Source of the DNA: Okeania sp. SIO2C9
GTDB lineage: Bacteria > Cyanobacteriota > Cyanobacteriia > Cyanobacteriales > Microcoleaceae
DNA: 64,000 bases
Assembly (NCBI RefSeq): GCF_010672455.1
Contig: NZ_JAAHGO010000002.1
Location: forward strand, 62,001 to 126,000
Reading direction: 5' to 3'
The notes under the pieces are model-generated. The model was not told where the DNA came from. It made no database searches and saw only the letters and a list, made by a program, of their open reading frames with translations. A program made the position numbers and the translations under genes. Positions 1 to 64,000 of the stretch are shown here, piece after piece. How positions within the stretch are numbered: position 1 is the first letter of the stretch; every line of letters begins with the position of its first letter.

Positions 1-1005
1 GAAAAGGATTTTCCTTGTGTCTGTTGGTTGCCTGTTTTATGTCAAAATCCTGCGGAAATTCCTCCCCGTTGGTTGGAGTTGGGAGGAAATATTCAGATAT
101 CTCCCTATAAAGGATTGAGTGCTTTTACTGAAAATGATACGGAGATATTTTTTGGCAGGAAAGTATTGACTAATTCTTTATTGTCAAAGGTGGAAAGACA
201 AAATTTAGTTGCTGTGATTGGTGCTTCGGGAAGTGGGAAATCTTCTTTGGTTGCTGCTGGTTTAATTCCTCAATGGTTGGCTCAAGCTACGGAATTTTTA
301 CCTCGTTTTGTTCTGAAAATTCGTCCTGGTTTTCCTCATCGGAATCCTTGGAAAAATTTGGCTGAGGAATTGGGGAAAATTTCACCGAATTTAATTGCAA
401 ATAATTTAGCTTTTTTGGATTTGGTGGTAAATTTGGAGTCTAATTCTGGGGAGTTAGCTAAATTTTTAACTGCCATTGTGCAAGAAAAGAATGGTTGTCA
501 AATTTTGTTAGTAATTGACCAATTTGAGGAACTTTATACTTTATGTTCTGAGGAGAAACGTCGGTCATTTTTAGCAGGTTTGGTTGAGGCGGTTCGGCAA
601 GAGAGTTGGAAGGTGGTTTTGACTTTACGGGCAGATTTTTTATCTCAAGCTTTGGATGAAGATTTGGGTAATATTTTTGATGAACGGGATAAGTTAATTA
701 CTCCTATGAATGATGAGGAATTGAAGGAGGCGATCGCTCTCCCTGCTGAAAAGTTTGAGGTGGAATTTGCGGATGAGTTAATTAAGAGAATGATTCAAGA
801 TTATCGGCAAAATTCTGGTCATTTACCGATGCTGCAATTTGCTTTGGAGGAGTTATGGAAAAGGCAAAAATATGGAGTAATTTCTCTGGGGATTTATGAA
901 GAAATTGGGGGTTTGACTCAAGTTTTAGGGGATTATGCCGAAAAGATTTATTGTCAGTTAAGTCAGGAGGAAAAAAGCAGGCGCGATATATTTTTACTCA
1001 ATTAG
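1..1005 (+). CDS. nSTAND1-type P-loop ATPase, N-terminal part (cut by window edge, frameshifted)
   Basis: The frame is open from base 1, so the true start and any N-terminal effector domain lie outside the window. The visible part opens with the segment SPYKGLSAFTENDTEIFFGR, typical of the nSTAND1 module of cyanobacterial WD40 proteins. A Walker A motif follows (GASGSGKSS) and a Walker B-like stretch (ILLVIDQFEELY). STAND ATPases act as signal-gated switches, often in stress or defence. The frame ends at 1005, but the family-consistent sequence continues in the frame beginning near 977. The break falls at a run of six A (971-976) directly after AGGAGG. One extra A would give EEKKQARYIFTQLVQP, as expected for the family. 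It is probably one gene with the next entry. The effector type is unknown. Confidence 0.85.
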   Translation, partial: EKDFPCVCWLPVLCQNPAEIPPRWLELGGNIQISPYKGLSAFTENDTEIFFGRKVLTNSLLSKVERQNLVAVIGASGSGKSSLVAAGLIPQWLAQATEFLPRFVLKIRPGFPHRNPWKNLAEELGKISPNLIANNLAFLDLVVNLESNSGELAKFLTAIVQEKNGCQILLVIDQFEELYTLCSEEKRRSFLAGLVEAVRQESWKVVLTLRADFLSQALDEDLGNIFDERDKLITPMNDEELKEAIALPAEKFEVEFADELIKRMIQDYRQNSGHLPMLQFALEELWKRQKYGVISLGIYEEIGGLTQVLGDYAEKIYCQLSQEEKSRRDIFLLN

Positions 1006-4000
1006 TACAACCTATAAGTCAGGAAAAATCTGGGGAAGTTCGTCAGATTGCTACTCGGAAAATTGCGACTTTTGCAGATATTGGCAAGGAAAATTGGCAG
1101 TTAGTAATTAAGTTTGCGGATGAGCGTTTGGTGGTGACAAATAAGGAAAAAGATGTAGTTTCTGTAGAGTTAATTCACGAAGTTTTAATTACTGCTTGGA
1201 GTCGGTTAAAAAATTGGATAGAGCAAGATTGGGAATTTCGACGTTGGCAAGAAAAATTAAGGGATAATTTGAGTCAGTGGGAACAGGAAAAGAAGGCTGA
1301 CTTTTTGTTGCAAGGAGGTTTGTTAAAAGAGGCAGAAAGTTGGTTGGAAAAAGGAGAGCAAAAAATTCCTGAGAAAGAGAGAGGGTATGTTGAGAAAAGT
1401 AGGAAAAGACGAGAGAGGGAGCGGCAAAAAGTTATTGGTGGGTTGACTGGTGGTTTGGTGATGGTGTCATTATTTGCCGTGGGGATGGTGTGGCAGTGGC
1501 AAAGTGCGGAAAGACAAAGTCTGATTAATGAAGTAGATAGTTTGAGTAATTTAGCATTGAATCAATTTCAGTCTGGGGAAGGTGGAATTAGTGCTTTAAT
1601 GACGGCGATGGATGCAGGGCAAAAGTTGAAAAAATTGGTAAAAGATGATGAAAATTTTGGGAATTATCCGACTACTCAACCTTTGTTGGCGTTGCAGACT
1701 ATTACTAGCAATATTCGAGAGAAAAATGAGTTTCAGAGTGAGAATTTAGGTGTTACAGAAGGCTTTAGGCAAGCTTTTTTTACTCCTGACAGTAAGCATA
1801 TTGTTTCATCTAGTATTACTGCGGGAGGTGGCTATAGTAGAGTAATAATTTGGAATTTAAAAGGAGAGAAAGTTACTGAATGGGAAATACCTGGAAGAGA
1901 AGCAATTAACAATTTAGCAATTAGTCCTAATGGCAAATATATTGCCACTACTGCTGGAAGAGAAGGCAAATTCTATATATGGGATTTTTCGGGAAAGAAA
2001 ATAGCAGAATCATCAGAGTGGGTTAATGGATATTTTATAGTTAAATTCACTCCAGATAGTCAGTATATTGCCGTAACATCAACACTGAAAGCTGAGGTAG
2101 ATTTTTTTGATTTATCAGGCAAGAAAATTAAAGAATTTAAAATTGATGGTGGTGGAACTATATATAGTTTAGAGTTTACTCCCAATGGTGAAGAAATTAT
2201 CATAGGAAATGCTGTTGGTGTCGTTCAACTTTGGAACTTAAAAACATCAGAAAAAATTAGAGAATTTAAAGCCAATACCAACCAAGTTCTTGAAATAAAT
2301 ATTAGTCCTGATGGCAAGCGACTATTAACTTTAGGAGTTGATATTAATTCAGCTACAAAAACTGCTGGTTTAGGAGCTAGACTTTGGGATTTATCAGGTA
2401 AAAAAATAGTAGATTTTGGTTTTTTTCCAAGAATTGATACTTATAGTTATGGAGATTTTACTTTTAGTCCTGATGGTCAACAAATAGGAGCTTTACTTCC
2501 TAATCAAAGAGTAGTCAATTTTTACAATACTTTATCAGGAAAACTAATTGCTCAATCTGCAATAGGTGCTGGTTACAATAATGAATTAATCTACAGTCCA
2601 GATAGCAAAATAATTGCTCTTCCAGGGATAGATGGAATAAAGTTATTAAGTAATAAAACCAAGTCTGATTTTATAGAATTACCTGCTAACTATGGATATA
2701 AAGGAAGCCATCAAGTAGAACTACCAGGCTTTACTGATGTAAATTATAGTGCAGATGGTCAAAAAATAGTAGTTATAGATAAGCATTATTATTATGTAGA
2801 TATTTGGGATTGGCAACAAAAGGAAAAAATAAGAATTAACTATGGTTATTTTACAGAAAATGAGGCGTGGAGTAGTTATTTCACCTCTGGTAATTTTTTT
2901 GAAAAAGCTCTTTTCGCTAGTATGACTCCTGATAGTAAATTTATCATCCTTGTTACCAAAGAAGGTATCAAAAAACTTGATTTAGAGGCTAATTTAATTT
3001 CCCAATTAAAAACAAATGTTAATTCAGACGAAAGTCTATTACAGACTAAGTTTTTCGGAAAAAAGCATATAAATGGGGTGGTTTTAACTGATGTAAATTA
3101 TAGTTCTAATTTTGATGGTAGCAAGATAGCTACAATTGGGATTACTCGTAGTCCTGAAAACACCATACGCTTGTGGGATTTATATACTCAAAAAGTAAAG
3201 CAATTTAAACATAATTCCCTTTCTCGAATTATTAGTCAAGTTTTAGTTAGCCCTAACGGCGAATATATTCTTACAAATTCATCAGCTAGAGGTAAACTTT
3301 GGGATGCTTCAGGAAATTTACTCAATTCCTTAGATATTAATGCCAAAAAATCAACTCTAAAAGGGGAAGAAGTTTCAATATTACCTATTTTATTAGATGT
3401 GAAAAAACAGAAAGTTGCTTTTCGTGAACATGGAGTAAAAATACTGGTAGTATGGCAAAATTCTACAGCGGATAAAGCAGGTTTAAGAAGTGGAGATATA
3501 ATTCTGGAAATAGATGGTAAGAAAGTAGATGATTTTGAAGAAATAGGGGATTTTAACCTGTTGCTCAAAGGAGAACCTGGTACTCCTATAAAAATTAAAC
3601 TCCAAAATCGTAATCACAAAATTGAAGAAAAAACTATTCTGAGAGAAAAAGTCATATTAGATGTAAGTAATTTATTTCTTTTCCCTGGAAATAGAGCAAA
3701 GTTTAGCCCTGATAGTAAGTATTTGGCAACATGGGATACAGGAAGTAAAAATTTATCTTTTAGAAATATAAAGACTAAGAAGCTTGTTGAAATTAATCAC
3801 CAAGCTGGGATTTTAGGTGTTCATTTCAGTCCAGATAGTCAACTGTTAGCAACGATGGGTATGGATTATTCAATAAAATTCTGGGATTTTTCTGGAAACC
3901 TAATTAATCAGATAAAATTTCAACAAATACCTTTTAGTATGACTTTCAGTCCAGATAGTCAGCAAATTGCTGTTTTAGGTGATTCCAATGAATTAAGTAT

Positions 4001-4235
4001 CTGGAGTATTAATGGAAAACAAATTGCTAAATATACAGTTCCCGAAGAGCAAGGTAATATTGTCTTTTCCCCCGATGGTAAATATATAGCAACTGGTCAA
4101 AGCAAAGTGTTTATTTGGCAGAATAAAAACTTAAACGAACTATTAGCAACAGGATGCGATTGGTTGCAAGAATATTTAACTACTCGCCCCCAAGAAAAAG
4201 AGAAATTAAAAGTCTGTCAAGAGGAAGTAAAATAG
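951..4235 (+). CDS. nSTAND1 ATPase C-terminal part with transmembrane helix, WD40-like repeats and an inserted PDZ domain
   Basis: This continues the ATPase above in another frame. Its first codons are probably not a real start, since homology resumes at KKQARYIF near base 972. Residues 1-150 complete the STAND helical region (VSVELIHEVLITAWSRL). Residues about 163-183 form a hydrophobic helix (GGLTGGLVMVSLFAVGMVW). From about 250 to the end there are degenerate WD40-like blades with recurring SPDSK/SPDGK and IWD/LWD motifs. Residues about 825-900 are a PDZ-like domain (ADKAGLRSGDIILEIDGKKV) lying between blades, which is unusual for this class. PDZ domains bind C-terminal or unfolded peptides, so a peptide-sensing role is possible but inferred. 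The protein ends with a short Cys-containing tail. Confidence 0.82.
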   Translation: MSVKSGGKKQARYIFTQLVQPISQEKSGEVRQIATRKIATFADIGKENWQLVIKFADERLVVTNKEKDVVSVELIHEVLITAWSRLKNWIEQDWEFRRWQEKLRDNLSQWEQEKKADFLLQGGLLKEAESWLEKGEQKIPEKERGYVEKSRKRRERERQKVIGGLTGGLVMVSLFAVGMVWQWQSAERQSLINEVDSLSNLALNQFQSGEGGISALMTAMDAGQKLKKLVKDDENFGNYPTTQPLLALQTITSNIREKNEFQSENLGVTEGFRQAFFTPDSKHIVSSSITAGGGYSRVIIWNLKGEKVTEWEIPGREAINNLAISPNGKYIATTAGREGKFYIWDFSGKKIAESSEWVNGYFIVKFTPDSQYIAVTSTLKAEVDFFDLSGKKIKEFKIDGGGTIYSLEFTPNGEEIIIGNAVGVVQLWNLKTSEKIREFKANTNQVLEINISPDGKRLLTLGVDINSATKTAGLGARLWDLSGKKIVDFGFFPRIDTYSYGDFTFSPDGQQIGALLPNQRVVNFYNTLSGKLIAQSAIGAGYNNELIYSPDSKIIALPGIDGIKLLSNKTKSDFIELPANYGYKGSHQVELPGFTDVNYSADGQKIVVIDKHYYYVDIWDWQQKEKIRINYGYFTENEAWSSYFTSGNFFEKALFASMTPDSKFIILVTKEGIKKLDLEANLISQLKTNVNSDESLLQTKFFGKKHINGVVLTDVNYSSNFDGSKIATIGITRSPENTIRLWDLYTQKVKQFKHNSLSRIISQVLVSPNGEYILTNSSARGKLWDASGNLLNSLDINAKKSTLKGEEVSILPILLDVKKQKVAFREHGVKILVVWQNSTADKAGLRSGDIILEIDGKKVDDFEEIGDFNLLLKGEPGTPIKIKLQNRNHKIEEKTILREKVILDVSNLFLFPGNRAKFSPDSKYLATWDTGSKNLSFRNIKTKKLVEINHQAGILGVHFSPDSQLLATMGMDYSIKFWDFSGNLINQIKFQQIPFSMTFSPDSQQIAVLGDSNELSIWSINGKQIAKYTVPEEQGNIVFSPDGKYIATGQSKVFIWQNKNLNELLATGCDWLQEYLTTRPQEKEKLKVCQEEVK

Positions 4236-4236
4236 G

Positions 4237-4570
4237 CTAGAGATTGCCACGGGGGGTTTATGGGGAGTCACCAAAATTCTCGCTTTTCCCACCCCCCTCG
4301 CAATGACAGTTTGCACCAATGTTGTCATTGCGTTAACGAAGTTTTGCGATAGCAAGGCGGTGAGCAAAACAGTTAAGCTTCTGGAAAAGCCATTAATTTA
4401 GCCGAAGCAATCTCTTTAGCTAGAGATTGCCACGGGGGGGACTTATAGGTACTTACTAAAACCATTTCTTTCCCTACCCCCCTCGCAATGACATGATAGA
4501 GATTGCCACGGGGGGCGCATGGGGAGTCACCAAAACTCTTGCTTTTCCCACCCCCTCACAATGACAGTTT
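4237..4570. repeat. Three copies of a 70-75 bp intergenic repeat
   Basis: The unit begins AGAGATTGCCACGGGGGG and ends CGCAATGACA, at about 4240-4310, 4421-4492 and 4499-4565. The ends are roughly complementary (attgcca / tcgcaatgac), so each unit can fold as a hairpin. Part of another such element (GTTGTCATTGCG) lies at 4320. No credible gene is present. Confidence 0.75.
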
Positions 4571-4693
4571 ACTTTGATAATATAATTAAAGACAAATTCA
4601 TAATAAATCTGAAAATGACATCTCCATCTAATCCACAAAAAGCGATCGCCAACCATCACAGATGCCTGATCGCCTTTTCTTCAGAGCATAAAA

Positions 4694-4990
4694 TTAAGTA
4701 GCTATTTCCAAATAATTTTGATGTTGAGGATGTATAAAATTCAAACTAATATTCTCCCGATAAATTCCCATCTCTACCAACTTTTCTACTATTGATTCTT
4801 CCGTATCATTGCATTGAATAATAATACTATCCCCAACAATATCAATATGTACAGCACATTGATGAATACGCTTATATTTGTACCATCCCACCCACAAAAC
4901 CAGATAACGCATTCTTTCATCATCAAAAATTAACTCAATTTGTGAATCTTCATCTTTGAGATATTCATATTCACAGAGATTTTTTTTCAC
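4694..4990 (-). CDS. XisI-like protein (fdxN element excision controlling factor family), possibly 5'-degraded
   Basis: The sequence follows the XisI pattern: IELIFDDERMRYLVLWVGW, then HIDIVGDSIIIQCNDTEESI, then a VEMGI..ENI.L.F.HP tail. XisI works with XisH in excision of the fdxN element in heterocyst formers, but the pair is common as orphan genes across cyanobacteria. The only start in this frame is a GTG, giving 98 residues against about 110 usually. The frame stays open upstream and encodes IDFYRQCVKKNL, which matches the usual XisI N-terminus (YRQ), but no ATG precedes it. No xisH lies beside it. It may use a non-standard start or be decaying. Confidence 0.72.
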   Translation of the reverse strand: MKKNLCEYEYLKDEDSQIELIFDDERMRYLVLWVGWYKYKRIHQCAVHIDIVGDSIIIQCNDTEESIVEKLVEMGIYRENISLNFIHPQHQNYLEIAT

Positions 4991-5582
4991 ACATTGCCTG
5001 TAAAAATCTATTGTATTATCCGAGGAAGAACTGGAGTTGAAGGAGAGAATTTTTTTATCACTAATTATCCGGACATGATATTAAACAAACAGACATGATA
5101 TAAGTCCTAAATATATCTAGAAATTTATTAAGAATTTATTTCAATAATTTTCAAGTGATGTTAGCTGATTTTTTGAACAAACTAACCACTATATCACCGA
5201 TAAAAAAAAGGATTGTGCATCACGAACATTTCTTGTAACTAGGACACTGATTGCTTCTTATATCCACTATCCACTCTGCATTTCACTGCTATTCCCTACT
5301 TGCTATCCAAGGCTAATTCAATTGATGTAACAAATACTTCTTCATAAAAATTTATATTTTTTTGTTGATAAAAAATCTTAATTGTGTTGCAATAAAATTA
5401 TTGATAATCAAGCTCAATATAGTAGTCCTATTTCCGCTATGTAGAAAATATCCAACAGAGCAAAGGTAAAAGGAATAATAATTTTGAAAATTATTATTCT
5501 ACTTTGGGATTTTTACAAATTATTTAGGACTGCTATAGAGCCTTCTTGAACTGATATTCATCAGATTGAGGACCAAATCTCT
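4991..5582. other. Intergenic region before the antenna cluster
   Basis: AT-rich, with no supported ORF. Two copies of the motif GACATGATAT lie near 5073 and 5093, matching the ends of the MITE-like family with ATATCA..TCCG termini seen elsewhere. The leader of the first antenna gene must lie here, but no promoter is clear enough to call. A weak GAGGA lies about 12 bases before the 5583 start. Confidence 0.5.
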
Positions 5583-6683
5583 ATGCAAACATTTGGCAAT
5601 GAAGAAAGCAGCACCATGTCTACAACTAACGACAGTGGAGTTTTCTGGACACCTGTTTGGCGATCGCTAGGCTGGTATGTTGAGGCCACTGAAGAAGAAG
5701 GTGCAGCTTTATTAGGAGGCAATATCAGGTTCAAAGACCTCTCTGGGCAATTACTAGGTGCCCATGTAGCCCATGCTGGTTTAATCATGCTGTGGGCAGG
5801 TGCGATGACCCTGTTCGAGCTATCCCAGTTTGACCCCAGCGTACCAATGTACGAGCAAAAACTAATATTACTACCTCATCTAGCAACATTAGGTATTGGT
5901 ATAGGAGCAGGTGGGCAAGCGATCGACACCTATCCTTACTACGTTATCGGTATACTGCATCTCATCAGTTCTGCTGTTTTGGGAGCAGGAGGTATCTACC
6001 ATGCCGTTTTAGGGCCGAAACAGCTTGATGAGAAAGGTTTTGGCTACGACTGGGAAGATGGCAACAAGATGACTACTATTTTGGGTATTCATCTGGTGCT
6101 TTTGGGAATTGGAGCAGCACTACTGGTCATTAAAGCAACAACTTTAGGTGGTATTTATGACCCCCTAATAGAAAAGGTGCGACTGGTAGAGCCAAACCTA
6201 GATCCTGGGAGAATTTTTGGCTATCTGTTTGGCTTTAGCCCTAATGGTTGGACAATTACTGGCATGGCTAGCGTAGATAATCTCGAAGATGTAATAGGCG
6301 GTCATGTTTGGGTCAGTCTACTCTGTATTGGAGGCGGTCTGTTTCACATCGTGTCAAAGCCTACAGGTTGGGCAAAACAAATACTAATCTGGTCCGGAGA
6401 AGCTTACTTGTCTTACAGTTTAGGGGCACTTGCGATCGCAGGATTTAGCGTAGCTGTCTTTATCTCCACCAACGAAATTGTTTATCCTAGTGTGTTTTAC
6501 GGTCCTATTGGCAGCGACTCTGTGCGAGCTGCTCTTGCTACCGTTCATGCTGGGTTAGGTTTCCTAGCTTTAGTCGGACACTTATGGCACGCTTACCGAG
6601 CACGAGCAGCTACTCGTCAAGTATTTTATGGAACGTTCTTTGACTTTATGGCTAAGAATGTCACACCTATTACACCTGCATGA
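5583..6683 (+). CDS. CP43-like chlorophyll-binding antenna protein (IsiA/Pcb family)
   Basis: A six-helix chlorophyll a antenna of the IsiA/Pcb/CP43 superfamily, which rings or docks onto photosystems in the thylakoid membrane. Diagnostic segments are [65 protein letters not shown] and [14 protein letters not shown], with conserved His ligands. At 366 residues it has the usual length and lacks the large lumenal loop of PsbC. The N-terminus starts MQTFGN like IsiA but then carries an unusual insert, [20 protein letters not shown], where IsiA has WWAGN. An alternative ATG at 5616 is possible. It is the first of three paralogs in the same direction, so it is called only as an IsiA-like paralog. 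Confidence 0.93.
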
Positions 6684-6729
6684 ACAGAAGTCAAAATCTA
6701 ATACCATTTCACTTTAAGGATGTCACAAA

Positions 6730-6860
6730 TAGACCTCTCCAGAAAAGAGGGAGTAGGGAGTAGTAGGGACGTTGCATGCAACGTCCGTACAGAATAGAGG
6801 GAAATAATTGATGATTTATCTACGATAATTGATTTTATTTTTGATTATTGGATATGTCTA
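6730..6860. repeat. MITE-like element, family with TAGACATCTCC ends
   Basis: The left end AGACCTCTCCAGAAAAGAGGGAG and right end GATATGTCTA are imperfect inverted repeats. Inside are a GGGAGTA core and the palindrome acgttgcatgcaacgt. A closely similar element lies at 39432-39560, and an inverted partial one ends at 23117. It sits in the 333-bp gap between the first and second antenna genes. Confidence 0.65.
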
Positions 6861-7016
6861 ATAGTTTCAAAGTTATCGTGTCAAATAATCCGTTGAAACT
6901 ATTGAAACGTCAAAGTTTTCTGTCTATTAAATCTTACTTTTAACTTTTGACTTTTGACTTTTGACTTCCGTGGAACGGTATAAGTTCAATCATTTATAAG
7001 AAGGAGAACAATAGCA

Positions 7017-8048
7017 ATGACTGTCGTAACTGATGAGAATGTACAAATTCCTTGGCGAGCAGGTAATGCTCGACTTGTTAACTTATCCGGCAAGCTATTG
7101 GGGGCTCATGTAGCCCATGCTGGCTTGATTGTACTATGGGCTGGAGCTATTACTTTGTTTGAAGTTGCCAACTTTGAACCCTCCCTACCTATGTACGAGC
7201 AGGGGTTAATTGTACTACCTAATCTAGCACGCTTAGGATTTGGAGTTGGTGAAGGAGGTGTCGTTGTGGATACCTACCCCTACTTCGTGATTGGGGTACT
7301 ACATTTGATTAGTTCGGCGTTTTTAGGAGCAGGTGGTATATTCCATGCTCTCAGAGGCCCTGCCAAGTTAGAGGGTAAATTTTCCTTCTTTGGCTATAGC
7401 TGGGATAATCCAGGTAAAATGACAACTATCCTGGGTATACATCTAGTATTGTTAGGAATCGGAGCCTTCTTACTTGTGGCAAAGGCGATGGCGTTTGGTG
7501 GATTATACGATCCAGTAATTCAGAATGTACGAGTAATTTCAAATCCTACTCTGAATCCCAGTACCATTTTCGGCTACCTATTCGGAACAGAAGGACGTTT
7601 CTGGCTTGCTGGTGTCAACTCTTTAGAAGATGTAGTAGGCGGTCACATTTGGATTGGTGCTATCTGCATTCTAGGTGGTCTCTGGCATATTAGCACCGTA
7701 CCCTTTGACTGGGCTAAAGGCTTATTTGTCTGGTCAGGAGAAGCATATTTGTCTTACAGTATTGGCGCAGTCAGCTTAATGGCATTTGTAGCAACATTGT
7801 TTGTGTCTGTTAACTCCCTGGTATTTCCCACAGAATTTTTCGGACCAACTTTGACTCTGGTATTCGATCGCTTTCCTGTATTCGTTAGTACTGATGGAGC
7901 TTTGACTGCAAGAGTATGGTTAGCTAATGCTCACTTCTGGTTAGGATTTTTCTTCCTGCAAGGACACCTATTCCACGCTCTACGCGCAGCAGGTTATAGC
8001 TTTACCGAAGGCAGAGTAGTCACATTTACAAGAGGTCAAGTAAGCTAG
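7017..8048 (+). CDS. CP43-like chlorophyll-binding antenna protein (Pcb/IsiA family)
   Basis: Second antenna paralog, 343 residues. The N-terminus [20 protein letters not shown] resembles the IsiA/Pcb W-AGN start. Conserved blocks are [70 protein letters not shown] and [14 protein letters not shown] good ribosome site (AAGGAG) lies 10 bases before the ATG. The last lumenal loop differs from its neighbours ([20 protein letters not shown]). It probably binds chlorophyll a and associates with a photosystem. The neighbouring PsaL fusion points to PSI, but this is inference. Confidence 0.93.
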
Positions 8049-8165
8049 TTATGACCAAAAAATCAGGTCTCAAGCCTCCCCTTTCAAGGAAAAAAAATCA
8101 AGTTCAATATTTCAAGCCTCTGAATTTAACTAGAGGTACTGATAACCGATAACTGATAACTGACA

Positions 8166-9731
8166 ATGACTGTAACTAAATCAAATCCATTAAGGTTTTT
8201 AGGCTTTTCCACAGATAATAATGTTGATGTTGCGAACTATGTTAGTGATTCCCAAGAACCCTATTCTTGGTGGGCAGGTAATTTTCGCTTTGTTGACCTA
8301 TCTGGAAAGTTATTGGGAGCGCACATTGCTCATGCAGGGTTGATTGTACTCTGGGCTGGAGCAATGACTCTGTTTGAGCTATCAAAATTCGACCCTAGCC
8401 TTCCCATGTACGACCAAGGGCTGATTTTGCTGCCCCACATGGCGACTCTGGGTATAGGGGTTGGAGCAAATGGTGAAATTCTTGATACTTATCCCTACTT
8501 TGCCATTGGTGTTATCCATCTCGTTAGTTCAGCAATTCTAGGCGCTGGTGGCATTTTCCATGCCGTGCTTGGACCTGACAAACTTGATGAAAAGGGATTT
8601 GGCTATCAGTGGCATGATGGCAAAAAAATGACTACTATCCTTGGTATTCATCTACTTCTACTAGGGATGGGAGCATTTTTGCTAGTAGCCAAAGCTATGT
8701 ATTTTGATGGTTTGTATGACCCGGCGATCGCCAATGTGCGACTGATTACTGAACCCACTCTCAACCCCCAGACTATCTTCGGTTACCTCGTCGGTATCAC
8801 CCCTGATGGCTGGACGTTGAAGGGTATGGCTGCTGTCAACTCTTTAGAAGATGTGATAGGCGGTCACATTTGGATTGGTAGTATCTGTATTCTGGGTGGT
8901 ATCTGGCATATAACTACTGCCCCTACAAAATGGGCTAAGGGTCTGTTTGTCTGGTCGGGAGAGGCATATCTTGCCTATAGTCAGGCAGCTCTGGCTTACA
9001 TGGGCTTTTTCGCTGCCTACTTTGTCTGGGTGAATGATACAGTTTATCCCTCAGCATTTTATGGTCCTGTAGGTGTTACCAATGTTGATGGTATAATTAC
9101 TCCTCGCACCTGGTTGATGTTGTTCCAAATCATTTTTGCCTGTCTGCTACTGGCAGGTCACTTTTGGCATGGTCTCAGAGCTAGAGCGATCGCCAGTGGA
9201 TTTGTTTTCAGCAATATGAAGTTCAATCCCGGTGCCCTGTATGGAGATACTCAGTTTAATAACGAATCTCTAGTTACAGGTATTGTACAGCCTTTCAAAA
9301 ACGATCCCCAGTTGGGTAATTTGGCAACCCCAATTAATTCCAGTCAGCTTACCATCACTTGGGTTAAGAACTTACCCATTTATCGGAATGGTTTATCCCC
9401 TATTGCACGGGGTCTGGAAATTGGCATGGCTCACGGATACCTATTATTAGGGCCTTTTCTCAAACTCGGACCATTGCGTAACACCGACCAAGCTCTTCTG
9501 GCTGGAGGTGGTAGTGCATCTGCCTTGGTAGTGATTTTAAGTATCTGTCTGTTTGTTTATGGGGCGGTAGTGTTTCAAGGTTCTGGTAAACCAAGAGGCG
9601 TTTTGCCGGAGAACCTGCAAACTTATCAGCAATGGAGTCTGTTTACCTCTGGTTTTCTCATTGGAGGAATAGGCGGTGTGATTTTTGCCTGTTTTATCCT
9701 GATAGAAATCGGGCGATCGGGAATTTTGTAA
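8166..9731 (+). CDS. CP43-like antenna fused to a PsaL domain
   Basis: Residues about 30-345 are an IsiA/Pcb-type antenna ([57 protein letters not shown]). Residues about 365-521 are a full-length PsaL-like domain ([39 protein letters not shown] and two C-terminal hydrophobic helices). PsaL is the PSI subunit at the trimerisation face. Antenna-PsaL fusions are known in several cyanobacteria (the CBPV-type class, as I recall the nomenclature) and should anchor antenna directly in PSI. It begins 117 bases after the previous antenna gene. Confidence 0.95.
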
Positions 9732-10667
9732 CTTTGTTTGCTTGAGCAGGGGAATAGGGACAGAAGTTAATATTCCTAATTTTTATCAGGAAAGGCAGAA
9801 GGCAGGAGGCAGAAAGCAGAAGGGAATTCTGACTCGTCTGTTACCTTTAGGGGAACAAGGGTATAAAAACCCCATCCAATTGTTCCTTCTGCCCTCTGCT
9901 CTCAGCATAGCTGCCTTAGTTCATCGGATATTTACTATGTTTCCTGCTCTATAAAACTGACACAAAGCGTCACATAACATGACAAATTGATGTGTACGGA
10001 CGTTGCATGCAACGTCCCTACCTGCTTCTTGTGAGGCCGTCGGCGGTTACTCATCCACAGGCATTGACGGGTCTTGCCCGACCGCATCTGTCATTTAAGT
10101 CTTTGTCAATCAACATCAGAAAAAATCCTCAAACCCTGACTGCGCCCTTCCTAGTAGGAAGCGGGATTTCTTCTGAGGTCTATGTCTATATAGATAGACT
10201 GCCAGAAATGTTTAAGTCGCGATTAGTGCAGAAGATACAAAGCGTCACCATCGTTACTACTTGCGTGTGAGAACTAGCGTATTATTTCGCGCTCCGTATC
10301 GCAAATTGTTAACTAAGTCGAAACTCTCCTGCTTCAGTTAACAGCTCAAAAATGTTTTGACAACTCTATTACCTAGAAGTTGTTTGTAAATAATTATTTT
10401 GTAAATAATTATAAAGTGTTTTTACTCCTCACCAATTTATAACTCTCTGATAATTAATATCAAACTCTTGTACTACCTTGGCAAAAACTTCGCTGTTGGA
10501 GATGTATATTGAGTATTTCAGAGTACAAAGTTTGGAATAAATAACTAAATTAAAGGTGTTCCTTTCCCTTACAAAAATTTACAAACATTCTCTTAGGAAT
10601 TTTTAGGTAATTCACTCTATGGTATAGTCGAGTCTTAATAATTTTTATTTTTTACAGGATTTTATCA
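9732..10667. other. 936-bp gap with dispersed repeats between the PsaL fusion and cpcL
   Basis: No convincing gene. It holds a purine-rich stretch at 9790-9830, the palindrome acgttgcatgcaacgt at about 10000-10018, and at about 9940-10100 a copy of a repeat containing GAGGCCGTCGGCGGTTACTC. That repeat recurs at 58900-59020 and in a diverged form at 12310-12370 beside a dead tnpB, so it is probably IS-derived. Near 10385-10412 the motif TTGTAAATAATTA occurs twice in tandem. The last 250 bases should hold the cpcL promoter. Confidence 0.5.
10620..10628 (+). promoter_or_regulatory. Candidate extended -10 promoter element for cpcL
   Basis: TGGTATAGT matches an extended -10 (TGnTATAAT-like) and ends 39 bases before the cpcL ATG. 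No good -35 hexamer is spaced correctly, as expected for extended -10 promoters. An AGGA ribosome site lies closer to the start, near 10656. Confidence 0.35.
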
Positions 10668-11381
10668 ATGACAATTCCTTTAATGTACTACCCACTCTCT
10701 AGTCAAAACCATCGGGTTCAAAAATTTGATGTTCCAGGAGATGAATATCCGAGACAATACACTTTAGAGAACCTGCCCACTGCTACAGAGATGGATGAGA
10801 TTATCTGGGCAGCTTATCGGCAAATTTTCAATGAGCAGCAAATTATTACAGCTCATCGACAGGTTGCTCTGGAGTCTCAACTGCGCAATGGTCAGATCAC
10901 AATTAAAGATTTTATTCAAGGTTTGTTACTTTCTGAGTCATTCCGGCGACTGATCTATGATGGCAATAGTAACTATCGTTGTGTTGAGCTTTGTATTCAA
11001 AGGGTTTTAGGACGCCCTGTCTATAACAATCAAGAGAAACTTGCCTGGTCTATTGTATTGGCAACAAAAGGACTTCAGGGTTTTGTCAATGACCTGTTAA
11101 ACAGCGAAGAATATGATAAGCATTTTGGCTATAACTTTGTTCCCTACCAACGTTGCCGAATTTTACCCCAACGCACTCAGGGAGAGTTACCTTTTGCTCG
11201 GATGGCTCGTTACGACAGCTATTACCTAAAGCAGTTATATCGGACAGGGCAACTACGGAAATTTGATCCAGGTATGTTAGATAGTAGCGCTCATGTTTAT
11301 CGCAAAGCCCTATTATTTGTAGGAATACTCTCTGTAGCAGTGTTACTAGTTACTCTGATTCTAGTACTTTCGCCCAAATAA
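10668..11381 (+). CDS. cpcL: CpcL (CpcG2-type) rod linker with C-terminal membrane anchor
   Basis: Residues about 20-160 are a phycobilisome linker domain (IIWAAYRQIFNEQQIITAHR, ESQLRNGQITIKDFIQGLLL, LGRPVYNNQEKLAWSIVLAT). The protein ends in a hydrophobic helix, LLFVGILSVAVLLVTLILVL, and a short tail. That combination defines CpcL, the linker that ties core-less phycocyanin rods to the thylakoid membrane and delivers energy mainly to photosystem I. CpcG1 lacks this helix. At 237 residues the length fits. It lies 936 bases after the antenna-PsaL fusion on the same strand, so three types of PSI-directed light harvesting are grouped here. It has its own likely promoter. Confidence 0.93.
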   Translation: MTIPLMYYPLSSQNHRVQKFDVPGDEYPRQYTLENLPTATEMDEIIWAAYRQIFNEQQIITAHRQVALESQLRNGQITIKDFIQGLLLSESFRRLIYDGNSNYRCVELCIQRVLGRPVYNNQEKLAWSIVLATKGLQGFVNDLLNSEEYDKHFGYNFVPYQRCRILPQRTQGELPFARMARYDSYYLKQLYRTGQLRKFDPGMLDSSAHVYRKALLFVGILSVAVLLVTLILVLSPK

Positions 11382-11388
11382 TATCAAC

Positions 11389-11478
11389 AGGACTTACGCA
11401 AAATACGAAATTATACACCATCTGTAGGGGGAAACGGCCATTTGCCCCTACTATATGTGGTTATTATGCGTAAGTCCT
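11389..11478. repeat. 90-bp MITE-like element with AGGACTTACGCA ends
   Basis: Perfect 12-bp inverted ends (AGGACTTACGCA / TGCGTAAGTCCT) flank a central palindrome of the GGGGCAAATGGCC type. Near-equal copies lie at 30599-30685 and 51473-51561, and a lone end at 26989-27000. It starts 8 bases after the cpcL stop and could act as a terminator. Confidence 0.8.
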
Positions 11479-11610
11479 GTAATAAATGTAACATTGTGAC
11501 AAACATCACAAAAACTTACATATCTACTTCACTCGATCAACACCAAAAAATCACGGTTGATTGTACTATTAATCACTACCAAATTAAGAAAAAGAGTGGA
11601 TGATTGAAAT

Positions 11611-11826
11611 ATGGAATTCAAGGTTGATCTTATGCTTCAAATTAACTTACTTCCCGGTGCAATCAACGAAATTATGGCTTCTGCTGCCAAAAGTGGCTTT
11701 CTCACAAAATTAGACTGCTATGGCCTCATGGCTGCGGTATTGGACGATTCTCTAAGCACAGAAGATCGTTCTACCGTTAAGCGACTTTCATATTTTGTGC
11801 TCAGAGGATGGGTACGAGTAGAATAG
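11611..11826 (+). CDS. Small protein of unknown function (71 aa)
   Basis: Not recognised. The sequence is compact and mixed helical (AINEIMASAAKSGFLTKLDC, AVLDDSLSTEDRSTVKRL) and looks protein-like rather than a chance frame. There is no membrane segment or signal peptide. No strong ribosome site precedes the ATG at 11611; a second ATG at 11632 would give MLQINLLPG. It is on the same strand as cpcL, 230 bases downstream, with a MITE between, so co-transcription is uncertain. Confidence 0.5.
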   Translation: MEFKVDLMLQINLLPGAINEIMASAAKSGFLTKLDCYGLMAAVLDDSLSTEDRSTVKRLSYFVLRGWVRVE

Positions 11827-12375
11827 AGTTGGCGATCGATACTTTGTCTAAATGTTATGCCTCAACAAATTAATCATGGCATTGCACAGTGACGAATGAT
11901 TAGGAGAATTGAGGAAGTTGTGGATGTTTCAAATAATAGATGATCTGTACAACATTTCAGTGGACTTGGAATAACACAAAGTTTTGTGATTTAGCCTGGC
12001 TTTCAGGATGCCTTAGACGTCTGTTTTCTCCTTCTACTCTCGGAGGTAGCCGTTTTGCTGACTAGATGATAGTGCTCCGCACCGCTACGCGAACGCAATC
12101 CTCAATTAAGCAAGGATAAACATATAAAACAAGCCCAACCCTGAATCATCTGTCATAATGTCGTAAAGGTTAGCAATAAGCGATACAGCTGGCGGCACGC
12201 TCCGCGAACGCCTATGACAAACTGCATAATTCCAGGCAGTTTGGTATTCACAACTGCTTCATAAAACCGATATAAAACATCATAATTAGCGACATTTTAA
12301 TGTTTACTTCCTGCTTCTACCGGAACTGTCGGCAGCACCCCGTCCACATGCATCAACGGTCAAGCTGACCGCATT
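11827..12375. other. Intergenic region with dispersed hairpin fragments
   Basis: No supported gene. It contains short GC-rich palindromic insertions (for example around 12073-12095 and 12190-12212, with CTCCGC..GCGAACGC). From about 12262 to 12375 there is a diverged copy of the repeat also found at 9940-10100 and 58900-59020, running directly into the tnpB relic. Confidence 0.45.
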
Positions 12376-12631
12376 TTTGACATCCTCCCCGGCTGTTTGT
12401 TAGGCGCGGGGATTCCTACCGAGCTGTAACTCCTCAGCGGGTTGACGACCTGCTGCACCCACCCCTCTTGCTCCCCTCCCTGGAGGGGATGAGGGTGGGT
12501 TACACTTGCCTCCACGTCCGTTTCTTGCTCCGCGTTCCCTTGCGCCTTTCGGCGGCGCGGGTTCGGTGCGCTTTTTTGTCTCCGTTAGCGCAGCTCCTCC
12601 GGAGGAGGTATGCCCAAGGAGCGACTAATAT

Positions 12632-12777
12632 AAAATCCGGTTGAATACTTATCTTATGTTTGGGGGTGGGAAGTGTGGGGAGGGTGGGGAGTGTGGGGAG
12701 AAGGGGAGGTCGAGAGATTGAAGGCTCCGAAAGTGTGGATAGAATTATAAACATATACTGTATAACCGGATTCTATA
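12632..12777. repeat. MITE-like insertion with RAATCCGGTT ends and TAATAT target duplication
   Basis: The ends (AAAATCCGGTTGAATA and AACCGGATTCTATA) are inverted repeats. The direct repeat TAATAT flanks it at 12626-12631 and 12778-12783. The intact tnpB has a single copy at the same place. The core is G-rich (GGGGAGTGTGGGGAG). The ends resemble the ATATCA..TCCG family at 18354, 36318, 50284 and 61393. Confidence 0.75.
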
Positions 12778-12790
12778 TAATATATTTATT

Positions 12791-12929
12791 AGAGTTGTTG
12801 GGAATTAAGCTAAAAAAATGGCTAAAACCCTCATTAGTCAACGTTTATAGTGTTTTTAAAGCCTCCAATCCTGAAAATCTTATATAGTAAGCTTTTGAGG
12901 CTTTTGAATTTTTATTTCCCAACAACTCT
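12791..12929. repeat. MITE-like insertion with AGAGTTGTTGGGAA ends
   Basis: Perfect 14-bp inverted ends at 12791-12804 and 12916-12929, within the same dead tnpB. By comparison with the intact copy the insertion splits TTTATT|GCTGC and duplicates ATT. The interior has no ORF of note. Confidence 0.78.
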
Positions 12930-12962
12930 ATTGCTGCATTTTCATCGCGGTCGTGTTTTGCC

Positions 12963-13078
12963 TGGCATTGCATAATTGCGGGATGATTTTGTCACCAGAG
13001 CACAAACCATAATCCCCGTGTCTCCCTGTCTCCGTGTCTCCGTGGAGCGCCAAAATCATCCCAGTATTCAGCAACGCC
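12963..13078. repeat. 116-bp MITE-like insertion with imperfect 28-bp ends and 7-bp target duplication
   Basis: The ends at 12964-12991 and 13051-13078 are imperfect inverted repeats sharing GGGATGATTTTG. The direct repeat TTTTGCC flanks at 12956-12962 and 13079-13085. It interrupts the tnpB zinc ribbon between CLNCGAK and HDRDENAAI. The core has a GTCTCCGT heptamer-like repeat. Confidence 0.8.
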
Positions 13079-13260
13079 TTTTGCCCCACAGTTGAGACAT
13101 TCCCATTCTCGCACCTGAAGGTCTAATTTTCCACCTTTAAACCCACAACATGAGCAAGTTTGAGATGTAGGTTCCCAACGACTAATTATTCTCAAATCGC
13201 GATCCTTTTTTTCTGCTTTACCCTCTAAAAATGTTCGTATGGGTTCGCCATCCTAAATCA

Positions 13261-13710
13261 GATACCCACCCCTCTTGCTCCCCTCCCGGGAGCAGGGCTA
13301 ATTCTTTGTAGTCAGAGAATATTAAGTTAGAAATACATTTATAGCAGTTTTCATTAACATAGAATACAGAAATTTTGGCTTAAAGGCAGAAGGCATAAGC
13401 CAGAAGCAATGCAAGTCTACCTTTGTGAAAACCGCTATAATTGTGCGATTGGAGTGCCACACCTAAAACTGTGCACTCTGATTTTTGTTTCTAGGTGTCT
13501 TTTTCTCCCCCTAACCCCACACTCCCCAAACTTCCCAAACTTCCCACACTCCCTATCAATAGTCAGAATAGAGCGTTGGCAGAGCAAGTGCGGGAGCTAT
13601 ATCGCTCTCTATCAAGTTAAAAATTAAAAACGAAGAAATATAACAATTATTGACAACTATACTATTCTGTTGTAGAAAGCCCATTTAATATCTATTTAAT
13701 ATTTAAAAAG
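13261..13710. other. Intergenic region with short repeats
   Basis: It contains the palindrome CCCACCCCTCTTGCTCCCCTCC (also inside the dead tnpB) and a heptamer-like stretch at 13515-13555 (ACTTCCCA type). No precursor peptide gene for the downstream subtilase could be found. No clear ribosome site precedes the 13711 ATG. Confidence 0.4.
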
Positions 13711-15690
13711 ATGCCCGAAATCGCTAATCTTCCTGGAATTAAACAACTATGGGCAAAAACCAAAGGTAACTCTGAGGTTTGCGTGGCAGTCCTTGACGGT
13801 TTAGTTGACCTCAAGCATCCCTGTTTTGCAGGAGCCAACTTGACCAAACTAGCAACCTTGGTGGAGGGCGAAGCTAGTCCTACAGATCGGATGTCTGTCC
13901 ACGGTACTCATGTTGCTAGTATAATTTTCGGCCAGCCAGAATCTTCTGTCTCGGGTATTGCCCCCCACTGTCGAGGGTTAATTATTCCCATTTTCTCAGA
14001 CTCTCGTCACCGAGCTTCTCAACTGGACTTGGCACGAGCGATCGAACAAGCTGTGAATGCTGGAGCCAATATTATTAATATTAGTGGGGGCGAGCTGACA
14101 GACGATGGTGAAGCTGAAGACTGGCTCAACCATGCGGTAAATTTGTGCCGAGACAATAATGTTTTGCTTGTTGCTGCTGTAGGTAATGATGGCTGTGAAT
14201 GCTTGCATATTCCCGCAGCACTTCCCGCTGTTTTGGCAGTAGGAGCAATGGGAGAAAACGGACAACCTCTAGATTATAGTAACTGGGGTCAGACTTATCA
14301 AACTCAGGGTATTCTTGCCCTGGGAGAAAATATTTTAGGCGCTCAACCAGGAGGCGGTACAATAGAGTTAAGTGGGACTAGCTTTGCAACGCCAGTAGTA
14401 TCAGGAGTGGCAGCATTACTGATGGCTATGCAGTTGCAGAGGGGAGAAAAATTAGACCCACAAAAAGTGCGTACTGCCTTGCTTGAGACAGCTATTCCAT
14501 GTCTGAGTGAAGACACACGTCGTTGTTTAGTAGGTCAGCTCAATATTTCAGGTGCTGTTGCACATTTAACAGGAGAAACAATGTCAGAATCAGAACAGCA
14601 AAATAATAGTATCGAAGCTAGTGGTTGTGGTTGTGGGTCAACTCCAGAAGTGAGCCTGCAAGCTTCAGCTAGTCCAGAAAATAATAATGAGATGCCATCG
14701 GACACTGGCGTGGTAGCTGCTGGTACCATTGAAGCTAGTGTCACTGCCTCACCACCATTATCATCAACTAATACATCAGATAGTCAAATTTCTTCTATGC
14801 CAAATAATAATACAAATGGAATAACAGCCAGTCAATCCCCTCAAGAAATGGGTTCTATAGTTTACGTTATCGGTACATTGGGCTATGACTTCGGAACAGA
14901 AGCTAGACGCGACTCATTTAAACAGTTAATGCCAGCGGTTACTATTGAAAATACCCAAATTCCAGCTAACCCTTATGATGCACGCCAGATGGTGGACTAT
15001 TTGGCAGCTAACCTTTCAGAAGCTAAGTCTCTAATTTGGACTTTGAATATGGAGTTAACTCCTATCTATGCTCTTGAACCTTCGGGGTCATTTGCGCGGG
15101 ATGTTTATGAAGTTTTTCAGCAGTTGCTATCAGGGGAAGTGCAAGCAGAAGATGCTGAGGAGTATATTGAGCGGGTGAGTATTCCTGGACGACTAACTGG
15201 GCGTACAGTGAGGTTATTTTCAGGACAAGTGCTGCCTGTGGTTGAGCCTGTTAGTCCTCGTGGTCTTTATGGTTGGCGGGTTAATACTTTAGTGAATTCG
15301 GCTTTAACAGCAGTGCGCGGGGAACAAGCAGAAGCTAATGATGAGCAAATGCGGAGGAGTTTGAGTAGTTTCTTGAATCGAGTTTATTACGATTTACGGA
15401 ACTTGGGGCAAACTTCTCAAGACCGGGCGTTGAATTTTGCTGCTACTAATGCTTTCCAAGCGGCTCAAACTTTTTCTCAAGCGGTGTCTGTGGGTATGGA
15501 GTTGGATAGTATTGCGGTGACAAAGAGTCCATTCTGTCGGATGGATAGTGATTGTTGGGATGTGCAGTTGAAGTTTTTTGACCCTGAAAATAATCGTCGG
15601 GCGAAAAAAGTATTCCGGTTTACTATTGATGTTAGCGATTTAATTCCGGTGACTTTGGGTGAGGTTCGCTCTTGGTCTTCTCCTGATTAG
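13711..15690 (+). CDS. PatA/PatG-family subtilisin-like protease (cyanobactin maturation type), orphan
   Basis: Residues 1-285 are an S8 peptidase with the full catalytic set: Asp29 (VAVLDG), His64 (SVHGTHVAS), the oxyanion Asn (AAVGNDG) and Ser224 (SGTSFATPV). After a low-complexity linker, residues about 385-659 match the PatG-type C-terminal region (YVIGTLGYDFGTEARRDSF, PVVEPVSPRGLYGWRVNTLV). PatA and PatG cut leader and recognition sequences from cyanobactin precursors. Length (659) fits PatA. No precursor, YcaO heterocyclase, prenyltransferase or PatG was seen nearby, so the substrate is unknown. The linker opens with an internal Met (MSESEQQNNSIEASGCGCGS) and contains a CGCG cluster. 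There is no signal peptide. Confidence 0.85.
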   Translation: MPEIANLPGIKQLWAKTKGNSEVCVAVLDGLVDLKHPCFAGANLTKLATLVEGEASPTDRMSVHGTHVASIIFGQPESSVSGIAPHCRGLIIPIFSDSRHRASQLDLARAIEQAVNAGANIINISGGELTDDGEAEDWLNHAVNLCRDNNVLLVAAVGNDGCECLHIPAALPAVLAVGAMGENGQPLDYSNWGQTYQTQGILALGENILGAQPGGGTIELSGTSFATPVVSGVAALLMAMQLQRGEKLDPQKVRTALLETAIPCLSEDTRRCLVGQLNISGAVAHLTGETMSESEQQNNSIEASGCGCGSTPEVSLQASASPENNNEMPSDTGVVAAGTIEASVTASPPLSSTNTSDSQISSMPNNNTNGITASQSPQEMGSIVYVIGTLGYDFGTEARRDSFKQLMPAVTIENTQIPANPYDARQMVDYLAANLSEAKSLIWTLNMELTPIYALEPSGSFARDVYEVFQQLLSGEVQAEDAEEYIERVSIPGRLTGRTVRLFSGQVLPVVEPVSPRGLYGWRVNTLVNSALTAVRGEQAEANDEQMRRSLSSFLNRVYYDLRNLGQTSQDRALNFAATNAFQAAQTFSQAVSVGMELDSIAVTKSPFCRMDSDCWDVQLKFFDPENNRRAKKVFRFTIDVSDLIPVTLGEVRSWSSPD

Positions 15691-15694
15691 GGTT

Positions 15695-15955
15695 TGCGCT
15701 TCACTAGTCTTTTAGTAGGGGTAGGAGACAGGAGATAGGAGACAGGAGATAGGAGAAATGGGAATGAGTGAGGAGGTAGGAGTAAGAATTGTAAGAATGA
15801 TTTTTCTGCCCAACTATGCGCCTAAAATATTAACTTTTCGAGCATGAAGAGCTGAAAACCAGGCACTGCAATTCGACCCCAAAAAGGCACTTGTCTTTAT
15901 ATGTTAATGCTTTTAGATTAGATCGGTAAGCCGTAATTAAATGCTGCATTGAAAT
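15695..15955 (-). repeat. Dispersed 250-bp repeat, family A, copy 1
   Basis: Reading on the minus strand it runs AAAGCATTAACATATAAA, then TCGAATTGCAGTGCC, GGCGCATAGTTGGGCAGAAAAA, a CTCCTGT core and CTAGTGAAGCGCAAACCCTA. Related copies occur on the plus strand at 21845-22095, 23220-23512 and 26989-27310. It starts just after the protease stop codon. Confidence 0.65.
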
Positions 15956-16322
15956 CAGGAGTCAGGAGGGAAGAAAGGAGTCAGGAGGAAAGAAAGAGGA
16001 AGAAAGAGAAAGTTTTTTTGGTCGCGTAAGCGGAACGGAGTTCTATCGCGTTCTTATCCGGACATGATATAATTTCTTGAAATTATCTTGAAATTATATA
16101 GCAGTCGAGGTAAAGGTTAAGACAGTTCAAAAGTTTAACTAGCTATCAGCTATTAGCTAGTCTCCTACAGAGGAACTACGTTAACAGCTAGAGCGCCTAA
16201 AAATTTGTGCTTATGTAACGGTATCCGTTTGCGGAGCATTCCGGACCTAAACGCTTTTTAAAACTCAGACAAGGTAACACTTTTCCTCCTTCCTTCTTCC
16301 TTCTTCTTTCTTCCTTCTTTTC
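15956..16322. other. Repeat-filled gap between two convergent genes
   Basis: It holds GTCAGGA heptamers at about 15958-15990, a TATCCGGACATGATAT end near 16055, a TATAGCAGTCGAGG element start at 16097 and a CTTCCTT array at 16285-16320. The stretch GCGTAAGCGGAACGGAGTTC at 16024 recurs inverted near 61410-61440. No gene was seen. Confidence 0.5.
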
Positions 16323-17996
16323 CTAAAACAAAAAAATCATCCGAATAATTCCCACAGTAATAGTGTCATTATCTTCATCATGTTCGGGATTAATAACTAC
16401 CAAAACTCCCGGATTAATTGAAATATTGTCATTAATTTGATAACGATAAAAACTTTCCAAATGCCAAGCTGTATCATCATCATCTGGACCATTATCAGTA
16501 TCAGTTACTTTAGGTGGATTTCCAATTACAAAACCAAGCAAACTTCCCTGTTTACCTAAGTCAGTAAATCCGAAAGTAACCGCCCAATTAAAAATAGTTG
16601 CTTCATCTCCTTCCTTAACCATACCAACAGATTTTTCAGCATCAGCAAAACTCCATCCAGTCCAACCGGAAACTGTGAAATTATTCAAAGCACGCCAACT
16701 TCCTTGAATACCTAAATGATCTGCCGAAGTAGGAACTAAATTACCAAAGGGTGCATTTGCTCTTCTACTACCTGTTGCTGCTGAGACAAATAACTTCCTT
16801 TTTGGATAATAAGAACGGACATAAGTAACGCCAAAACGGAGGCGATCGCTTGGTCGAATATCTAGTTGTGCTAAACCTGCATTACTACCATTAAAAAATC
16901 CATTACTTTCTCTTGGGTTTTCGGGGTCTCTTGCTAAATATCCTAAAGATAAACTTACCGATTTATTAATATTATAAACAACTGTTACTCCAGCACCTCG
17001 TGCCCCTTGAGCATAGATAGGATTGAAGCGTCCAAACCTAGAAATTGCTCCTGATAATCTATTTGCAAAAAGTCTGTTGAAGTTATCAGAAACATTCATA
17101 TTATACCTACCGCCAATAGCGTCAATATGAACTCTAAATTTTTTGCCAACGGGAAAACGATAGAATAATTTACCAATATCAACAGTATTATTAGTATTTC
17201 TTTGAAACGCTAAACGAGTCATATTTGTTCCAGTTATTGGGACTCCATAGGCAACAGTATCCAGAGCATCTAAACGAGTTCTAAATAAGTCTCGTCCTGT
17301 AAAGCTAGTATTAAAATTCAAACTTACTCGATTATTTAAAACGGTATTATCTTCTAAACTACCACCACCAGCTTTTTCTTCTCCAAATACATTACTAATA
17401 GCAAATACAATTTCTCCACCTAGTTTAGTTGTGGTAGAAAACTGATTTGCTTCTAGTTCGGTAGTTCGTGCTTCTAGAGCATCTATTCTGCCTTGAATTT
17501 CTGCAAGTTCGACAGCAAAATCTTCTTGTAAACGTTGTAAAACTGCTAAATCATCTTTAGTTACTAAGTCTGCTGTAGAGGCAGCAATTAATTCGGTAAT
17601 TCTGTCTAAACAAGCATTTAAACCTGCGGCAAATTCATAGCGAGTCATAGGACGATTACCACGATAACTGCCATCGGGATAACCAACAATACAACCGTAA
17701 CGTTCTACTAATGATTGTAATGCTTGAAATGCCCAATCTGTGGGTTGAACATCGGATAATTGAGATACAGAAGTAACTTGACCCATTGAGTCTGTATTTT
17801 GCTCAAGTTGATTTGGTTTAACAATAATTGCATCTTCAGAAACTGGAGTTATATTTGATTTTGATGATTCTTTTTCTAATGTTTTTCTTTCAGAATTTAT
17901 TTGTGTGTATTTAATTTCATTGGCTTGAGTTACAGCACAAAATATTACGGTTTGACAGAATATTAATGAAAGACAATTCAACAAAAATTTTGACAT
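16323..17996 (-). CDS. SLH-domain OprB-family porin (cyanobacterial outer-membrane porin, 'iron uptake porin' type)
   Basis: Signal peptide at residues 1-26 (LSLIFCQTVIFCAVTQA). SLH domain at about 78-135 (DVQPTDWAFQALQSLVERYG, GYPDGSYRGNRPMTRYEFA), which grips the peptidoglycan-bound polymer. A short coiled coil follows at 145-185 (LQRLQEDFAVELAEIQGRID). Residues about 195-557 form an OprB-type beta barrel ending in the aromatic residue F. The family gives passive outer-membrane entry for inorganic ions and small solutes. It lies downstream of and on the same strand as the ABC transporter genes at 18727 and 20050, so it could feed that transporter; this is inference, as a 730-bp gap separates them. 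Confidence 0.9.
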   Translation of the reverse strand: MSKFLLNCLSLIFCQTVIFCAVTQANEIKYTQINSERKTLEKESSKSNITPVSEDAIIVKPNQLEQNTDSMGQVTSVSQLSDVQPTDWAFQALQSLVERYGCIVGYPDGSYRGNRPMTRYEFAAGLNACLDRITELIAASTADLVTKDDLAVLQRLQEDFAVELAEIQGRIDALEARTTELEANQFSTTTKLGGEIVFAISNVFGEEKAGGGSLEDNTVLNNRVSLNFNTSFTGRDLFRTRLDALDTVAYGVPITGTNMTRLAFQRNTNNTVDIGKLFYRFPVGKKFRVHIDAIGGRYNMNVSDNFNRLFANRLSGAISRFGRFNPIYAQGARGAGVTVVYNINKSVSLSLGYLARDPENPRESNGFFNGSNAGLAQLDIRPSDRLRFGVTYVRSYYPKRKLFVSAATGSRRANAPFGNLVPTSADHLGIQGSWRALNNFTVSGWTGWSFADAEKSVGMVKEGDEATIFNWAVTFGFTDLGKQGSLLGFVIGNPPKVTDTDNGPDDDDTAWHLESFYRYQINDNISINPGVLVVINPEHDEDNDTITVGIIRMIFLF

Positions 17997-18726
17997 ATTT
18001 AACTCCTTAAAAAAATTTATTTTATTAAAAATAAAACTCTAAAATAAATGCTACTAATAATTTCTATCTCACTACAGAAATGGGGACTTTCATTAATTGA
18101 TAATGGATAATTGATAATTACCTCTGGTTAAAACCGAGAGTATTGAATATAAGGAAATATTATTTCTTATCTTGGTCGATTGGATATGGTTAGGAAACCC
18201 ATCCATCTCACCCTACGTTAAGCTCCGAATATCGACCGCTTTTTTCCCCTTAAAAGGGTCGGCTTTAAACCAGAATTATTTAATTATTAATTATTAATTA
18301 CTCGGTAATTACCAAAACCTAGAAAAAACTGTGTTATTAATTTTTATCCGTTAATATCAAATCCGCTTAATTCGGTATAAAAAAATTTTCATCTTCATCC
18401 AAGAGCAAATGTTTCTAAATTCTCTTCCCTCCTGACTCCTGACTCCTGAGGACTGACTCCTAGATTAACTATCTAATTACACCGATGCTACTGGATTTGA
18501 TATAAGATAGGCTAGTGGTGTACAAGTAGTGATACAGCGGATTCCACTTTGGTGAGGTACACCCGCGCGAGCAAGATGCTCGCAATAAAAACATTAAAAC
18601 TTAAAGTTTAAGGTACTTTCTGTTCCCTGTTTTCTGTTCCCTAAAAGCGATATTTTTTTGGCTTTATTCAAAATTGATATGCACGCAATTAGTTTCTTCA
18701 GCGATTAATAAGTTATGTCATATTTA
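17997..18726. other. 730-bp intergenic region with MITE-like elements
   Basis: No gene. It contains a hairpin repeat related to the CCTCTTTTAAGGGGAGGCTTTAAACC family at about 18240-18300, an element with ATATCAAATCCG ends at 18354-18503, and at 18533-18560 one end of the ACAGCAGATTCC family (intact copy at 44224-44329). The porin promoter should lie in 18000-18100 on the minus strand. Confidence 0.5.
18354..18503. repeat. MITE-like element with ATATCAAATCCG ends
   Basis: The left end ATATCAAATCCG and right end TGGATTTGATAT are inverted. The core holds TCCTGAC heptamers. Copies of the family lie at 36318-36439, 50284-50423 and 61393-61579, and a relative at 12632-12777. Confidence 0.72.
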
Positions 18727-19743
18727 TCATCCATAATAAAATTCATCATCGGGCAAACTTCCACCAAAAAGTTTAGGATTTTGCTCCAATAAACGAGAAT
18801 ACCAAAACTCTAAATCCTCTTTTGCATCTTTCGCACTCACCATTTCTAATGGCGTATATCCCAGAGATTTTTTAATAACAGGAGCTTTCAAACCTAGATA
18901 TTTTGCTCCCAAAGCAGCAGCATCATCAGGATTTTTTTGAGACCAATTTACCGCTTCAACTAATCCATCTTGAATAGTCTGAATTATATCGGGATATTTA
19001 TCAATTAAAGAAGTTAAAGCTAAAGTTCCTGCCTGGGGAAAACGAGGCGCTCTACCTGTCACTTTTCCCCATTCTTCTTGTAAATTAATCGCCAGTTTTA
19101 TATCTAATCCTTGTTGTTGACCGCGAAGTTCAGCACCAGTACCCGCAGGTTCAGATAAAAGAGCTGCATCACCACGACCAGCTAATAATAATTGCACTGC
19201 TTGAGCAAAGTCTGTGGTGTATTGAATTTTTAAATCTTTCTCTGGGTCTAATCCATTTTCTTTGGCTAAATAAAAGAATAATTGAGCAGGTAAACCACCC
19301 CGAAAAGCTATTAGTAATGTTTTGTTTTTTAAATCTTCAAAACTGCGGATATTTTGATTAGACCAAATATTTAATACTCCCCAAACCAGTACATTAAGTA
19401 ATTTTATCGGAACTTTTCTTTGATATAGATTTGCTGCGAGAGATGTGGGAGTTGCTGATACTTGTAGTTTTCCAGAAACAGCATCTGCTCGGAGTTGGTC
19501 GTGAGTTTTCCAAATACGGAAATCTACTGTTTCTACTAAGTTTTTAATTGAACTTTGTTCTGCTAAATAGGCTAGCAGAATTGTAATCATAATTGGAGAA
19601 CCACCAATGGCTAAGTTTGCCAGTTTTTCTTCAGACTGAGCGATAATTTTTTCTGCTTTTCCCTCAGAAAAATTAGTAGTAAATGTTAAGCCAGTAGTAG
19701 CTAATATTAATTGTAAAAATTGACGACGTTTTTGATTAAGCAT
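18727..19743 (-). CDS. NitT/TauT-type ABC transporter substrate-binding protein
   Basis: 338 residues. The N-terminus has a twin-arginine signal (RRQFLQLILATTGL), consistent with Tat export. The body is an NMT1/SsuA-like periplasmic binding protein (LANLAIGGSPIMI, LLLAGRGDAALLSEPAGTGA, QAGTLALTSLIDKYPD). This class binds nitrate, alkanesulfonates, taurine, pyrimidine precursors or other small anions. The sequence alone does not fix the substrate. It sits 306 bases downstream of the ATPase gene on the same strand. The matching permease is 5.2 kb further upstream. The sulfur-carrier genes between them make a sulfur compound one possibility; this is inference. Confidence 0.87.
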   Translation of the reverse strand: MLNQKRRQFLQLILATTGLTFTTNFSEGKAEKIIAQSEEKLANLAIGGSPIMITILLAYLAEQSSIKNLVETVDFRIWKTHDQLRADAVSGKLQVSATPTSLAANLYQRKVPIKLLNVLVWGVLNIWSNQNIRSFEDLKNKTLLIAFRGGLPAQLFFYLAKENGLDPEKDLKIQYTTDFAQAVQLLLAGRGDAALLSEPAGTGAELRGQQQGLDIKLAINLQEEWGKVTGRAPRFPQAGTLALTSLIDKYPDIIQTIQDGLVEAVNWSQKNPDDAAALGAKYLGLKAPVIKKSLGYTPLEMVSAKDAKEDLEFWYSRLLEQNPKLFGGSLPDDEFYYG

Positions 19744-20049
19744 TTTTAATAATTAATAATGAATAATTAATAATTAATAATTTCCTCTCCTTGAAAAGAA
19801 GAGGCTTTAAACCTTAATTATTCGGTAAAATTAGAATCAAAAAAAGTAGGCGACTAACGTAAGCAGTCAGTTAGCCTCTTCCAGAGGAACTGCGTTAACA
19901 ACAACAAAAATATCTCCTTCAGAAAAGTGTTTAAATTAATAACTGACTTTAAGAGCAAGGGAGTTCACTTTTGTAGTAAGACAATTAATAAAGCTTTGCT
20001 CCTAAACTAAAAGCAATAGCTGATAACTGATAACTGATAACTGAAATGA

Positions 20050-20799
20050 CTAACTGCTAGAACCAACAAATAACCCAGTGGATAGTCGGAAACAAGTAGC
20101 TATTTCTGGAATCATCAAAAGTTGAGAAAGTGTTTTGTAAATGTATGCTTCATCTCTTGCTGTTGACGGTCTATCGGGTTGCCACTCATAGACAATATTA
20201 CTAGGAGAAGGTGATAAAATAATCAAGTTGTCTGCTACTAGGACTGCTTCTGCTAAGTCATGGGAAACTAAAATAGCTGCCATATTACGTTCGCTCAATA
20301 ACTTTAACAATAGCCTCTGAAAATCGCGTTTTCTACCAATATCTAAAGCACTAAAAGGTTCATCTAGCAAAAGTAGATCGGGTTCCACTGCTAATGCTCT
20401 CCCTAAAGCAACTCGCTGCTGCATTCCACCACTAAGTTGATGTGGGTATTGGTTAGCTGCTTCGTTAATACCTAATTGTTTAGCTAGAGCGATCGCTATT
20501 TTTTGACGTTGTTTTTTCGTTATTCTTTTTGTTTTTAAACCAAAAGCAATATTTTCTAAAGTAGTAAACCAGGGAAGTAGTCTTGCTTCTTGGAAAACAT
20601 AACTTGTCTGTACAAATTGATTTTTTACCTTACCTGAAGTTGGTTTAATTATGCCTGCTATGATTTGTAAAAGAGTAGTTTTTCCACAACCAGAAGGTCC
20701 TGTTAAGCATAAAATTTTACCTGGTTTTAGGTGAATATTAATATTATTAAGTACCGTGAGGTTACTATATTTATGGTGAATGTTTTCTAAGACAATCAT
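20050..20799 (-). CDS. ABC transporter ATPase, NitT/TauT (SsuB/TauB) type
   Basis: 249 residues with Walker A (GPSGCGKTT), signature LSGGMQQRVALGRALA, Walker B (LLLLDEPFSALD) and switch His (LVSHDLAEAV). The Q-loop region reads YVFQEARLLPWFTTLENI, typical of SsuB/TauB/NrtD. It powers uptake through the permease encoded at 26008-26814 with the binding protein at 18727-19743. The 306-base gap to the binding-protein gene contains a dispersed hairpin repeat. The order on the minus strand is permease, then ATPase, then binding protein. Confidence 0.92.
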   Translation of the reverse strand: MIVLENIHHKYSNLTVLNNINIHLKPGKILCLTGPSGCGKTTLLQIIAGIIKPTSGKVKNQFVQTSYVFQEARLLPWFTTLENIAFGLKTKRITKKQRQKIAIALAKQLGINEAANQYPHQLSGGMQQRVALGRALAVEPDLLLLDEPFSALDIGRKRDFQRLLLKLLSERNMAAILVSHDLAEAVLVADNLIILSPSPSNIVYEWQPDRPSTARDEAYIYKTLSQLLMIPEIATCFRLSTGLFVGSSS

Positions 20800-21312
20800 A
20801 TTAGCATAATTACTAACTACAGGAATAATTTTTAACTCTTGTTTTAGTGGTATTTTGGATAATTTATAATTGTTTGAATTTTGTCAAAAAACAGGCATTG
20901 TGAATTACAGTAATGATTTGTGTGTAGGGTAAATTTCCCCCTGCCTGCCCTCTTTAGTTAATAGAGTAACCACAGAGAGAGGGATTGCCCTAACAATTTT
21001 ATTTATCATACAAATTCACACGCATTAATGCTTAACTAAGGTAACACTTCAATGATTTTATTCCCTAATAAATTATTTTTAAAATTCCTAATATAACGGC
21101 GCTTAGTATCATAAGTAATAGGTTTTACTCTGTCAAAAGACAAGCTGTCAAAGTTCCTCTAGTCCTGTCTATTAGTTGATTTAGAAGCTCTTAACATTTA
21201 TTTTAATATTTCCAAAAAATTACTTGACTTATGCAAATAAATATATAATTATTACTACTAATCACACTAAAAAAATATCTATGAATGTACTATAGACATT
21301 CTCAAAATAGCT
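20800..21312. other. Divergent intergenic region between ABC ATPase and the sulfur-carrier gene
   Basis: 513 bp between divergent genes, so promoters for both should lie here. It is AT-rich with no repeat family recognised and no ORF. No consensus operator could be made out by eye. Confidence 0.4.
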
Positions 21313-21594
21313 ATGGCAATAAAAGTGAATTATTTTGCACAAATCAAACAAGTTGTAGGGGGAATTGACTCTGAAACTATCCAGCTAGAAACTCCTTGCT
21401 CAGTTAAACAACTGGTTAATAAACTTGTTGAAAATCACGGCGATTCATTGCAAAATGTACTCCTAAATTCTAGCGGAAATTTACGCTCAACTATTCTTTT
21501 AGTTATTGGTGATACTCAAATTCCTTGGAATAGTTCTGTAGAAATTCAAGAAGGGGATGAAATTAGTTTACTTTCTCCACTAGCAGGCGGTTAA
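21313..21594 (+). CDS. MoaD/ThiS-family ubiquitin-like sulfur carrier protein
   Basis: 93 residues, beta-grasp pattern, ending in SLLSPLAGG. The terminal Gly-Gly is the site of adenylation and thiocarboxylation. Such carriers donate sulfur for molybdopterin, thiamin, tungsten cofactor or thio-amino acid and siderophore synthesis. The length is somewhat more than classic MoaD (about 80). A ThiF/HesA-type activating enzyme follows 553 bases downstream on the same strand and is the likely partner. A 124-bp tandem duplication begins immediately after the stop codon. The acceptor pathway is unknown; no moaE, thiG or cysteine synthase-like gene is visible. Confidence 0.85.
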   Translation: MAIKVNYFAQIKQVVGGIDSETIQLETPCSVKQLVNKLVENHGDSLQNVLLNSSGNLRSTILLVIGDTQIPWNSSVEIQEGDEISLLSPLAGG

Positions 21595-21595
21595 C

Positions 21596-21843
21596 GAAGT
21601 CAGAAGTAAGTAGGGGCGAATGGCGATTCGCCCGTACAGAAGTTATTTTTGTAACGGAGATTTTGAGCAACCCTCCAAAAATATTTCGCTTTAAAAGGCG
21701 GGGTTTTAGACCCAATTATGAAGTCAGAAGTAAGTAGGGGCGAATGGCGATTCGCCCGTACAGAAGTTATTTTTGTAACGGAGATTTTGAGCAACCCTCC
21801 AAAAATATTTCGCCTTAAAAGGCGGGGTTTTAGACCCAATCCT
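21596..21843. repeat. 124-bp direct tandem duplication
   Basis: Two nearly identical units (21596-21719 and 21720-21843), each with GGGGCGAATGGCGATTCGCCC, a palindrome common in this window, then TAACGGAGATTTTGAGCAACCC and a GGCGGGGTTTTAGACCC hairpin. The near identity suggests a recent duplication. It separates the sulfur carrier from the activating enzyme. Confidence 0.85.
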
Positions 21844-21844
21844 G

Positions 21845-22095
21845 TTTGATAAATTAATTATTGCTCTGCTGATTAAATATCAAAGCATTGACTGATATTG
21901 GTTAAAGCATTTTTTGGTCTAAAAAAGTACCAGCTTTTCAGCGGAAAGAGCTGCAAAAAGCCAGTATTTTGGGACGATTATGGCAGAACAATCTTGGAAC
22001 AATTTTTCCGACCACCTCCTCTATAATTACCATTTCTCCTGTCTCCTGTCTCCTACCCCTACTAAAAAACTAGTGAAGCGCAAACCCTAACTATT
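21845..22095 (+). repeat. Dispersed 250-bp repeat, family A, copy 2
   Basis: Starts near ATTATTGCTCTGCTGATTAAATA, has AGCTGCAAAAAGCCAGTATT, GGGACGATTATGGCAGAACA and a CTCCTGT core, and ends CTAGTGAAGCGCAAACCCTAA. It shares its first 30 bases with the copy at 23226. Confidence 0.65.
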
Positions 22096-22147
22096 TGTCT
22101 TCATTTTAGAGCTGACTTGGAAACTTTTAACTAAATACATTAGATAG

Positions 22148-22891
22148 ATGAAAAAATTAACAGAAGAAGAAAAAGCAACCTATCAATGGCAGATGTGGGT
22201 ACCTGGTTTCGGCGAACAAGGACAGGAAAAACTCAAACAAGCATCGGTTTTAATCTCCCGTGTTGGTGGTGTTGGTAGCGTCGTAGCTTTAGAACTCGCA
22301 GCTGCTGGAATAGGAAAACTTGTCTTAGCTCATGGAGGTAATATTAAACCTTCTGACTTAAACCGACAGCTTTTGATGACTTACCATGGTATAGGTAGCT
22401 CGCGAGTAGAATCAGCAGCACGTCACTTAAAGGAGTTAAACCCTCATGTAGAAATTGAAGCTATTCCTGAAAACATATCTGAAAGCAATGTAGAGCGCTT
22501 GGTGAGAGAAGTCGATTTAGTTGTAGACTGTGCTCCACTCTTTGAAGAGCGTTTTGCCATGAACTCCGAAATAGTTCGCCAGAAGAAACCTATGGTAGAG
22601 TGCGCCATGTATGACATGGAAGCGCAGATTACAACTATTATTCCTGGTCAGACCCCATGTTTGTCTTGTTTGTATCCCGAAAAACCTAACATTTGGAAAA
22701 GAGAGTTTCCAGTATTTGGAGCTATTTCAGGAACAATTGCTTGTATGGCGGCGACGGAGGCGATTAAAGTAATTTCGGGAGTAGGAGAACCTCTGTTAGG
22801 AAAACTATTAATTTGTAATTTACGGCAGATGACATTTCAGAAATTTGATATTTATAGGCAGTCAAATTGTTCAGTTTGCGGAGAACTTTGA
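22148..22891 (+). CDS. ThiF/MoeB/HesA-family E1-like adenylyltransferase
   Basis: 247 residues. The nucleotide-binding loop is SRVGGVGSVVALELAAAGIG. DLNRQLL supplies the conserved Asn and Arg of the adenylation site, and VDLVVDCAPL follows. Two Cys pairs for a structural zinc are present (CLSCLY and CSVCGE at the C-terminus). The family adenylates the Gly-Gly end of a ubiquitin-like sulfur carrier. The carrier at 21313-21594 is the obvious partner. HesA proteins often accompany nif genes, but none are present here. The two genes are separated by repeats and may have been closer once. The exact subfamily (MoeB, ThiF or HesA) is not settled from sequence alone. Confidence 0.9.
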   Translation: MKKLTEEEKATYQWQMWVPGFGEQGQEKLKQASVLISRVGGVGSVVALELAAAGIGKLVLAHGGNIKPSDLNRQLLMTYHGIGSSRVESAARHLKELNPHVEIEAIPENISESNVERLVREVDLVVDCAPLFEERFAMNSEIVRQKKPMVECAMYDMEAQITTIIPGQTPCLSCLYPEKPNIWKREFPVFGAISGTIACMAATEAIKVISGVGEPLLGKLLICNLRQMTFQKFDIYRQSNCSVCGEL

Positions 22892-22962
22892 AGAAGGAAG
22901 AGGGAAGAAGGAAGAAGGAAGAAGAAAGAAGGAAGAGGGAGGAAGGAAGAGGGAAGAAAAAA
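22892..22962. repeat. GAAGGAA heptamer array
   Basis: About ten units of GAAGGAA/GAAGAAG immediately after the adenylyltransferase stop codon. It is the same purine heptamer that forms arrays at 38984-39005, 52480-52655 and 61860-62010. Such short tandemly repeated repetitive sequences are known from filamentous cyanobacteria. Confidence 0.8.
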
Positions 22963-23750
22963 TGATGGGGAAAGTCAACTACCTGCCACTTCCTGTCTAT
23001 AAACCCCAAGCAATAGACTTCTCCAATAATAAAAAATAAAATAAGTTATTGCACAGAAATTATCAATTATTTCCCCCTACTCCCTACTCCCTACTCCCTC
23101 TTTTCTGGAGATGTCTAATTGTTAATACCCTGTAAACGGTTGGGTATTAAACCCAAAATTAAAAGATAAAAAAACTCTAAAAACTCTAAAAAATAATGTC
23201 TATTTAGGAGCTAACTTTTAAGACTAATTATTGCTCTGCTGATTAAATATAAAAGCATTGACATATAAATAAAAATTCCTTTTTGGGACTTTTAAAAAGT
23301 GCATGGTATCACGTCTAAAACTCTCAAAAAGGAGCGTATTTTAGGCGCATAGTTGGGCAGAAAAATAACTATTACAATTCTTACTCCTACCTCCTCGCTC
23401 ATTCCTATTTATTCTGTCTCCTGTCTTCCCCTCCTGGGAGGGGTTAGGGGTGGGTTGTCTCCTGTCTCCTACAAAGAGCAAAAAGACTTTCCATACGCAA
23501 ACCCTAATTGTCTCGAATATACCATTTTTCATTGTCAGCCTACGCTAGTATTTTTTGAGTCTATTCCCTCTTCCGTAAAACCTATATTTTTGAACATAAA
23601 CAGTATAATAATTGCTATCATTATTAGAATATAAAAATCAAATATATTATAAATTAAGGCTCCTTAAAAAATAATTATAATAGGGATTCAACTATTTTAA
23701 GAGATGTTTATATAGTAATTACTTAGAAAATTAGTTAAGGATAAAAGTCA
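22963..23750. other. Repeat-filled region upstream of chrA
   Basis: A partial inverted copy of the TAGACATCTCC element ends at 23117 with a CCCTACT core at 23071-23100. A family A repeat, copy 3, spans about 23220-23512 and includes the palindrome CCCCTCCTGGGAGGGGTTAG. The last 240 bases are AT-rich and should contain the chrA promoter. No gene was seen. Confidence 0.5.
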
Positions 23751-24944
23751 TTGATTAGCAAAGAAAAATTGCAACGACTCCTCGAACTAGCAAGTGTTTT
23801 TCTCAAAGTAGGTAGTATCGGTTTTGGTGGTATGCCAGCCATTATTGCTATGATTAAATCTGAAGTTACTGATAAGCGAAAATGGCTTACTCAAGACCAA
23901 TTTATCGACTTTTTTGGTGCTACCAACCTGCTCCCTGGACCAAATACTGTGGAAATTGCTACTCATGTTGGTTATTTGCAAAGTGGATGGTGGGGATTTG
24001 CTATTGCTGGTCTTTGTTTAGTTTTCCCATCAGCTCTAATTGCAATTGTTTTAGCTATCCTCTACAATCAATTCGGCTCACTTCCTGAAGTTACACCTTT
24101 TCTAGATGGGATTAAACCAGTTGTTTTATCCTTAATTTTAATGCCTGTCTATAAATTGGGCAAAACAGCAATAAAACACTGGAGTTTGGCAGTAATTGTC
24201 ATCTTTGTGATACCAGCATCAATCTTGGGATTAAATAACATAATTGTTATTCTTCTCGGAGGATTTCTGGGTATGTTTTGGCTTCATTTTTATCGGGAAT
24301 TTACCACTGAAACTCCGGCAAATATACCTTCGGAAAATTCTAGAATTAGATTACCAAAAACACTGATAATCTTATTGATAATCCTGGGAGTATTTTTATT
24401 AATTGATATCCTGACAACATCCGAGATTTCTCTATGGAAACTTAGTAGTTTTTGCCTGAAGGTAGGTAGTTTATTATATGGCAGTGGTTATGTATTAATT
24501 GCCTTCCTACAAGATTTAGTAGATCAGTTTCATTGGTTAACTCAGCAACAATTGTTGGATGCTGTTGCTATCGGACAAATCACACCAGGACCTTTGATTT
24601 CCAGCGTCACTTTTATCGGCTATTTATTATTAGGATTACCAGGGGCAATAGTAGGGACTATTTCAATTTTATTACCTGCATTTTTGTTTAGTGCTGCACT
24701 CAATTCTTTGGTTCCACAAATGCGTAATTTTCGCTGGACTTGTGAATTACTTGATGCAATTAATGTTACTTCTATTGCTTTAATGGCATCTGCTTTTCTG
24801 ACATTATCTAGATCGACACTTATTAATTGGCAAACATTGTTGATTGCTCTATGTGCTTGTCTGATAAATTTTCGTTGGAAGGTAAATATTATTTTGATGA
24901 TTTTTGTAGGTGCTATTTCTGGTTGGATACTGTTCAGATTTTAA
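23751..24944 (+). CDS. chrA: ChrA-family transporter (chromate/sulfate-type ion exporter)
   Basis: 397 residues, a two-domain CHR protein with the repeat seen twice: FLKVGSIGFGGMPAIIAMI..LLPGPNT near the N-terminus and CLKVGSLLYGSGYVLIAFL..ITPGPLI at about 235-285. Ten or more hydrophobic segments are visible. ChrA exports chromate and is thought to recognise sulfate-like oxyanions. A TTG start is taken because homology begins at once and AAGGA lies upstream; no ATG is available nearby. It lies on the strand opposite the ABC transporter and between its genes. A duplicate of its last 170 bases follows at 25131-25310. Confidence 0.88.
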   Translation: MISKEKLQRLLELASVFLKVGSIGFGGMPAIIAMIKSEVTDKRKWLTQDQFIDFFGATNLLPGPNTVEIATHVGYLQSGWWGFAIAGLCLVFPSALIAIVLAILYNQFGSLPEVTPFLDGIKPVVLSLILMPVYKLGKTAIKHWSLAVIVIFVIPASILGLNNIIVILLGGFLGMFWLHFYREFTTETPANIPSENSRIRLPKTLIILLIILGVFLLIDILTTSEISLWKLSSFCLKVGSLLYGSGYVLIAFLQDLVDQFHWLTQQQLLDAVAIGQITPGPLISSVTFIGYLLLGLPGAIVGTISILLPAFLFSAALNSLVPQMRNFRWTCELLDAINVTSIALMASAFLTLSRSTLINWQTLLIALCACLINFRWKVNIILMIFVGAISGWILFRF

Positions 24945-24974
24945 TTGTTAACTTTAAGTAGGTAGCACCGCAAA

Positions 24975-25130
24975 ATCTATAAGAATAAAGCAATAATAAT
25001 AAAGAAAACTCTGAATAAAATTGCCAAAAATAATTCTCTTTAGAAATACTGAAATTATCTTTACTTTTGTTTCTTTCTTCTTCCTTCTTTGTTCCCTCCT
25101 GTCTCCTGTCTCCTGACTCCTGACTCCTTT
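24975..25130. repeat. Intergenic repeat with CTCCTGT/CTTCCTT core, copy 1 of 3
   Basis: The sequence CTCTGAATAAAATTGCC, AATAATTCYCTTTAGAAATAC and a pyrimidine heptamer core recurs at about 25738-25876 and 25878-25990. This copy lies between the chrA stop and the duplicated chrA tail. Confidence 0.7.
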
Positions 25131-25310
25131 GCTTTAATGGCATCTGCTTTTGTGACATTATCTAGAACGACACTTATTAATTGGCAAACATTGTTGATTG
25201 CTCTATGTGCTTGTCTGATAAATTTTCGTTGGAAACTAAATATTATTTTGATGATTTTTTTAGGTGCTATTTCTGGTTGGATACTGTTCAGATTTTAATT
25301 GTTAAAAAGC
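25131..25310 (+). pseudogene. Duplicated 3' end of chrA
   Basis: From CTTTAATGGCATCTGCTTTT to GGATACTGTTCAGATTTTAATTGTTA this matches 24777-24953 with only a few substitutions, encoding ALMASAFVTLSRTTLINWQT to the same C-terminus GAISGWILFRF. It has no start of its own and cannot make a transporter. The copy is separated from chrA by the intergenic repeat above, so the duplication is probably unequal recombination. Confidence 0.9.
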
Positions 25311-26007
25311 GTTTAGCAATTCAGCAATCAGCGGTCAGCTTCATTCCCTTGAATTGTATGAGTTATACCAATTTCATAAAATATTGCAAAGCGTGAGGAC
25401 ACAGGGAACAGGGAACAGGGAACAGGGAACAGGGAACAGAGAAAGAAAAACATAAATATTAAAGAGGAAAAAAGGTGGAAATTTTAGAATTTATGGAATT
25501 TATAATTTTTTCTTTTAAGAATAAATCACAAATTAAGATGTAACTGCCTTTGCGTGAATTTGGTATTAAAAACTCAAAACAAGTCTTTCTTGTGCTTAAA
25601 TTTATAGGTAAAAAATGTAGTATAGGTTAAACGAATTTTTATTTCATTCATTAAAAAGCTGTTTGCGCAGCATTCCGTAGGAATAGCTGATAGCTAATAG
25701 CTGTTTGCGCAGCATTCCGCAGGAAATGCTTACAAAAAAACTCTGAATAAAATTGCCAAAACAGCTTTTTTGTCAAAAATAATTCCCTTTATAAATACTA
25801 AAATTATCTTTACTTTTGTTTCTTCCTTCTTCCTTCTTCCTTCCCTCCTGTCTCCTGTCTCCTGTCTCCTGACTCCTTCTTTAAATAATTCCCTTTAGAA
25901 ATACTGAAATTATCTTTACTTTTGTTTCTTCCTTCTTCCTTCTTCCTTCTTCCTTCTTTCTTCCCTCCTGACTCCTGTCTCCTGTCTCCTTACTCCTTCT
26001 TTCTTCC
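25311..26007. other. Repeat-dense region downstream of the permease gene
   Basis: A CAGGGAA heptamer array lies at 25397-25440, a GCTGTTTGCGCAGCATTCC hairpin pair at 25659-25728, and two copies of the 24975 repeat with CTTCCTT/CTCCTGT cores at about 25738-26005. No gene was seen. Confidence 0.6.
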
Positions 26008-26814
26008 CTACTGCCTTCCTTTTTTTTCACCATAATTCCAAGGTTCCAAAAATCTACGGATGGGGCGAATAACTAAATATTCAGATATCAAAATTAATAC
26101 CACTGTTACAACCACCCATGCCATTACTTCCGCTGTATCAAGATTAATTCTAGCTAGATTCATTTCTGCACCAATACCTGTTTCTGATGATAATAATTCA
26201 GACATTATTGCGACTCGCCAAGCTAATCCTAATCCAGATGTTATTGAAGGAAATAAACTTGATAATAAATGTGGATAATATAAGTCTAATAATAAATTTT
26301 TGATAGGGATTTTAAAAGTAAAAGCCATTTCGATTAGCTGTGAATTAATATTTCTTACACCTTCCACAGCACCAATAAAGATAATTGGTAAAGTAGCAAC
26401 AGCAACAGTAAATATTGAAGTAGAATTACCAGTGCCAAACCAAAGTAATGCAATAACAATCCAAGCAATAGGTGGTACTCCTTGCAAAGCAGTAATCAGA
26501 GGTCTGACCGCTCGACTAATCACAGGTTTTATACCAGCTATTATTCCGAGGAAACTGCCACTTAATGTTGCTATTGTGAAACCACTAATAGCATTTAAAG
26601 TAGTAGTTAAAATAGCCAAAGTTAATTTATTTGCCGTTGCCAAATTTTTCAGAGCAACTAGAGTTTCTAGAGGAGAAGGTAGAATGATTGAACTATATTG
26701 CATTGCTAGTAATTGCCATATAGTTATAAATCCTAGAAAACCTATTAATTCAGGTAAAATAACTTGAATTAGTTTGAATATATTTTTATCAAATTTATCA
26801 AATTTAATCATCAA
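26008..26814 (-). CDS. ABC transporter permease, NitT/TauT (SsuC/TauC) type
   Basis: 268 residues with about six membrane helices and the BPD_transp_1 EAA-like loop (AVEGVRNINSQLIEMAFTFK). Typical segments are LPSPLETLVALKNL, ALQGVPPIAWIVIALLWFGT and GLGLAWRVAIMSELLSSETG. It should form the membrane channel for the ATPase at 20050-20799 and binding protein at 18727-19743. It is separated from them by 5.2 kb carrying moaD-like, hesA-like and chrA genes on the other strand and many repeats, so the transporter no longer looks like a tight operon. Confidence 0.9.
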   Translation of the reverse strand: MMIKFDKFDKNIFKLIQVILPELIGFLGFITIWQLLAMQYSSIILPSPLETLVALKNLATANKLTLAILTTTLNAISGFTIATLSGSFLGIIAGIKPVISRAVRPLITALQGVPPIAWIVIALLWFGTGNSTSIFTVAVATLPIIFIGAVEGVRNINSQLIEMAFTFKIPIKNLLLDLYYPHLLSSLFPSITSGLGLAWRVAIMSELLSSETGIGAEMNLARINLDTAEVMAWVVVTVVLILISEYLVIRPIRRFLEPWNYGEKKGRQ

Positions 26815-26988
26815 CTGTTGTTTGAAAATAACCTGACAACCCTTAAATAAAGTCTCTTCAATTCTTCAAGGTTAGTACATGGCGATCGCTCAACTCTTAC
26901 TATTAATCTCTTAATTTATCGGGTGTAATATAATTATACCAAGCGTTAAAAAAGAATGCTATATTTAACAGACACTTCAATTATTAAC

Positions 26989-27310
26989 AGGACTTACGCA
27001 TTTTTCCAACAAAAACACTATATATCAAAGTATTGATACATAAAGGTTTGAGCATTTTGAGGATCGAATTGCAGTGCGCCTGTTTCAGTTGAAAACGCTC
27101 AAAAAGCTAGTATTTTGGGCTGACTATGGCAGAAAAATCCCAAATTGACAAAACGCCCGCTCCTACCTCCTCGCTCATTCCCCGTTCCTCCTGTCTTCCC
27201 CTCCTGGGAGGGGCAGGGAGGGGTGGGTTGTCTCCTGTCTTCCCCTCCTGGGAGGGGGAGGGGCGAGGGGTGGGTTGTCTCCTACCCCTAACCCCTACTA
27301 AAAGACTTAT
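26989..27310 (+). repeat. Family A repeat, copy 4, with an AGGACTTACGCA end
   Basis: It begins with a lone AGGACTTACGCA end (26989-27000), then a family A copy (TCGAATTGCAGTGCGCC, GCTGACTATGGCAGAAAAATCC). Two CCCCTCCTGGGAGGGG palindromes follow, with a final CCCCTACTAAAAGACTTATA. The 26815-26988 stretch is AT-rich, has one HIP1 site and no gene. Confidence 0.6.
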
Positions 27311-27353
27311 AAAATACCGATCGCTACCTCAGGGGTCGGTATTTCTGATTGGT

Positions 27354-27602
27354 TTATTCTTGTTCGTTTGGGTCTTTGGGTAGCTTTTCAGCCTGCTCAA
27401 GAAGTCTAGCTAACTCGTTTTCCAAAGCTGATGCTTGCTTCAAAATGTTAGACTTGGTTCTTTTGTTCTCAATTAATCTTGTCTCTAGGCGCTCTTCGTG
27501 AGCATCTAGGTAAACTAAAAACTCTTGAATTATTTCTCGAAGCAGGCTTGAAATTCCCCCAGTAGTTCGAGAGATTCCATCTCTGACCAAACTTTCACCC
27601 AC
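27354..27602 (-). CDS. Probable C-terminal half of the RHH protein below (coiled coil)
   Basis: 82 residues: RDGISRTTGGISSLLREIIQ, then a charged heptad-like helix (HEERLETRLIENKRTKSN) ending KDPNEQE. It overlaps the ribbon-helix-helix ORF by 73 bases in another frame. If one A were added to the AAAA run (minus strand of 27603-27606), the upstream ORF would read LLEKVGESLVRDGI and continue here to give one protein of about 125 residues. Alternatively it is a separate gene with a GTG start. The function of the helix, perhaps oligomerisation, is a guess. Confidence 0.5.
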   Translation of the reverse strand: MGESLVRDGISRTTGGISSLLREIIQEFLVYLDAHEERLETRLIENKRTKSNILKQASALENELARLLEQAEKLPKDPNEQE

Positions 27603-27730
27603 TTTTCCAACAGCTCGCTCCGGCTCACCTTCATAGCATCAGCTATCTCTAGAAGCCTTTGCTTGGTATCTGGAGTTACTGTCAGATTTAGGGGGACTTT
27701 CTTTTGATTGTATCTTGGTTTTCCGGCCAT
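27530..27730 (-). CDS. Ribbon-helix-helix (CopG-like) DNA-binding protein
   Basis: 66 residues. The pattern KVPLNLTVTPDTKQRLLEIA, DAMKVSRSELLEKWV is a classic RHH fold: a basic beta strand, then two helices with a G/S-R-SE turn. Such proteins are transcriptional regulators, antitoxins or plasmid-type repressors. The C-terminal 20 residues look out of frame (see the overlapping entry). It lies just left of the TnpB element, and no toxin gene is beside it. Confidence 0.68.
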   Translation of the reverse strand: MAGKPRYNQKKVPLNLTVTPDTKQRLLEIADAMKVSRSELLEKWVKVWSEMESLELLGEFQACFEK

Positions 27731-28073
27731 TCTTATTATCTTTTTCCATTGTACGGGTACAGGATAATTTTACAGAATTCCTCTTGACATAATTATTTAC
27801 GCATGATAACTTAGTAATTAAGTAACGCGCATTACTTCATAGGAGGTAACTGCCTAACGGTCTCAAAAGAGACTTGTGAGTTACACCGTAAAGCACGATC
27901 GTATTTGATTTTGAACGGCTATCGCTAATTGAACCTTTGGCGATCGCCTTGAATTACTTGTTTGACCGAAAAAATGGGTCTCAAGCCTCGCCCATAAGCG
28001 GGCGACTTTATTATTGCGGGTTGATTTTTTTTCAATAAATATATTATAATTTTGCTAGTTTGAAGTTCAAGTC
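27731..28073. other. Left flank of the TnpB element
   Basis: No gene. It contains a structured stretch at 27840-27900 (GGAGGTAACTGCCTAACG, GGTCTCAAAAGAGACTTG, CAAGTCTC-type pairing) and a hairpin GTCGCCCGCTTATGGGCGA at about 27985-28006, either of which could be the IS left-end structure. The true left end could not be fixed. The missing C-terminus of the disrupted receiver-ATPase was sought here on the minus strand and not found. Confidence 0.45.
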
Positions 28074-29276
28074 ATGAAAGCTAGATTTAAGTACCGTATA
28101 TATCCAACGCCGGGACAAAAATACCGATTAGCCAAGCTATTTGGCTGTGTTCGTGTTGTTTGGAATGATAGTCTAGCTTGTTGCCAACAGAAGTATAAAT
28201 CGGGAGAAAATAAGCCCACTAATTCAGAACTACAAAAGCTTTTTATTACTCAAGCCAAAAAGACTAAAGATAGAGAGTGGTTATCGGAAGTTTCTAATAT
28301 ACCATTGCAGCAATCTTTAAATGATTTAAACCAAGCTTATCAAAACTTTTTTAAGTCAACCAAAGGTAAGAGGAAAGGTAGACCTATAAAGCCTCCTAAG
28401 TTCAAAACTAGAAAGTCAAAGCAAACTGCTAGGTTTAGAAAAGGTGGTTTTAAAGTTGGTGAGCATAAAGTTTATTTAGCTAAAATTGGAAAGCTGAAAA
28501 TAGTTTGGTCAAGAGAGTTACCCACTGCTCCATCATCAGTAACAGTAATAAAAGATTCCGCTCATAGATATTTCTTGAGTTTTGTAGTAGAAATACAACC
28601 AGAAATCTTATCTAAAACTGATAATTCAGTTGGAATAGATTTAGGAATTAAAACTTTTGCTACTTTGAGTAATGGCACAAAGGTTGATGCTCCTAAGCCT
28701 CTGAAGAAACGAATTAAGAAATTAAGAAAGTTAAATAAGTCATTATCTCATAAAACTAAAGGATCTAAAAGGTATGAAAAAGCCAGGGTTAGAGTCGCTA
28801 AGTTCCATGCCAAACTGAAAGATACAAGAGCTGATTTTTTACATAAATTATCTACTGAAATAATTCGTGAAAACCAAACAGTTGTTTTAGAAGATTTAAA
28901 CGTTTCTGGAATGGTTAAAAACCGTAAACTATCCAGAGCAATTTCTGATTTAGGTTGGAGACAATTCCGGACATTCTTAGAAGGAAAAGCAGAAAAATAT
29001 GGTCGTGATTTTAGAGTAATTAGTCGTTGGGAGCCAACGTCTCAAATTTGCTCAAATTGTGGCTTTAAAGGTGGGAAGCTAGACCTGAAGGTGCGAGAAT
29101 GGGAGTGCCTAAACTGTGGTGCAAAACATGATAGAGACGAGAATGCAGCAATAAATATATTAGTCGCGGGCGGGCAGTCCGAGACAAAAAACGGACGTGG
29201 AGGCAAGCGTAAGACTACTGCAAAAGTAGCAGCAGCCTGTGAGACGTCAACCCGCCGAGGAGCTTCGGTTCGGTAG
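28074..29276 (+). CDS. tnpB: TnpB, RNA-guided nuclease of an IS200/IS605-family (IS1341-type) element
   Basis: 400 residues with the N-terminal HTH (KYRIYPTPGQKYRLAKLFGC) and an intact RuvC-like site: Asp189 (GIDLGIKTFA), Glu273 (VLEDLNVSG) and Asp355 (HDRDENAAINI). The zinc ribbon has both Cys pairs (CSNCGFKGGK, CLNCGAK). TnpB uses an RNA from the element's right end to cut DNA, helping retain the IS. No tnpA is present, so it must rely on a transposase in trans. This intact copy matches the dead one at 12376-13260. Its 3' end overlaps the tail of the disrupted gene on the minus strand. Confidence 0.93.
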   Translation: MKARFKYRIYPTPGQKYRLAKLFGCVRVVWNDSLACCQQKYKSGENKPTNSELQKLFITQAKKTKDREWLSEVSNIPLQQSLNDLNQAYQNFFKSTKGKRKGRPIKPPKFKTRKSKQTARFRKGGFKVGEHKVYLAKIGKLKIVWSRELPTAPSSVTVIKDSAHRYFLSFVVEIQPEILSKTDNSVGIDLGIKTFATLSNGTKVDAPKPLKKRIKKLRKLNKSLSHKTKGSKRYEKARVRVAKFHAKLKDTRADFLHKLSTEIIRENQTVVLEDLNVSGMVKNRKLSRAISDLGWRQFRTFLEGKAEKYGRDFRVISRWEPTSQICSNCGFKGGKLDLKVREWECLNCGAKHDRDENAAINILVAGGQSETKNGRGGKRKTTAKVAAACETSTRRGASVR

Positions 29277-29310
29277 GAATCTCCGCGCCTTTAGGCCGGA
29301 GAGGATGTCA
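29130..29310 (+). ncRNA. Predicted omega/reRNA scaffold at the TnpB right end
   Basis: In TnpB elements the guide RNA covers the 3' end of tnpB and the right end of the IS, and the guide is the flanking DNA. Here the end has two hairpins (CCGCCGAGGAGCTTCGG, and CCGCGCCTTTAGGCCGG near 29285-29301) and stops near GAGGATGTCA (29310). The predicted guide would begin at 29311, in the interrupted receiver-ATPase gene. Exact RNA ends are inferred. Confidence 0.5.
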
Positions 29311-30521
29311 ATGAATGAAACTCCTGTTCCTGCAAGAGACTCTCGGATGGTTTCTTTAACTTCTTTTTCAGTTAAGTAAGTCAGTTCGACCCTAGACAAA
29401 AAGTATCTAGAGAGGGGATGGTGTTTTTGAATAGATGTTATTTCTACCCAATTTGTAGAAGTTGATGCCAAACCTACTAGAATTTTAGTTTCCATGAGTG
29501 AATCTGTTAGTGCTGATTTTAATGTCATCAAAATCTCTGGAACTGCTGCCAAGTTTTCTAGGTCGTCAAGCAGGATAACAAATACATCGGTTTTATCTTC
29601 AATGTCTTCCCATAGTTTGGTGAGAGTGTCTCGTAAAAAAGCTTTAGGTGATATTATCTTCTGCTTATTATTATTGTTACGCTCAATTTTTAATCCAGTT
29701 CCCAGTATATTAATTTCCAGAGCGCTTAAGAATTCAAGCACTTTCTGAAACCGCTCAACAGGGTAAGGTAGATCGTGCAAAATACCTTCTACTATGATAT
29801 GAGCAACATCCAGTAAATTTGAATCTGCTTGAATGGGTTCGATGGGAACGATACATGAAATATACCCACGACTTTGACAGATTTTTTTATATTCTCTCAG
29901 TAATGTTGATTTACCAATTCCCCAATCACCAAGAATTAGGAAGTGTTCTCGATATTTACTATAAATTGCTCTATTGAGCTTATCTTCAAAAAATTGGAGT
30001 TCCTGTGTTCTGCCGCCAAAAACAGTAGGTTCCAAACCTGTCATTGGTGTAAAAGGGTTTCCCACTCGCCTGATTTTCTCGTTACGAGTATCTATAGCTC
30101 TTTGAACTGCTGACACTAAATCTTCAATTGCTGTAGCAGATTTTTCTATAAAATCACACACACCTTTGTTGAAAGTTCGCCTTGCTAATTCTACATTTCC
30201 ATAACCAGTTATCACAATAATAGGACGAAGTGGATCGAGGTCTACTGACTCATCTATTAATTCTAATCCACCCATTTCTTGCCCAGATGAACCTGGAATT
30301 TTTAAATCAACAATTAGAATTTCAAATGGTTGATTTCTTAGTTTTTTAAGTGCTGCGATAACTGAATCACATTCCTCTATTTCTATGGGCGATTTAGAGT
30401 CTAAATCCTGTGGTGTACCAAAAAAATTAAAAGATTCTAATCTGACTCTACGTTTTAAAGACTTAACATATCTTTTGAGGGTGTCTCTATTATCATCTAC
30501 AATTAATATTCTCAATACCAT
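29247..30521 (-). CDS. Receiver domain-ATPase response regulator, C-terminus truncated by the TnpB element
   Basis: Residues 1-145 are a receiver domain (LRILIVDDNRDT, phospho-acceptor Asp in ILIVDLKIPG, IIVITGYG, then FIEKSA). From about 170 a STAND/AAA-like ATPase follows (Walker A GDWGIGKSTLL, Walker B VFVILLDDLENL). The start is the ATG at 30521 (MVLRILIVDD); the frame opens 15 bases earlier with a TTG. Native sequence ends near 29313 after GTGVSF. The final 21 residues (DILSGLKARRFLPNRSSSAG) come from the IS right end read backwards. A winged-helix or effector end has probably been lost. It lies downstream of a hybrid kinase on the same strand, so the pair probably formed one signalling unit. 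Confidence 0.85.
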   Translation of the reverse strand: MVLRILIVDDNRDTLKRYVKSLKRRVRLESFNFFGTPQDLDSKSPIEIEECDSVIAALKKLRNQPFEILIVDLKIPGSSGQEMGGLELIDESVDLDPLRPIIVITGYGNVELARRTFNKGVCDFIEKSATAIEDLVSAVQRAIDTRNEKIRRVGNPFTPMTGLEPTVFGGRTQELQFFEDKLNRAIYSKYREHFLILGDWGIGKSTLLREYKKICQSRGYISCIVPIEPIQADSNLLDVAHIIVEGILHDLPYPVERFQKVLEFLSALEINILGTGLKIERNNNNKQKIISPKAFLRDTLTKLWEDIEDKTDVFVILLDDLENLAAVPEILMTLKSALTDSLMETKILVGLASTSTNWVEITSIQKHHPLSRYFLSRVELTYLTEKEVKETIRESLAGTGVSFIDILSGLKARRFLPNRSSSAG

Positions 30522-30598
30522 AATTAATAATTCCAAGAAAATAAAAACTTGTTAAAAGGTTAGATTTTAATTTACATATTTTTCTATATTTTATCAAC

Positions 30599-30685
30599 AG
30601 GACTTACGCGAGGACACTAAATGGTGAGGGCGAATGCCATTCGCCCCTACATATGGCGTTTTTAAGGTAAATTTGCGTAAGTCCT
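30599..30685. repeat. 87-bp MITE-like element with AGGACTTACGC ends
   Basis: Ends AGGACTTACGCG and TGCGTAAGTCCT surround the palindrome GGGCGAATGCCATTCGCCCC. It lies between the kinase and receiver-ATPase genes, close behind the kinase stop. Same family as 11389-11478 and 51473-51561. Confidence 0.8.
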
Positions 30686-30692
30686 GATAAAT

Positions 30693-32482
30693 TTAACTCT
30701 CATTAAATAAAAGAGTAATAGTAGTTCCTTTTTCAGAAGATTCTAGTTTTAAATCACCTCCCATTTGATGTATGATTCGATTACTTAGATATAATCCTAT
30801 GCCAGAACCATTTTTACTTTCTACAACTTCTTTAAACAGTTTATTTTTTAAATCATCGCTAATACCACAGCCATTATCCTGAATAGATAAAGTAATCAAT
30901 CCATTATTTTCATAATTTGCAAATATTTTGATTTGACTATCCGGTTTATGTAATACCTTTGTAGAATTTCCGATTAATTCAAACAAAATACTCTTGATTT
31001 GATCCGAATTTCCTAGAATAGTTCGACCTTTCAGATTTTCTTGTATCTTAACTTCCATATCTATATTAGACGGTAATCTGTGTCTAGACAAAGACTCAAC
31101 TTCAACTATTAGTTTTTCAATCTCAATAGCTTCCATCTGTGGCTTACCTATATTAAGATAATCCATCAACTTTTGTAGACGAATTTGGCTATATTCAAGA
31201 CTTCTTTGAATTAGTTCACATTCCTCCAGAATTTCTGGTGAGTTATTAGATAAGTAGCGAATTTCTTCGTTAGCCCCTCCAATATTTAGAAATTCTCCTT
31301 TCAGACTATGAACTACATCAGCACAAATTATTTGAGATATTTCATGTGTTTGGTCGCTAATATTTTGTTGGTTAGAGACCTCAACTGATGAAGATTTTTC
31401 CTCTACTAAATCTAGTGCATCTAATTCACTAGATTGGAGCCGATTTTTTGTATTTTCATCATCCTTTGTCTCTAATTCTTTAATTATATTTCGAGCATTT
31501 TTAAGATCATCTCTAAGTTTATCATTTGTTTTACTATAATAATCTAGACGATTTACAAAATTATTTACAAATTCCTCAGAATTATTTATTTTTTTAGCTG
31601 AATTAATAAATGTCCTAACTACATCCACAAATTCTTGATGATCTACTACTGGTTTACTAATATAACCATCTGCACCACTTTGCTTCAAAAAATATTCTCG
31701 ATCACCTGCCATTGCATGAGCAGTCACAAAAACCACAGGTATTAATACAGTTTTAGGATTAGATTTCAACATTTGAGTAATTTGAATCCCATCAACAGTT
31801 TTACCCTGGTAAACACTACGAACTAGAGAAACATCCATTAAGATAATATCAATTATACCTGACTCGCCTAAGAGTAGTACCTCCTCCACATTTTCTGTGT
31901 GCAACGTACAATATCCACCGCCTTTCATAAGAATTTTTGAAAATACACGAGCATTTTCATAGTCATCTTCAACAGATAGAATAACCTCATTTTTCAAAAT
32001 GCCTAATTTTTCACCCTGATTAATGAGGTCTGAGAAGTCTATTCCTAATAGTGAATTAAGTTTTTTAATCCGGTTTAATTTGAAATTAAAAGGCTCTTTA
32101 ATTTTGCACAAAGCTTCTATACTGGCTTTCAATTTATTAAAATTAAATGGTTTGGTTAAATAGTCATCTGCTCCCGCACAAAACCCTCTTATTTTATCGA
32201 GTTTATCTGAGGGTGCAGCCACCATAATTATGATTAAATCTGGAACCTTTTCTTTAAGAATAACTGATAATTCATAACTATTATTATCCGGTAAATTTAC
32301 ATCTAAAATAATTAGATATGGATTAAATATCTCTTGCAATGTTAGGCAAGTCTCACCATCCTCTGCAACTTCAATAATATATCCCAATTCTTTTAAATAA
32401 CTAGCAAATTCACTTCGGATAGCAGAGTCATTTTCTACTAGCAATATTTTTTTTTTATCTGTTTACTATTATCAGATTGCAT
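30693..32482 (-). CDS. Histidine kinase with two N-terminal receiver domains; start separated by a frameshift at T10
   Basis: Receiver 1 has Asp in LIILDVNLPD and Lys in LTKPF. Receiver 2 has IILMDVSL and ISKPV. A coiled coil (about residues 300-360) leads to a dimerisation helix with a likely phospho-His (ADVVHSLKGEF) and an ATPase domain (N box FELIGNSTK, G1 DNGCGISDD, G2 GSGIGLYL). There is no sensor domain, so input is probably by phosphotransfer. The frame from base 32444 has only TTG. The ATG at 32480-32482 gives MQSDNSKQIKKK but reaches a stop unless the ten-T run at 32447-32456 (A10 on the mRNA) is read one base longer, yielding KKKILLVEND. The partner is the receiver-ATPase downstream. 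Confidence 0.83.
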
Positions 32483-32572
32483 AATAACAATAGTTTGATT
32501 GACGTAATTTTTACTTATGTATTATTCCAACAAATTATGAGTACAAAACTTATGCAAATTGACCTTGAAAAC

Positions 32573-32888
32573 ACCATCTGTAGGGGCGAATGGTATTCGC
32601 CCTCCCTACAAGAGTTTTGATTTTGATTATGTGGTTAACTCATTTGAAACCACCATCTGTAGGGGCGAATGGTATTCCCCCTCCCTACAAGAGTTTTGAT
32701 TTTGATTATGTGGTTAACTCATTTGAAACCACCATCTGTAGGGGCGAATGGTATTCGCCCTCCCTACAAGAGTTTTGATTTTGATTATGTGCTTAACTCA
32801 TTTGAAACCACCATCTGTAGGGGCAAATGGTATTCGCCCTCCCTACAAAGGTTTTTGATTTTGATTATGTGGTTAACTCATCTGATAC
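32573..32888. repeat. 79-bp tandem repeat, four copies
   Basis: Units start ACCATCTGTAGGGGCGAATG at 32573, 32652, 32731 and 32810. Each carries the palindrome GGGCGAATGGTATTCGCCC and then AGTTTTGATTTTGATTATGTGG. Identity is high with scattered single changes. A related single palindrome follows at 32962-32987. It fills the gap between the kinase start and tldD. It is not CRISPR-like, because there are no variable spacers. Confidence 0.9.
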
Positions 32889-33014
32889 AAATTAATACTT
32901 TTGACTGTCTTGAGTGCGTCTTGCATTCTGAGGAAACCTCTAAATTACGCACTCGCTTTTGTACGGGCGAATGGCCATTCGCCCCTACTGACTTTTGACT
33001 TCCGCGTGGCGGTA

Positions 33015-34502
33015 CTACGAAGCACTACCAATCACAATATCGCGCACCCGCACAGGTACACAACTATGAGTCATTTGAGCTAACTGCATCGGTTCCCCTT
33101 TCCCACAAATATTCGTACCGCACTGCTCCCTTTCAGAAGCACTTCCCACCGCATCAACACTATTCCAAAAATCTGTAGTCATCGAATGATAAGTCACATC
33201 TTTCAACATTCCCACAACCTTCCCTTTTTTCACTTGCCAAAACGCATCTCCACCAAATTGAAAATTCCGTCGCTGTTGGTCAATAGAAAAACTACCAACA
33301 CCATCAATTAAAATCCCATCTTCAGTATCCGCAATCATTTCATCTAAACTAGCAGTATGACTACCACCATCAGGACCCGCTTCTAACCCCAAATTCGGAA
33401 TGCGTACCATCGGAACACTCGACCAACTGTCAGCAAAAGCACAACCATTACTACTACCACGACCAAGTCGATAAGCTGTTTCTCGGTCTGTGAGATAATC
33501 AACCAATACCCCATCCTTAACAACATACCATTCTTGTGACTTCACACCCTCATCATCATATCCCATGGTGCTACGACCACCTGCTTGAGTACGATCGCAT
33601 TTAAAATTCACCCAGGGAGCAGCATATTGAAGTTTACCCATTTTATCGGTAGTGGCAAAACTGGTACCAGCAAAATTAGACTCATAACCATAAACCCTAT
33701 CTAATTCAGTGGGGTGTCCAACAGATTCGTGGATGGTCAAAAATAGATTCGTTGGTTTTAAAATTAGGGTGGAGCGAATATCCGCAGGTCCTTTGGGAGC
33801 ATGAACTTTTTCAATTACTTCCTCAGCAACTCGTTCTACTTGACTCAATAGATCCGTGGGGTTAATATGCTCATAACCAATATTCAAAGGAGGTCGTTCG
33901 TAACTGCGACTTTGAGCATCACTATTAGCAATAGCTGTGCAAGTAAACCCAGGATAACTACGGTAAATTGTTTGCTCAATTAAGGAATCATTTGTAGAAG
34001 CAAATATTTTCTCTTCTTTAGTAAACCGGAGAAAAGAAGCAGCTTTTTTCACTCCTCGCTCCTCATAACTCAATAACTTCTCATTCAAATTTAAAAGTAA
34101 TTCTGCCTTTTCGCCAATGGGTACTGCAAAAGGGTCAATTTCAATCGGAGTAACATAACTATCGCGGTAGGTTTCCACAGGTACTAACTTTACTGGTGTC
34201 TGTTGACAGAGACGACTACCCTTAGCAATATCTACCGCTAGAGCAACAACTCTAGCTACCTCTTCTAGACTTTGGCGATGACTGGCAGCAAAACCCCATG
34301 AACCATTGAGCAAAACTCTCACCCCAAAACCAGAATTAACCTTATCTTCTAATCTATTGAGAGAGCGATCGCGAGCTGTTAAATTCTGAGAACGATAAAG
34401 ACATAAACGAATATCCCCATATTCACATCCGGACTGACGAATTAAGTCTATTGCGAGGGTAGCTAATTCTGTAGTTTGAATCTTTGCTGGTGCTTGTACC
34501 AT
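33015..34502 (-). CDS. tldD: TldD-family metalloprotease
   Basis: 495 residues. The zinc-binding signature HESVGHPTELD and the glycine-rich region (GYDDEGVKSQEWYVVKDGVL) are diagnostic of TldD/PmbA (U62) peptidases. TldD with TldE (PmbA) degrades unfolded or flexible peptides and matures some ribosomal peptides such as microcin B17 and CcdA. The length is right for TldD. No tldE/pmbA partner lies next to it. The ATG at 34502 gives the normal N-terminus. Given a PatA-type protease in the same window a peptide-processing link is tempting, but the genes are 17 kb apart. Confidence 0.93.
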   Translation of the reverse strand: MVQAPAKIQTTELATLAIDLIRQSGCEYGDIRLCLYRSQNLTARDRSLNRLEDKVNSGFGVRVLLNGSWGFAASHRQSLEEVARVVALAVDIAKGSRLCQQTPVKLVPVETYRDSYVTPIEIDPFAVPIGEKAELLLNLNEKLLSYEERGVKKAASFLRFTKEEKIFASTNDSLIEQTIYRSYPGFTCTAIANSDAQSRSYERPPLNIGYEHINPTDLLSQVERVAEEVIEKVHAPKGPADIRSTLILKPTNLFLTIHESVGHPTELDRVYGYESNFAGTSFATTDKMGKLQYAAPWVNFKCDRTQAGGRSTMGYDDEGVKSQEWYVVKDGVLVDYLTDRETAYRLGRGSSNGCAFADSWSSVPMVRIPNLGLEAGPDGGSHTASLDEMIADTEDGILIDGVGSFSIDQQRRNFQFGGDAFWQVKKGKVVGMLKDVTYHSMTTDFWNSVDAVGSASEREQCGTNICGKGEPMQLAQMTHSCVPVRVRDIVIGSAS

Positions 34503-34883
34503 TGTATGTTAGTCTTAATTTTATCTAATTTATATTATGATGCACTACTTTTGTCCAAAATTTTAGTTTGTAGTTGGGCTTTAGCCCAAGCAATACTTAT
34601 TACCATTTCTCACGCAAGAATGCTATATCTGATTGGGTGAGGAAATATGGGAGGTGTAGGGAGAGGAAAAGAAAGAAAAATCTATACTAACCAACTAAAT
34701 AATTGTCAAAAACAAACTTTTAATCTTGGTAACTATTTAACTGTTGAAGTGTAGCATTAATGCATGGTAATTGGTATTATATGAGGGCTAAAGCCCAACT
34801 ACGAGCGTGATTATAACTTTTCTACCGAACATCATATTCATCAAAAATGGTTGTAGATTTGAGAGAATCCTGAGGAATTAGCT
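34503..34883. other. Divergent intergenic region between tldD and the AMIN gene
   Basis: Contains an inverted pair with GGGCTTTAGCCC-type sequence (TAGTTGGGCTTTAGCCCAAGC at 34571 and GGGCTAAAGCCCAACTACGAG at 34787), so the span 34571-34806 is probably another hairpin-ended dispersed element. No gene was seen. Confidence 0.5.
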
Positions 34884-36299
34884 ATGCCAAATCAATATTC
34901 ATCTCCAAAAAATCTGTTAAAATCAAAGTTTTTATTAAAATTTATTGGATTAGTAGGAACACTGGTAATTAATTGGAGTTTTACTCGGCCAGTTTTTGCC
35001 GCCTTCTTAACAAACTGGTTTTTTGACCCAGACAATAATCAACTCCAGTTTACTCTCCCATCAGGTACCGCTCCTAGTTTTTCTTTAGAAAATAAACCAG
35101 CTCGTCTAATTGTATATATTCCGAATACAGAAGTTAGTGTAGATGTGACAGAGTTATATCCGGCAGGTTTGGTGCGCCGAGTTAGTCTTTCTCAAGAGCA
35201 ACCAGAGCAAGCAAAAGTTATTATAGATTTTGCTCCTGAAGTGGTTATCTCTAGCAAACAAGTACAATTAGAACAGGTCGAACCACAGGAAAATAGTTGG
35301 CAGTTAAGTTTGCTTGTGACTGAGGGAGAATTTTCAGAGCCAGCAGAGGCCATAATTTCAGAACAGCCAACTGAACCAGAAACTACTGAAGTAGAAAATG
35401 CTCAAACTACCGAAGAAGAAGAAAATAATCAAACTTCTACTCAACCAAAGAAAGATAGTGTAGGTTTGTTAGACACTACTCCAGAAGAGGAATCTCCTTT
35501 ACCCAACCCAGGCCCTTCTGCCGAGCCTTCCGTACCATTTTTGGTCATTCCCACTGATAGGCCAGGTAGATTTAGATCTCCAGTAGTAGATGCTTTGAGT
35601 AATGAAAAGCCGGAAACGGAAAGTTCTCAGGCGATAGAAACACCCGCACTTCAGACTAGAGAGGAAGAAGAGACAGCTATTTCACTTCCTCCAGAGTCCA
35701 CAGAAAAATCAAAATACAATACTACACCATCAGTAGATGTGATTACTTTTGGTGAACCTTTGCCTGGATCGTCGGGACAAAAACAATCTGAAGATGATTC
35801 TTCTATCTTAATAGAGGAAGGAGAAGTGATAGGTTTAATTTATCCTTCTCAAGAAGTTAAATTACCACGAGATATTGAGATACAGGAAGTTTTGCTACTC
35901 AAAGAGGCGATCGTTGACGAATCTGGTAGAGTTATAGTACCAGCTAGAACACCTGTAGTTGGTGGTTTTGAGACTACCACTCAGGGAAGTAAATTTATTG
36001 CTAGGGCTATATATGTAGATGAGCGCTTAATTCCTTTTTCTGCTAAATCAGAATTACTCCGAGGCCATCGTAATATAAATGAAAAACTTTTGGCTGCTAG
36101 TAGCGCTGGTGGGGGGTTAGGGTTATTACTACTGACTGGTTCAGGTTTTGGTTTTCTGGCAGGAGCAGCTCTTGGTGCTGGTAGTGTTGTTCTTACTTCT
36201 CCTCGTCCTTTTATCCTAGAAGGCAATAGTATTATAGAAGTTCGTGTAGTTGAGGATTTACCTCGTTCTAGATTTTACGAGGATATTAGCAATTTTTAA
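34884..36299 (+). CDS. AMIN-domain exported protein of unknown function
   Basis: 471 residues. A signal peptide or anchor at about 20-39 (IGLVGTLVINWSFTRPVFA) precedes an AMIN-like beta domain at about 40-145 (NNQLQFTLPSGTAPSFSLEN, PARLIVYIPNTEV, AKVIIDFAPEV), which targets periplasmic proteins to cell-wall or envelope machinery. Residues 145-310 are acidic, Pro/Thr/Glu-rich and probably disordered. The C-terminal part has a conserved-looking block (SQEVKLPRDIEIQEVLLL, VPARTPVVGGFE) and a Gly/Ala/Leu-rich hydrophobic stretch near 405-430. No amidase domain is attached. Confidence 0.8.
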   Translation: MPNQYSSPKNLLKSKFLLKFIGLVGTLVINWSFTRPVFAAFLTNWFFDPDNNQLQFTLPSGTAPSFSLENKPARLIVYIPNTEVSVDVTELYPAGLVRRVSLSQEQPEQAKVIIDFAPEVVISSKQVQLEQVEPQENSWQLSLLVTEGEFSEPAEAIISEQPTEPETTEVENAQTTEEEENNQTSTQPKKDSVGLLDTTPEEESPLPNPGPSAEPSVPFLVIPTDRPGRFRSPVVDALSNEKPETESSQAIETPALQTREEEETAISLPPESTEKSKYNTTPSVDVITFGEPLPGSSGQKQSEDDSSILIEEGEVIGLIYPSQEVKLPRDIEIQEVLLLKEAIVDESGRVIVPARTPVVGGFETTTQGSKFIARAIYVDERLIPFSAKSELLRGHRNINEKLLAASSAGGGLGLLLLTGSGFGFLAGAALGAGSVVLTSPRPFILEGNSIIEVRVVEDLPRSRFYEDISNF

Positions 36300-36317
36300 A
36301 GGCAGACAAAGTCAACA

Positions 36318-36439
36318 ATATCATGTCCGAACGACATAGGGGTCAGGAGTCAGTAGTCAGGAGGAGAGAGAATTGCAAAGATGAGCGTAGTTATGATGAT
36401 TGGAGAATTTTTGTATGTCCAATTAAACGGATTTGATAT
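36318..36439. repeat. MITE-like element with ATATCATGTCCG / CGGATTTGATAT ends
   Basis: 122 bp with inverted ends and a core of GTCAGGA/GTCAGTA heptamers. Same family as 18354-18503, 50284-50423 and 61393-61579. It lies in the convergent gap between the AMIN and DUF3172 genes. Confidence 0.72.
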
Positions 36440-36491
36440 AATTCTAAATTCTAAATTCTAAATTCTAAATTCTCCCCCACTCCCTACTCCC

Positions 36492-37001
36492 TTAGAAATT
36501 ATTTTCAGGAGCATTTCCCCCTGGCCCTAATTGATCGGGTAAGAAGAGGTTTTGAGCACTATCGTTTTGATAGATACAATTAATCTCTGGATCGTCATTA
36601 ATATTTCCGGTATAACCAAAAGTATTCATCCTGTTTTTACAATCGCGTACTTGCTCGTTGTTGACTAAGTTTCTTTTCTCCAGAATTGACCAGTTATTTC
36701 TGCGGATGACACACCCTGGTTTTATATTTGGTTGAGATACATATACATTAAAAGGGTTGAGAGTCAAGAAAACTCTCATATTCGTTACCATAGCACTAGC
36801 TCCAAACTGTACGCAAAGTTCTGGGTTTGGTACGCTGCGATCGATAAATTCACGAGAGGCCACGTTTTGGGGAGTAAAATTAGCGGTGGAGCTAAAGGCA
36901 ATACCGATGCCAATACCTAAAACAAATACTCCTCCTAAAATTGCTATAGTGGCATAGTTGAATCTAGATGGTTCGGTGGTAGTTTGAGGTCTACGTTTCA
37001 T
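36492..37001 (-). CDS. DUF3172 family membrane-anchored protein
   Basis: 169 residues. One N-terminal membrane helix at about 18-37 (YATIAILGGVFVLGIGIGIA) is followed by a soluble domain with four Cys (ELCVQFGAS, PGCVIRRNNW, VRDCKNRMN, EINCIYQND), which could form disulfides in the lumen or periplasm. It matches the cyanobacterial DUF3172 pattern (MRVFLTLNPFNVYVSQP). The function is unknown. A clean ATG at 37001 gives MKRRPQTTTEPSRFNYA. Confidence 0.83.
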   Translation of the reverse strand: MKRRPQTTTEPSRFNYATIAILGGVFVLGIGIGIAFSSTANFTPQNVASREFIDRSVPNPELCVQFGASAMVTNMRVFLTLNPFNVYVSQPNIKPGCVIRRNNWSILEKRNLVNNEQVRDCKNRMNTFGYTGNINDDPEINCIYQNDSAQNLFLPDQLGPGGNAPENNF

Positions 37002-37539
37002 ATAAATAAAGTTAAATTATGGAGTTTAGGCCATAAATAATAGTGGGCGGGCTAAATTTGTATTTTTACTTTTCTAGTTTGACAAGCAAGTATGTATAAT
37101 TTTATCAGGTAGATTATTTGTCTTTAAGTAAGCATAAGTAACCATTAGAAAAGTACCTAATTTAGAAATTTTTTGACTAATACTATCATAATTCTCAAAT
37201 TAGAGCGATTAAGTCAAAATTTAAAAGTCAAAAGTCAGATAACCCCCTAATTTTGATTTTTTTGATTTACCTTGTTGAGCTATGTTAAGTTTTATGTTAT
37301 AATTTATTTAATATATATATGCTCATAATTTATGAGTGTAGGCCAAAATATATATCAAATAATATTTAGCTATATGTTTGTTTTCGGGTAAGTTCTAATG
37401 AGTTAGCATTCCTGAAAAGTAAAGTAGTTGGCAAATATTATTGAACAGAGTTAAGTATTTCTACTTTATGTCTAGCCTAAGCATTGGTCTAGACTAATGT
37501 GTCTATGTCGTATTAGAATTTTTTAAACAGGATAGAGTA
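37002..37539. other. Divergent AT-rich intergenic region upstream of clpS
   Basis: 538 bp with no ORF or recognised repeat family. It is strongly AT-rich at 37240-37400, with ATATATATAT near 37310. Promoters for DUF3172 and clpS should lie here, but none is convincing. Confidence 0.4.
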
Positions 37540-37827
37540 GTGTCTGTCGAGACTATAGAAAAGCGTTCCACTTCCACAGTCCGTAAACCTGCACCACGTT
37601 ATCGTGTTTTACTCCATAACGATGATTTTAATAGTATGGAGTATGTAGTGCAAGCATTGATGAAGACAGTGCCGAGTCTAACTCAACCCCAAGCTGTCGA
37701 TATTATGATGGAAGCTCACAGTAACGGTATTGCATTGGTGATTACTTGCGCTTTAGAACACGCTGAGTTTTATTGCGAAAATTTAAAAAATCAGGGACTA
37801 ACTAGCACTATAGAACCTGATGAGTGA
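37540..37827 (+). CDS. clpS: ClpS, adaptor of the ClpAP/ClpCP protease
   Basis: 95 residues. YRVLLHNDDFNSMEYVVQAL, EAHSNGIALVITCALEHAEFY are diagnostic of ClpS, which delivers N-degron substrates to Clp unfoldases. The N-end binding residues (NDD and the His of MEAHSNG) are present. The start is GTG at 37540 (MSVETIEKRS), with no strong ribosome site. Confidence 0.95.
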   Translation: MSVETIEKRSTSTVRKPAPRYRVLLHNDDFNSMEYVVQALMKTVPSLTQPQAVDIMMEAHSNGIALVITCALEHAEFYCENLKNQGLTSTIEPDE

Positions 37828-38352
37828 TTTGATTTTGACTTCTCTGTTGGTTAAAACACGAGAGATTTTAAGCGGATGTTCCGAATCGGGTTAAAACCAT
37901 GATTCTCCACGTTTCACACTTAACTGTCACCGACAATTAGTCAGTGGTGGCAGTCAAAAGCCACCTAGACGCTCTGACATAGTGATGATTAATATCATAT
38001 GCTTTGCGCTTACTTTTAATAATTAATCCTTTAAGAGTGGTTTTACTCAAATTAGAGCTATAAATCCCTATCTTTGCTGCCTGCTTGTCTGTTGCCTTGG
38101 TCTTGGTAGCGATTTATGTCCTACTAGTTTCCTTCCGACGGGAATTTCACCCCTACTAGCAAAGGTTCATCGGGACAAACCTTGTTCTTACTCCCATGAA
38201 TATATTATCTCATATTTTGTGATATAGGAGATTAAAATTTCCAACTTGTTTTCATCCATCGGCTGAAGTCTGACGACATTTCAACTGCCAAATTCAAGGT
38301 AATATAGAAGCCGAGTTTCGACCTTGAGAAGCTCGGTTTCTCATTTGTATAG
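37828..38352. other. 525-bp region, possible transposon relic
   Basis: It begins with a hairpin-rich stretch (GTTAAAACACGAGAGATT, CGGATGTTCCGAATCGGGTT) that resembles IS605/TnpB right ends, followed by GGTGGCAGTCAAAAGCCACC at 37947-37966. Further on are CCTACTAGTTTCCTTCC and CCCCTACTAGC at 38129-38160. No reading frame longer than a short peptide is supported on either strand. Confidence 0.35.
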
Positions 38353-39390
38353 GTGTTGGTAGTGCCTAATTTATCATTCAGTAAAATTGCAAAGTTTTCG
38401 GTTCCGATAAGGATTGGAATTTTTATTTTAACATTATTTCTGAGTTGGATACCACTAGTAGCACCAATATATTTTTTTGGGCGAGATGCAAATTTGGCGA
38501 GTATATTAGCGATCGCTCTCCTATATATAGAGTTTATTATTTTGCTCCAGTTTTGGGGCAAGAAAGTTTATCAACAACCACACCTACTACGTCACTACGG
38601 TTTAGAAATAAGTAGGCGCAACTTTCAGAAATTTTTTCAAGGTTTAGGAATAGGTTTATTCAGCTTATTTGGTTTTTTTATTTTAGAAGGGTTTCTGGGA
38701 TGGGTAATATGGCAGTCACCTTCAGTAAAGTTACCTCAATTTATTCTGGAAGGTTTATTGGTATCTCTGGGTATTGGTTTTGCTGAGGAGTTACTATTTC
38801 GAGGGTGGTTATTGGATGAGTTGGAGCGAGACTACAAACCAAAAGTAGCTTTGTGGGTAAGTAGTATTGTATATGCCTTACTACATTTTATTAAACCAGT
38901 TGAGGAAATTTTGCGGACTTGGTTTCAGTTTCCTGGTTTGGTGTTGTTAGGTTTAATCTTTGTTTGGGCAAAACGTGAATCAGTTGAAGAAGGAAGAAGG
39001 AAGAAGGAAGAAGGAAGAAGGCATCCCCCTTTGCCCCCCTTTGAAAGGAAGAAGGAAGAAGGCATCCCCCCTTGCCCCCCTTTGAAAGGAAGAAGGAAGA
39101 AGTGGATGGTGACTCAAAACCCAACTAATTATCAACACCGTGTAGATAGCGGGGTATTTAACCCAAAAGAAAAAGATAAATTGATTTCTTCTCAACAAGA
39201 ATTATTGGGTTTGCCTATTGGTATTCATGCTGGTTTTGTGTGGGGTTATTACATTATTAATGTGGGTGGTTTAGTTAAGTATTCTAGTGTAGTTGGAGAG
39301 TGGATAGTTGGGATAAATGGTAATCCTTTGGCAGGTGTAATGGGGTGGTTTTTTTTAGGGGCGATCGCTTTATTTATTCAGCGAAAGTGA
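38353..39390 (+). CDS. CPBP-family intramembrane metalloprotease with in-frame repeat insertion
   Basis: 345 residues, multi-helix. The CPBP (Abi/Rce1-like) motifs are GIGFAEELLFRGWLLDEL (EExxxR), ALLHFIKP (catalytic His) and LPIGIHAGFVWGYYII. The protease may act on prenylated or other membrane substrates; the function is not defined here. Residues about 211-250 (GRRKKEEGRRHPPLPPFERK and a second HPP/CPP copy) are encoded by intergenic-type DNA: GAAGGAA heptamers and two CCCCCTTGCCCCCCTTTGAAAG units. The frame is kept and both flanks still match the family. A GTG start at 38353 is assumed. Confidence 0.85.
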   Translation: MLVVPNLSFSKIAKFSVPIRIGIFILTLFLSWIPLVAPIYFFGRDANLASILAIALLYIEFIILLQFWGKKVYQQPHLLRHYGLEISRRNFQKFFQGLGIGLFSLFGFFILEGFLGWVIWQSPSVKLPQFILEGLLVSLGIGFAEELLFRGWLLDELERDYKPKVALWVSSIVYALLHFIKPVEEILRTWFQFPGLVLLGLIFVWAKRESVEEGRRKKEEGRRHPPLPPFERKKEEGIPPCPPLKGRRKKWMVTQNPTNYQHRVDSGVFNPKEKDKLISSQQELLGLPIGIHAGFVWGYYIINVGGLVKYSSVVGEWIVGINGNPLAGVMGWFFLGAIALFIQRK

Positions 39391-39431
39391 ATTAGTATAA
39401 CCTAAGAGGTAGTTATATCATGTCTGGATAA

Positions 39432-39560
39432 TAGACATCTCCAGAAAAGAGGGAGTAGGCAGTAGGCAGTAGGGACGTTGCATGCAACGTCCGTACAGAG
39501 AAATAATTGATAATTTCTGTGTGATAATTGATTTTATTTTTGATTTTTACCAGATGTCTA
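39432..39560. repeat. MITE-like element with TAGACATCTCC / AGATGTCTA ends
   Basis: Closely similar to 6730-6860, with CCAGAAAAGAGGGAGTAG, GCAGTAG units, the palindrome acgttgcatgcaacgt and AATAATTGATTTTATTTTTG. Its right end (CAGATGTCTAATAG) supplies the ATG of the helicase fragment below. Confidence 0.75.
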
Positions 39561-39679
39561 ATAGCATTCTGATTCAATATCAAGATGAATTAGCTATTGG
39601 AGACCAAGCTATTACTGCTAAGGAATGGAAGCAGTTAGTTAATGCTAAAAGTACTTTGGTGAAGTTTCGGGGGCAGTAA
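39554..39679 (+). pseudogene. Fragment of a SNF2-family helicase (DUF3670-like segment)
   Basis: The 41 residues MSNSILIQYQDELAIGDQAI, TAKEWKQLVNAKSTLVKFRG match the segment 'GD..L...E...L...K.PLV..RG.W' of the helicase-associated domain found upstream of bacterial SNF2 helicases. Nothing else of the helicase is present. The first codons come from a MITE end. It is almost certainly a relic. Confidence 0.55.
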
Positions 39680-39738
39680 TCTTTACAGAACAAGTTTTTT
39701 GGGGAATTTTTAATTTATAAAACGACAAGTATAATATT

Positions 39739-41112
39739 TTAGATAGTTGCAAGGGAAGGAGATTTTTTTTGTGACTGTATACGTTTACCTTTCATCACCA
39801 TTTTCACTCCACCCCTAGGACCTAAAATTATTCCTCGACGTTGGGGTTTCACAGGTTGATTTTCTGCTAATTCCATCTCTATATTAGATAATAGAGTTGC
39901 CAATACTAAACGCATCTCGAAATTTGCTAGTGCCATTCCCAAACAGCGACGACTGCCACCTCCAAAGGGCAAATATTGATAGGTCGAAAACTGCCTCTCT
40001 AAAAATCGCTCTGGCTTGAACTTTTTCGGTTCTGGGTACAAATCTTCTCGTTGGTGAGTCAAATAAATAGAACCCGAAATCATTGTACCTGTTTCCAAGT
40101 GATAACCCTGCAACTCAACAGGTTGTTTTGTCCGACGAAGAAGTGTCGCAAATGCCACCGGATATATTCGTAGGGTTTCCTGACAAACTGCTGTCAAATA
40201 GGGTAAACGGAAAATTGTCATGGGGTCCGCATCTGTTTCCATAGTTTCCAACTCTTCCATTAATTTCTGATATACTTGTGGTTGTTTGTGAATCCAATAA
40301 AGTGCCCAAGCAAGAGCATTTGCAGTAGTGTCGTGACCTGCAAATAACAATGTGATCAACTCATCCCGAATTTCTTGGTCTGTCATACCTTGACCTTCTT
40401 CATCTCGTGCTAATAACATTAAGGTAAGGATATCAGTACGATTCAGATCTAGTTGAGAGCGACGAGTGGCAATTTCTGTATATAGGAGTTCATTAAGTTG
40501 TTGTTGTTGACGTCGATACTTACCCCAAGGACTCCAAGGGCCTAAATCCTTTTGCAACCAGGGAAAAAATAATAAACTAGCTCGGAGTGGAGAGGCTGTA
40601 AATTCGATAAAATCTACCAACATTAACCTAATTTGTGATAACCGGGGGCTATCATATAGACCAAAAACAGCTTGGAGTATCACCTGGGTCGTAATTTCTT
40701 GCATAAGTTTAAGAGCAATAAATGGTTGACTCACTTTTAAATTGCTAGCTGTTTCTTTCGTGATGTTACAGATTAACTCACCATAGCTCCGCATTCTGTC
40801 GCCATGAAAAGGAGGCATTAATAATTTGCGTTCTCGGCGGTGGCGATCGCCTTCTAAGCCAAATATAGAGTACTCCCCAAGCATTGATTGTATAACTTTA
40901 CTAGCAGGAGTTTCATACTCATTATTATCCTTTGTCAATATCTCCTGCAAAGCTTGTGGACTGCTGACGAAGACAACTTCACCTACAGAAGTCATCATAG
41001 TAAAAATATCTCCATACTTCTTGGCATAAGATTCAAGAGTACTGAGTGGAGCGAGAACCAATTGCAGTCTTTGAAAAAGGGGTGGTGTTTTTGAGCCTTT
41101 GATTAATTTCAT
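39739..41112 (-). CDS. Cytochrome P450, CYP110-like
   Basis: The I-helix AGHDTTANALAWAL, the K-helix ETLRIYP (ExxR) and the haem loop FGGGSRRCLGMALANFEM (Cys390 from this start) are all intact. CYP110 members are a large cyanobacterial group; tested members act on fatty acids, alkanes or terpenoids. The start is set at the ATG at 41112 (MKLIKGSKTPPLFQRLQL), which fits the family. An upstream ATG in frame would add 33 atypical residues. No redox partner or terpene synthase lies nearby. The convergent gap to its left contains the helicase relic. Confidence 0.9.
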   Translation of the reverse strand: MKLIKGSKTPPLFQRLQLVLAPLSTLESYAKKYGDIFTMMTSVGEVVFVSSPQALQEILTKDNNEYETPASKVIQSMLGEYSIFGLEGDRHRRERKLLMPPFHGDRMRSYGELICNITKETASNLKVSQPFIALKLMQEITTQVILQAVFGLYDSPRLSQIRLMLVDFIEFTASPLRASLLFFPWLQKDLGPWSPWGKYRRQQQQLNELLYTEIATRRSQLDLNRTDILTLMLLARDEEGQGMTDQEIRDELITLLFAGHDTTANALAWALYWIHKQPQVYQKLMEELETMETDADPMTIFRLPYLTAVCQETLRIYPVAFATLLRRTKQPVELQGYHLETGTMISGSIYLTHQREDLYPEPKKFKPERFLERQFSTYQYLPFGGGSRRCLGMALANFEMRLVLATLLSNIEMELAENQPVKPQRRGIILGPRGGVKMVMKGKRIQSQKKSPSLATI

Positions 41113-42005
41113 ATTAGTTGTGAATTCTTTGGACTGTTTAATATTAGAAGTTAACAAGAGTATTTTATCGGTTTTTTTTTGTCTCAGATTCAATACCCTA
41201 GTGTTAGACAAATTTTTATGTCGGCAACAGCCGTTTGCTTACCATTCCGTAGGAAAACAATTAATTATTAGACTTGTCGCTTTATAACTTAAAAAATCCC
41301 CAAAAACCTTGTTCTGTAAGAATTGTAGCTATTGGAAAGCAAAAATGCTTGGAATTATTGCTCTGTCTAGGTTAGAGTGATTTTTTCTCTTTATTTAGCG
41401 ACAACTCTATTAATTATTACCTCTCTTTGGCCAAGTTCTTTACATTGGACAAGTTTTTTCGCACTTTCAGGCATTTTACCCCCTCAATCCATTTTTTTAA
41501 TCTTTATTTTACCGAATAATTAAGGTTTAAAGCCTTTCCTTTACAGCGCTTTTCAAGTTGATGAACCATATCTTCACAAATAATACCTTGTAGGGACGTT
41601 CCATGGAACGTCCCTACTGTGGTCTACCCAAATGAAAACCCCTGTAAAGGAGAAACAAGGGGTCGTTTTGCGCTTCGCAAAGCTCCGCTAACGGCTGTCG
41701 CCGACATGTTTGCGTAGTATGACTTAGGAAAAAGTGCAGCTTCCCGAAGGGTGGGATGGCGTTTTGCTCCGCAACATGTTTGCGGAGCATTCCGATAGGA
41801 AAAAGCGGAGTGGCTCTGATAAGAGCAGGTCTCCTCGCCATATCCATGAGACCAAGAGAAGAAAAAATTTTCATGATTAGTCAATCCTCTTCTTTTGAAA
41901 GGGGAGGCTTCAAGGCGCGAATTATTTAATAATTAATAATTAATAATTGAAAGATACCTTCTAGTAATTAGTATTAGAAGGTAGAGACTTGAAGCTTCAT
42001 AAAAT
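41113..42005. other. Repeat-filled region between P450 and panE-like genes
   Basis: No gene; the overlapping short frames near 41614-41884 are repeat-derived. It holds the palindrome GTTCCATGGAAC at 41598, GC-rich hairpins with GCTCCGC / GCGGAGC at 41680-41810, and at 41850-41899 a 50-bp segment repeated inverted at 43521-43569. CCTCTTTTGAAAGGGGAGGC at 41886 belongs to a hairpin family also found near 19785, 43215 and 61740. Confidence 0.55.
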
Positions 42006-42950
42006 TCAAATATCTTGTCTATTTCTGGCATCTAAAAATTTTAATTGTTGATACAACATCCCAATTTTATCTAGCTGAATACCTGCTGCACCTGCCATTC
42101 GTAAGGGGTTGCCAATAATACTTTCTATTTCTAAAGGTTGTCGTCGCTCATAATCAATTTTCATGCTAGTTAAATAAGGGTTTAACTTGTCAGTATGGTC
42201 TAACATATTTTGAATATAACTATTTGGAATTTCGCACTTACAACTTTTTGCACCTTCCAATACTTCTTGCATTATTTCTGTGATTAAGTTTCTAGTATTA
42301 GTATCTCCCATCATTTCATCAGTTCGAGCATCTAGAATTACTGACAAGCTGTTATAAGGAATATTCCAAACTAATTTTTTCCATCTTTCTCGGAATAAAT
42401 ATTCACTCAAATTAACTTGTATTCCAGCACTTTCAAAATCTTGGGAAATTTCACGCATTTTATCAGTAATAACAGCAGGTTGATAATTTGTGGTATATTT
42501 TCCGATTCTAATCAAACCATAATCTAAATGGCAAATATGACCATAACCTATTTTATTAGAAGCAATATTAGATACTCCTCCAATTACTCTATCTTCACCA
42601 AAAATTTTGGCTATTTCAGGTTCTGCACCCAATCCATTTTGTAAGAGTAAGACAACGTTATTTTCTTGGCACAAAGGTGGGAGTAATTCTGGTAATAAAT
42701 GGTTTTGCGTTGTTTTTAATGCGACGATAATTACATCACATTTTGGTATTTTATTAGTATTGTTATAGGCGTTAATTTGAGGGAGGTTAAAGTTGCCATC
42801 TTTGGATTCTATGATTAAGCCATTTTTGAGAACGTGTTGATAATCACTATGCAGTAAAAAATGAACTTCTAATCCTGATTTTTGTAGTTTTGCACCGTAA
42901 AAACTTCCTAGTGCGCCACTGCCAATAATAGCGTAAGTATTTTTTGACAT
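42006..42950 (-). CDS. Ketopantoate reductase family protein (PanE/ApbA-like)
   Basis: 314 residues. The N-terminal Rossmann motif is AIIGSGALGSFYGAKLQKSG. The middle has VIIVALKTTQNH and LLLQNGLGAE. The C-terminal catalytic region includes FRERWKKLVWN (catalytic Lys) and NPLRMAGAAGIQLD. PanE reduces 2-dehydropantoate with NADPH in pantothenate and CoA synthesis. Many paralogs have other substrates, so the symbol is withheld. The ATG at 42950 gives a standard N-terminus. Inverted copies of a 50-bp repeat flank the gene. Confidence 0.85.
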   Translation of the reverse strand: MSKNTYAIIGSGALGSFYGAKLQKSGLEVHFLLHSDYQHVLKNGLIIESKDGNFNLPQINAYNNTNKIPKCDVIIVALKTTQNHLLPELLPPLCQENNVVLLLQNGLGAEPEIAKIFGEDRVIGGVSNIASNKIGYGHICHLDYGLIRIGKYTTNYQPAVITDKMREISQDFESAGIQVNLSEYLFRERWKKLVWNIPYNSLSVILDARTDEMMGDTNTRNLITEIMQEVLEGAKSCKCEIPNSYIQNMLDHTDKLNPYLTSMKIDYERRQPLEIESIIGNPLRMAGAAGIQLDKIGMLYQQLKFLDARNRQDI

Positions 42951-43563
42951 TTTATTGTTCTTAAATTCGGCTCTGTTTCTATTTTATTGAATTAAGAAGA
43001 AGAAAGCTATATAAATCAATTTTTAACTGGTAAAAATATTGTGTTCTTATCAAGTCGATGAAAGTCTCCTTTAATATTATGGATAATACTTTTCAAGCTC
43101 TAGAATGCGATACTGATATTTTGATGATTGGTCATTTCAGTTATCAGTTATCAGTTATCAGTTATCAGTACCGACCACTAAAGCCGGAGGCTTGAAATAC
43201 TGAACTGAATATTTTTTCATCCCCTTAAAAGGGGAGGCTTTATACCTCACTTTTTGGTCAAGATACTTTTACTATTGAATGATTTAAGGAGTTGGCAAGA
43301 AAAAGAATTTAAGATAAATTATGGAAGCGATATGTAGATAAAGACAAAAATACTTCTAAGTCAATTACCTCTTGTTTTTTTCAAGAAAAGCTAGAAATTC
43401 TTGAAAATGAAGTAAGAATTATCTTCGCAGATATAAAGTTAATTTTTCCTACAGAAGGTATGAAATTTCAACAATTAATAATTAATAATTAATAATTAAT
43501 AATTAATAATTGCCTCTCCTTGAAAAGAAGAGGATTGAATAATCATGAAAATTTTTTCTTCTC
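42951..43563. other. Region with hairpin repeats and possible gene relics
   Basis: TTATCAGTTATCAG tandem units lie at 43139-43167 and AATTAATAATT repeats at 43470-43510. A frame at about 43290-43465 (KLWKRYVDKDKNTSKSITSC, EVRIIFADIKLIFPTEGMKF) looks protein-like but has no start and is not recognised. An inverted copy of 41850-41899 lies at 43521-43569. Confidence 0.4.
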
Positions 43564-43785
43564 TTGGTCGAGTCGAGAATGGGTATAGAAGCAATGTTTA
43601 AAGACTGTAAAACAGGTGGATATAATTTAGAAGGAAGTCAAGCTAATACCCAACGTTTGACCAATTTAGTTTTACTGATAGCTATTGCTTATACATCTTT
43701 ATGTTATCGAGATAAAATTCTTCAAAAAACTGGTGCTCAAAACTATATTTGTCGCTACTTGGGCAATACTTCAGTTGTCAACTAA
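43564..43785 (+). pseudogene. C-terminal fragment of an IS4-like DDE transposase
   Basis: RMGIEAMFKDCKTGGYNLEG, SQANTQRLTNLVLLIAIAYT matches the last catalytic region of IS4-type transposases (the E of a Y-2-R-3-E-6-K-like motif in IEAMFKDCK). About 70 residues of a protein normally over 350. No upstream part is present; the fragment begins directly at the inverted-repeat copy ending 43569. Confidence 0.7.
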
Positions 43786-44223
43786 TCACCACAACCAAAA
43801 TCACTTTGCATGCTAATTTTAGCTCGCGTTAATGTTAATTATTCTTATGTTTACTTCTCCCTGTAGGGACGCCCTTATGCAACGTCCCTACCCACTTCCC
43901 TACTCCCCCTCCTGGGAGGGGTTAGTGGTGGGTTCCCTGCTCAAAAAAATGTAGAAAAGTTTTTGAGAAATGGTATTAGGTATACCAGCAGCGGGGAAAA
44001 TATCCGCACCACAAAAGTTTTATTTAAATTCCATCCTTAAGGGTGAGGTCTTAAATTTTTGTACTTAATATACTTGCATTTTGCTGTATTAAACTCAGCT
44101 CTATTGTTATTTTATATGCTCAAATTTTCAACTTTAATTTTGTTAAATGAACAGTCTTTCCATTATCCACTTTGAAATTTTTCCTAAAGCAAGTTCTCCT
44201 GCCAATGCTTACGAAAATATAAT

Positions 44224-44329
44224 ACAGCAGATTCCACTTTAATGAGGTACACCTGTTGCGGGCAAGATGCCCGCACTTGCATTCATTTAATTGTTAATCT
44301 CTGTACTTCTTATGCGAGGAATCTGCTGT
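44224..44329. repeat. 106-bp MITE-like element with ACAGCAGATTCC ends
   Basis: Perfect 12-bp inverted ends (ACAGCAGATTCC at 44224-44235 and GGAATCTGCTGT at 44318-44329) with the internal hairpin GCGGGCAAGATGCCCGC. A single end with the same interior (GAGGTACACC, GCAAGATGCTCGC) is at 18533-18580. Confidence 0.8.
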
Positions 44330-44443
44330 AATTTATATTTATCACTCCAACTTCAGTTTCTAGAATGTTCTGAATCAAGAAAGATAGAAAAAAATAGCAG
44401 GCAAAAACAGTATTAAAACTAAAGTTATAGTGTTTATACAAGT

Positions 44444-44534
44444 TATAGCAGTCGAAGGAAAGGTTAGGACAGATAAAAAATTTAAAACTCAGACAAAGCA
44501 ATATTTTTCCTTCTTCTCTCTTCCTTCTGCTATA
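44444..44534. repeat. 91-bp MITE-like element with TATAGCAG ends
   Basis: Ends TATAGCAG / CTGCTATA with GTCGAAGGAAAGGTTAGGAC and AACTCAGACAA inside. An inverted copy of the same 91-bp length lies at 49550-49640. One-ended copies occur at 16097, 46366 and 61585. Confidence 0.78.
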
Positions 44535-44557
44535 TACCAATTCCTAAAAATAATGCT

Positions 44558-44998
44558 CTACTTATATTCATTGTTAATTTTTGAATAACTAGGAAAACTC
44601 AATAACCATCTCCTCATTTCATCAGATAATTTTTGCCTACTTCTACTTTGAGGATGAATACAAACGTGCTTCGTAATAGCTCTGGCCACCCACTTATTCT
44701 CTGTTTCTTTTAAAAAGACTTTATAGGAAATTTCAAACTCATCATCCCCCCAACTGTTAGGAATTAATTCAATAGTTAACTCATCTCCACAAAACATCGG
44801 GCGACGGAAATCAACATTAGCATGAATAATCGGAATAGCCATTTCTTGATTACTAAAAAAGACTTTCAGATTAATACCAAATTCTCCTAAAGATGCTTCA
44901 TAAGCTTCATGGCACATTGCTAAAACATTAGCAAAATAAACCACTCCAGCAGCATCGGTATCTTGAAAATGAACTATTCTTGTATAGTAAAAAGACAT
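44558..44998 (-). CDS. Hotdog-fold thioesterase, probable 1,4-dihydroxy-2-naphthoyl-CoA hydrolase
   Basis: 146 residues. FQDTDAAGVVYFANVLAMCH carries the catalytic Asp of the 4HBT family, and the protein resembles cyanobacterial DHNA-CoA thioesterases (Slr0204-type). That enzyme releases 1,4-dihydroxy-2-naphthoate for phylloquinone, the PSI quinone. Other features are HANVDFRRPMFCGDELTIEL and HVCIHP. No other men gene is adjacent. A general acyl-CoA thioesterase role cannot be excluded. Confidence 0.82.
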   Translation of the reverse strand: MSFYYTRIVHFQDTDAAGVVYFANVLAMCHEAYEASLGEFGINLKVFFSNQEMAIPIIHANVDFRRPMFCGDELTIELIPNSWGDDEFEISYKVFLKETENKWVARAITKHVCIHPQSRSRQKLSDEMRRWLLSFPSYSKINNEYK

Positions 44999-45129
44999 TT
45001 ATAAAGATAGGTTTAATAGTTAAGTTGAAGAAAGTTTTAGGTGGAAGCTTTTAGGTTCAATTGAAGATTTAATTCCAACCAATTTATAGATACTGTGAAA
45101 ACGGTCATATTTTCTATACCTATAACCTA

Positions 45130-46366
45130 CAACCTGCCATCTACCACTTAAGGAAGGATAAGGACAATAAATCATATATTCAGGAATTAGGGATTTTTGA
45201 GTTCTAAATGCTACATATCTGTAACGTTATAGTTTTTGTTTCCTATATATAGTGTCTTTACCTAAATATCGATCGCCTAACACCTACCACTAAAGCAAAG
45301 GTAGGGATAATAAATCATATATTTAATAATTAGGGATTTTTAAGTTCTAAACACTACATATCTATAACGTTATAGTTTTTGTTCTCTATATATAGTTTCT
45401 TTACCTAAATAGAGTAGGAACAATTAATCATAATATTCAGGAATTAGGGATTTTTAAGTTCTAAACGCTACATATCTGTAACGTTATAGTTTTTGCTCTA
45501 TATATATAGTGTCTTTACCTAAATATCGATCGCCTAACACCTACCACTAAAGCAAAGGTAGGGATAATAAATCATATATTTAATAATTAGGGATTTTTAA
45601 GTTCTAAACGCTACATATCTGTAACGTTATAGTTTTTGCTCTATATATATAGTGTCTTTACCTAAATATCGATCGCTTAACACCTACCACTAAAGCAAAG
45701 GTAGGGATAATAAATCATATATTTAATAATTAGGGATTTTTGAGTTCTAAACACTACAGATATGTAACGTTATAGTTTTTGTTCAGTATATATAGTGTAC
45801 TTACCTAAATTTTGATAATCTAACACCTACCACTCAAGGAAGGGTAGAGAGTATAAATCATATATTTAATAATTAGGGATTTTTGAGTTCTAAACACTAC
45901 AGATATGTAACGTTATAGTTTTTGTTCAGTATATATAGTGTACTTACCTAAATTTTGATAATCTAACACCTACCACTCAAGGAAGGGTAGAGAGTATAAA
46001 TCATATATTTAATAATTAGGGATTTTTGATTTCTAAACACTACAGATATGTAACGTTATAGTTTTTGCTCACTATATATAGTGTACTTACCTAAATTTTG
46101 ATAATCTAACACCTACCACTCAAGGAAGGGTAGAGAGTATAAATCATATATTTAATAATTAGGGATTTTTGAGTTCTAAACACTACAGATATGTAACGTT
46201 ATAGTTTTTGTTCAGTATATATAGTGTACTTACCTAAATTTTGATAATCTAACACCTGCCACTCAAGGAAGGGTAGAGAGTATAAATCATATATTTAATA
46301 ATTAGGGATTTTTGAATTCTAGAGACTACATATCTGTAACGTTATAGTTTTTGCTCACTATATATA
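45130..46366. repeat. Tandem array of a 143-bp unit, nine copies
   Basis: The landmark TAACGTTATAGTTTTTG occurs at 45222, 45364, 45479, 45622, 45765, 45908, 46051, 46194 and 46337. Spacing is 142, 115, then 143 six times. Each unit contains TTAGGGATTTTTGAGTTCTA, the palindrome TAACGTTA, TATATATAG and a short hairpin CTACCACTCAAGGAAGGGTAG. The right-hand copies are nearly identical. The left copies vary and one lacks 28 bases. No ORF runs through it. It occupies most of the gap between the thioesterase and TerB-like genes. Confidence 0.95.
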
Positions 46367-46534
46367 GTAGTTGAAGCAAAGGGTGCGGACATATCAAAAG
46401 CTTAAAACTCAGACAACGCAAGATTTTTCAGTCCTTCGCTCCTTCCTTCTTTCTTTTCTGAACAATGAACAATACTAAATTTGATTGTAGTAATTGTTCA
46501 TTGAACATTCATCAGAATTAATTTTGTAATTAAA

Positions 46535-46981
46535 TTAACCCTTATTTTTAATCATCATTACATCAATAATATTAGTCGCTACTGCTTCGGAAATTTCCAA
46601 AGCATTATATAACTCATTCAAAAGTTGTTCCTCCTCTTCAGCAAGGTCTCCATCTACTAAAACCAAGTCTGTACTAACAGCAAAAACTGTTTCCCTTAAC
46701 TCCTTTGGAAGTTTAGCAACTGCCGCATCAAACAAAGGCTTAATTTCTTGATTTTTAATCATACCGAGAAGACGGTCTTGCATTTCTGTCTTACGTTCCT
46801 TTGAATAATCACTAAACAGTTCCATGCGAGAGAAAATATTATTAATACCTTGAGATTCACTCTTAGTAATAACACCATCAGCAGCAACAGCAATTAAAGC
46901 GATCGCTGCAAAAGCTTCTGCCGGTTCTAATTGAATATCAGTAGCTTGTATTGTTGTTGTTCCTTGATCGAAAAGACCCAT
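46535..46981 (-). CDS. TerB-like (tellurite resistance family) protein
   Basis: 148 residues from the ATG at 46981 (MGLFDQGTTTIQAT), preceded by a GAGGT ribosome site; an upstream in-frame start would add 11 atypical residues. The TerB/DjlA-like all-helical fold shows AFAAIALIAVAADGVITKSE and DLVLVDGDLAEEEEQLLNEL, two acidic AADGxxxxxE / xDGxLxxxE repeats that bind metal in TerB. The exact role in cyanobacteria is unknown. It lies 163 bases downstream of the DUF815 ATPase on the same strand. Confidence 0.85.
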   Translation of the reverse strand: MGLFDQGTTTIQATDIQLEPAEAFAAIALIAVAADGVITKSESQGINNIFSRMELFSDYSKERKTEMQDRLLGMIKNQEIKPLFDAAVAKLPKELRETVFAVSTDLVLVDGDLAEEEEQLLNELYNALEISEAVATNIIDVMMIKNKG

Positions 46982-47143
46982 TTTAGTTACCTCATTAGTG
47001 ATTTTTTTTACCATCTCTATATTGGGAAAATATTAGGTGTTATAAAATAAGTTTTATATTTAATCTAAAACTTAAAATTCACTAATAATTAATTATTCAT
47101 TATTCATTATTCATTATTAATTATTGAACACCTACTATCTTCT

Positions 47144-48496
47144 TCAATACTTCTCAAAAACTGCTAAATTAGCTTTGAGAAAATCAATAAATTGTCGTGC
47201 CGTTCGCCCAGAGCGTCCATTATGTCTAGTAGCCCATTGTAAGGCTTGATAATCTAAATCTTCAGAATTTAGATTAATTTTTGCCTGTTTTGCCAGATGT
47301 CTAACAATTGTTAAATAAGTATCCTGGTTAGCAGGTTCAAAAGTTAAAGTTAAGCCAAAGCGATCGCTAAAAGAAAGCTTTTCTTGAACTGTATCCCAAT
47401 TATGAACCTCATCACTATCTTTTGGGCGAGGGCGATCGTTAAAAAATTCTCTAATTAAATGCCTTCTATTTGATGTAGCATAGACTACCACATTTGCTGG
47501 TCTAGCAGTTAAATTACCCTCTAAAACAACTTTGAGAGCTTTAAATGTATCATCATCTTCTTCAAAAGAAAGGTCATCAACAAAGATAATAAATTTTTGT
47601 GGAACATCGCGTAATTTTTCTGTAATTAATGGTAAATCTTTTAGGTTTGATTTAGCCACTTCGACTAAACGAAGATTGCGTTGACTATACTCATTTAATA
47701 AGGCTTTTATTAAAGAGGATTTGCCAGAACCGCGACTACCATAAAGTAATATATTAAGGGCTGAATATCCTGCCAGGAGAAATTCTGTATTTTTGATTAA
47801 GGTATCTTTTTGAAATTCATATCCGATTAATTCCTTTAATTCAACTGGGTCGGGATAAGTAATAGTAAGTAGTTGACCATTACGCCATTCAAAGGCAATT
47901 GATTCAGCAAATAAACCCGTGCCATTATGATGATAATGAGTTGCTAAGGTTTCAATGGCATCTGCCCAATTTTCTAAATTTATTAACTTGTCGTAGATAG
48001 CTTCTTTTTGTTGTGATTGTATTTCCCAAACAATGGGAGGTTTTTCTAATTTAGCTATTGTTTGTATCCACTGACTAATTTTTTTGCCACTACATTGAGA
48101 AAGATTTTGTAAAATTTGCAAATCGTGTTTTGCTGCTGCGATTAAGGTAGGAGAAAGGTCAGTCAGTTTTCTTTGTTGAACTTGTTTACTAAAGGGATTA
48201 TCATCCTTAATAATCTGAGAAATTATATATTCTTGCCAGGAAATATTTCTACTAGCAATAGTTTTAAACCAATTACTATAAGCTCGAATACATTCAATTT
48301 CATTTACATCATTTTTAGACAGAGATTGTAATAGTTGAATAAATGTTTCACCTACTGGATTTTTCAGAACAGACTGATATAACAACAAGGATGCTGCTTG
48401 CTTTTGTAAGTTGTGAATTTGGGCTATAGTTTGGTAATCTATGGTTTGGTAATCTAAAGAAGACATAATTGATAATTTGATTGCCTCCGTAATCAC
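47144..48496 (-). CDS. DUF815 family AAA+ ATPase
   Basis: 450 residues. After a helical N-terminal half, the ATPase domain (about 225-445) has LKELIGYEFQKDTLIKNTEF, Walker A LLYGSRGSGKSSLIKAL, Walker B KFIIFVDDLSFEEDD and the sensor-like ATSNRRHLI, all typical of DUF815. The family's role is undefined. The N-terminus has a perfect small duplication (DYQTIDYQTIA). ATGs at 48496 and 48466 (MSSLDYQTI) are both possible; the second seems more natural. Confidence 0.88.
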   Translation of the reverse strand: MITEAIKLSIMSSLDYQTIDYQTIAQIHNLQKQAASLLLYQSVLKNPVGETFIQLLQSLSKNDVNEIECIRAYSNWFKTIASRNISWQEYIISQIIKDDNPFSKQVQQRKLTDLSPTLIAAAKHDLQILQNLSQCSGKKISQWIQTIAKLEKPPIVWEIQSQQKEAIYDKLINLENWADAIETLATHYHHNGTGLFAESIAFEWRNGQLLTITYPDPVELKELIGYEFQKDTLIKNTEFLLAGYSALNILLYGSRGSGKSSLIKALLNEYSQRNLRLVEVAKSNLKDLPLITEKLRDVPQKFIIFVDDLSFEEDDDTFKALKVVLEGNLTARPANVVVYATSNRRHLIREFFNDRPRPKDSDEVHNWDTVQEKLSFSDRFGLTLTFEPANQDTYLTIVRHLAKQAKINLNSEDLDYQALQWATRHNGRSGRTARQFIDFLKANLAVFEKY

Positions 48497-48879
48497 TGAT
48501 AATTATTCAGTCATATTTGTTTTATTAAGAGTAATTATTGGTGACTCTGAAAATAAGTCTACTCTCTATAGTTATAGAAAACTATTTTTTTAGATTAACT
48601 TAATATATGACAGATATTACTTCTGATAAAGGAAGTAGATACTGATGTTTTGATCAACTTGTACAAGTAAGTCTTATAGCATGGCTATTTCATTCTAAAC
48701 TGTGCCATTTTATGTATTGACGAAACCACGTTATTTACAGCTTTAGAAAATTTATCTTTCCCTGTATGAAAATCAATAAATTCATTGTCAAAATCTAGAA
48801 TGAAATGACCCTGATTTTATAGATAGGAATACTTGAACTTAAGGTTGATCACTACTAACAATCAAAGAAGTCAAAATCA
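48497..48879. other. Intergenic region upstream of the lipoprotein
   Basis: 383 bp between divergent genes. AT-rich, with no ORF and no recognised repeat. Confidence 0.4.
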
Positions 48880-49032
48880 ATGAAAAATTTAATTGACCCT
48901 CTCAAAAAATTTCAGTTAAAACGAGTTATAGCTTTCCTCGCTGTAGGATTTTTATTATTAGTTAATACTGCTTGCTCTAATCCAGAACCTCCTCAGATTT
49001 CTAGTAGCGATACCACAGGAGTTAAGAAATAA
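48880..49032 (+). CDS. Small lipoprotein (50 aa), likely first half of a split gene
   Basis: MKNLIDPLKKFQLKRVIAFL, then AVGFLLLVNTACSN: a basic N-terminus, hydrophobic core and lipobox (VNTAC). This arrangement resembles cyanobacterial DUF6658-type lipoproteins, which continue for another 100-150 residues with helical repeats. Here a stop comes after SSSDTTGVKK. One extra A at AAGAAATAAC (about 49027) would join it to the frame of the 49068 ORF. Confidence 0.65.
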   Translation: MKNLIDPLKKFQLKRVIAFLAVGFLLLVNTACSNPEPPQISSSDTTGVKK

Positions 49033-49067
49033 CTTTATGCACCTATTCAGAACAAAAAAGTGAAGGT

Positions 49068-49439
49068 ATGTATCCATATAGCGATACAGATTCTTCTCCT
49101 AGAGGTAGCGATCGGGTAAAAAGAGAAGCTCAAGATTTAATTGAACAGTCTAAAGCTAATATTCGTAGTACTGACGAACCTGGGGATATTTTGGAAAATA
49201 TTAAGCAGGGAGCATCTGTCGTTCCTGAAGATTTAGATGAATATATAAAACAAAATGCCAAAGATTTTGTGACAGGAACTAAGCGTGGTGTTTATAATCT
49301 AAAAGAAAACACACAAGGTGCAGCTAAAACTGTGAAAATGGCTGCTGAAAATGCTTATGATACTGTTATGCAAAAGGCTCAATCAGCGAATAAAGCTACT
49401 CAAATAACTATTCAGGACGGAGCAGATACAATTCAATAA
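49068..49439 (+). CDS. Amphipathic helical protein, likely second half of the lipoprotein gene
   Basis: 123 residues, charged and helical (REAQDLIEQSKANIRSTDEP, DEYIKQNAKDFVTGTKRGVY, NLKENTQGAAKTVKMAAENA), resembling late-embryogenesis or apolipoprotein-like repeats in DUF6658-type proteins. It lacks a signal peptide of its own. The frame is open back to 49026 (ITLCTYSEQKSEG before the ATG), which supports its being the continuation of the lipoprotein above after a one-base shift. It could instead be an independent cytosolic protein. Confidence 0.68.
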   Translation: MYPYSDTDSSPRGSDRVKREAQDLIEQSKANIRSTDEPGDILENIKQGASVVPEDLDEYIKQNAKDFVTGTKRGVYNLKENTQGAAKTVKMAAENAYDTVMQKAQSANKATQITIQDGADTIQ

Positions 49440-49854
49440 TAGGTATTAATTTTTCAATTTAAGTTTTAATTATTTGATTGATTTTGTCGGAAAATTAATA
49501 TCTGAAATAAACCCTGAAAATCTTTGATAATACTCTTGAGAGTTTGATATATAGCAGAAGGAAGAAGGAAGAAATAAAAATCTTACGTTGTCTGAGTTTT
49601 AAGCTTTTAATCTGTCCTAACCTTTCCTTCGACTGCTATATTTGAGTTTTAAAAGAGTAGGTTTTAATGGAAACAGATGATAATTCAACAATTAACAATT
49701 ACTTATATTTTATAGATTTTTCAAATCAAGTTTTAATAAAAATTAAATGTAAAGCGATATGAAGTTTTGATAAAAATCATAACTATTAGTAGAACAAACA
49801 ACAATAATAGTTGTATAAGTTGATTTTAGTTCTTGAAAATTAATACTAATAATT
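49440..49854. other. Intergenic region with a TATAGCAG MITE
   Basis: The 91-bp element at 49550-49640 (TATAGCAG / CTGCTATA ends) is an inverted version of 44444-44534 with a GAAGGAA core. The rest is AT-rich without a gene. Confidence 0.6.
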
Positions 49855-50187
49855 ATGAATATTGCCATAATAGCAGCGATCGCCTATGGTATTTTAGCCA
49901 TTGTTGGGGGCATTATTGGATATCGCAAAGCAGGCAGCAAAATTTCTTTAATATCTGGTAGTGTAAGTGGTTTACTACTAATTGTTAGTGGTATTATCCA
50001 ATTAATGGGTATGAATTGGGGTTTAATATTTTCCACAGTTATTGCAACTATTTTAGTAGTTACATTCATTATCCGTTTAGTGAAAACTCGTAAAATGATG
50101 CCTGCTGGATTAATGATTTTAACTGGTATTGCTGCTGTAGCACTTATGGTTTATCAAATTAGTCTGAACAATTCAACCACAATTTAA
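49855..50187 (+). CDS. TMEM14-family small membrane protein
   Basis: 110 residues with four hydrophobic helices. AYGILAIVGGIIGYRKAGSK, ISLISGSVSGLLLIVSG and RKMMPAGLMILTGIAAVALM match the TMEM14/UPF0136 family (Gly-rich helix 1, SKxSLxxG, P..M). Plant FAX relatives export fatty acids from plastids; a lipid-transport role here is inference. No clear ribosome site is present. Confidence 0.85.
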   Translation: MNIAIIAAIAYGILAIVGGIIGYRKAGSKISLISGSVSGLLLIVSGIIQLMGMNWGLIFSTVIATILVVTFIIRLVKTRKMMPAGLMILTGIAAVALMVYQISLNNSTTI

Positions 50188-50283
50188 TCAGGAAAATCGG
50201 AGCTGGGAATAGAATAAAGACTTAACTGGATAAATATATAAATATATAGTTTTCTAGTAGAAAAAATTTCCTCCTGTCTCCTA

Positions 50284-50423
50284 ATATCAAATCCGGTAGC
50301 ATCGATATAAAATCTTTTGAAGTTAGGAGTCAGGAGGACCGAGTCAGGAGAAAAACAGTTATAAAGATTTGGTAATGGTGAAGATGGACAATATTTTTAT
50401 ACCTAATTAAACGGATTTGATAC
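50284..50423. repeat. MITE-like element with ATATCAAATCCG / CGGATTTGATAC ends
   Basis: 140 bp, inverted ends, GTCAGGA-type core. Same family as 18354-18503, 36318-36439 and 61393-61579. It lies in the gap after the TMEM14-like gene. Confidence 0.72.
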
Positions 50424-50789
50424 AACTCCTGCTCTCTACAAATTAAGAATCAAAATTTATCTGTAACGTTATTGTATTAATCCACCCATTAGCCGTACTA
50501 AAAATATTAATCAGAATCTTACCCTCAGTAATTAAAATACTCTGAATACTAAGCTACTCTAAATAACCTGACCTGTATTTCTGGGCCAGAATGAGCGATC
50601 GTCCGAACTATATCATCTCTCAAAGTCTCAACTTTTTCCTGAAACTAAGTCGCAATAATTTCAGCTATTTGTGAACTCCTCAATCTCCAAATTATTTACT
50701 GTCTGCTCATAAACCATCTCAGCCTCTATGATTGAGATATACTTAATACTCCTTGAAATATACAAATTTAATCCACGTCGAACATATTG
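50424..50789. other. Region downstream of the TetR relic
   Basis: No intact gene. Minus-strand fragments such as IIEAEMVYEQT near 50710 may be the end of the TetR relic after frameshifts. Otherwise nothing is recognised. Confidence 0.35.
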
Positions 50790-51134
50790 TTACCAAGATT
50801 CAATTGTAGGCGGAAAAATTAGAGAATAGAGCATCATTCCACTCATAGAGTCAAATACCAGACCAAAATCTAAATCAGCCTGAATTTCATTCCTCATCTT
50901 GGTTCGCTCAATCACAACAGCAAATGCTTCTCGTCAAGGTTGCAGATATTTTGTCCAATAAATTTGGGCAAATTGAGAATTACTAGAAGCACTACTGATA
51001 ACCATGGCTACAGTTTGTCCTCCTAAAGAATTTTGAGTAATCTGTGCAGCATTTTTAATCAGCTCATCAAGGTCGCTCCAAATATTTCCAGTATCAGGGT
51101 TCGTTACATCTTGTGCAACATTTAACCTTATCAA
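50790..51134 (-). pseudogene. Relic of a TetR-family regulator (C-terminal ligand domain)
   Basis: On the minus strand, NPDTGNIWSDLDELIKNAAQ and FAQIYWTKYLQP are followed, after an in-frame stop, by REAFAVVIERTKMRNEIQAD, LDFGLVFDSMSGMMLYSLIF. This is the usual TetR C-terminal pattern (PDTGSLRGDL, AVVERAVARGEL, D..LV.D...G). The DNA-binding HTH is absent and stops interrupt the frame. Confidence 0.65.
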
Positions 51135-51472
51135 ATCTATTCATCACTGAACATCTTTGATAATAGTATGGCATTACCGTAATAGTAAAGGCAGATGAGC
51201 TGCAAAGCTAATCCTTAAAGAACTAGCGCGTCCGAGACCTTTCTTCTACGAGTGATAACAGAAGAATCGTTTTCAGAAGGGTAGTGCTGGTATCCGAGCT
51301 AACTTCGCCTGGCAGCTAAAATCTACCGAACTGTTTCCAAAAGGCATTGTTTCCTATATCTTACCAGATTTAAGTTGATTTTTGAGATTTTGAACGCTCA
51401 AAAATCAAGGAAATGGATAGGTTTAACAAGGTTTTTGGTTAATAGTTGCGTCTCTAACACTTGATCAAATTC

Positions 51473-51561
51473 AGGACTTACGCAACGGCACCAATCATAC
51501 TGGTCATATCAGCAATAATAACCAAATAATACACTATATGTAGCGGTACTGCGTAAGTCCT
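51473..51561. repeat. 89-bp MITE-like element with AGGACTTACGCA ends
   Basis: Perfect inverted ends (AGGACTTACGCA / TGCGTAAGTCCT). The interior differs from the copies at 11389 and 30599 and has no central GGGCGAAT palindrome. Confidence 0.78.
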
Positions 51562-51651
51562 GAAATTATTACCATTATCTTTTTGGACAAGTGATTTTAA
51601 GTTTGATGATTATATAAATAGTTCAATTTTATTTATATTGCCACAGTTACT

Positions 51652-51986
51652 ACTGGAGTTTAGACTAAATTTTGGAATCTTCAAATAATCTACCCAGAAG
51701 CAATGAAGACTTGGAACTCACTACCCTTGGGTAATATCAGGGATGCGAATGTTCTCGATGCTCTTTATGATTTGTATTTTTGAGGGAGTTTGGGTCAGGA
51801 GTTGGTTATTCGCTCCTTTTCAAAAAGTCTTGCCATGGCACAATTAACCCATAGCACAGGCGGGGGGATAATTAACTTAAAAGTTGTTGCAATGCTGATA
51901 CAGAAATAGTTTCAGCCTAGGTTCAACTATCTGACGATTCTCCCTCGGCAAGTTTTCGGCCTGCTGTAATTAGTCTAAACTCCAGT
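51652..51986. repeat. 335-bp element with 17-bp perfect inverted ends
   Basis: ACTGGAGTTTAGACTAA at 51652-51668 and TTAGTCTAAACTCCAGT at 51970-51986. The interior shows no long ORF; one short frame (MKTWNSLPLGNIRDANVLDA) ends in TGA at about 51784. It may be a deleted IS or a MITE. The outer flanks are also partly similar (AGTTACTACT / AGTTACTACC). Confidence 0.6.
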
Positions 51987-52479
51987 TACTACCAGAAGTG
52001 TTGATAATTTGGTTTAAGACTCGTAGCACAAGAAAATATTACCCTTTCCTAGATTATGAGTCTCTACTTAACCGTTCTCTTCTAGAAATACGTCAGGAGT
52101 TTGACCTATTACAATTTATTGGGTAATGAGACTTATACATTTTTTCAGCTATAAAAAAATTCTGAAAGATAAGAAATAAAAATTATTTAATTAATTTTAA
52201 CTATTTCCTGTTTCTTCAATAAGTTCAAAATAACTATAGAAATCCTTGAATATAGAATTTTTATCTGGGATGTGTAAGCCAAGTGCTGGAATAGGTATGG
52301 AAGGAATAGCAAAGGAGGGAAAACAGAATTACATTAGCAAATATAAGGATGTAATGTACTCAATAAGCGCGCTTTTTTTATAATAAAAAATATCAATTTA
52401 TATTAGATCTCAAATAAAAAAACTATATATCATTTTCTAGCTGAATACTTAAATAAAAACCGACGCAATATTGTTTTCT
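51987..52479. other. AT-rich intergenic region
   Basis: No gene or recognised repeat. AGGAATAGCAAAGGAGGGAA near 52300 has no ORF behind it. Confidence 0.35.
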
Positions 52480-52655
52480 TTTTTTCTTCCTTCTTCCTTC
52501 TTCCTTCTTCCTTCTTCCTTCTTCCTTCTTCCTTCTTCCTTATTCCTTATTCCTTCTTCCTTATTCCTTCTTCCTTATTCCTTATTCCTTATTCCTTATT
52601 CCTTCTTCCTTCTTCCTTCTTCCTTCTTCCTTCTTCCTTCTTACTTCTTCCTTTC
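52480..52655. repeat. CTTCCTT/ATTCCTT heptamer array
   Basis: About 25 nearly perfect 7-bp units, mostly CTTCCTT with interspersed ATTCCTT variants, ending 9 bases before the kinase stop codon. It is the longest heptamer array in the window. Confidence 0.92.
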
Positions 52656-52663
52656 TTTAATTA

Positions 52664-55042
52664 CTATCGTCGCCAAATTTTAATAGTTCTGTCTTTACTA
52701 CCACTAGCAATACTATTACCATCAGGACTAAAAGTAACCGTATAAATTTCATCTTCATGTCCGGTCAAGGTATTAACTAAAGCTCCTGTTTCTAAATCCC
52801 ATATCTTAATATTATTATCCTTACTGCCACTAGCAATATATCGACCATCTTCGCTAATATCAACAGATACAACTTCAGCAGTATGACCAAGAATAGTTTT
52901 GATTAATTCTCCTGTTTTTAAGCTCCAAATTTTAATAGTATTATCGTAGCTCCCACTAACTATTTTTTTCCCATCTGGACTAATATCAACAGACCTAATT
53001 ACTCCTTCATGTCCAGTCAATGTATTAATTAATTCTCCAGTATTTAAATCTTCAATTTTTATAGTTCTATCTGCACTACCACTAACCAATTTTCTGCCGT
53101 CAGGACTAATAGCAATAGAATAAACTACATCTGAATGATCGGGGAAATTAAAAATTAAGAAACCTGTTTCTAAATCCCAAACTTTAACTGTTTTATCTCC
53201 ACTAGCACTAGCAATTGTTTGATTATCAGAACTCATAGCAACTGACCAAACAGGTGCCCAATGTTCAAATACTCGAAATAATTCTCCTGTTTCCAAATTC
53301 CAGATAATTACTCTCCAATCATAAGTACCTGCCACTAATTTAGTACCATTATTATTCAAAGCAACCGACCAAATTGGAGAATCATCTGCAGGTAATGTGT
53401 TGAGAACTTTTCCTGTAGGAATTTCTAAAATTTTTACCGTTGTGTCTCTACTTCCAGTAACCAAAGTTTTGCCATTAGAACTAAATGCAAGAGTACCTAT
53501 AGAAGCATTAAACCTAGACAAATCTTCAACTTGATAATTCTGCCAATTTATACCTTGTTGGCAATTTTGTAAAATTGATTTGGCTTCAGCAAAAATGCTA
53601 GATTTTTCACTAATTATATTTCCTTGATTTATACATTCTTCATAGTTGCGCTCTATGTATAAGTTTTTTACAAAATTAAATTTTGCCGATTCTTGTTCTT
53701 GCTGTTGTAATACTTCTTGTTGACGTAGTTGTAAATAATTTTGGAATTTAGAATATCTATATATGGCAAAGATGAGCGCAATTACAGTAGCGATAAATCC
53801 TAAAATTAACTGCCAGTTAAAAGATGATTGTTTGTTATTATTGCTAAATATTTTTTTAAATTTAGTAAGTAGAGATTTTGGTAAAACTCTGTTTTCTATT
53901 AATTCTATATCTTCTTGAGTTAGTCCTAAAATTTGCTGTAGACGCTCTAACTCCTGGCGAGTTTCTTGACTAAAAGGATATTCTTGCTGAATCGCAGCTT
54001 TTAATGTTTGTTCATATCTTTCTCCTTTCAAGCGATATTTACGGTAAGGATTTAATATTTCATCCTCAATTATTTCCGTTTCTTCCCGCGAGAGTTCTAA
54101 ACTTTCTCTAAGTTCATCTAAAATTCTTCTCCCGACAATAGAAATATCTCCTCGATTGCTAGCCCTACGAATAACCTCTTCCCGATAAATTTCTTTATTA
54201 TCTATAGCTAAACTTGGAAAGTCATTAATTTTTTTTAAATCTGCTATTACTTCTGCTGCTGACTGGTAACGTTCGTGAAAGTTATAGCGCACCATTTTAT
54301 CTAAAATATCTGCTAGAGAAGTAGAACAATTTGTTAGGTATCGCCAAAAAATCTCTTTTTTTTCACCATTTTCATTATCCTTTAGTTTCGATAATTCGCT
54401 ACTAGGTAATCCCGTAACTGCCTGAATGCCAATCATTCCTAAAGCATAAATATCACTATTAAATTGAGGGTTATATTCAAATTGTTCTATTGGCATATAT
54501 TCCATTGTGCCAATCCTAGCTGTAGGATTTTGCTGGCCAATATTAATTTCTTTAACAGCTCCAAAATCAATTAAAATTAATTGATTATCTGATTTTCTTC
54601 TAATTAAATTAACAGGCTTAATATCTCGATGAATCACACTATTTTCATGCACAAATACTAAAATTTCTAAGACTTCATTGAGGATTAAAATTACTTGTTT
54701 TTCGGATAGAGGTTTACCTGGTAATATTTCATTATCCAAAGATTGACCAGGAATAAAAGATTGAACAAGAAAAAACTCTCGATCTTCTTCAAAGTATGCA
54801 AGTAGTTTAGGAATTCGATCATGTTGAGAAAGCTTTTCTAGCATCTGTGCTTCTTTTTGAAATCGGTCGCGAACAATGTTAATTAACCTTTGATCGTAAA
54901 TACTTGGCTGTAGATGCTTAATAAAACACAGTGCTTCTCCAGGACGACGAATGTCTTGGGCTAGATAGGCATGGCCAATTTCCCCTGATTCAATAATTTT
55001 AATAATTTGATAGCGTCCATCTAAAATATTACCAATCATCAT
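52664..55042 (-). CDS. Serine/threonine protein kinase with C-terminal WD40 propeller
   Basis: 792 residues. Kinase domain 1-270: VHENSVIHRDIKPVNLI (catalytic Asp), LILIDFGAVKE (DFG), CFIKHLQP (ATP-binding Lys). The Gly-rich loop is divergent (IESGEIGHAY). A linker with two similar motifs (LGLTQEDIELIENRVL and LELSREETEIIEDEIL) leads to a membrane helix at about 405-425 (LILGFIATVIALIFAI). Seven WD40 repeats follow (about 500-792; for example LVSGSADRTIKIEDL and IASGSKDRTIKIW). Kinase and propeller are therefore on opposite sides of a membrane. The substrate is unknown. The start MMIGNILDGRYQII fits the family. Confidence 0.93.
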   Translation of the reverse strand: MMIGNILDGRYQIIKIIESGEIGHAYLAQDIRRPGEALCFIKHLQPSIYDQRLINIVRDRFQKEAQMLEKLSQHDRIPKLLAYFEEDREFFLVQSFIPGQSLDNEILPGKPLSEKQVILILNEVLEILVFVHENSVIHRDIKPVNLIRRKSDNQLILIDFGAVKEINIGQQNPTARIGTMEYMPIEQFEYNPQFNSDIYALGMIGIQAVTGLPSSELSKLKDNENGEKKEIFWRYLTNCSTSLADILDKMVRYNFHERYQSAAEVIADLKKINDFPSLAIDNKEIYREEVIRRASNRGDISIVGRRILDELRESLELSREETEIIEDEILNPYRKYRLKGERYEQTLKAAIQQEYPFSQETRQELERLQQILGLTQEDIELIENRVLPKSLLTKFKKIFSNNNKQSSFNWQLILGFIATVIALIFAIYRYSKFQNYLQLRQQEVLQQQEQESAKFNFVKNLYIERNYEECINQGNIISEKSSIFAEAKSILQNCQQGINWQNYQVEDLSRFNASIGTLAFSSNGKTLVTGSRDTTVKILEIPTGKVLNTLPADDSPIWSVALNNNGTKLVAGTYDWRVIIWNLETGELFRVFEHWAPVWSVAMSSDNQTIASASGDKTVKVWDLETGFLIFNFPDHSDVVYSIAISPDGRKLVSGSADRTIKIEDLNTGELINTLTGHEGVIRSVDISPDGKKIVSGSYDNTIKIWSLKTGELIKTILGHTAEVVSVDISEDGRYIASGSKDNNIKIWDLETGALVNTLTGHEDEIYTVTFSPDGNSIASGSKDRTIKIWRR

Positions 55043-55355
55043 TATTGTGGTAGAGCCTTTTTTTAGTTGATTATGCCATGAAACAATTTACTCATCTTGA
55101 CATCCACAATTATAGAAAAAAGAATTTTAATTAAGAATATTTTCCTGATTCCAAAACTGAAAATTAGAAGTTTAATTGTAACCCTTAATCATTAATTGAT
55201 AGAGATATGTTACTCCAGAACACAAATTAATTCTGATAAAAAGTGTAATATAGAAACCAAAATAATAATTTTGGCCACTCAAAACAAAAGCACAATTTTA
55301 ACAGTGCTATCATAGACAGAAGCAAAGCTAAAATCAGGTATAGGGAGTTAAGTGG
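55043..55355. other. Divergent intergenic region upstream of the kinase
   Basis: 313 bp between divergent genes; AT-rich; no repeat or clear promoter. Confidence 0.4.
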
Positions 55356-55805
55356 ATGAGCCATGAAATAATAGCAATTAGGAGACCTGTTAGACCAAAA
55401 CAGCCTATTGAGCCAAATTCTCCAAAGGAGGCGCTTCACGAACAAATTGAGTCAAAAGTAGAAAAACCAAATCCAATAAAAAATAGCCCCTCATCAAGAA
55501 CAGAAGGTACAAATGAAAGACAATTAAGAAAACCGATAAGTAAACCAGAAAGACCCAAAAAACCAGGAAAACCAAAGCTAAAAGAATCTATCCAACAAGT
55601 TACCAATGCTAACGGAAAAGTTTTTAGTTCGGGGGATAAAATTTTAGTATCAGCACCCTGGAGTAGTATTGTAGAAGCTGAAATTACGGGTTTTTATAAA
55701 AGTCCTGGTGGTTCAATCTGGGCAATTTTCCTTCCCCAAGAATCTCTACCTAAGTGGAAGTGGGAAAAAGGTTGCATCCGAGCTGAATTATTAAAACAAG
55801 CATAA
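55356..55805 (+). CDS. Unknown protein with basic Pro/Lys-rich N-terminus and a small C-terminal domain
   Basis: 149 residues, not recognised. Residues 1-85 are Pro/Lys/Glu-rich and probably disordered (RRPVRPKQPIEPNSPKEALH, KPERPKKPGKPKLKES). Residues about 90-145 look like a compact beta domain (FSSGDKILVSAPWSSIVEAE, SIWAIFLPQESLPKW), reminiscent of an SH3-like barrel; this is a guess from pattern only. It is divergent from the kinase gene. The ATG at 55356 follows GGGAGTTAAGTGG, a weak ribosome site. Confidence 0.7.
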   Translation: MSHEIIAIRRPVRPKQPIEPNSPKEALHEQIESKVEKPNPIKNSPSSRTEGTNERQLRKPISKPERPKKPGKPKLKESIQQVTNANGKVFSSGDKILVSAPWSSIVEAEITGFYKSPGGSIWAIFLPQESLPKWKWEKGCIRAELLKQA

Positions 55806-56787
55806 TTAAAGCAAAAAAAATCTTAAATTCAGGATAATTTAGCATCTAAAAAAAATCCTAAAAAATATAGCAGGATGATTTGGGTTGTGTAGAAAATATC
55901 CTGAATAAAACTAAGAGGGAACAGGGAAAAAATATCCTGAATAAAGGGAGGGGGAGAGGATATATTTTAAACTGTTCTCCTGTTTCATAAATATTCAATC
56001 AAACTTGATATAACTGATACTAAATCTAATTTAGATAGGTTACTTGTTAAGGTAGTAAATATTTATCCAAATGGTATAATTCAAACAAATCAATTTCTTA
56101 AAGTGCTGAAAGTGTTAGTTTTTCAGGAGTTAATTCTTGAGCAAATTGGAAAACAAAATTTTCTTACTGTTTAGTTTCTATTGTGTATTGAGGACTTACC
56201 ACAAATCTAATCAAAACGTTTAAGTCGTTTAAATGGTAAGCAAGCTCACTTTTTTTGAAAGTAAACGTTATCTTAGTCACGATACCTTGGAGTACGCGGC
56301 CAGCCCCAAGCTCTATCGTTCGGCATTAAACAGGCAAAGAGTTTGTCTGACCTTAGCGATCGCCCCACTCTCAGTTCCGGTGCTCCCTTCCCTAGTCCCT
56401 CTCTTGGTCAATTGGATATGGCGTTAGCGCAGCAGCTCTGGAAGAGCAGGTTTGTGATCCATCCCACCCTACGGGAAGCTCTAAAGATCGACCGCTTGCG
56501 TCTGTCGGCGACGCGGAGTCCCACCGCTGCTCCCTACTCCCTAAATTTTTGATTGTGGTTATTCAAACAGACATTATATAATAGTAAAAATTCTTAAAAA
56601 AATTTAGAGACGCGATCGCCCACATCTCTAAAATTACTATTCGACTATTTCAGCCAGAATTGATATCATGCCTGGTAGCATAGTTTGTATATAAAATTAA
56701 ATCAAAATTGCAAGAAATCCTTCTGCATTCTGCCTTTTCCTCTCTGCCTTCCCTTCACTAGGGTGTAAGTATTCAAGCGGACATGAT
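55806..56787. other. Repeat-rich intergenic region
   Basis: No gene. AAATATCCTGAATAAA occurs twice at about 55893-55941. From 56290 to 56550 there are GC-rich hairpin fragments (GGCGTTAGCGCAGCAGCTC, CTGTCGGCGACGCGGAGTCC) that give short chance frames. A GCGGACATGATAT end lies at 56776-56788. Confidence 0.5.
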
Positions 56788-57010
56788 ATGACATCCTCCC
56801 AACGTTGCGCTTAGGCGACAAAGTGGGATTCCTCACCATCACTGATTAGGGCTTTCTGTTTCATCTTGCCTACTCGGGAGGAGCAGCGCTAACATAGCAA
56901 CTGCCTCCGAGGCCTTTCCCTCTTTTTGGTCTTAAGGTAGATCCACAGTACGTCACCAATCCCATGGCTCCCATAGAAACTGCTAGTCCACCAGCCTTAA
57001 CTTAAGTATT
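56788..57010 (-). pseudogene. Relic of a second TnpB-type element (C-terminus and right end)
   Basis: The plus strand starts TGACATCCTCCCAACG..GTGGGATTCCTCACC, the IS605-type right end read backwards. The minus strand before it encodes GGLAVSMGAMGLVTYCGSTL, RPKRGKGLGGS, like the tail of another TnpB subfamily (AGLAVSACG..RP). The rest is lost. It differs from the 12.4 and 28 kb copies, so a distinct element once inserted here. Confidence 0.6.
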
Positions 57011-57113
57011 ATAGCACACGCTTTGAAAAAATCGCAATATTGATTGGTTTTCCCATAGGACGCTCCCGCGCTCTCCTGAGGGCGGGTCTCCAACCAACGT
57101 TGAAATAAAGAAC

Positions 57114-58598
57114 TTAATTATTGCGTGACACAGAAGCCTCTTCTACAAAATTGTCACCATCTCTCCTCTGATTTTTAGGAGAAGGTTTTTGATGACGAAT
57201 CTTAGGAGAGCGTGGCTTTGGCTTAGGCTTAGGAGTTTCATAGACAGGGATTTCTTCCTCCTGAGCATAATCAAGCCCCATCCAAGCAGGACGAGTTTCA
57301 TCATAAGCTATCTGTAAAGCTGCTGCAGCGACCGCGTGGGGGTCATACTCTTCACCCAACTGAGCAATTAATGGTAAGAAAGAAGCCATCCGTTCCCCAC
57401 TCAGAGCATCTCGTACCTTATTCTGTAGCTTCTGCAACTGTCGGGCTTCAATTTGAGACCGCTTAGGAATCGAGCGAGTGTCCAAACGTTGACGCAGATG
57501 ACGTTCTATCAACCGCAACTTCCGTTTATCTAAAGGATTAATTAACGAAATTGCTATACCTTCACGACCTGCACGACCTGTACGACCAATACGGTGAACA
57601 TAATTTTCCACACTATCAGGTAAATCGTAGTTAATCACATGGGTTAAATGATCCACATCTAAACCACGAGCTGCAATATCAGTTGCCACTACCCAACGTA
57701 CTTGTTGATTGCGGAAGCGACTTAGCAACCGTTCTCGTTGGGATTGATTCAAGTTACCATGATATTCATCAACACTATGACCTGCTGACTGTAATTGGTT
57801 TGTTAGTTCAGCCGCAGCTTGCCTTGTCCGCACAAAGATCAAAGCTGCTTCTGGGTCTTCGAGTTCTAAAACTGGCTGTAAGGCTTTGGCTTTCGGCCAG
57901 CCACGAGGCACCATGTAAGCAATCTGAGCAATTCGCTTCGGGGTTGTCTTTTGTTGAGCAACTTTGACTGTTACTGGAGATTGCAAGTACTTATTCACCA
58001 GTTTCTTCATTGAGTAGTCCATGGTGGCAGAGAAGAAAGCTGTTTGATGCTCAGTGGGTGCCGCATCCAAAATTCTTTCTACATCCTGAATAAAACCCAT
58101 ACTCAACATTTCGTCAGCTTCGTCTAAAACCATCATTTTCAAACTATCTAGTTTTAAACTATTGCGACTCAGCATATCCAGAATTCGTCCTGGCGTTCCT
58201 ACTACGATCTGAACACCTCGTTGAAGGCGCTGAATCTGACGTTCAATAGATTGACCGCCATAAACAGTTAAAACGTGTAATCGGTGTTTAGTTGGACCCT
58301 TATTATCCAAACCAGCAATTTGACGAATCGCTTCTGTAACTTGCAGCGCTAACTCACGAGTGGGAGTCAAAATCAAAGCTTGAACTGCCTTTGTCTCCAG
58401 GTCAATTCTCTCCAATATGGGTAACGAAAACGCTGCGGTTTTACCTGTTCCTGTTTGGGCTTGACCTACAATATCGGTTCCTGCCAGCAAATGAGGTATT
58501 GCTTGGACTTGAATCGGAGTAGGTTCAGTAAAACCAATTGTTTCCAGATGATTTACACGCTCTTGTGAAATTCCTAAATTTGCAAACGATAAATCCAT
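57114..58598 (-). CDS. DEAD-box RNA helicase (CrhR/DeaD type)
   Basis: 494 residues from the ATG at 58598 (MDLSFANLGISQERVNHL), preceded by AGGAG. An in-frame upstream start would add 15 atypical residues. Motifs: Q (GFTEPTPIQVQAIP), I (AQTGTGKTAAF), Ia (TPTRELALQV), II (VLDEADEML), III (FFSATM), V (ATDIAARGLDVD) and VI (HRIGRTGRAGREG). The basic C-terminal tail (KPKPKPRSPKIRHQKPSPKN) resembles RNA-binding tails of cold-induced helicases such as CrhR. It probably remodels RNA in cold or redox stress; this is inference from family. Confidence 0.93.
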   Translation of the reverse strand: MDLSFANLGISQERVNHLETIGFTEPTPIQVQAIPHLLAGTDIVGQAQTGTGKTAAFSLPILERIDLETKAVQALILTPTRELALQVTEAIRQIAGLDNKGPTKHRLHVLTVYGGQSIERQIQRLQRGVQIVVGTPGRILDMLSRNSLKLDSLKMMVLDEADEMLSMGFIQDVERILDAAPTEHQTAFFSATMDYSMKKLVNKYLQSPVTVKVAQQKTTPKRIAQIAYMVPRGWPKAKALQPVLELEDPEAALIFVRTRQAAAELTNQLQSAGHSVDEYHGNLNQSQRERLLSRFRNQQVRWVVATDIAARGLDVDHLTHVINYDLPDSVENYVHRIGRTGRAGREGIAISLINPLDKRKLRLIERHLRQRLDTRSIPKRSQIEARQLQKLQNKVRDALSGERMASFLPLIAQLGEEYDPHAVAAAALQIAYDETRPAWMGLDYAQEEEIPVYETPKPKPKPRSPKIRHQKPSPKNQRRDGDNFVEEASVSRNN

Positions 58599-59946
58599 TA
58601 ATTCTCCTAAGTAAATTATTTGACATCTGGTTTTGTTACCCAACTTGGAGGCAGATTTATGCTCAACTATAGCTGCTTATCAGCCCTTGCTCACGATAAA
58701 CCTGTAGTTATTTGGTAGGGCAATGCCTTTGCCAATCACATTCTCTACTAAACTGATAGCATTAGAGTTAGTAGCTAAAATTTTAGTAGTGTCTGTGTGT
58801 TCTTAACGGCTAGGTTTTAACCTGAAGATCGACGACAGAATTAAAGGCAAAATGCCTGTTCCTTTTCTCCCTAGTTGGGTATAGTGAAGTACCTGCTGCT
58901 CTATAAAACTGGTACAAAGCGTCACATAAAGTGACAAATTGACGTTTACTTCTTGCTTCAACTGAGGCCGTCGGCGGTTACTCATCCACAAGTATTTACG
59001 GTCGAGCCGACCGCATCTCTCAAATTTATACTGGCGTTTAAATCTCCTCAAAAGGAGAATCCACGCAGCCACCCTGCTTCTCAAGGCGGATAAATTCTGA
59101 TTTTTTTTGTAGAGGCTTTCCGATTTTACAGGCAGACAAACATGAACATTATTAAGTTATGTAGTTTGTCTGATTACCTGAACTACCGCTAGTACATATA
59201 CTAGAAAATTTACATTGTTTCTAAGACCTTTTAAGTAGGTCAGGCAGGTTATCAACCACTACAATATCAACAATATAAGGATAAAGATATAGAGATTACT
59301 ACCATCTCACAGATGTCAATCTCAGGAATTTTAAACCCCTGTGATTGAGCCTTCTTTCGTCTCACTCCTAAACCTATGGCTATAGACAGGAATTTCCTAG
59401 AGGGACTTTTTCCCAAAGATTAGAGCCTATATTTGGCGATCATTAAGCTGTTGTATATATCAAGTTATCGTTGGACAAAGGAAGAAAAAATAACCTGAAT
59501 TTTGAGGTTTTCCATGTCCCCGCATATCTACCTAAGTTCCCGTAGGTATTTTATGATACTTAACAGCTTGCTTTGGGTACCTTGTCTTTATCTTCATAAT
59601 CATTAACATAATAACAAATGACTTAACATTTGCCACATTTATTACATATTTTCCTGGAATTAACTTAATTTTTTAGATTTTGTACATTGATGTAGAGGTT
59701 TTGGGACATTATACACTTTTTACAGAAGTTACTTAAAAGTGATACAGGCGTTACATATAAAGTCTGTAAAGCAATCAAAGTTAAGAATAATTTCTGATGT
59801 ATATATGTAATGTGTTAAGATTCTAAGTTGGACAAGAAGTCTACTATAGTTTATACCTTTATAAGTATCATTAAGTTGCAAGACTTTATGTGTCTAATGA
59901 TGCTTTTGCAATCCCTAACAATTTACCCTACACTTCAACTGAATGA
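58599..59946. other. 1.35-kb intergenic region without a supported gene
   Basis: 58880-59080 carries a copy of the GAGGCCGTCGGCGGTTACTC repeat (with CTATAAAACTGGTACAAAGC and CAAAGCGTCACATAAAGTGAC), shared with 9940-10100. The rest is AT-rich. The long 5' side of the helicase gene (58599-58800) may carry a regulatory leader, as cold-induced helicase mRNAs often do, but no structure is assigned. Confidence 0.45.
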
Positions 59947-61278
59947 CTAATTGCTTGATTTACTCAAATCTACATGACCGTACAAATCGTAAACATCTGC
60001 ATCTGTAATCATCACTGGCACAATTGAACCCAAACGAGCCTTACCTTGGAGATAAACAAGTCCATCCACTTCTGGAGAAAACCGTGGTGACCTACCAATC
60101 AACTCTCCTGTCTGAGGATTTTCCTGTTCAATCAGTACATCAACTACTTGTCCCACTGATTTTTGATTCTGTTTCCCAGATATGGGCTGCTGGACTTGCA
60201 TAATTTCTTCTCTACGGGTGTCCATCACTGCTTTGGGCAACTGATTAGGCAAACTATAGGCGGGGGTTCCTTCTTCTGAAGAGAAAGTAAATACCCCGAC
60301 ATGATCGAACTCGTGACGCTTGACAAATTCCACTAAATGTGAATGATGATCTTCTGTTTCACCAGGGAAACCCACTATAAAGGTTGTCCGCAAAACAGCA
60401 TTAGGCATAGCTGCTTTAATTTTTTCCATTATATCATCATTAACCCGACCTTGCCAAGGTCTATTCATAGCCCGTAAAATTTGAGGATGAGAATGTTGTA
60501 AGGGCAAGTCGAGATAGGGTAAAATATTGGGAGTTTCTTGGATGGCGGCTATTACTTTGGGGGTCAAACCTGTAGGATAGGCATAATGCATTCTAATCCA
60601 GGGTATATCAACTTTTCCTAGGGCGCGGAGAAGTTCGGCAAGTTTGGGTTCACCATAGATATCCACTCCATAGTTAGTGGTTATTTGGGAGATGAGGATG
60701 ATTTCTTTTACACCTTGGTCTGCTAGTTGTTGAGCTTCGGTGACAATAGATTCTATGGTGCGCGATCGCTGATTTCCTCGTAGATGAGGAATAATACAAA
60801 AAGCACAACGATAATCACAACCTTCAGCTATTCGCACATAAGCAACTCCTTCGGATGTGGTGCGGTAACGTGGTGTTGTTTCATCGGCAATGTAGGTTGG
60901 TTGAGCAGAGACTTCTTTGACGCGATCGCCTTTTTCTACCCGTTGCATCACATCAACTATTTTATGATAATCACCAGTACCCACAAGTGCTACTGCTTCT
61001 GGCAGTTCTGCAAGTAATTCTTCTTGGAAGTGTTGCGCCATACAACCTGCGATGACTATTTTTTTGTTAGCTTCTGCTAGTTCTACTAAAGTACGAACTG
61101 ATTCTTCTCTGGCAGCTTGAATAAAACTACAGGTGTTAACGACTACATAATCTGCTAATTCTTCGTTAGCATCTACTTGATAACCCGCTTGTGCTAGTAA
61201 ACCTATGATATGTTCGGTATCGATACGGTTTTTTTCGCACCCTAAGTGAGAGAATGAAATGGTAGGTTTTGTAGACAT
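59947..61278 (-). CDS. rimO: RimO, ribosomal protein S12 methylthiotransferase
   Basis: 443 residues. N-terminal UPF0004 domain with Cys14, Cys50 and Cys79 for the auxiliary [4Fe-4S] cluster ([25 protein letters not shown]). Radical-SAM triad Cys154-Cys158-Cys161 ([15 protein letters not shown]). Then a TRAM domain ([20 protein letters not shown]). The SHLGCEKN-start and length separate RimO from MiaB. It methylthiolates an Asp of S12. The gene stands alone. Confidence 0.96.
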
Positions 61279-61392
61279 CTATAAGTTCAAAGTTATTAAT
61301 TTCGATTTGGAACAGTCTTTTAATATAGCATATTATCTAGGAGCGGGGGAGTAGGGAGCAGGGGAGTAGGGAGCGGGGGAGTAGGGGAGATA
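61279..61392. repeat. GGGGAGTAGGGAGC heptamer-like array
   Basis: At 61341-61390 the unit GGGGAGTAGGGAGC (two heptamers) is repeated, directly next to the left end of the MITE at 61393. Confidence 0.7.
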
Positions 61393-61579
61393 ATATTATG
61401 TCCGGATAAGAGCGCGATAGAACTCCGTTCCGCTTACGCGTTAACAAAGTTTTGCGCCAGCAATCAAAAAACTTTCTCTTTTTTTTCTTGCTTCTTGCTT
61501 ATTTCTTCCTTCCTGACTCCTGACTCGGTCCTCCTGACTCCTCCGTCGTTTATTTATAACTATTCAACCGGACATGATA
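61393..61579. repeat. MITE-like element with ATATTATGTCCG / CGGACATGATAT ends
   Basis: 187 bp, inverted ends, with TCCTGAC heptamers and a CGCGATAGAACTCCGTTCCG segment shared (inverted) with 16024-16050. A TATAGCAG element end follows at 61585. Confidence 0.72.
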
Positions 61580-62020
61580 TAAGGTATAGCAGTCGAAGGA
61601 AAGGACGCGGACTGATCGAGAAGCTCTAAAACTCAGACAACACAATATTTTGGTTGTCCTGGGGAGCGTCATTTCTGTTATCAGTTATCAGTACCTCTGC
61701 AATAAGGAGGCTTGAGATCGGGAATATTCTCTTTTTCTATCCTCTTAAAAGGGGAGACTTTAGACCAGAATTTTTCGGTAATGGTGAAGATATATATTGT
61801 TGAATTTATTCCCACACTCCCCACACTCCTTACACTCTCTCTAACCACCACCAATATTTTTTCTTCTTCCTTCTTCCTTCTTCCTTCTTACTTCTTACTT
61901 CTTCCTTCTTCCTTCTTCCTTCTTCCTTCTTCCTTCTTCCTTCTTCCTTCTTCCTTCTTCCTTCTTACTTCTTACTTCTTACTTCTTTCTTCTTCCTTCT
62001 TCCTTCTTCCTTCCTCCTTC
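61580..62020. repeat. TATAGCAG end, hairpin repeat and CTTCCTT heptamer array
   Basis: TATAGCAGTCGAAGGAAAGG at 61585. A CCTCTTAAAAGGGGAGACTTT hairpin lies near 61741. A long CTTCCTT/CTTACTT array occupies about 61861-62020, ending at the stop codon of the OmpA-like gene. Confidence 0.75.
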
Positions 62021-63010
62021 TTAATTAGCGGGTGTCAAAATAATTACTGTTCGCTGGTTGACATCAGCAGCAGGGTCGGTACCAGGGAGTGGTTGAGAAA
62101 ATCCCATTCCTTTGCCAACAACCTGATATGGTAAATTCTGCTGTTTCAAATATTCGACTACTGCATTTGCTCGGTCTTGAGATATTTCTTGATTTAACTG
62201 AGCACCACCGACCTGAGATGTATGACCTTCAACTCTAATCGTAACTTTATTCGGATCGTATTCTTTAATTTCTGAGATGAGACTATTTATAGTTTGCTCT
62301 GCTTGGGGAGATAATTCAAATTCATCAAATCCAAATTTGACTTGACCTAAAGTTTTGTTTTGACTCAAGTTCTTGCCTTGTGGTTTAGATGTTGTAGATG
62401 TGTTAGTAGTAGCAGCAGAAGTTTCAATTTCGGGGGATGATGTAGCAGTTGGTTGTGTAGTTTCGACTCCAGAGGTAGCAGTAATATTAGTAGTAGGTGA
62501 TACGGTCGCGGATGGAGAAGTAGATACTGAGCTAGTAGTTGTTTCAGTGTCTGTGGTTTCTGTAGTTGTAGTAAAAGACTCTGTTTGAGTTGTTGTTGTA
62601 TCAGTTGTAATAGGAGTGGGAGACTCTGCTTGAGTAGTTGTTTCAGTGTCTGTGGTTTCTGTAGTTGTAGTAAAAGACTCTGTTTGAGTTGTTGTTGTAT
62701 CAGTTGTAATGGGAGTGGGAGACTCTGCTGTAGTAGTTGTTTCAGCTTCTGTGGTTTCTGTAGTTGTAGTAAAAGACTCTGCTTCAGTAGTTGTTGTATC
62801 AGTTGTTTCAGTTTCTGTTGTTTGTACTTGAGTAACTTCTGTTTGATCGTCTACATCTTCAGTTTCAGGTAATTGAACTTCAATAATAGGTTTTTCAAAA
62901 GCTTTAGGAGCTGCAAATGCCCAAGCACAAATCATCATAAAGCCCATACATCCTGCTAAGATAGTAGGGTGTACAGTTTGTTGTTTATCTATTTTTTTTT
63001 CAGTAGTCAT
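62021..63010 (-). CDS. OmpA-like peptidoglycan-binding protein with Thr/Glu-rich repeat stalk
   Basis: 329 residues. One N-terminal hydrophobic segment (ILAGCMGFMMICAWAFAA), then a long Thr/Glu/Ser stalk (about 50-215) with repeated TTTTQTESFTTTTETTDTET units, and a C-terminal OmpA domain at about 222-329 (VTIRVEGHTSQVGGAQLNQE, ISQDRANAVVEYLKQ). The domain binds diaminopimelate of peptidoglycan. The stalk DNA is a 99-bp direct repeat (62572 and 62671, with a degenerate third near 62770). It is probably a wall-spanning anchor. Confidence 0.88.
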   Translation of the reverse strand: MTTEKKIDKQQTVHPTILAGCMGFMMICAWAFAAPKAFEKPIIEVQLPETEDVDDQTEVTQVQTTETETTDTTTTEAESFTTTTETTEAETTTTAESPTPITTDTTTTQTESFTTTTETTDTETTTQAESPTPITTDTTTTQTESFTTTTETTDTETTTSSVSTSPSATVSPTTNITATSGVETTQPTATSSPEIETSAATTNTSTTSKPQGKNLSQNKTLGQVKFGFDEFELSPQAEQTINSLISEIKEYDPNKVTIRVEGHTSQVGGAQLNQEISQDRANAVVEYLKQQNLPYQVVGKGMGFSQPLPGTDPAADVNQRTVIILTPAN

Positions 63011-63284
63011 ATCTAAAATATAGCTCCAAACTAAGTTTATTTCAAATAACTTCTATTAAACAAATATGATATTGACAATCAGCAAGTGAGACAAAATCCC
63101 AAATTATTAATCATGGAGATTCTTGTTCTTATTTATAGCAGCATTTTATGATAAAGGCCATAAATCATCAACTCTTTTTTCTCAGCTCTTTTGATTGTCA
63201 ATAAATTTGATTTTAATTAAAAATTAAATATCTTTAAAGAGACGTTCTGGCGGAACGTCTCTAAGTAATTTGTATTGTTTTTAA

Positions 63285-63425
63285 CTAGCTAACTGTATAA
63301 GCGGTACTGAGTCCCCACAAAAGAAGCAAGACTATTCCACCTAGAATGACAATCGCAGAAATGGCGATCGCGCTGGGAGTATCTGCTCCCTTAAATTTCA
63401 TTATTCCACGGTCGAGGTCTGACAT
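63285..63425 (-). CDS. 46-residue single-helix membrane protein, possibly NdhP-like
   Basis: MSDLDRGIMKFKGADTPSAI, then AISAIVILGGIVLLLLWGLS and a short TAYTVS tail. A strong AGGAG ribosome site lies before the ATG at 63425. The compact charged N-terminus, KFKGAD segment and one C-terminal helix suggest a small thylakoid subunit. The form reminds me of NDH-1 small subunits such as NdhP, but I cannot confirm that from sequence. Confidence 0.62.
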   Translation of the reverse strand: MSDLDRGIMKFKGADTPSAIAISAIVILGGIVLLLLWGLSTAYTVS

Positions 63426-63708
63426 GATATTTATCTCCTAATTCTACTTTTGATTTTAGCTAAGATTTTCTAGAAATATGTCTATGTTGCTACTATATTT
63501 TCTCCCATTTTTGCTTCTGATTCGTCTCTAATTTTAAAATAATAATAAAGATTGGCAATGGTCATATTTTAGGGGGTTTATAAATTGGATAATCCTAGGG
63601 TTTTATAACTTGCTTTAACTAAGTATTGACTGATATAAGGCTCAAATTGTTTCCTAATTTATGGTTTTATTAAAAATAATATTTGGTCTTGCAAGGATGT
63701 GGCTTAAG
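63426..63708. other. AT-rich gap
   Basis: No gene or recognised repeat. Palindrome-bearing DNA (GAGACGTTCTGGCGGAACGTCTC) lies at 63239-63262, on the other side of the small gene. Confidence 0.35.
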
Positions 63709-64000
63709 TTAGCTTAATATGCCACTAATTATTCCTGTTAGTTTAGAGACTACTTCTACTAATACATCACTGGGTATTTGACAGATAAATTCTGCTCTAC
63801 GCGATCGCCAGTCTCAAGACTTAATATGATCTATTAAGATTACTCCTGAATTTTCTAATCCTTCAGGAATTGCTACTTCTAAAGAATAACTTTTATCCTT
63901 ATAAGTAATAGGGGAGACTGAAGCTAACCCCACCCTAGGATTGTATTTTCTCCTTAAGATTACCAGACCAGGACGACGACCTGCTTGTTCTCTTCCAGAT
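63709..64000 (-). pseudogene. MazF/PemK-family toxin gene with internal stop (cut by window edge)
   Basis: The minus strand reads REQAGRRPGLVILRRKYNPR, then GLASVSPITYKDKSYSLEVA, IPEGLENSGVILIDHIKS, stop, DWRSRRAEFICQIPSDVLVE. This follows MazF/PemK endoribonucleases closely, with KSLDWRxRRAEF expected at the stop: a TGA (63814-63816) replaces the Leu codon. The N-terminus lies beyond base 64000. The toxin is probably inactive. An antitoxin gene, if present, would be outside the window. Confidence 0.8.

Follow-up and report, generated by a model that had tools for sequence, protein, structure and literature searches.

Tandem arrays of MITE-related units in Okeania and a palindrome that may be kept as a clustered protein-binding site

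Tandem units that each possess an inverted-repeat site for a binding protein are found in centromere arrays of the sopC/parS type and in iterons. The arrays considered here differ from these systems in being approximately ten in number and dispersed over the chromosome, in their differing unit lengths, and in having a partner protein that is putative. Tandem reiteration together with flanking DNA has also been described for clusters of REP elements, which are defined as stem-loops of 20-40 bp with a GTAG/CGTC tag and a RAYT gene (PMC3733652). Compared to such REP/BIME structures, the ends of the present element match an IS701-family DDE element, no GTAG/CGTC-tagged GC-rich stem-loop was seen in the unit by eye, and what is conserved is an AT-rich symmetric sequence with an RACGTY centre. 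Many loci of Porphyromonas gingivalis combine the MITE BrickBuilt with a minisatellite (PMC4596501); its 23-nt repeats lie inside the MITE, whereas here the repeat unit is a whole MITE plus outside DNA and its period is locus-specific. MITEs can also bear binding sites, such as IHF sites (PMC10969869). A further likeness is to NsiR1 of Nostoc, likewise a filamentous cyanobacterium, in which 12 copies of an sRNA gene form tandem direct repeats upstream of a gene, the central copies being identical and the outer ones diverged (PMC9045159). Unlike NsiR1 as presented there, the array described below yielded no promoter, sRNA-structure or DIF evidence, and approximately 12 loci share only the MITE centre or the palindrome. 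Searches of the open-licence literature by exact sequence strings and by topic found no description of this repeat.

The window, i.e., the whole stretch of 64,000 nucleotides that was analysed, comprises C112:62001-126000 of a 10.88-Mb, 317-contig assembly of Okeania sp. SIO2C9. Nine tandem units, each composed of a MITE and local spacer DNA, occupy positions 45130..46368 on the plus strand, as judged from TRF output, anchor positions, and unit identities. The anchor AACGTTATAGTTTT occurs nine times (45223, 45366, 45480, 45623, 45766, 45909, 46052, 46195, and 46338), with intervals of 143, 114, and then six times 143 bp (seven of eight are 143 bp); part of the inter-MITE spacer is missing from the 114-bp interval. 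A nine-copy array holding a 143-bp period for six intervals, which had been proposed from the sequence alone (the original prediction), is confirmed by these anchors and by TRF, which gave a score of 1499, 6.6 copies, and 95% matches for the main block. The predicted palindrome and box are likewise real features, as TAACGTTA is present in 9/9 units and a TATATATAG-type box in each. Near-identity of the right-hand copies was found for units 5-8 (97-99% pairwise identity) but does not extend to unit 9 at the right edge, whose right side is truncated and which shows 57-70% identity over the 143-bp frame; identity among units 1-4, and between these and units 5-8, is 71-92%. A complete unit consists of a degenerate MITE of approximately 90 bp and approximately 50 bp of local DNA (Table 1). 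A CRISPR array was considered and rejected, since the spacers are part of what is repeated, units 5-8 being near-identical over their full length.

Table 1. Coordinates of the array units, neighbouring genes, and a solitary MITE fragment in the window
Feature	Position	Strand	Details
Unit 1, most complete MITE copy	45181..45272	+	Left end CAGGAATTAGGGATTTTT; right inner end CTTTACCTAAAT at 45267; outer right end (~45272) set by analogy with solitary copies
Unit 1, palindromic core ATATCTGTAACGTTATAGTTTT	45215..45236	+	
Unit 2, MITE (inner ends)	45324..45410	+	Palindrome 45358-45379
Unit 3, MITE, after the 114-bp interval	45438..45524	+	Palindrome 45472-45493
Unit 4, MITE	45581..45667	+	Palindrome 45615-45636
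Unit 5, MITE, first of four near-identical units	45724..45810	+	Palindrome 45758-45779
Unit 6, MITE	45867..45953	+	Palindrome 45901-45922
Unit 7, MITE	46010..46096	+	Palindrome 46044-46065
Unit 8, MITE	46153..46239	+	Palindrome 46187-46208
Unit 9, right MITE arm ends after CTATATATAGT; right edge of array	46296..46368	+	Palindrome 46330-46351
4HBT_2 acyl-CoA thioesterase-like protein gene	44558..44998	-	Pfam PF13279, 1.3e-18; ORF
TerB-domain gene, opposite side of array	46535..47014	-	Pfam PF05099, 1.4e-6; ORF
Solitary-MITE fragment, 38 bp (consensus positions 1-38)	26988..27025	+	97% identity; G000:C112:88988-89025

No ORF of at least 60 aa overlaps the array, which bears out the predicted lack of coding potential, and its G+C content is 28.6%, compared to 36.7% for the window. 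Since both flanking genes are on the minus strand, the array lies in the upstream region of the 4HBT_2 thioesterase gene. Minisatellites are abundant in the window, accounting for 49 TRF rows in 64 kb; among them are a tandem array at 32565-32885 (period 79 bp, 4.1 copies) with a GGGCGAATGGTATTCGCCC palindrome, heptamer tracts at 52484-52653 (TTCTTCC)24 and 61863-62022 (CTTCTTC)23, and many shorter heptamer repeats throughout. In addition, three matches to IsrR (isiA antisense RNA) were found on the minus strand (6051-6225, 7401-7578, and 8610-8787) at a spacing of about 1.2-1.35 kb, which suggests tandem isiA-like genes with one antisense RNA each. A tRNA scan detected none in the window.

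The origin of the unit could be traced by genome searches. With one unit as the query, 47 matches were obtained in the genome, many of them outside the window and covering no more than the middle of the unit. Solitary full copies represent an element of approximately 92 bp with terminal inverted repeats (TIRs) CAGGACTTACGCA, situated at distinct loci with unrelated flanks, and this element has 56 genome matches (E <= 0.001), both in arrays and alone. Local alignment of window unit 1 to positions 1-86 of the 92-bp MITE consensus gave a score of 45, whereas the best of 1000 shuffles scored 29. The end sequence of the solitary MITE also bounds an IS of approximately 1.5 kb at locus L120, which has the TIR CAGGACTTACGCAAAGACACTATATATAGTGT and an intact 332-aa transposase with a score of 374 bits against NCBIfam NF049921 (transpos_IS701_2, cutoff 250); in an IS with the same end sequence at L121, the transposase is split into three short ORFs. 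The element is thus short and non-coding, has TIRs, is present in dispersed copies with unrelated flanks, and shares its ends with an autonomous IS, all of which are features of a MITE. Judged on its sequence, the array unit is such an IS701-related MITE plus flank, a composition that the original prediction missed together with the many sister arrays described below. TTAA(T)-like direct flanks were seen by eye at L120 and at the site shared by L126 and G243, but not at others (L125). The solitary MITE of L126 is also present in G243, while G244-G246 are rearranged there, the relatives without the copy differing over a longer stretch; queries with the L126 and L125 loci gave no clean empty site in relatives. 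In G153, which belongs to another genus of the family (g5), two copies form near-perfect palindromes centred on AAAACTATAACGTTATAGTTTT. A viral origin was rejected, as the pattern AAAACTNNNACGTTATAGTTTT had 0 matches in viral contigs.

Orthologous loci were located by means of the thioesterase protein, whose closest relatives are from Okeania. The array, with at least three copies each, is present at 4 of 13 other orthologous loci: Okeania hirsuta has six copies, SIO1I7 has five, SIO3B5 has three with the contig ending there, and SIO2B3 has four exact cores with a TRF period of 141 bp, in an intergenic region that exceeds the scanned length of 2.2 kb. No array was detected within 2.2 kb at the other nine loci (two Okeania, five Trichodesmium, Hydrocoleum, and a Microcoleaceae MAG). 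The array-positive loci belong to the nearest relatives, with a thioesterase identity of 90-96%, compared to 89% or less for the negative ones. Absence from close relatives, which had been named beforehand as part of the outcome that would point to neutral satellite DNA, was therefore not observed. The suggestion that the array grew from one side holds in part: units 5-8 represent a recent expansion within the array, and the interval pattern is the same in O. hirsuta (143-114-143-143-143).

A search for the unit elsewhere in this and related genomes, which had been proposed as a check, gave matches in this genome, sister arrays, and the array in close relatives. The 13-mer ACGTTATAGTTTT has 85 sites in the genome, compared to 3 for the control; 71 of the 85 are in 11 tandem arrays (on C1, C24, C40, C90, C101, C248, C270, and C289, and three on C112) and 14 are elsewhere. 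The periods of these arrays differ, ranging from about 65 to 170 bp, and 6 of the 11 have only the surrounding palindrome in common (approximately A-CT--RACGTY--AG-T). All five genomes of the genus Okeania (g1) have 58-85 sites each (controls, 1-6), and several arrays recur across species at similar periods, such as 76, 92, 125, 128, 134, and 169 bp. Across the family, ACGTTATAGTTTT is found in 16 of 61 genomes, namely 5/5 of g1, 7/7 of g5 (4-170 sites), one g114 genome (9 sites), and three others with single matches; any role must be lineage-specific, since the site is absent from the remaining 45. For G279 and G281, 30 loci were taken from 170 + 158 matches. The array neighbours, named by eye from translations, are varied and without a theme (thrS, tyrS/pyrF, accC, dnaX, and a transporter-like gene). 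Palindromic solitary sites adjoining conserved genes are also varied, several lying within coding sequence, which is consistent with chance singles. Beside arrays of the C270 type in several Okeania, a 69-bp tandem repeat was noted (L132 2330-2501, L244 1536-2001, L246 1957-2401, L253 188-615, L255 2611-2969, and L260 1-354); it is probably coding, as the neighbouring ORF in G000 reads like a leucine-rich-repeat protein.

With respect to the palindrome itself, the pattern AAAACTNNNACGTNNNAGTTTT with at most 2 mismatches gave 111 sites per strand, compared to 15 for the reversed control. Clustering of the arms of 278 sites, i.e., those on the loci examined (a part of all genome sites) that remained after sites less than 75 bp from a locus end were dropped, separated MITE-type arms from about eight array families with other arms. 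By a rough estimate, in which repeat units of at least 40 bp make up approximately 1% of the window and the control rate is 3 per genome, approximately 0.03 arrays with the 13-mer would be expected by chance, compared to 6 observed in this genome without recognisable MITE arms. As only one half of the palindrome was used in the search, the other half is informative: among 59 arm-pair classes, A3 is kept in 56, C5 in 51, T6 in 58, and a purine at position 9 in 58, while pairs 2, 4, and 8 (the last being 8-15) are complementary in 31, 33, and 21, respectively. Such a base pattern is better explained by recognition of a symmetric sequence (approximately A-CT--RACGTY--AG-T) than by an RNA hairpin held by base pairing.

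The latter point bears on the possibility that the arrays consist of small-RNA genes in tandem, every unit having a promoter of its own as in NsiR1 and the conserved TATAGT as the -10 box. In a promoter scan, five units gave TAAACA-17-TATAGT and the last unit gave TAGAGA-17-TATAGT, and the NsiR1 array offers a cyanobacterial precedent. However, the number of promoter-like sites (13) is close to that in shuffled sequences (9.6 +/- 3.0), zero terminators were predicted, and conservation of the upstream hexamer does not extend across array families; GTTGTAGTTTT, a version that lacks the A of the -10 box but has the palindrome, is found in many C270 units and in three C112:213k units. RNA folding of the unit is no better than that of shuffles on either strand (z 0.64 and 0.74), an Rfam scan gave no match in the array, with only the three distant IsrR matches in the window, and the DIF-type motif TCCGGA is absent from the array. 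We consider tandem sRNA genes improbable on this evidence. The structured RNA array offered in the original prediction finds no support in the same folding, Rfam, terminator, and promoter results or in the 8-15 pairing counts; its short hairpin stands as a DNA symmetry, but as RNA the unit shows no excess folding.

A distinct question is whether the palindrome outlasts its surroundings. Pooled over species, with matches of less than 0.55 of the unit and overlapping matches dropped, the 13-mer is among the best-conserved unit windows in 9/9 multi-locus families (window percentiles 0.986, 0.981, 0.992, 0.941, 0.980, 0.944, 0.833, 0.977, and 0.789); two single-locus families gave 0.500 and 0.740. 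For single arrays, where the cutoff was 0.5, the mean core percentile is 0.72 (42 arrays), with some very low values (0.02, 0.09, 0.13, and 0.17). Gathering arrays by the exact 13-mer favours intact cores, a bias from which a palindrome-masked, protein-anchored test is free. In that test, at the orthologous locus of five species, an exact 13-mer followed 24 of 25 left-arm matches, the 25th being a second partial match within a unit already counted. Given a conservation of 0.905 outside the palindrome, approximately 0.27 per unit would be expected if columns were independent, although the 24 units are related by descent and are not independent observations. For control arrays built from a related MITE that lacks the palindrome, the percentiles of the centre are 0.66, 0.77, 0.99, and 0.69, which indicates that core conservation is not unique to the AACGTT palindrome and that part of it may be a general property of such MITE centres. 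In the unrelated control array at 32565 of the window, the palindrome is not the best-kept part (percentile 0.09). Taken together, a symmetric sequence conserved above its surroundings is common to otherwise unrelated arrays. This gives indirect support to the protein-binding array, another of the three readings originally offered (the third being a structural chromosomal element), which as a set were partly supported; the binder itself is putative.

The strongest alternative is amplification that is neutral or self-driven, in which palindromic MITEs would stall replication or slip and the surroundings be reduplicated without use, the core seeming conserved because intact hairpins are the ones duplicated (drive) or because the arrays are young. 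We regard this as a serious possibility, although one we are inclined to doubt. Tandem copies are likewise seen of the related MITE that lacks the AACGTT centre, at several loci such as C18, C245, C6, and C223 and in other species, so the palindrome is not needed for amplification. Copy number differs between species, the boundaries of ten arrays examined lie at varying distances from the core, and other minisatellites abound in the window. A pure hairpin model, however, leaves unexplained why one specific sequence recurs in arrays with unrelated arms, and does not account for the frequent non-complementarity at pairs 2, 4, and 8 while A3, C5, T6, and R9 are kept, nor for a core that outlasts the arms across species. 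Tandem copies of the related MITE with flanks were noted at L124 902-1622, L138 968-1676, G000:C6:18799-19342, G246:C645:28643-30149, and G245:C24:141252-142574.

Array boundaries also bear on a reading in which the palindrome is a site-specific recombination site, at which a recombinase captures and amplifies units in the manner of a cassette array. Different arms are indeed joined at the same core, for example, in L233, where a left arm of MITE type meets a right arm that recurs in L263 and L270, and in three arrays (L025, L128, and L132) one edge coincides or almost coincides with the core. Nevertheless, for most of the ten arrays the edges lie away from the core, with homology of, e.g., 83/12, 61/63, 51/36, and 95/224 bp beyond the outer cores, and no recombinase gene was recognised by eye beside the inspected arrays. 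We consider this reading very improbable; it and the RNA-array reading are weaker than neutral amplification.

The explanation we favour, at about even confidence and on sequence comparisons, is that of MITE-seeded tandem arrays in which the palindrome is kept as a putative clustered protein-binding site. An IS701-related MITE would have inserted upstream of the thioesterase gene in the ancestor of part of Okeania, after which the MITE and approximately 50 bp of adjoining DNA would have been tandemly duplicated, with replication slippage at the hairpin-forming element, or unequal exchange there, as the probable mechanism. Copy number would have kept changing, leading to nine units here and six in O. 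hirsuta, and the same process may have been repeated at no fewer than ten further sites of the genome. MITE arms and spacers would then drift while the central palindrome is preserved, such that old arrays retain little else; arrays with only the core in common would presumably have started from a MITE as well. The most likely reason for the kept core would be a dimeric DNA-binding protein for which clustering matters, such as in titration or in an anchoring cluster, with a possible benefit to the host.

Should the palindrome prove to be a binding site, a mobile element would have founded a system of clustered DNA sites and distributed it within a bacterial genus, and the arrays would provide a direct handle for isolating the protein. 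If the arrays are neutral, they would still represent a clear bacterial case of MITEs becoming dispersed satellite arrays, in which related genomes display next to each other what look like the steps of the process, namely solitary MITE, young array, and centre-only array. A broader proposition, which we think rather unlikely, is that Okeania and its relatives possess one 18-22 bp palindrome in approximately ten clustered arrays, which MITEs would have founded, which would be kept genus-wide, and which would bind a lineage-specific protein. Such a network might serve, for instance, chromosome organisation or regulator titration in multi-megabase filamentous cyanobacteria.
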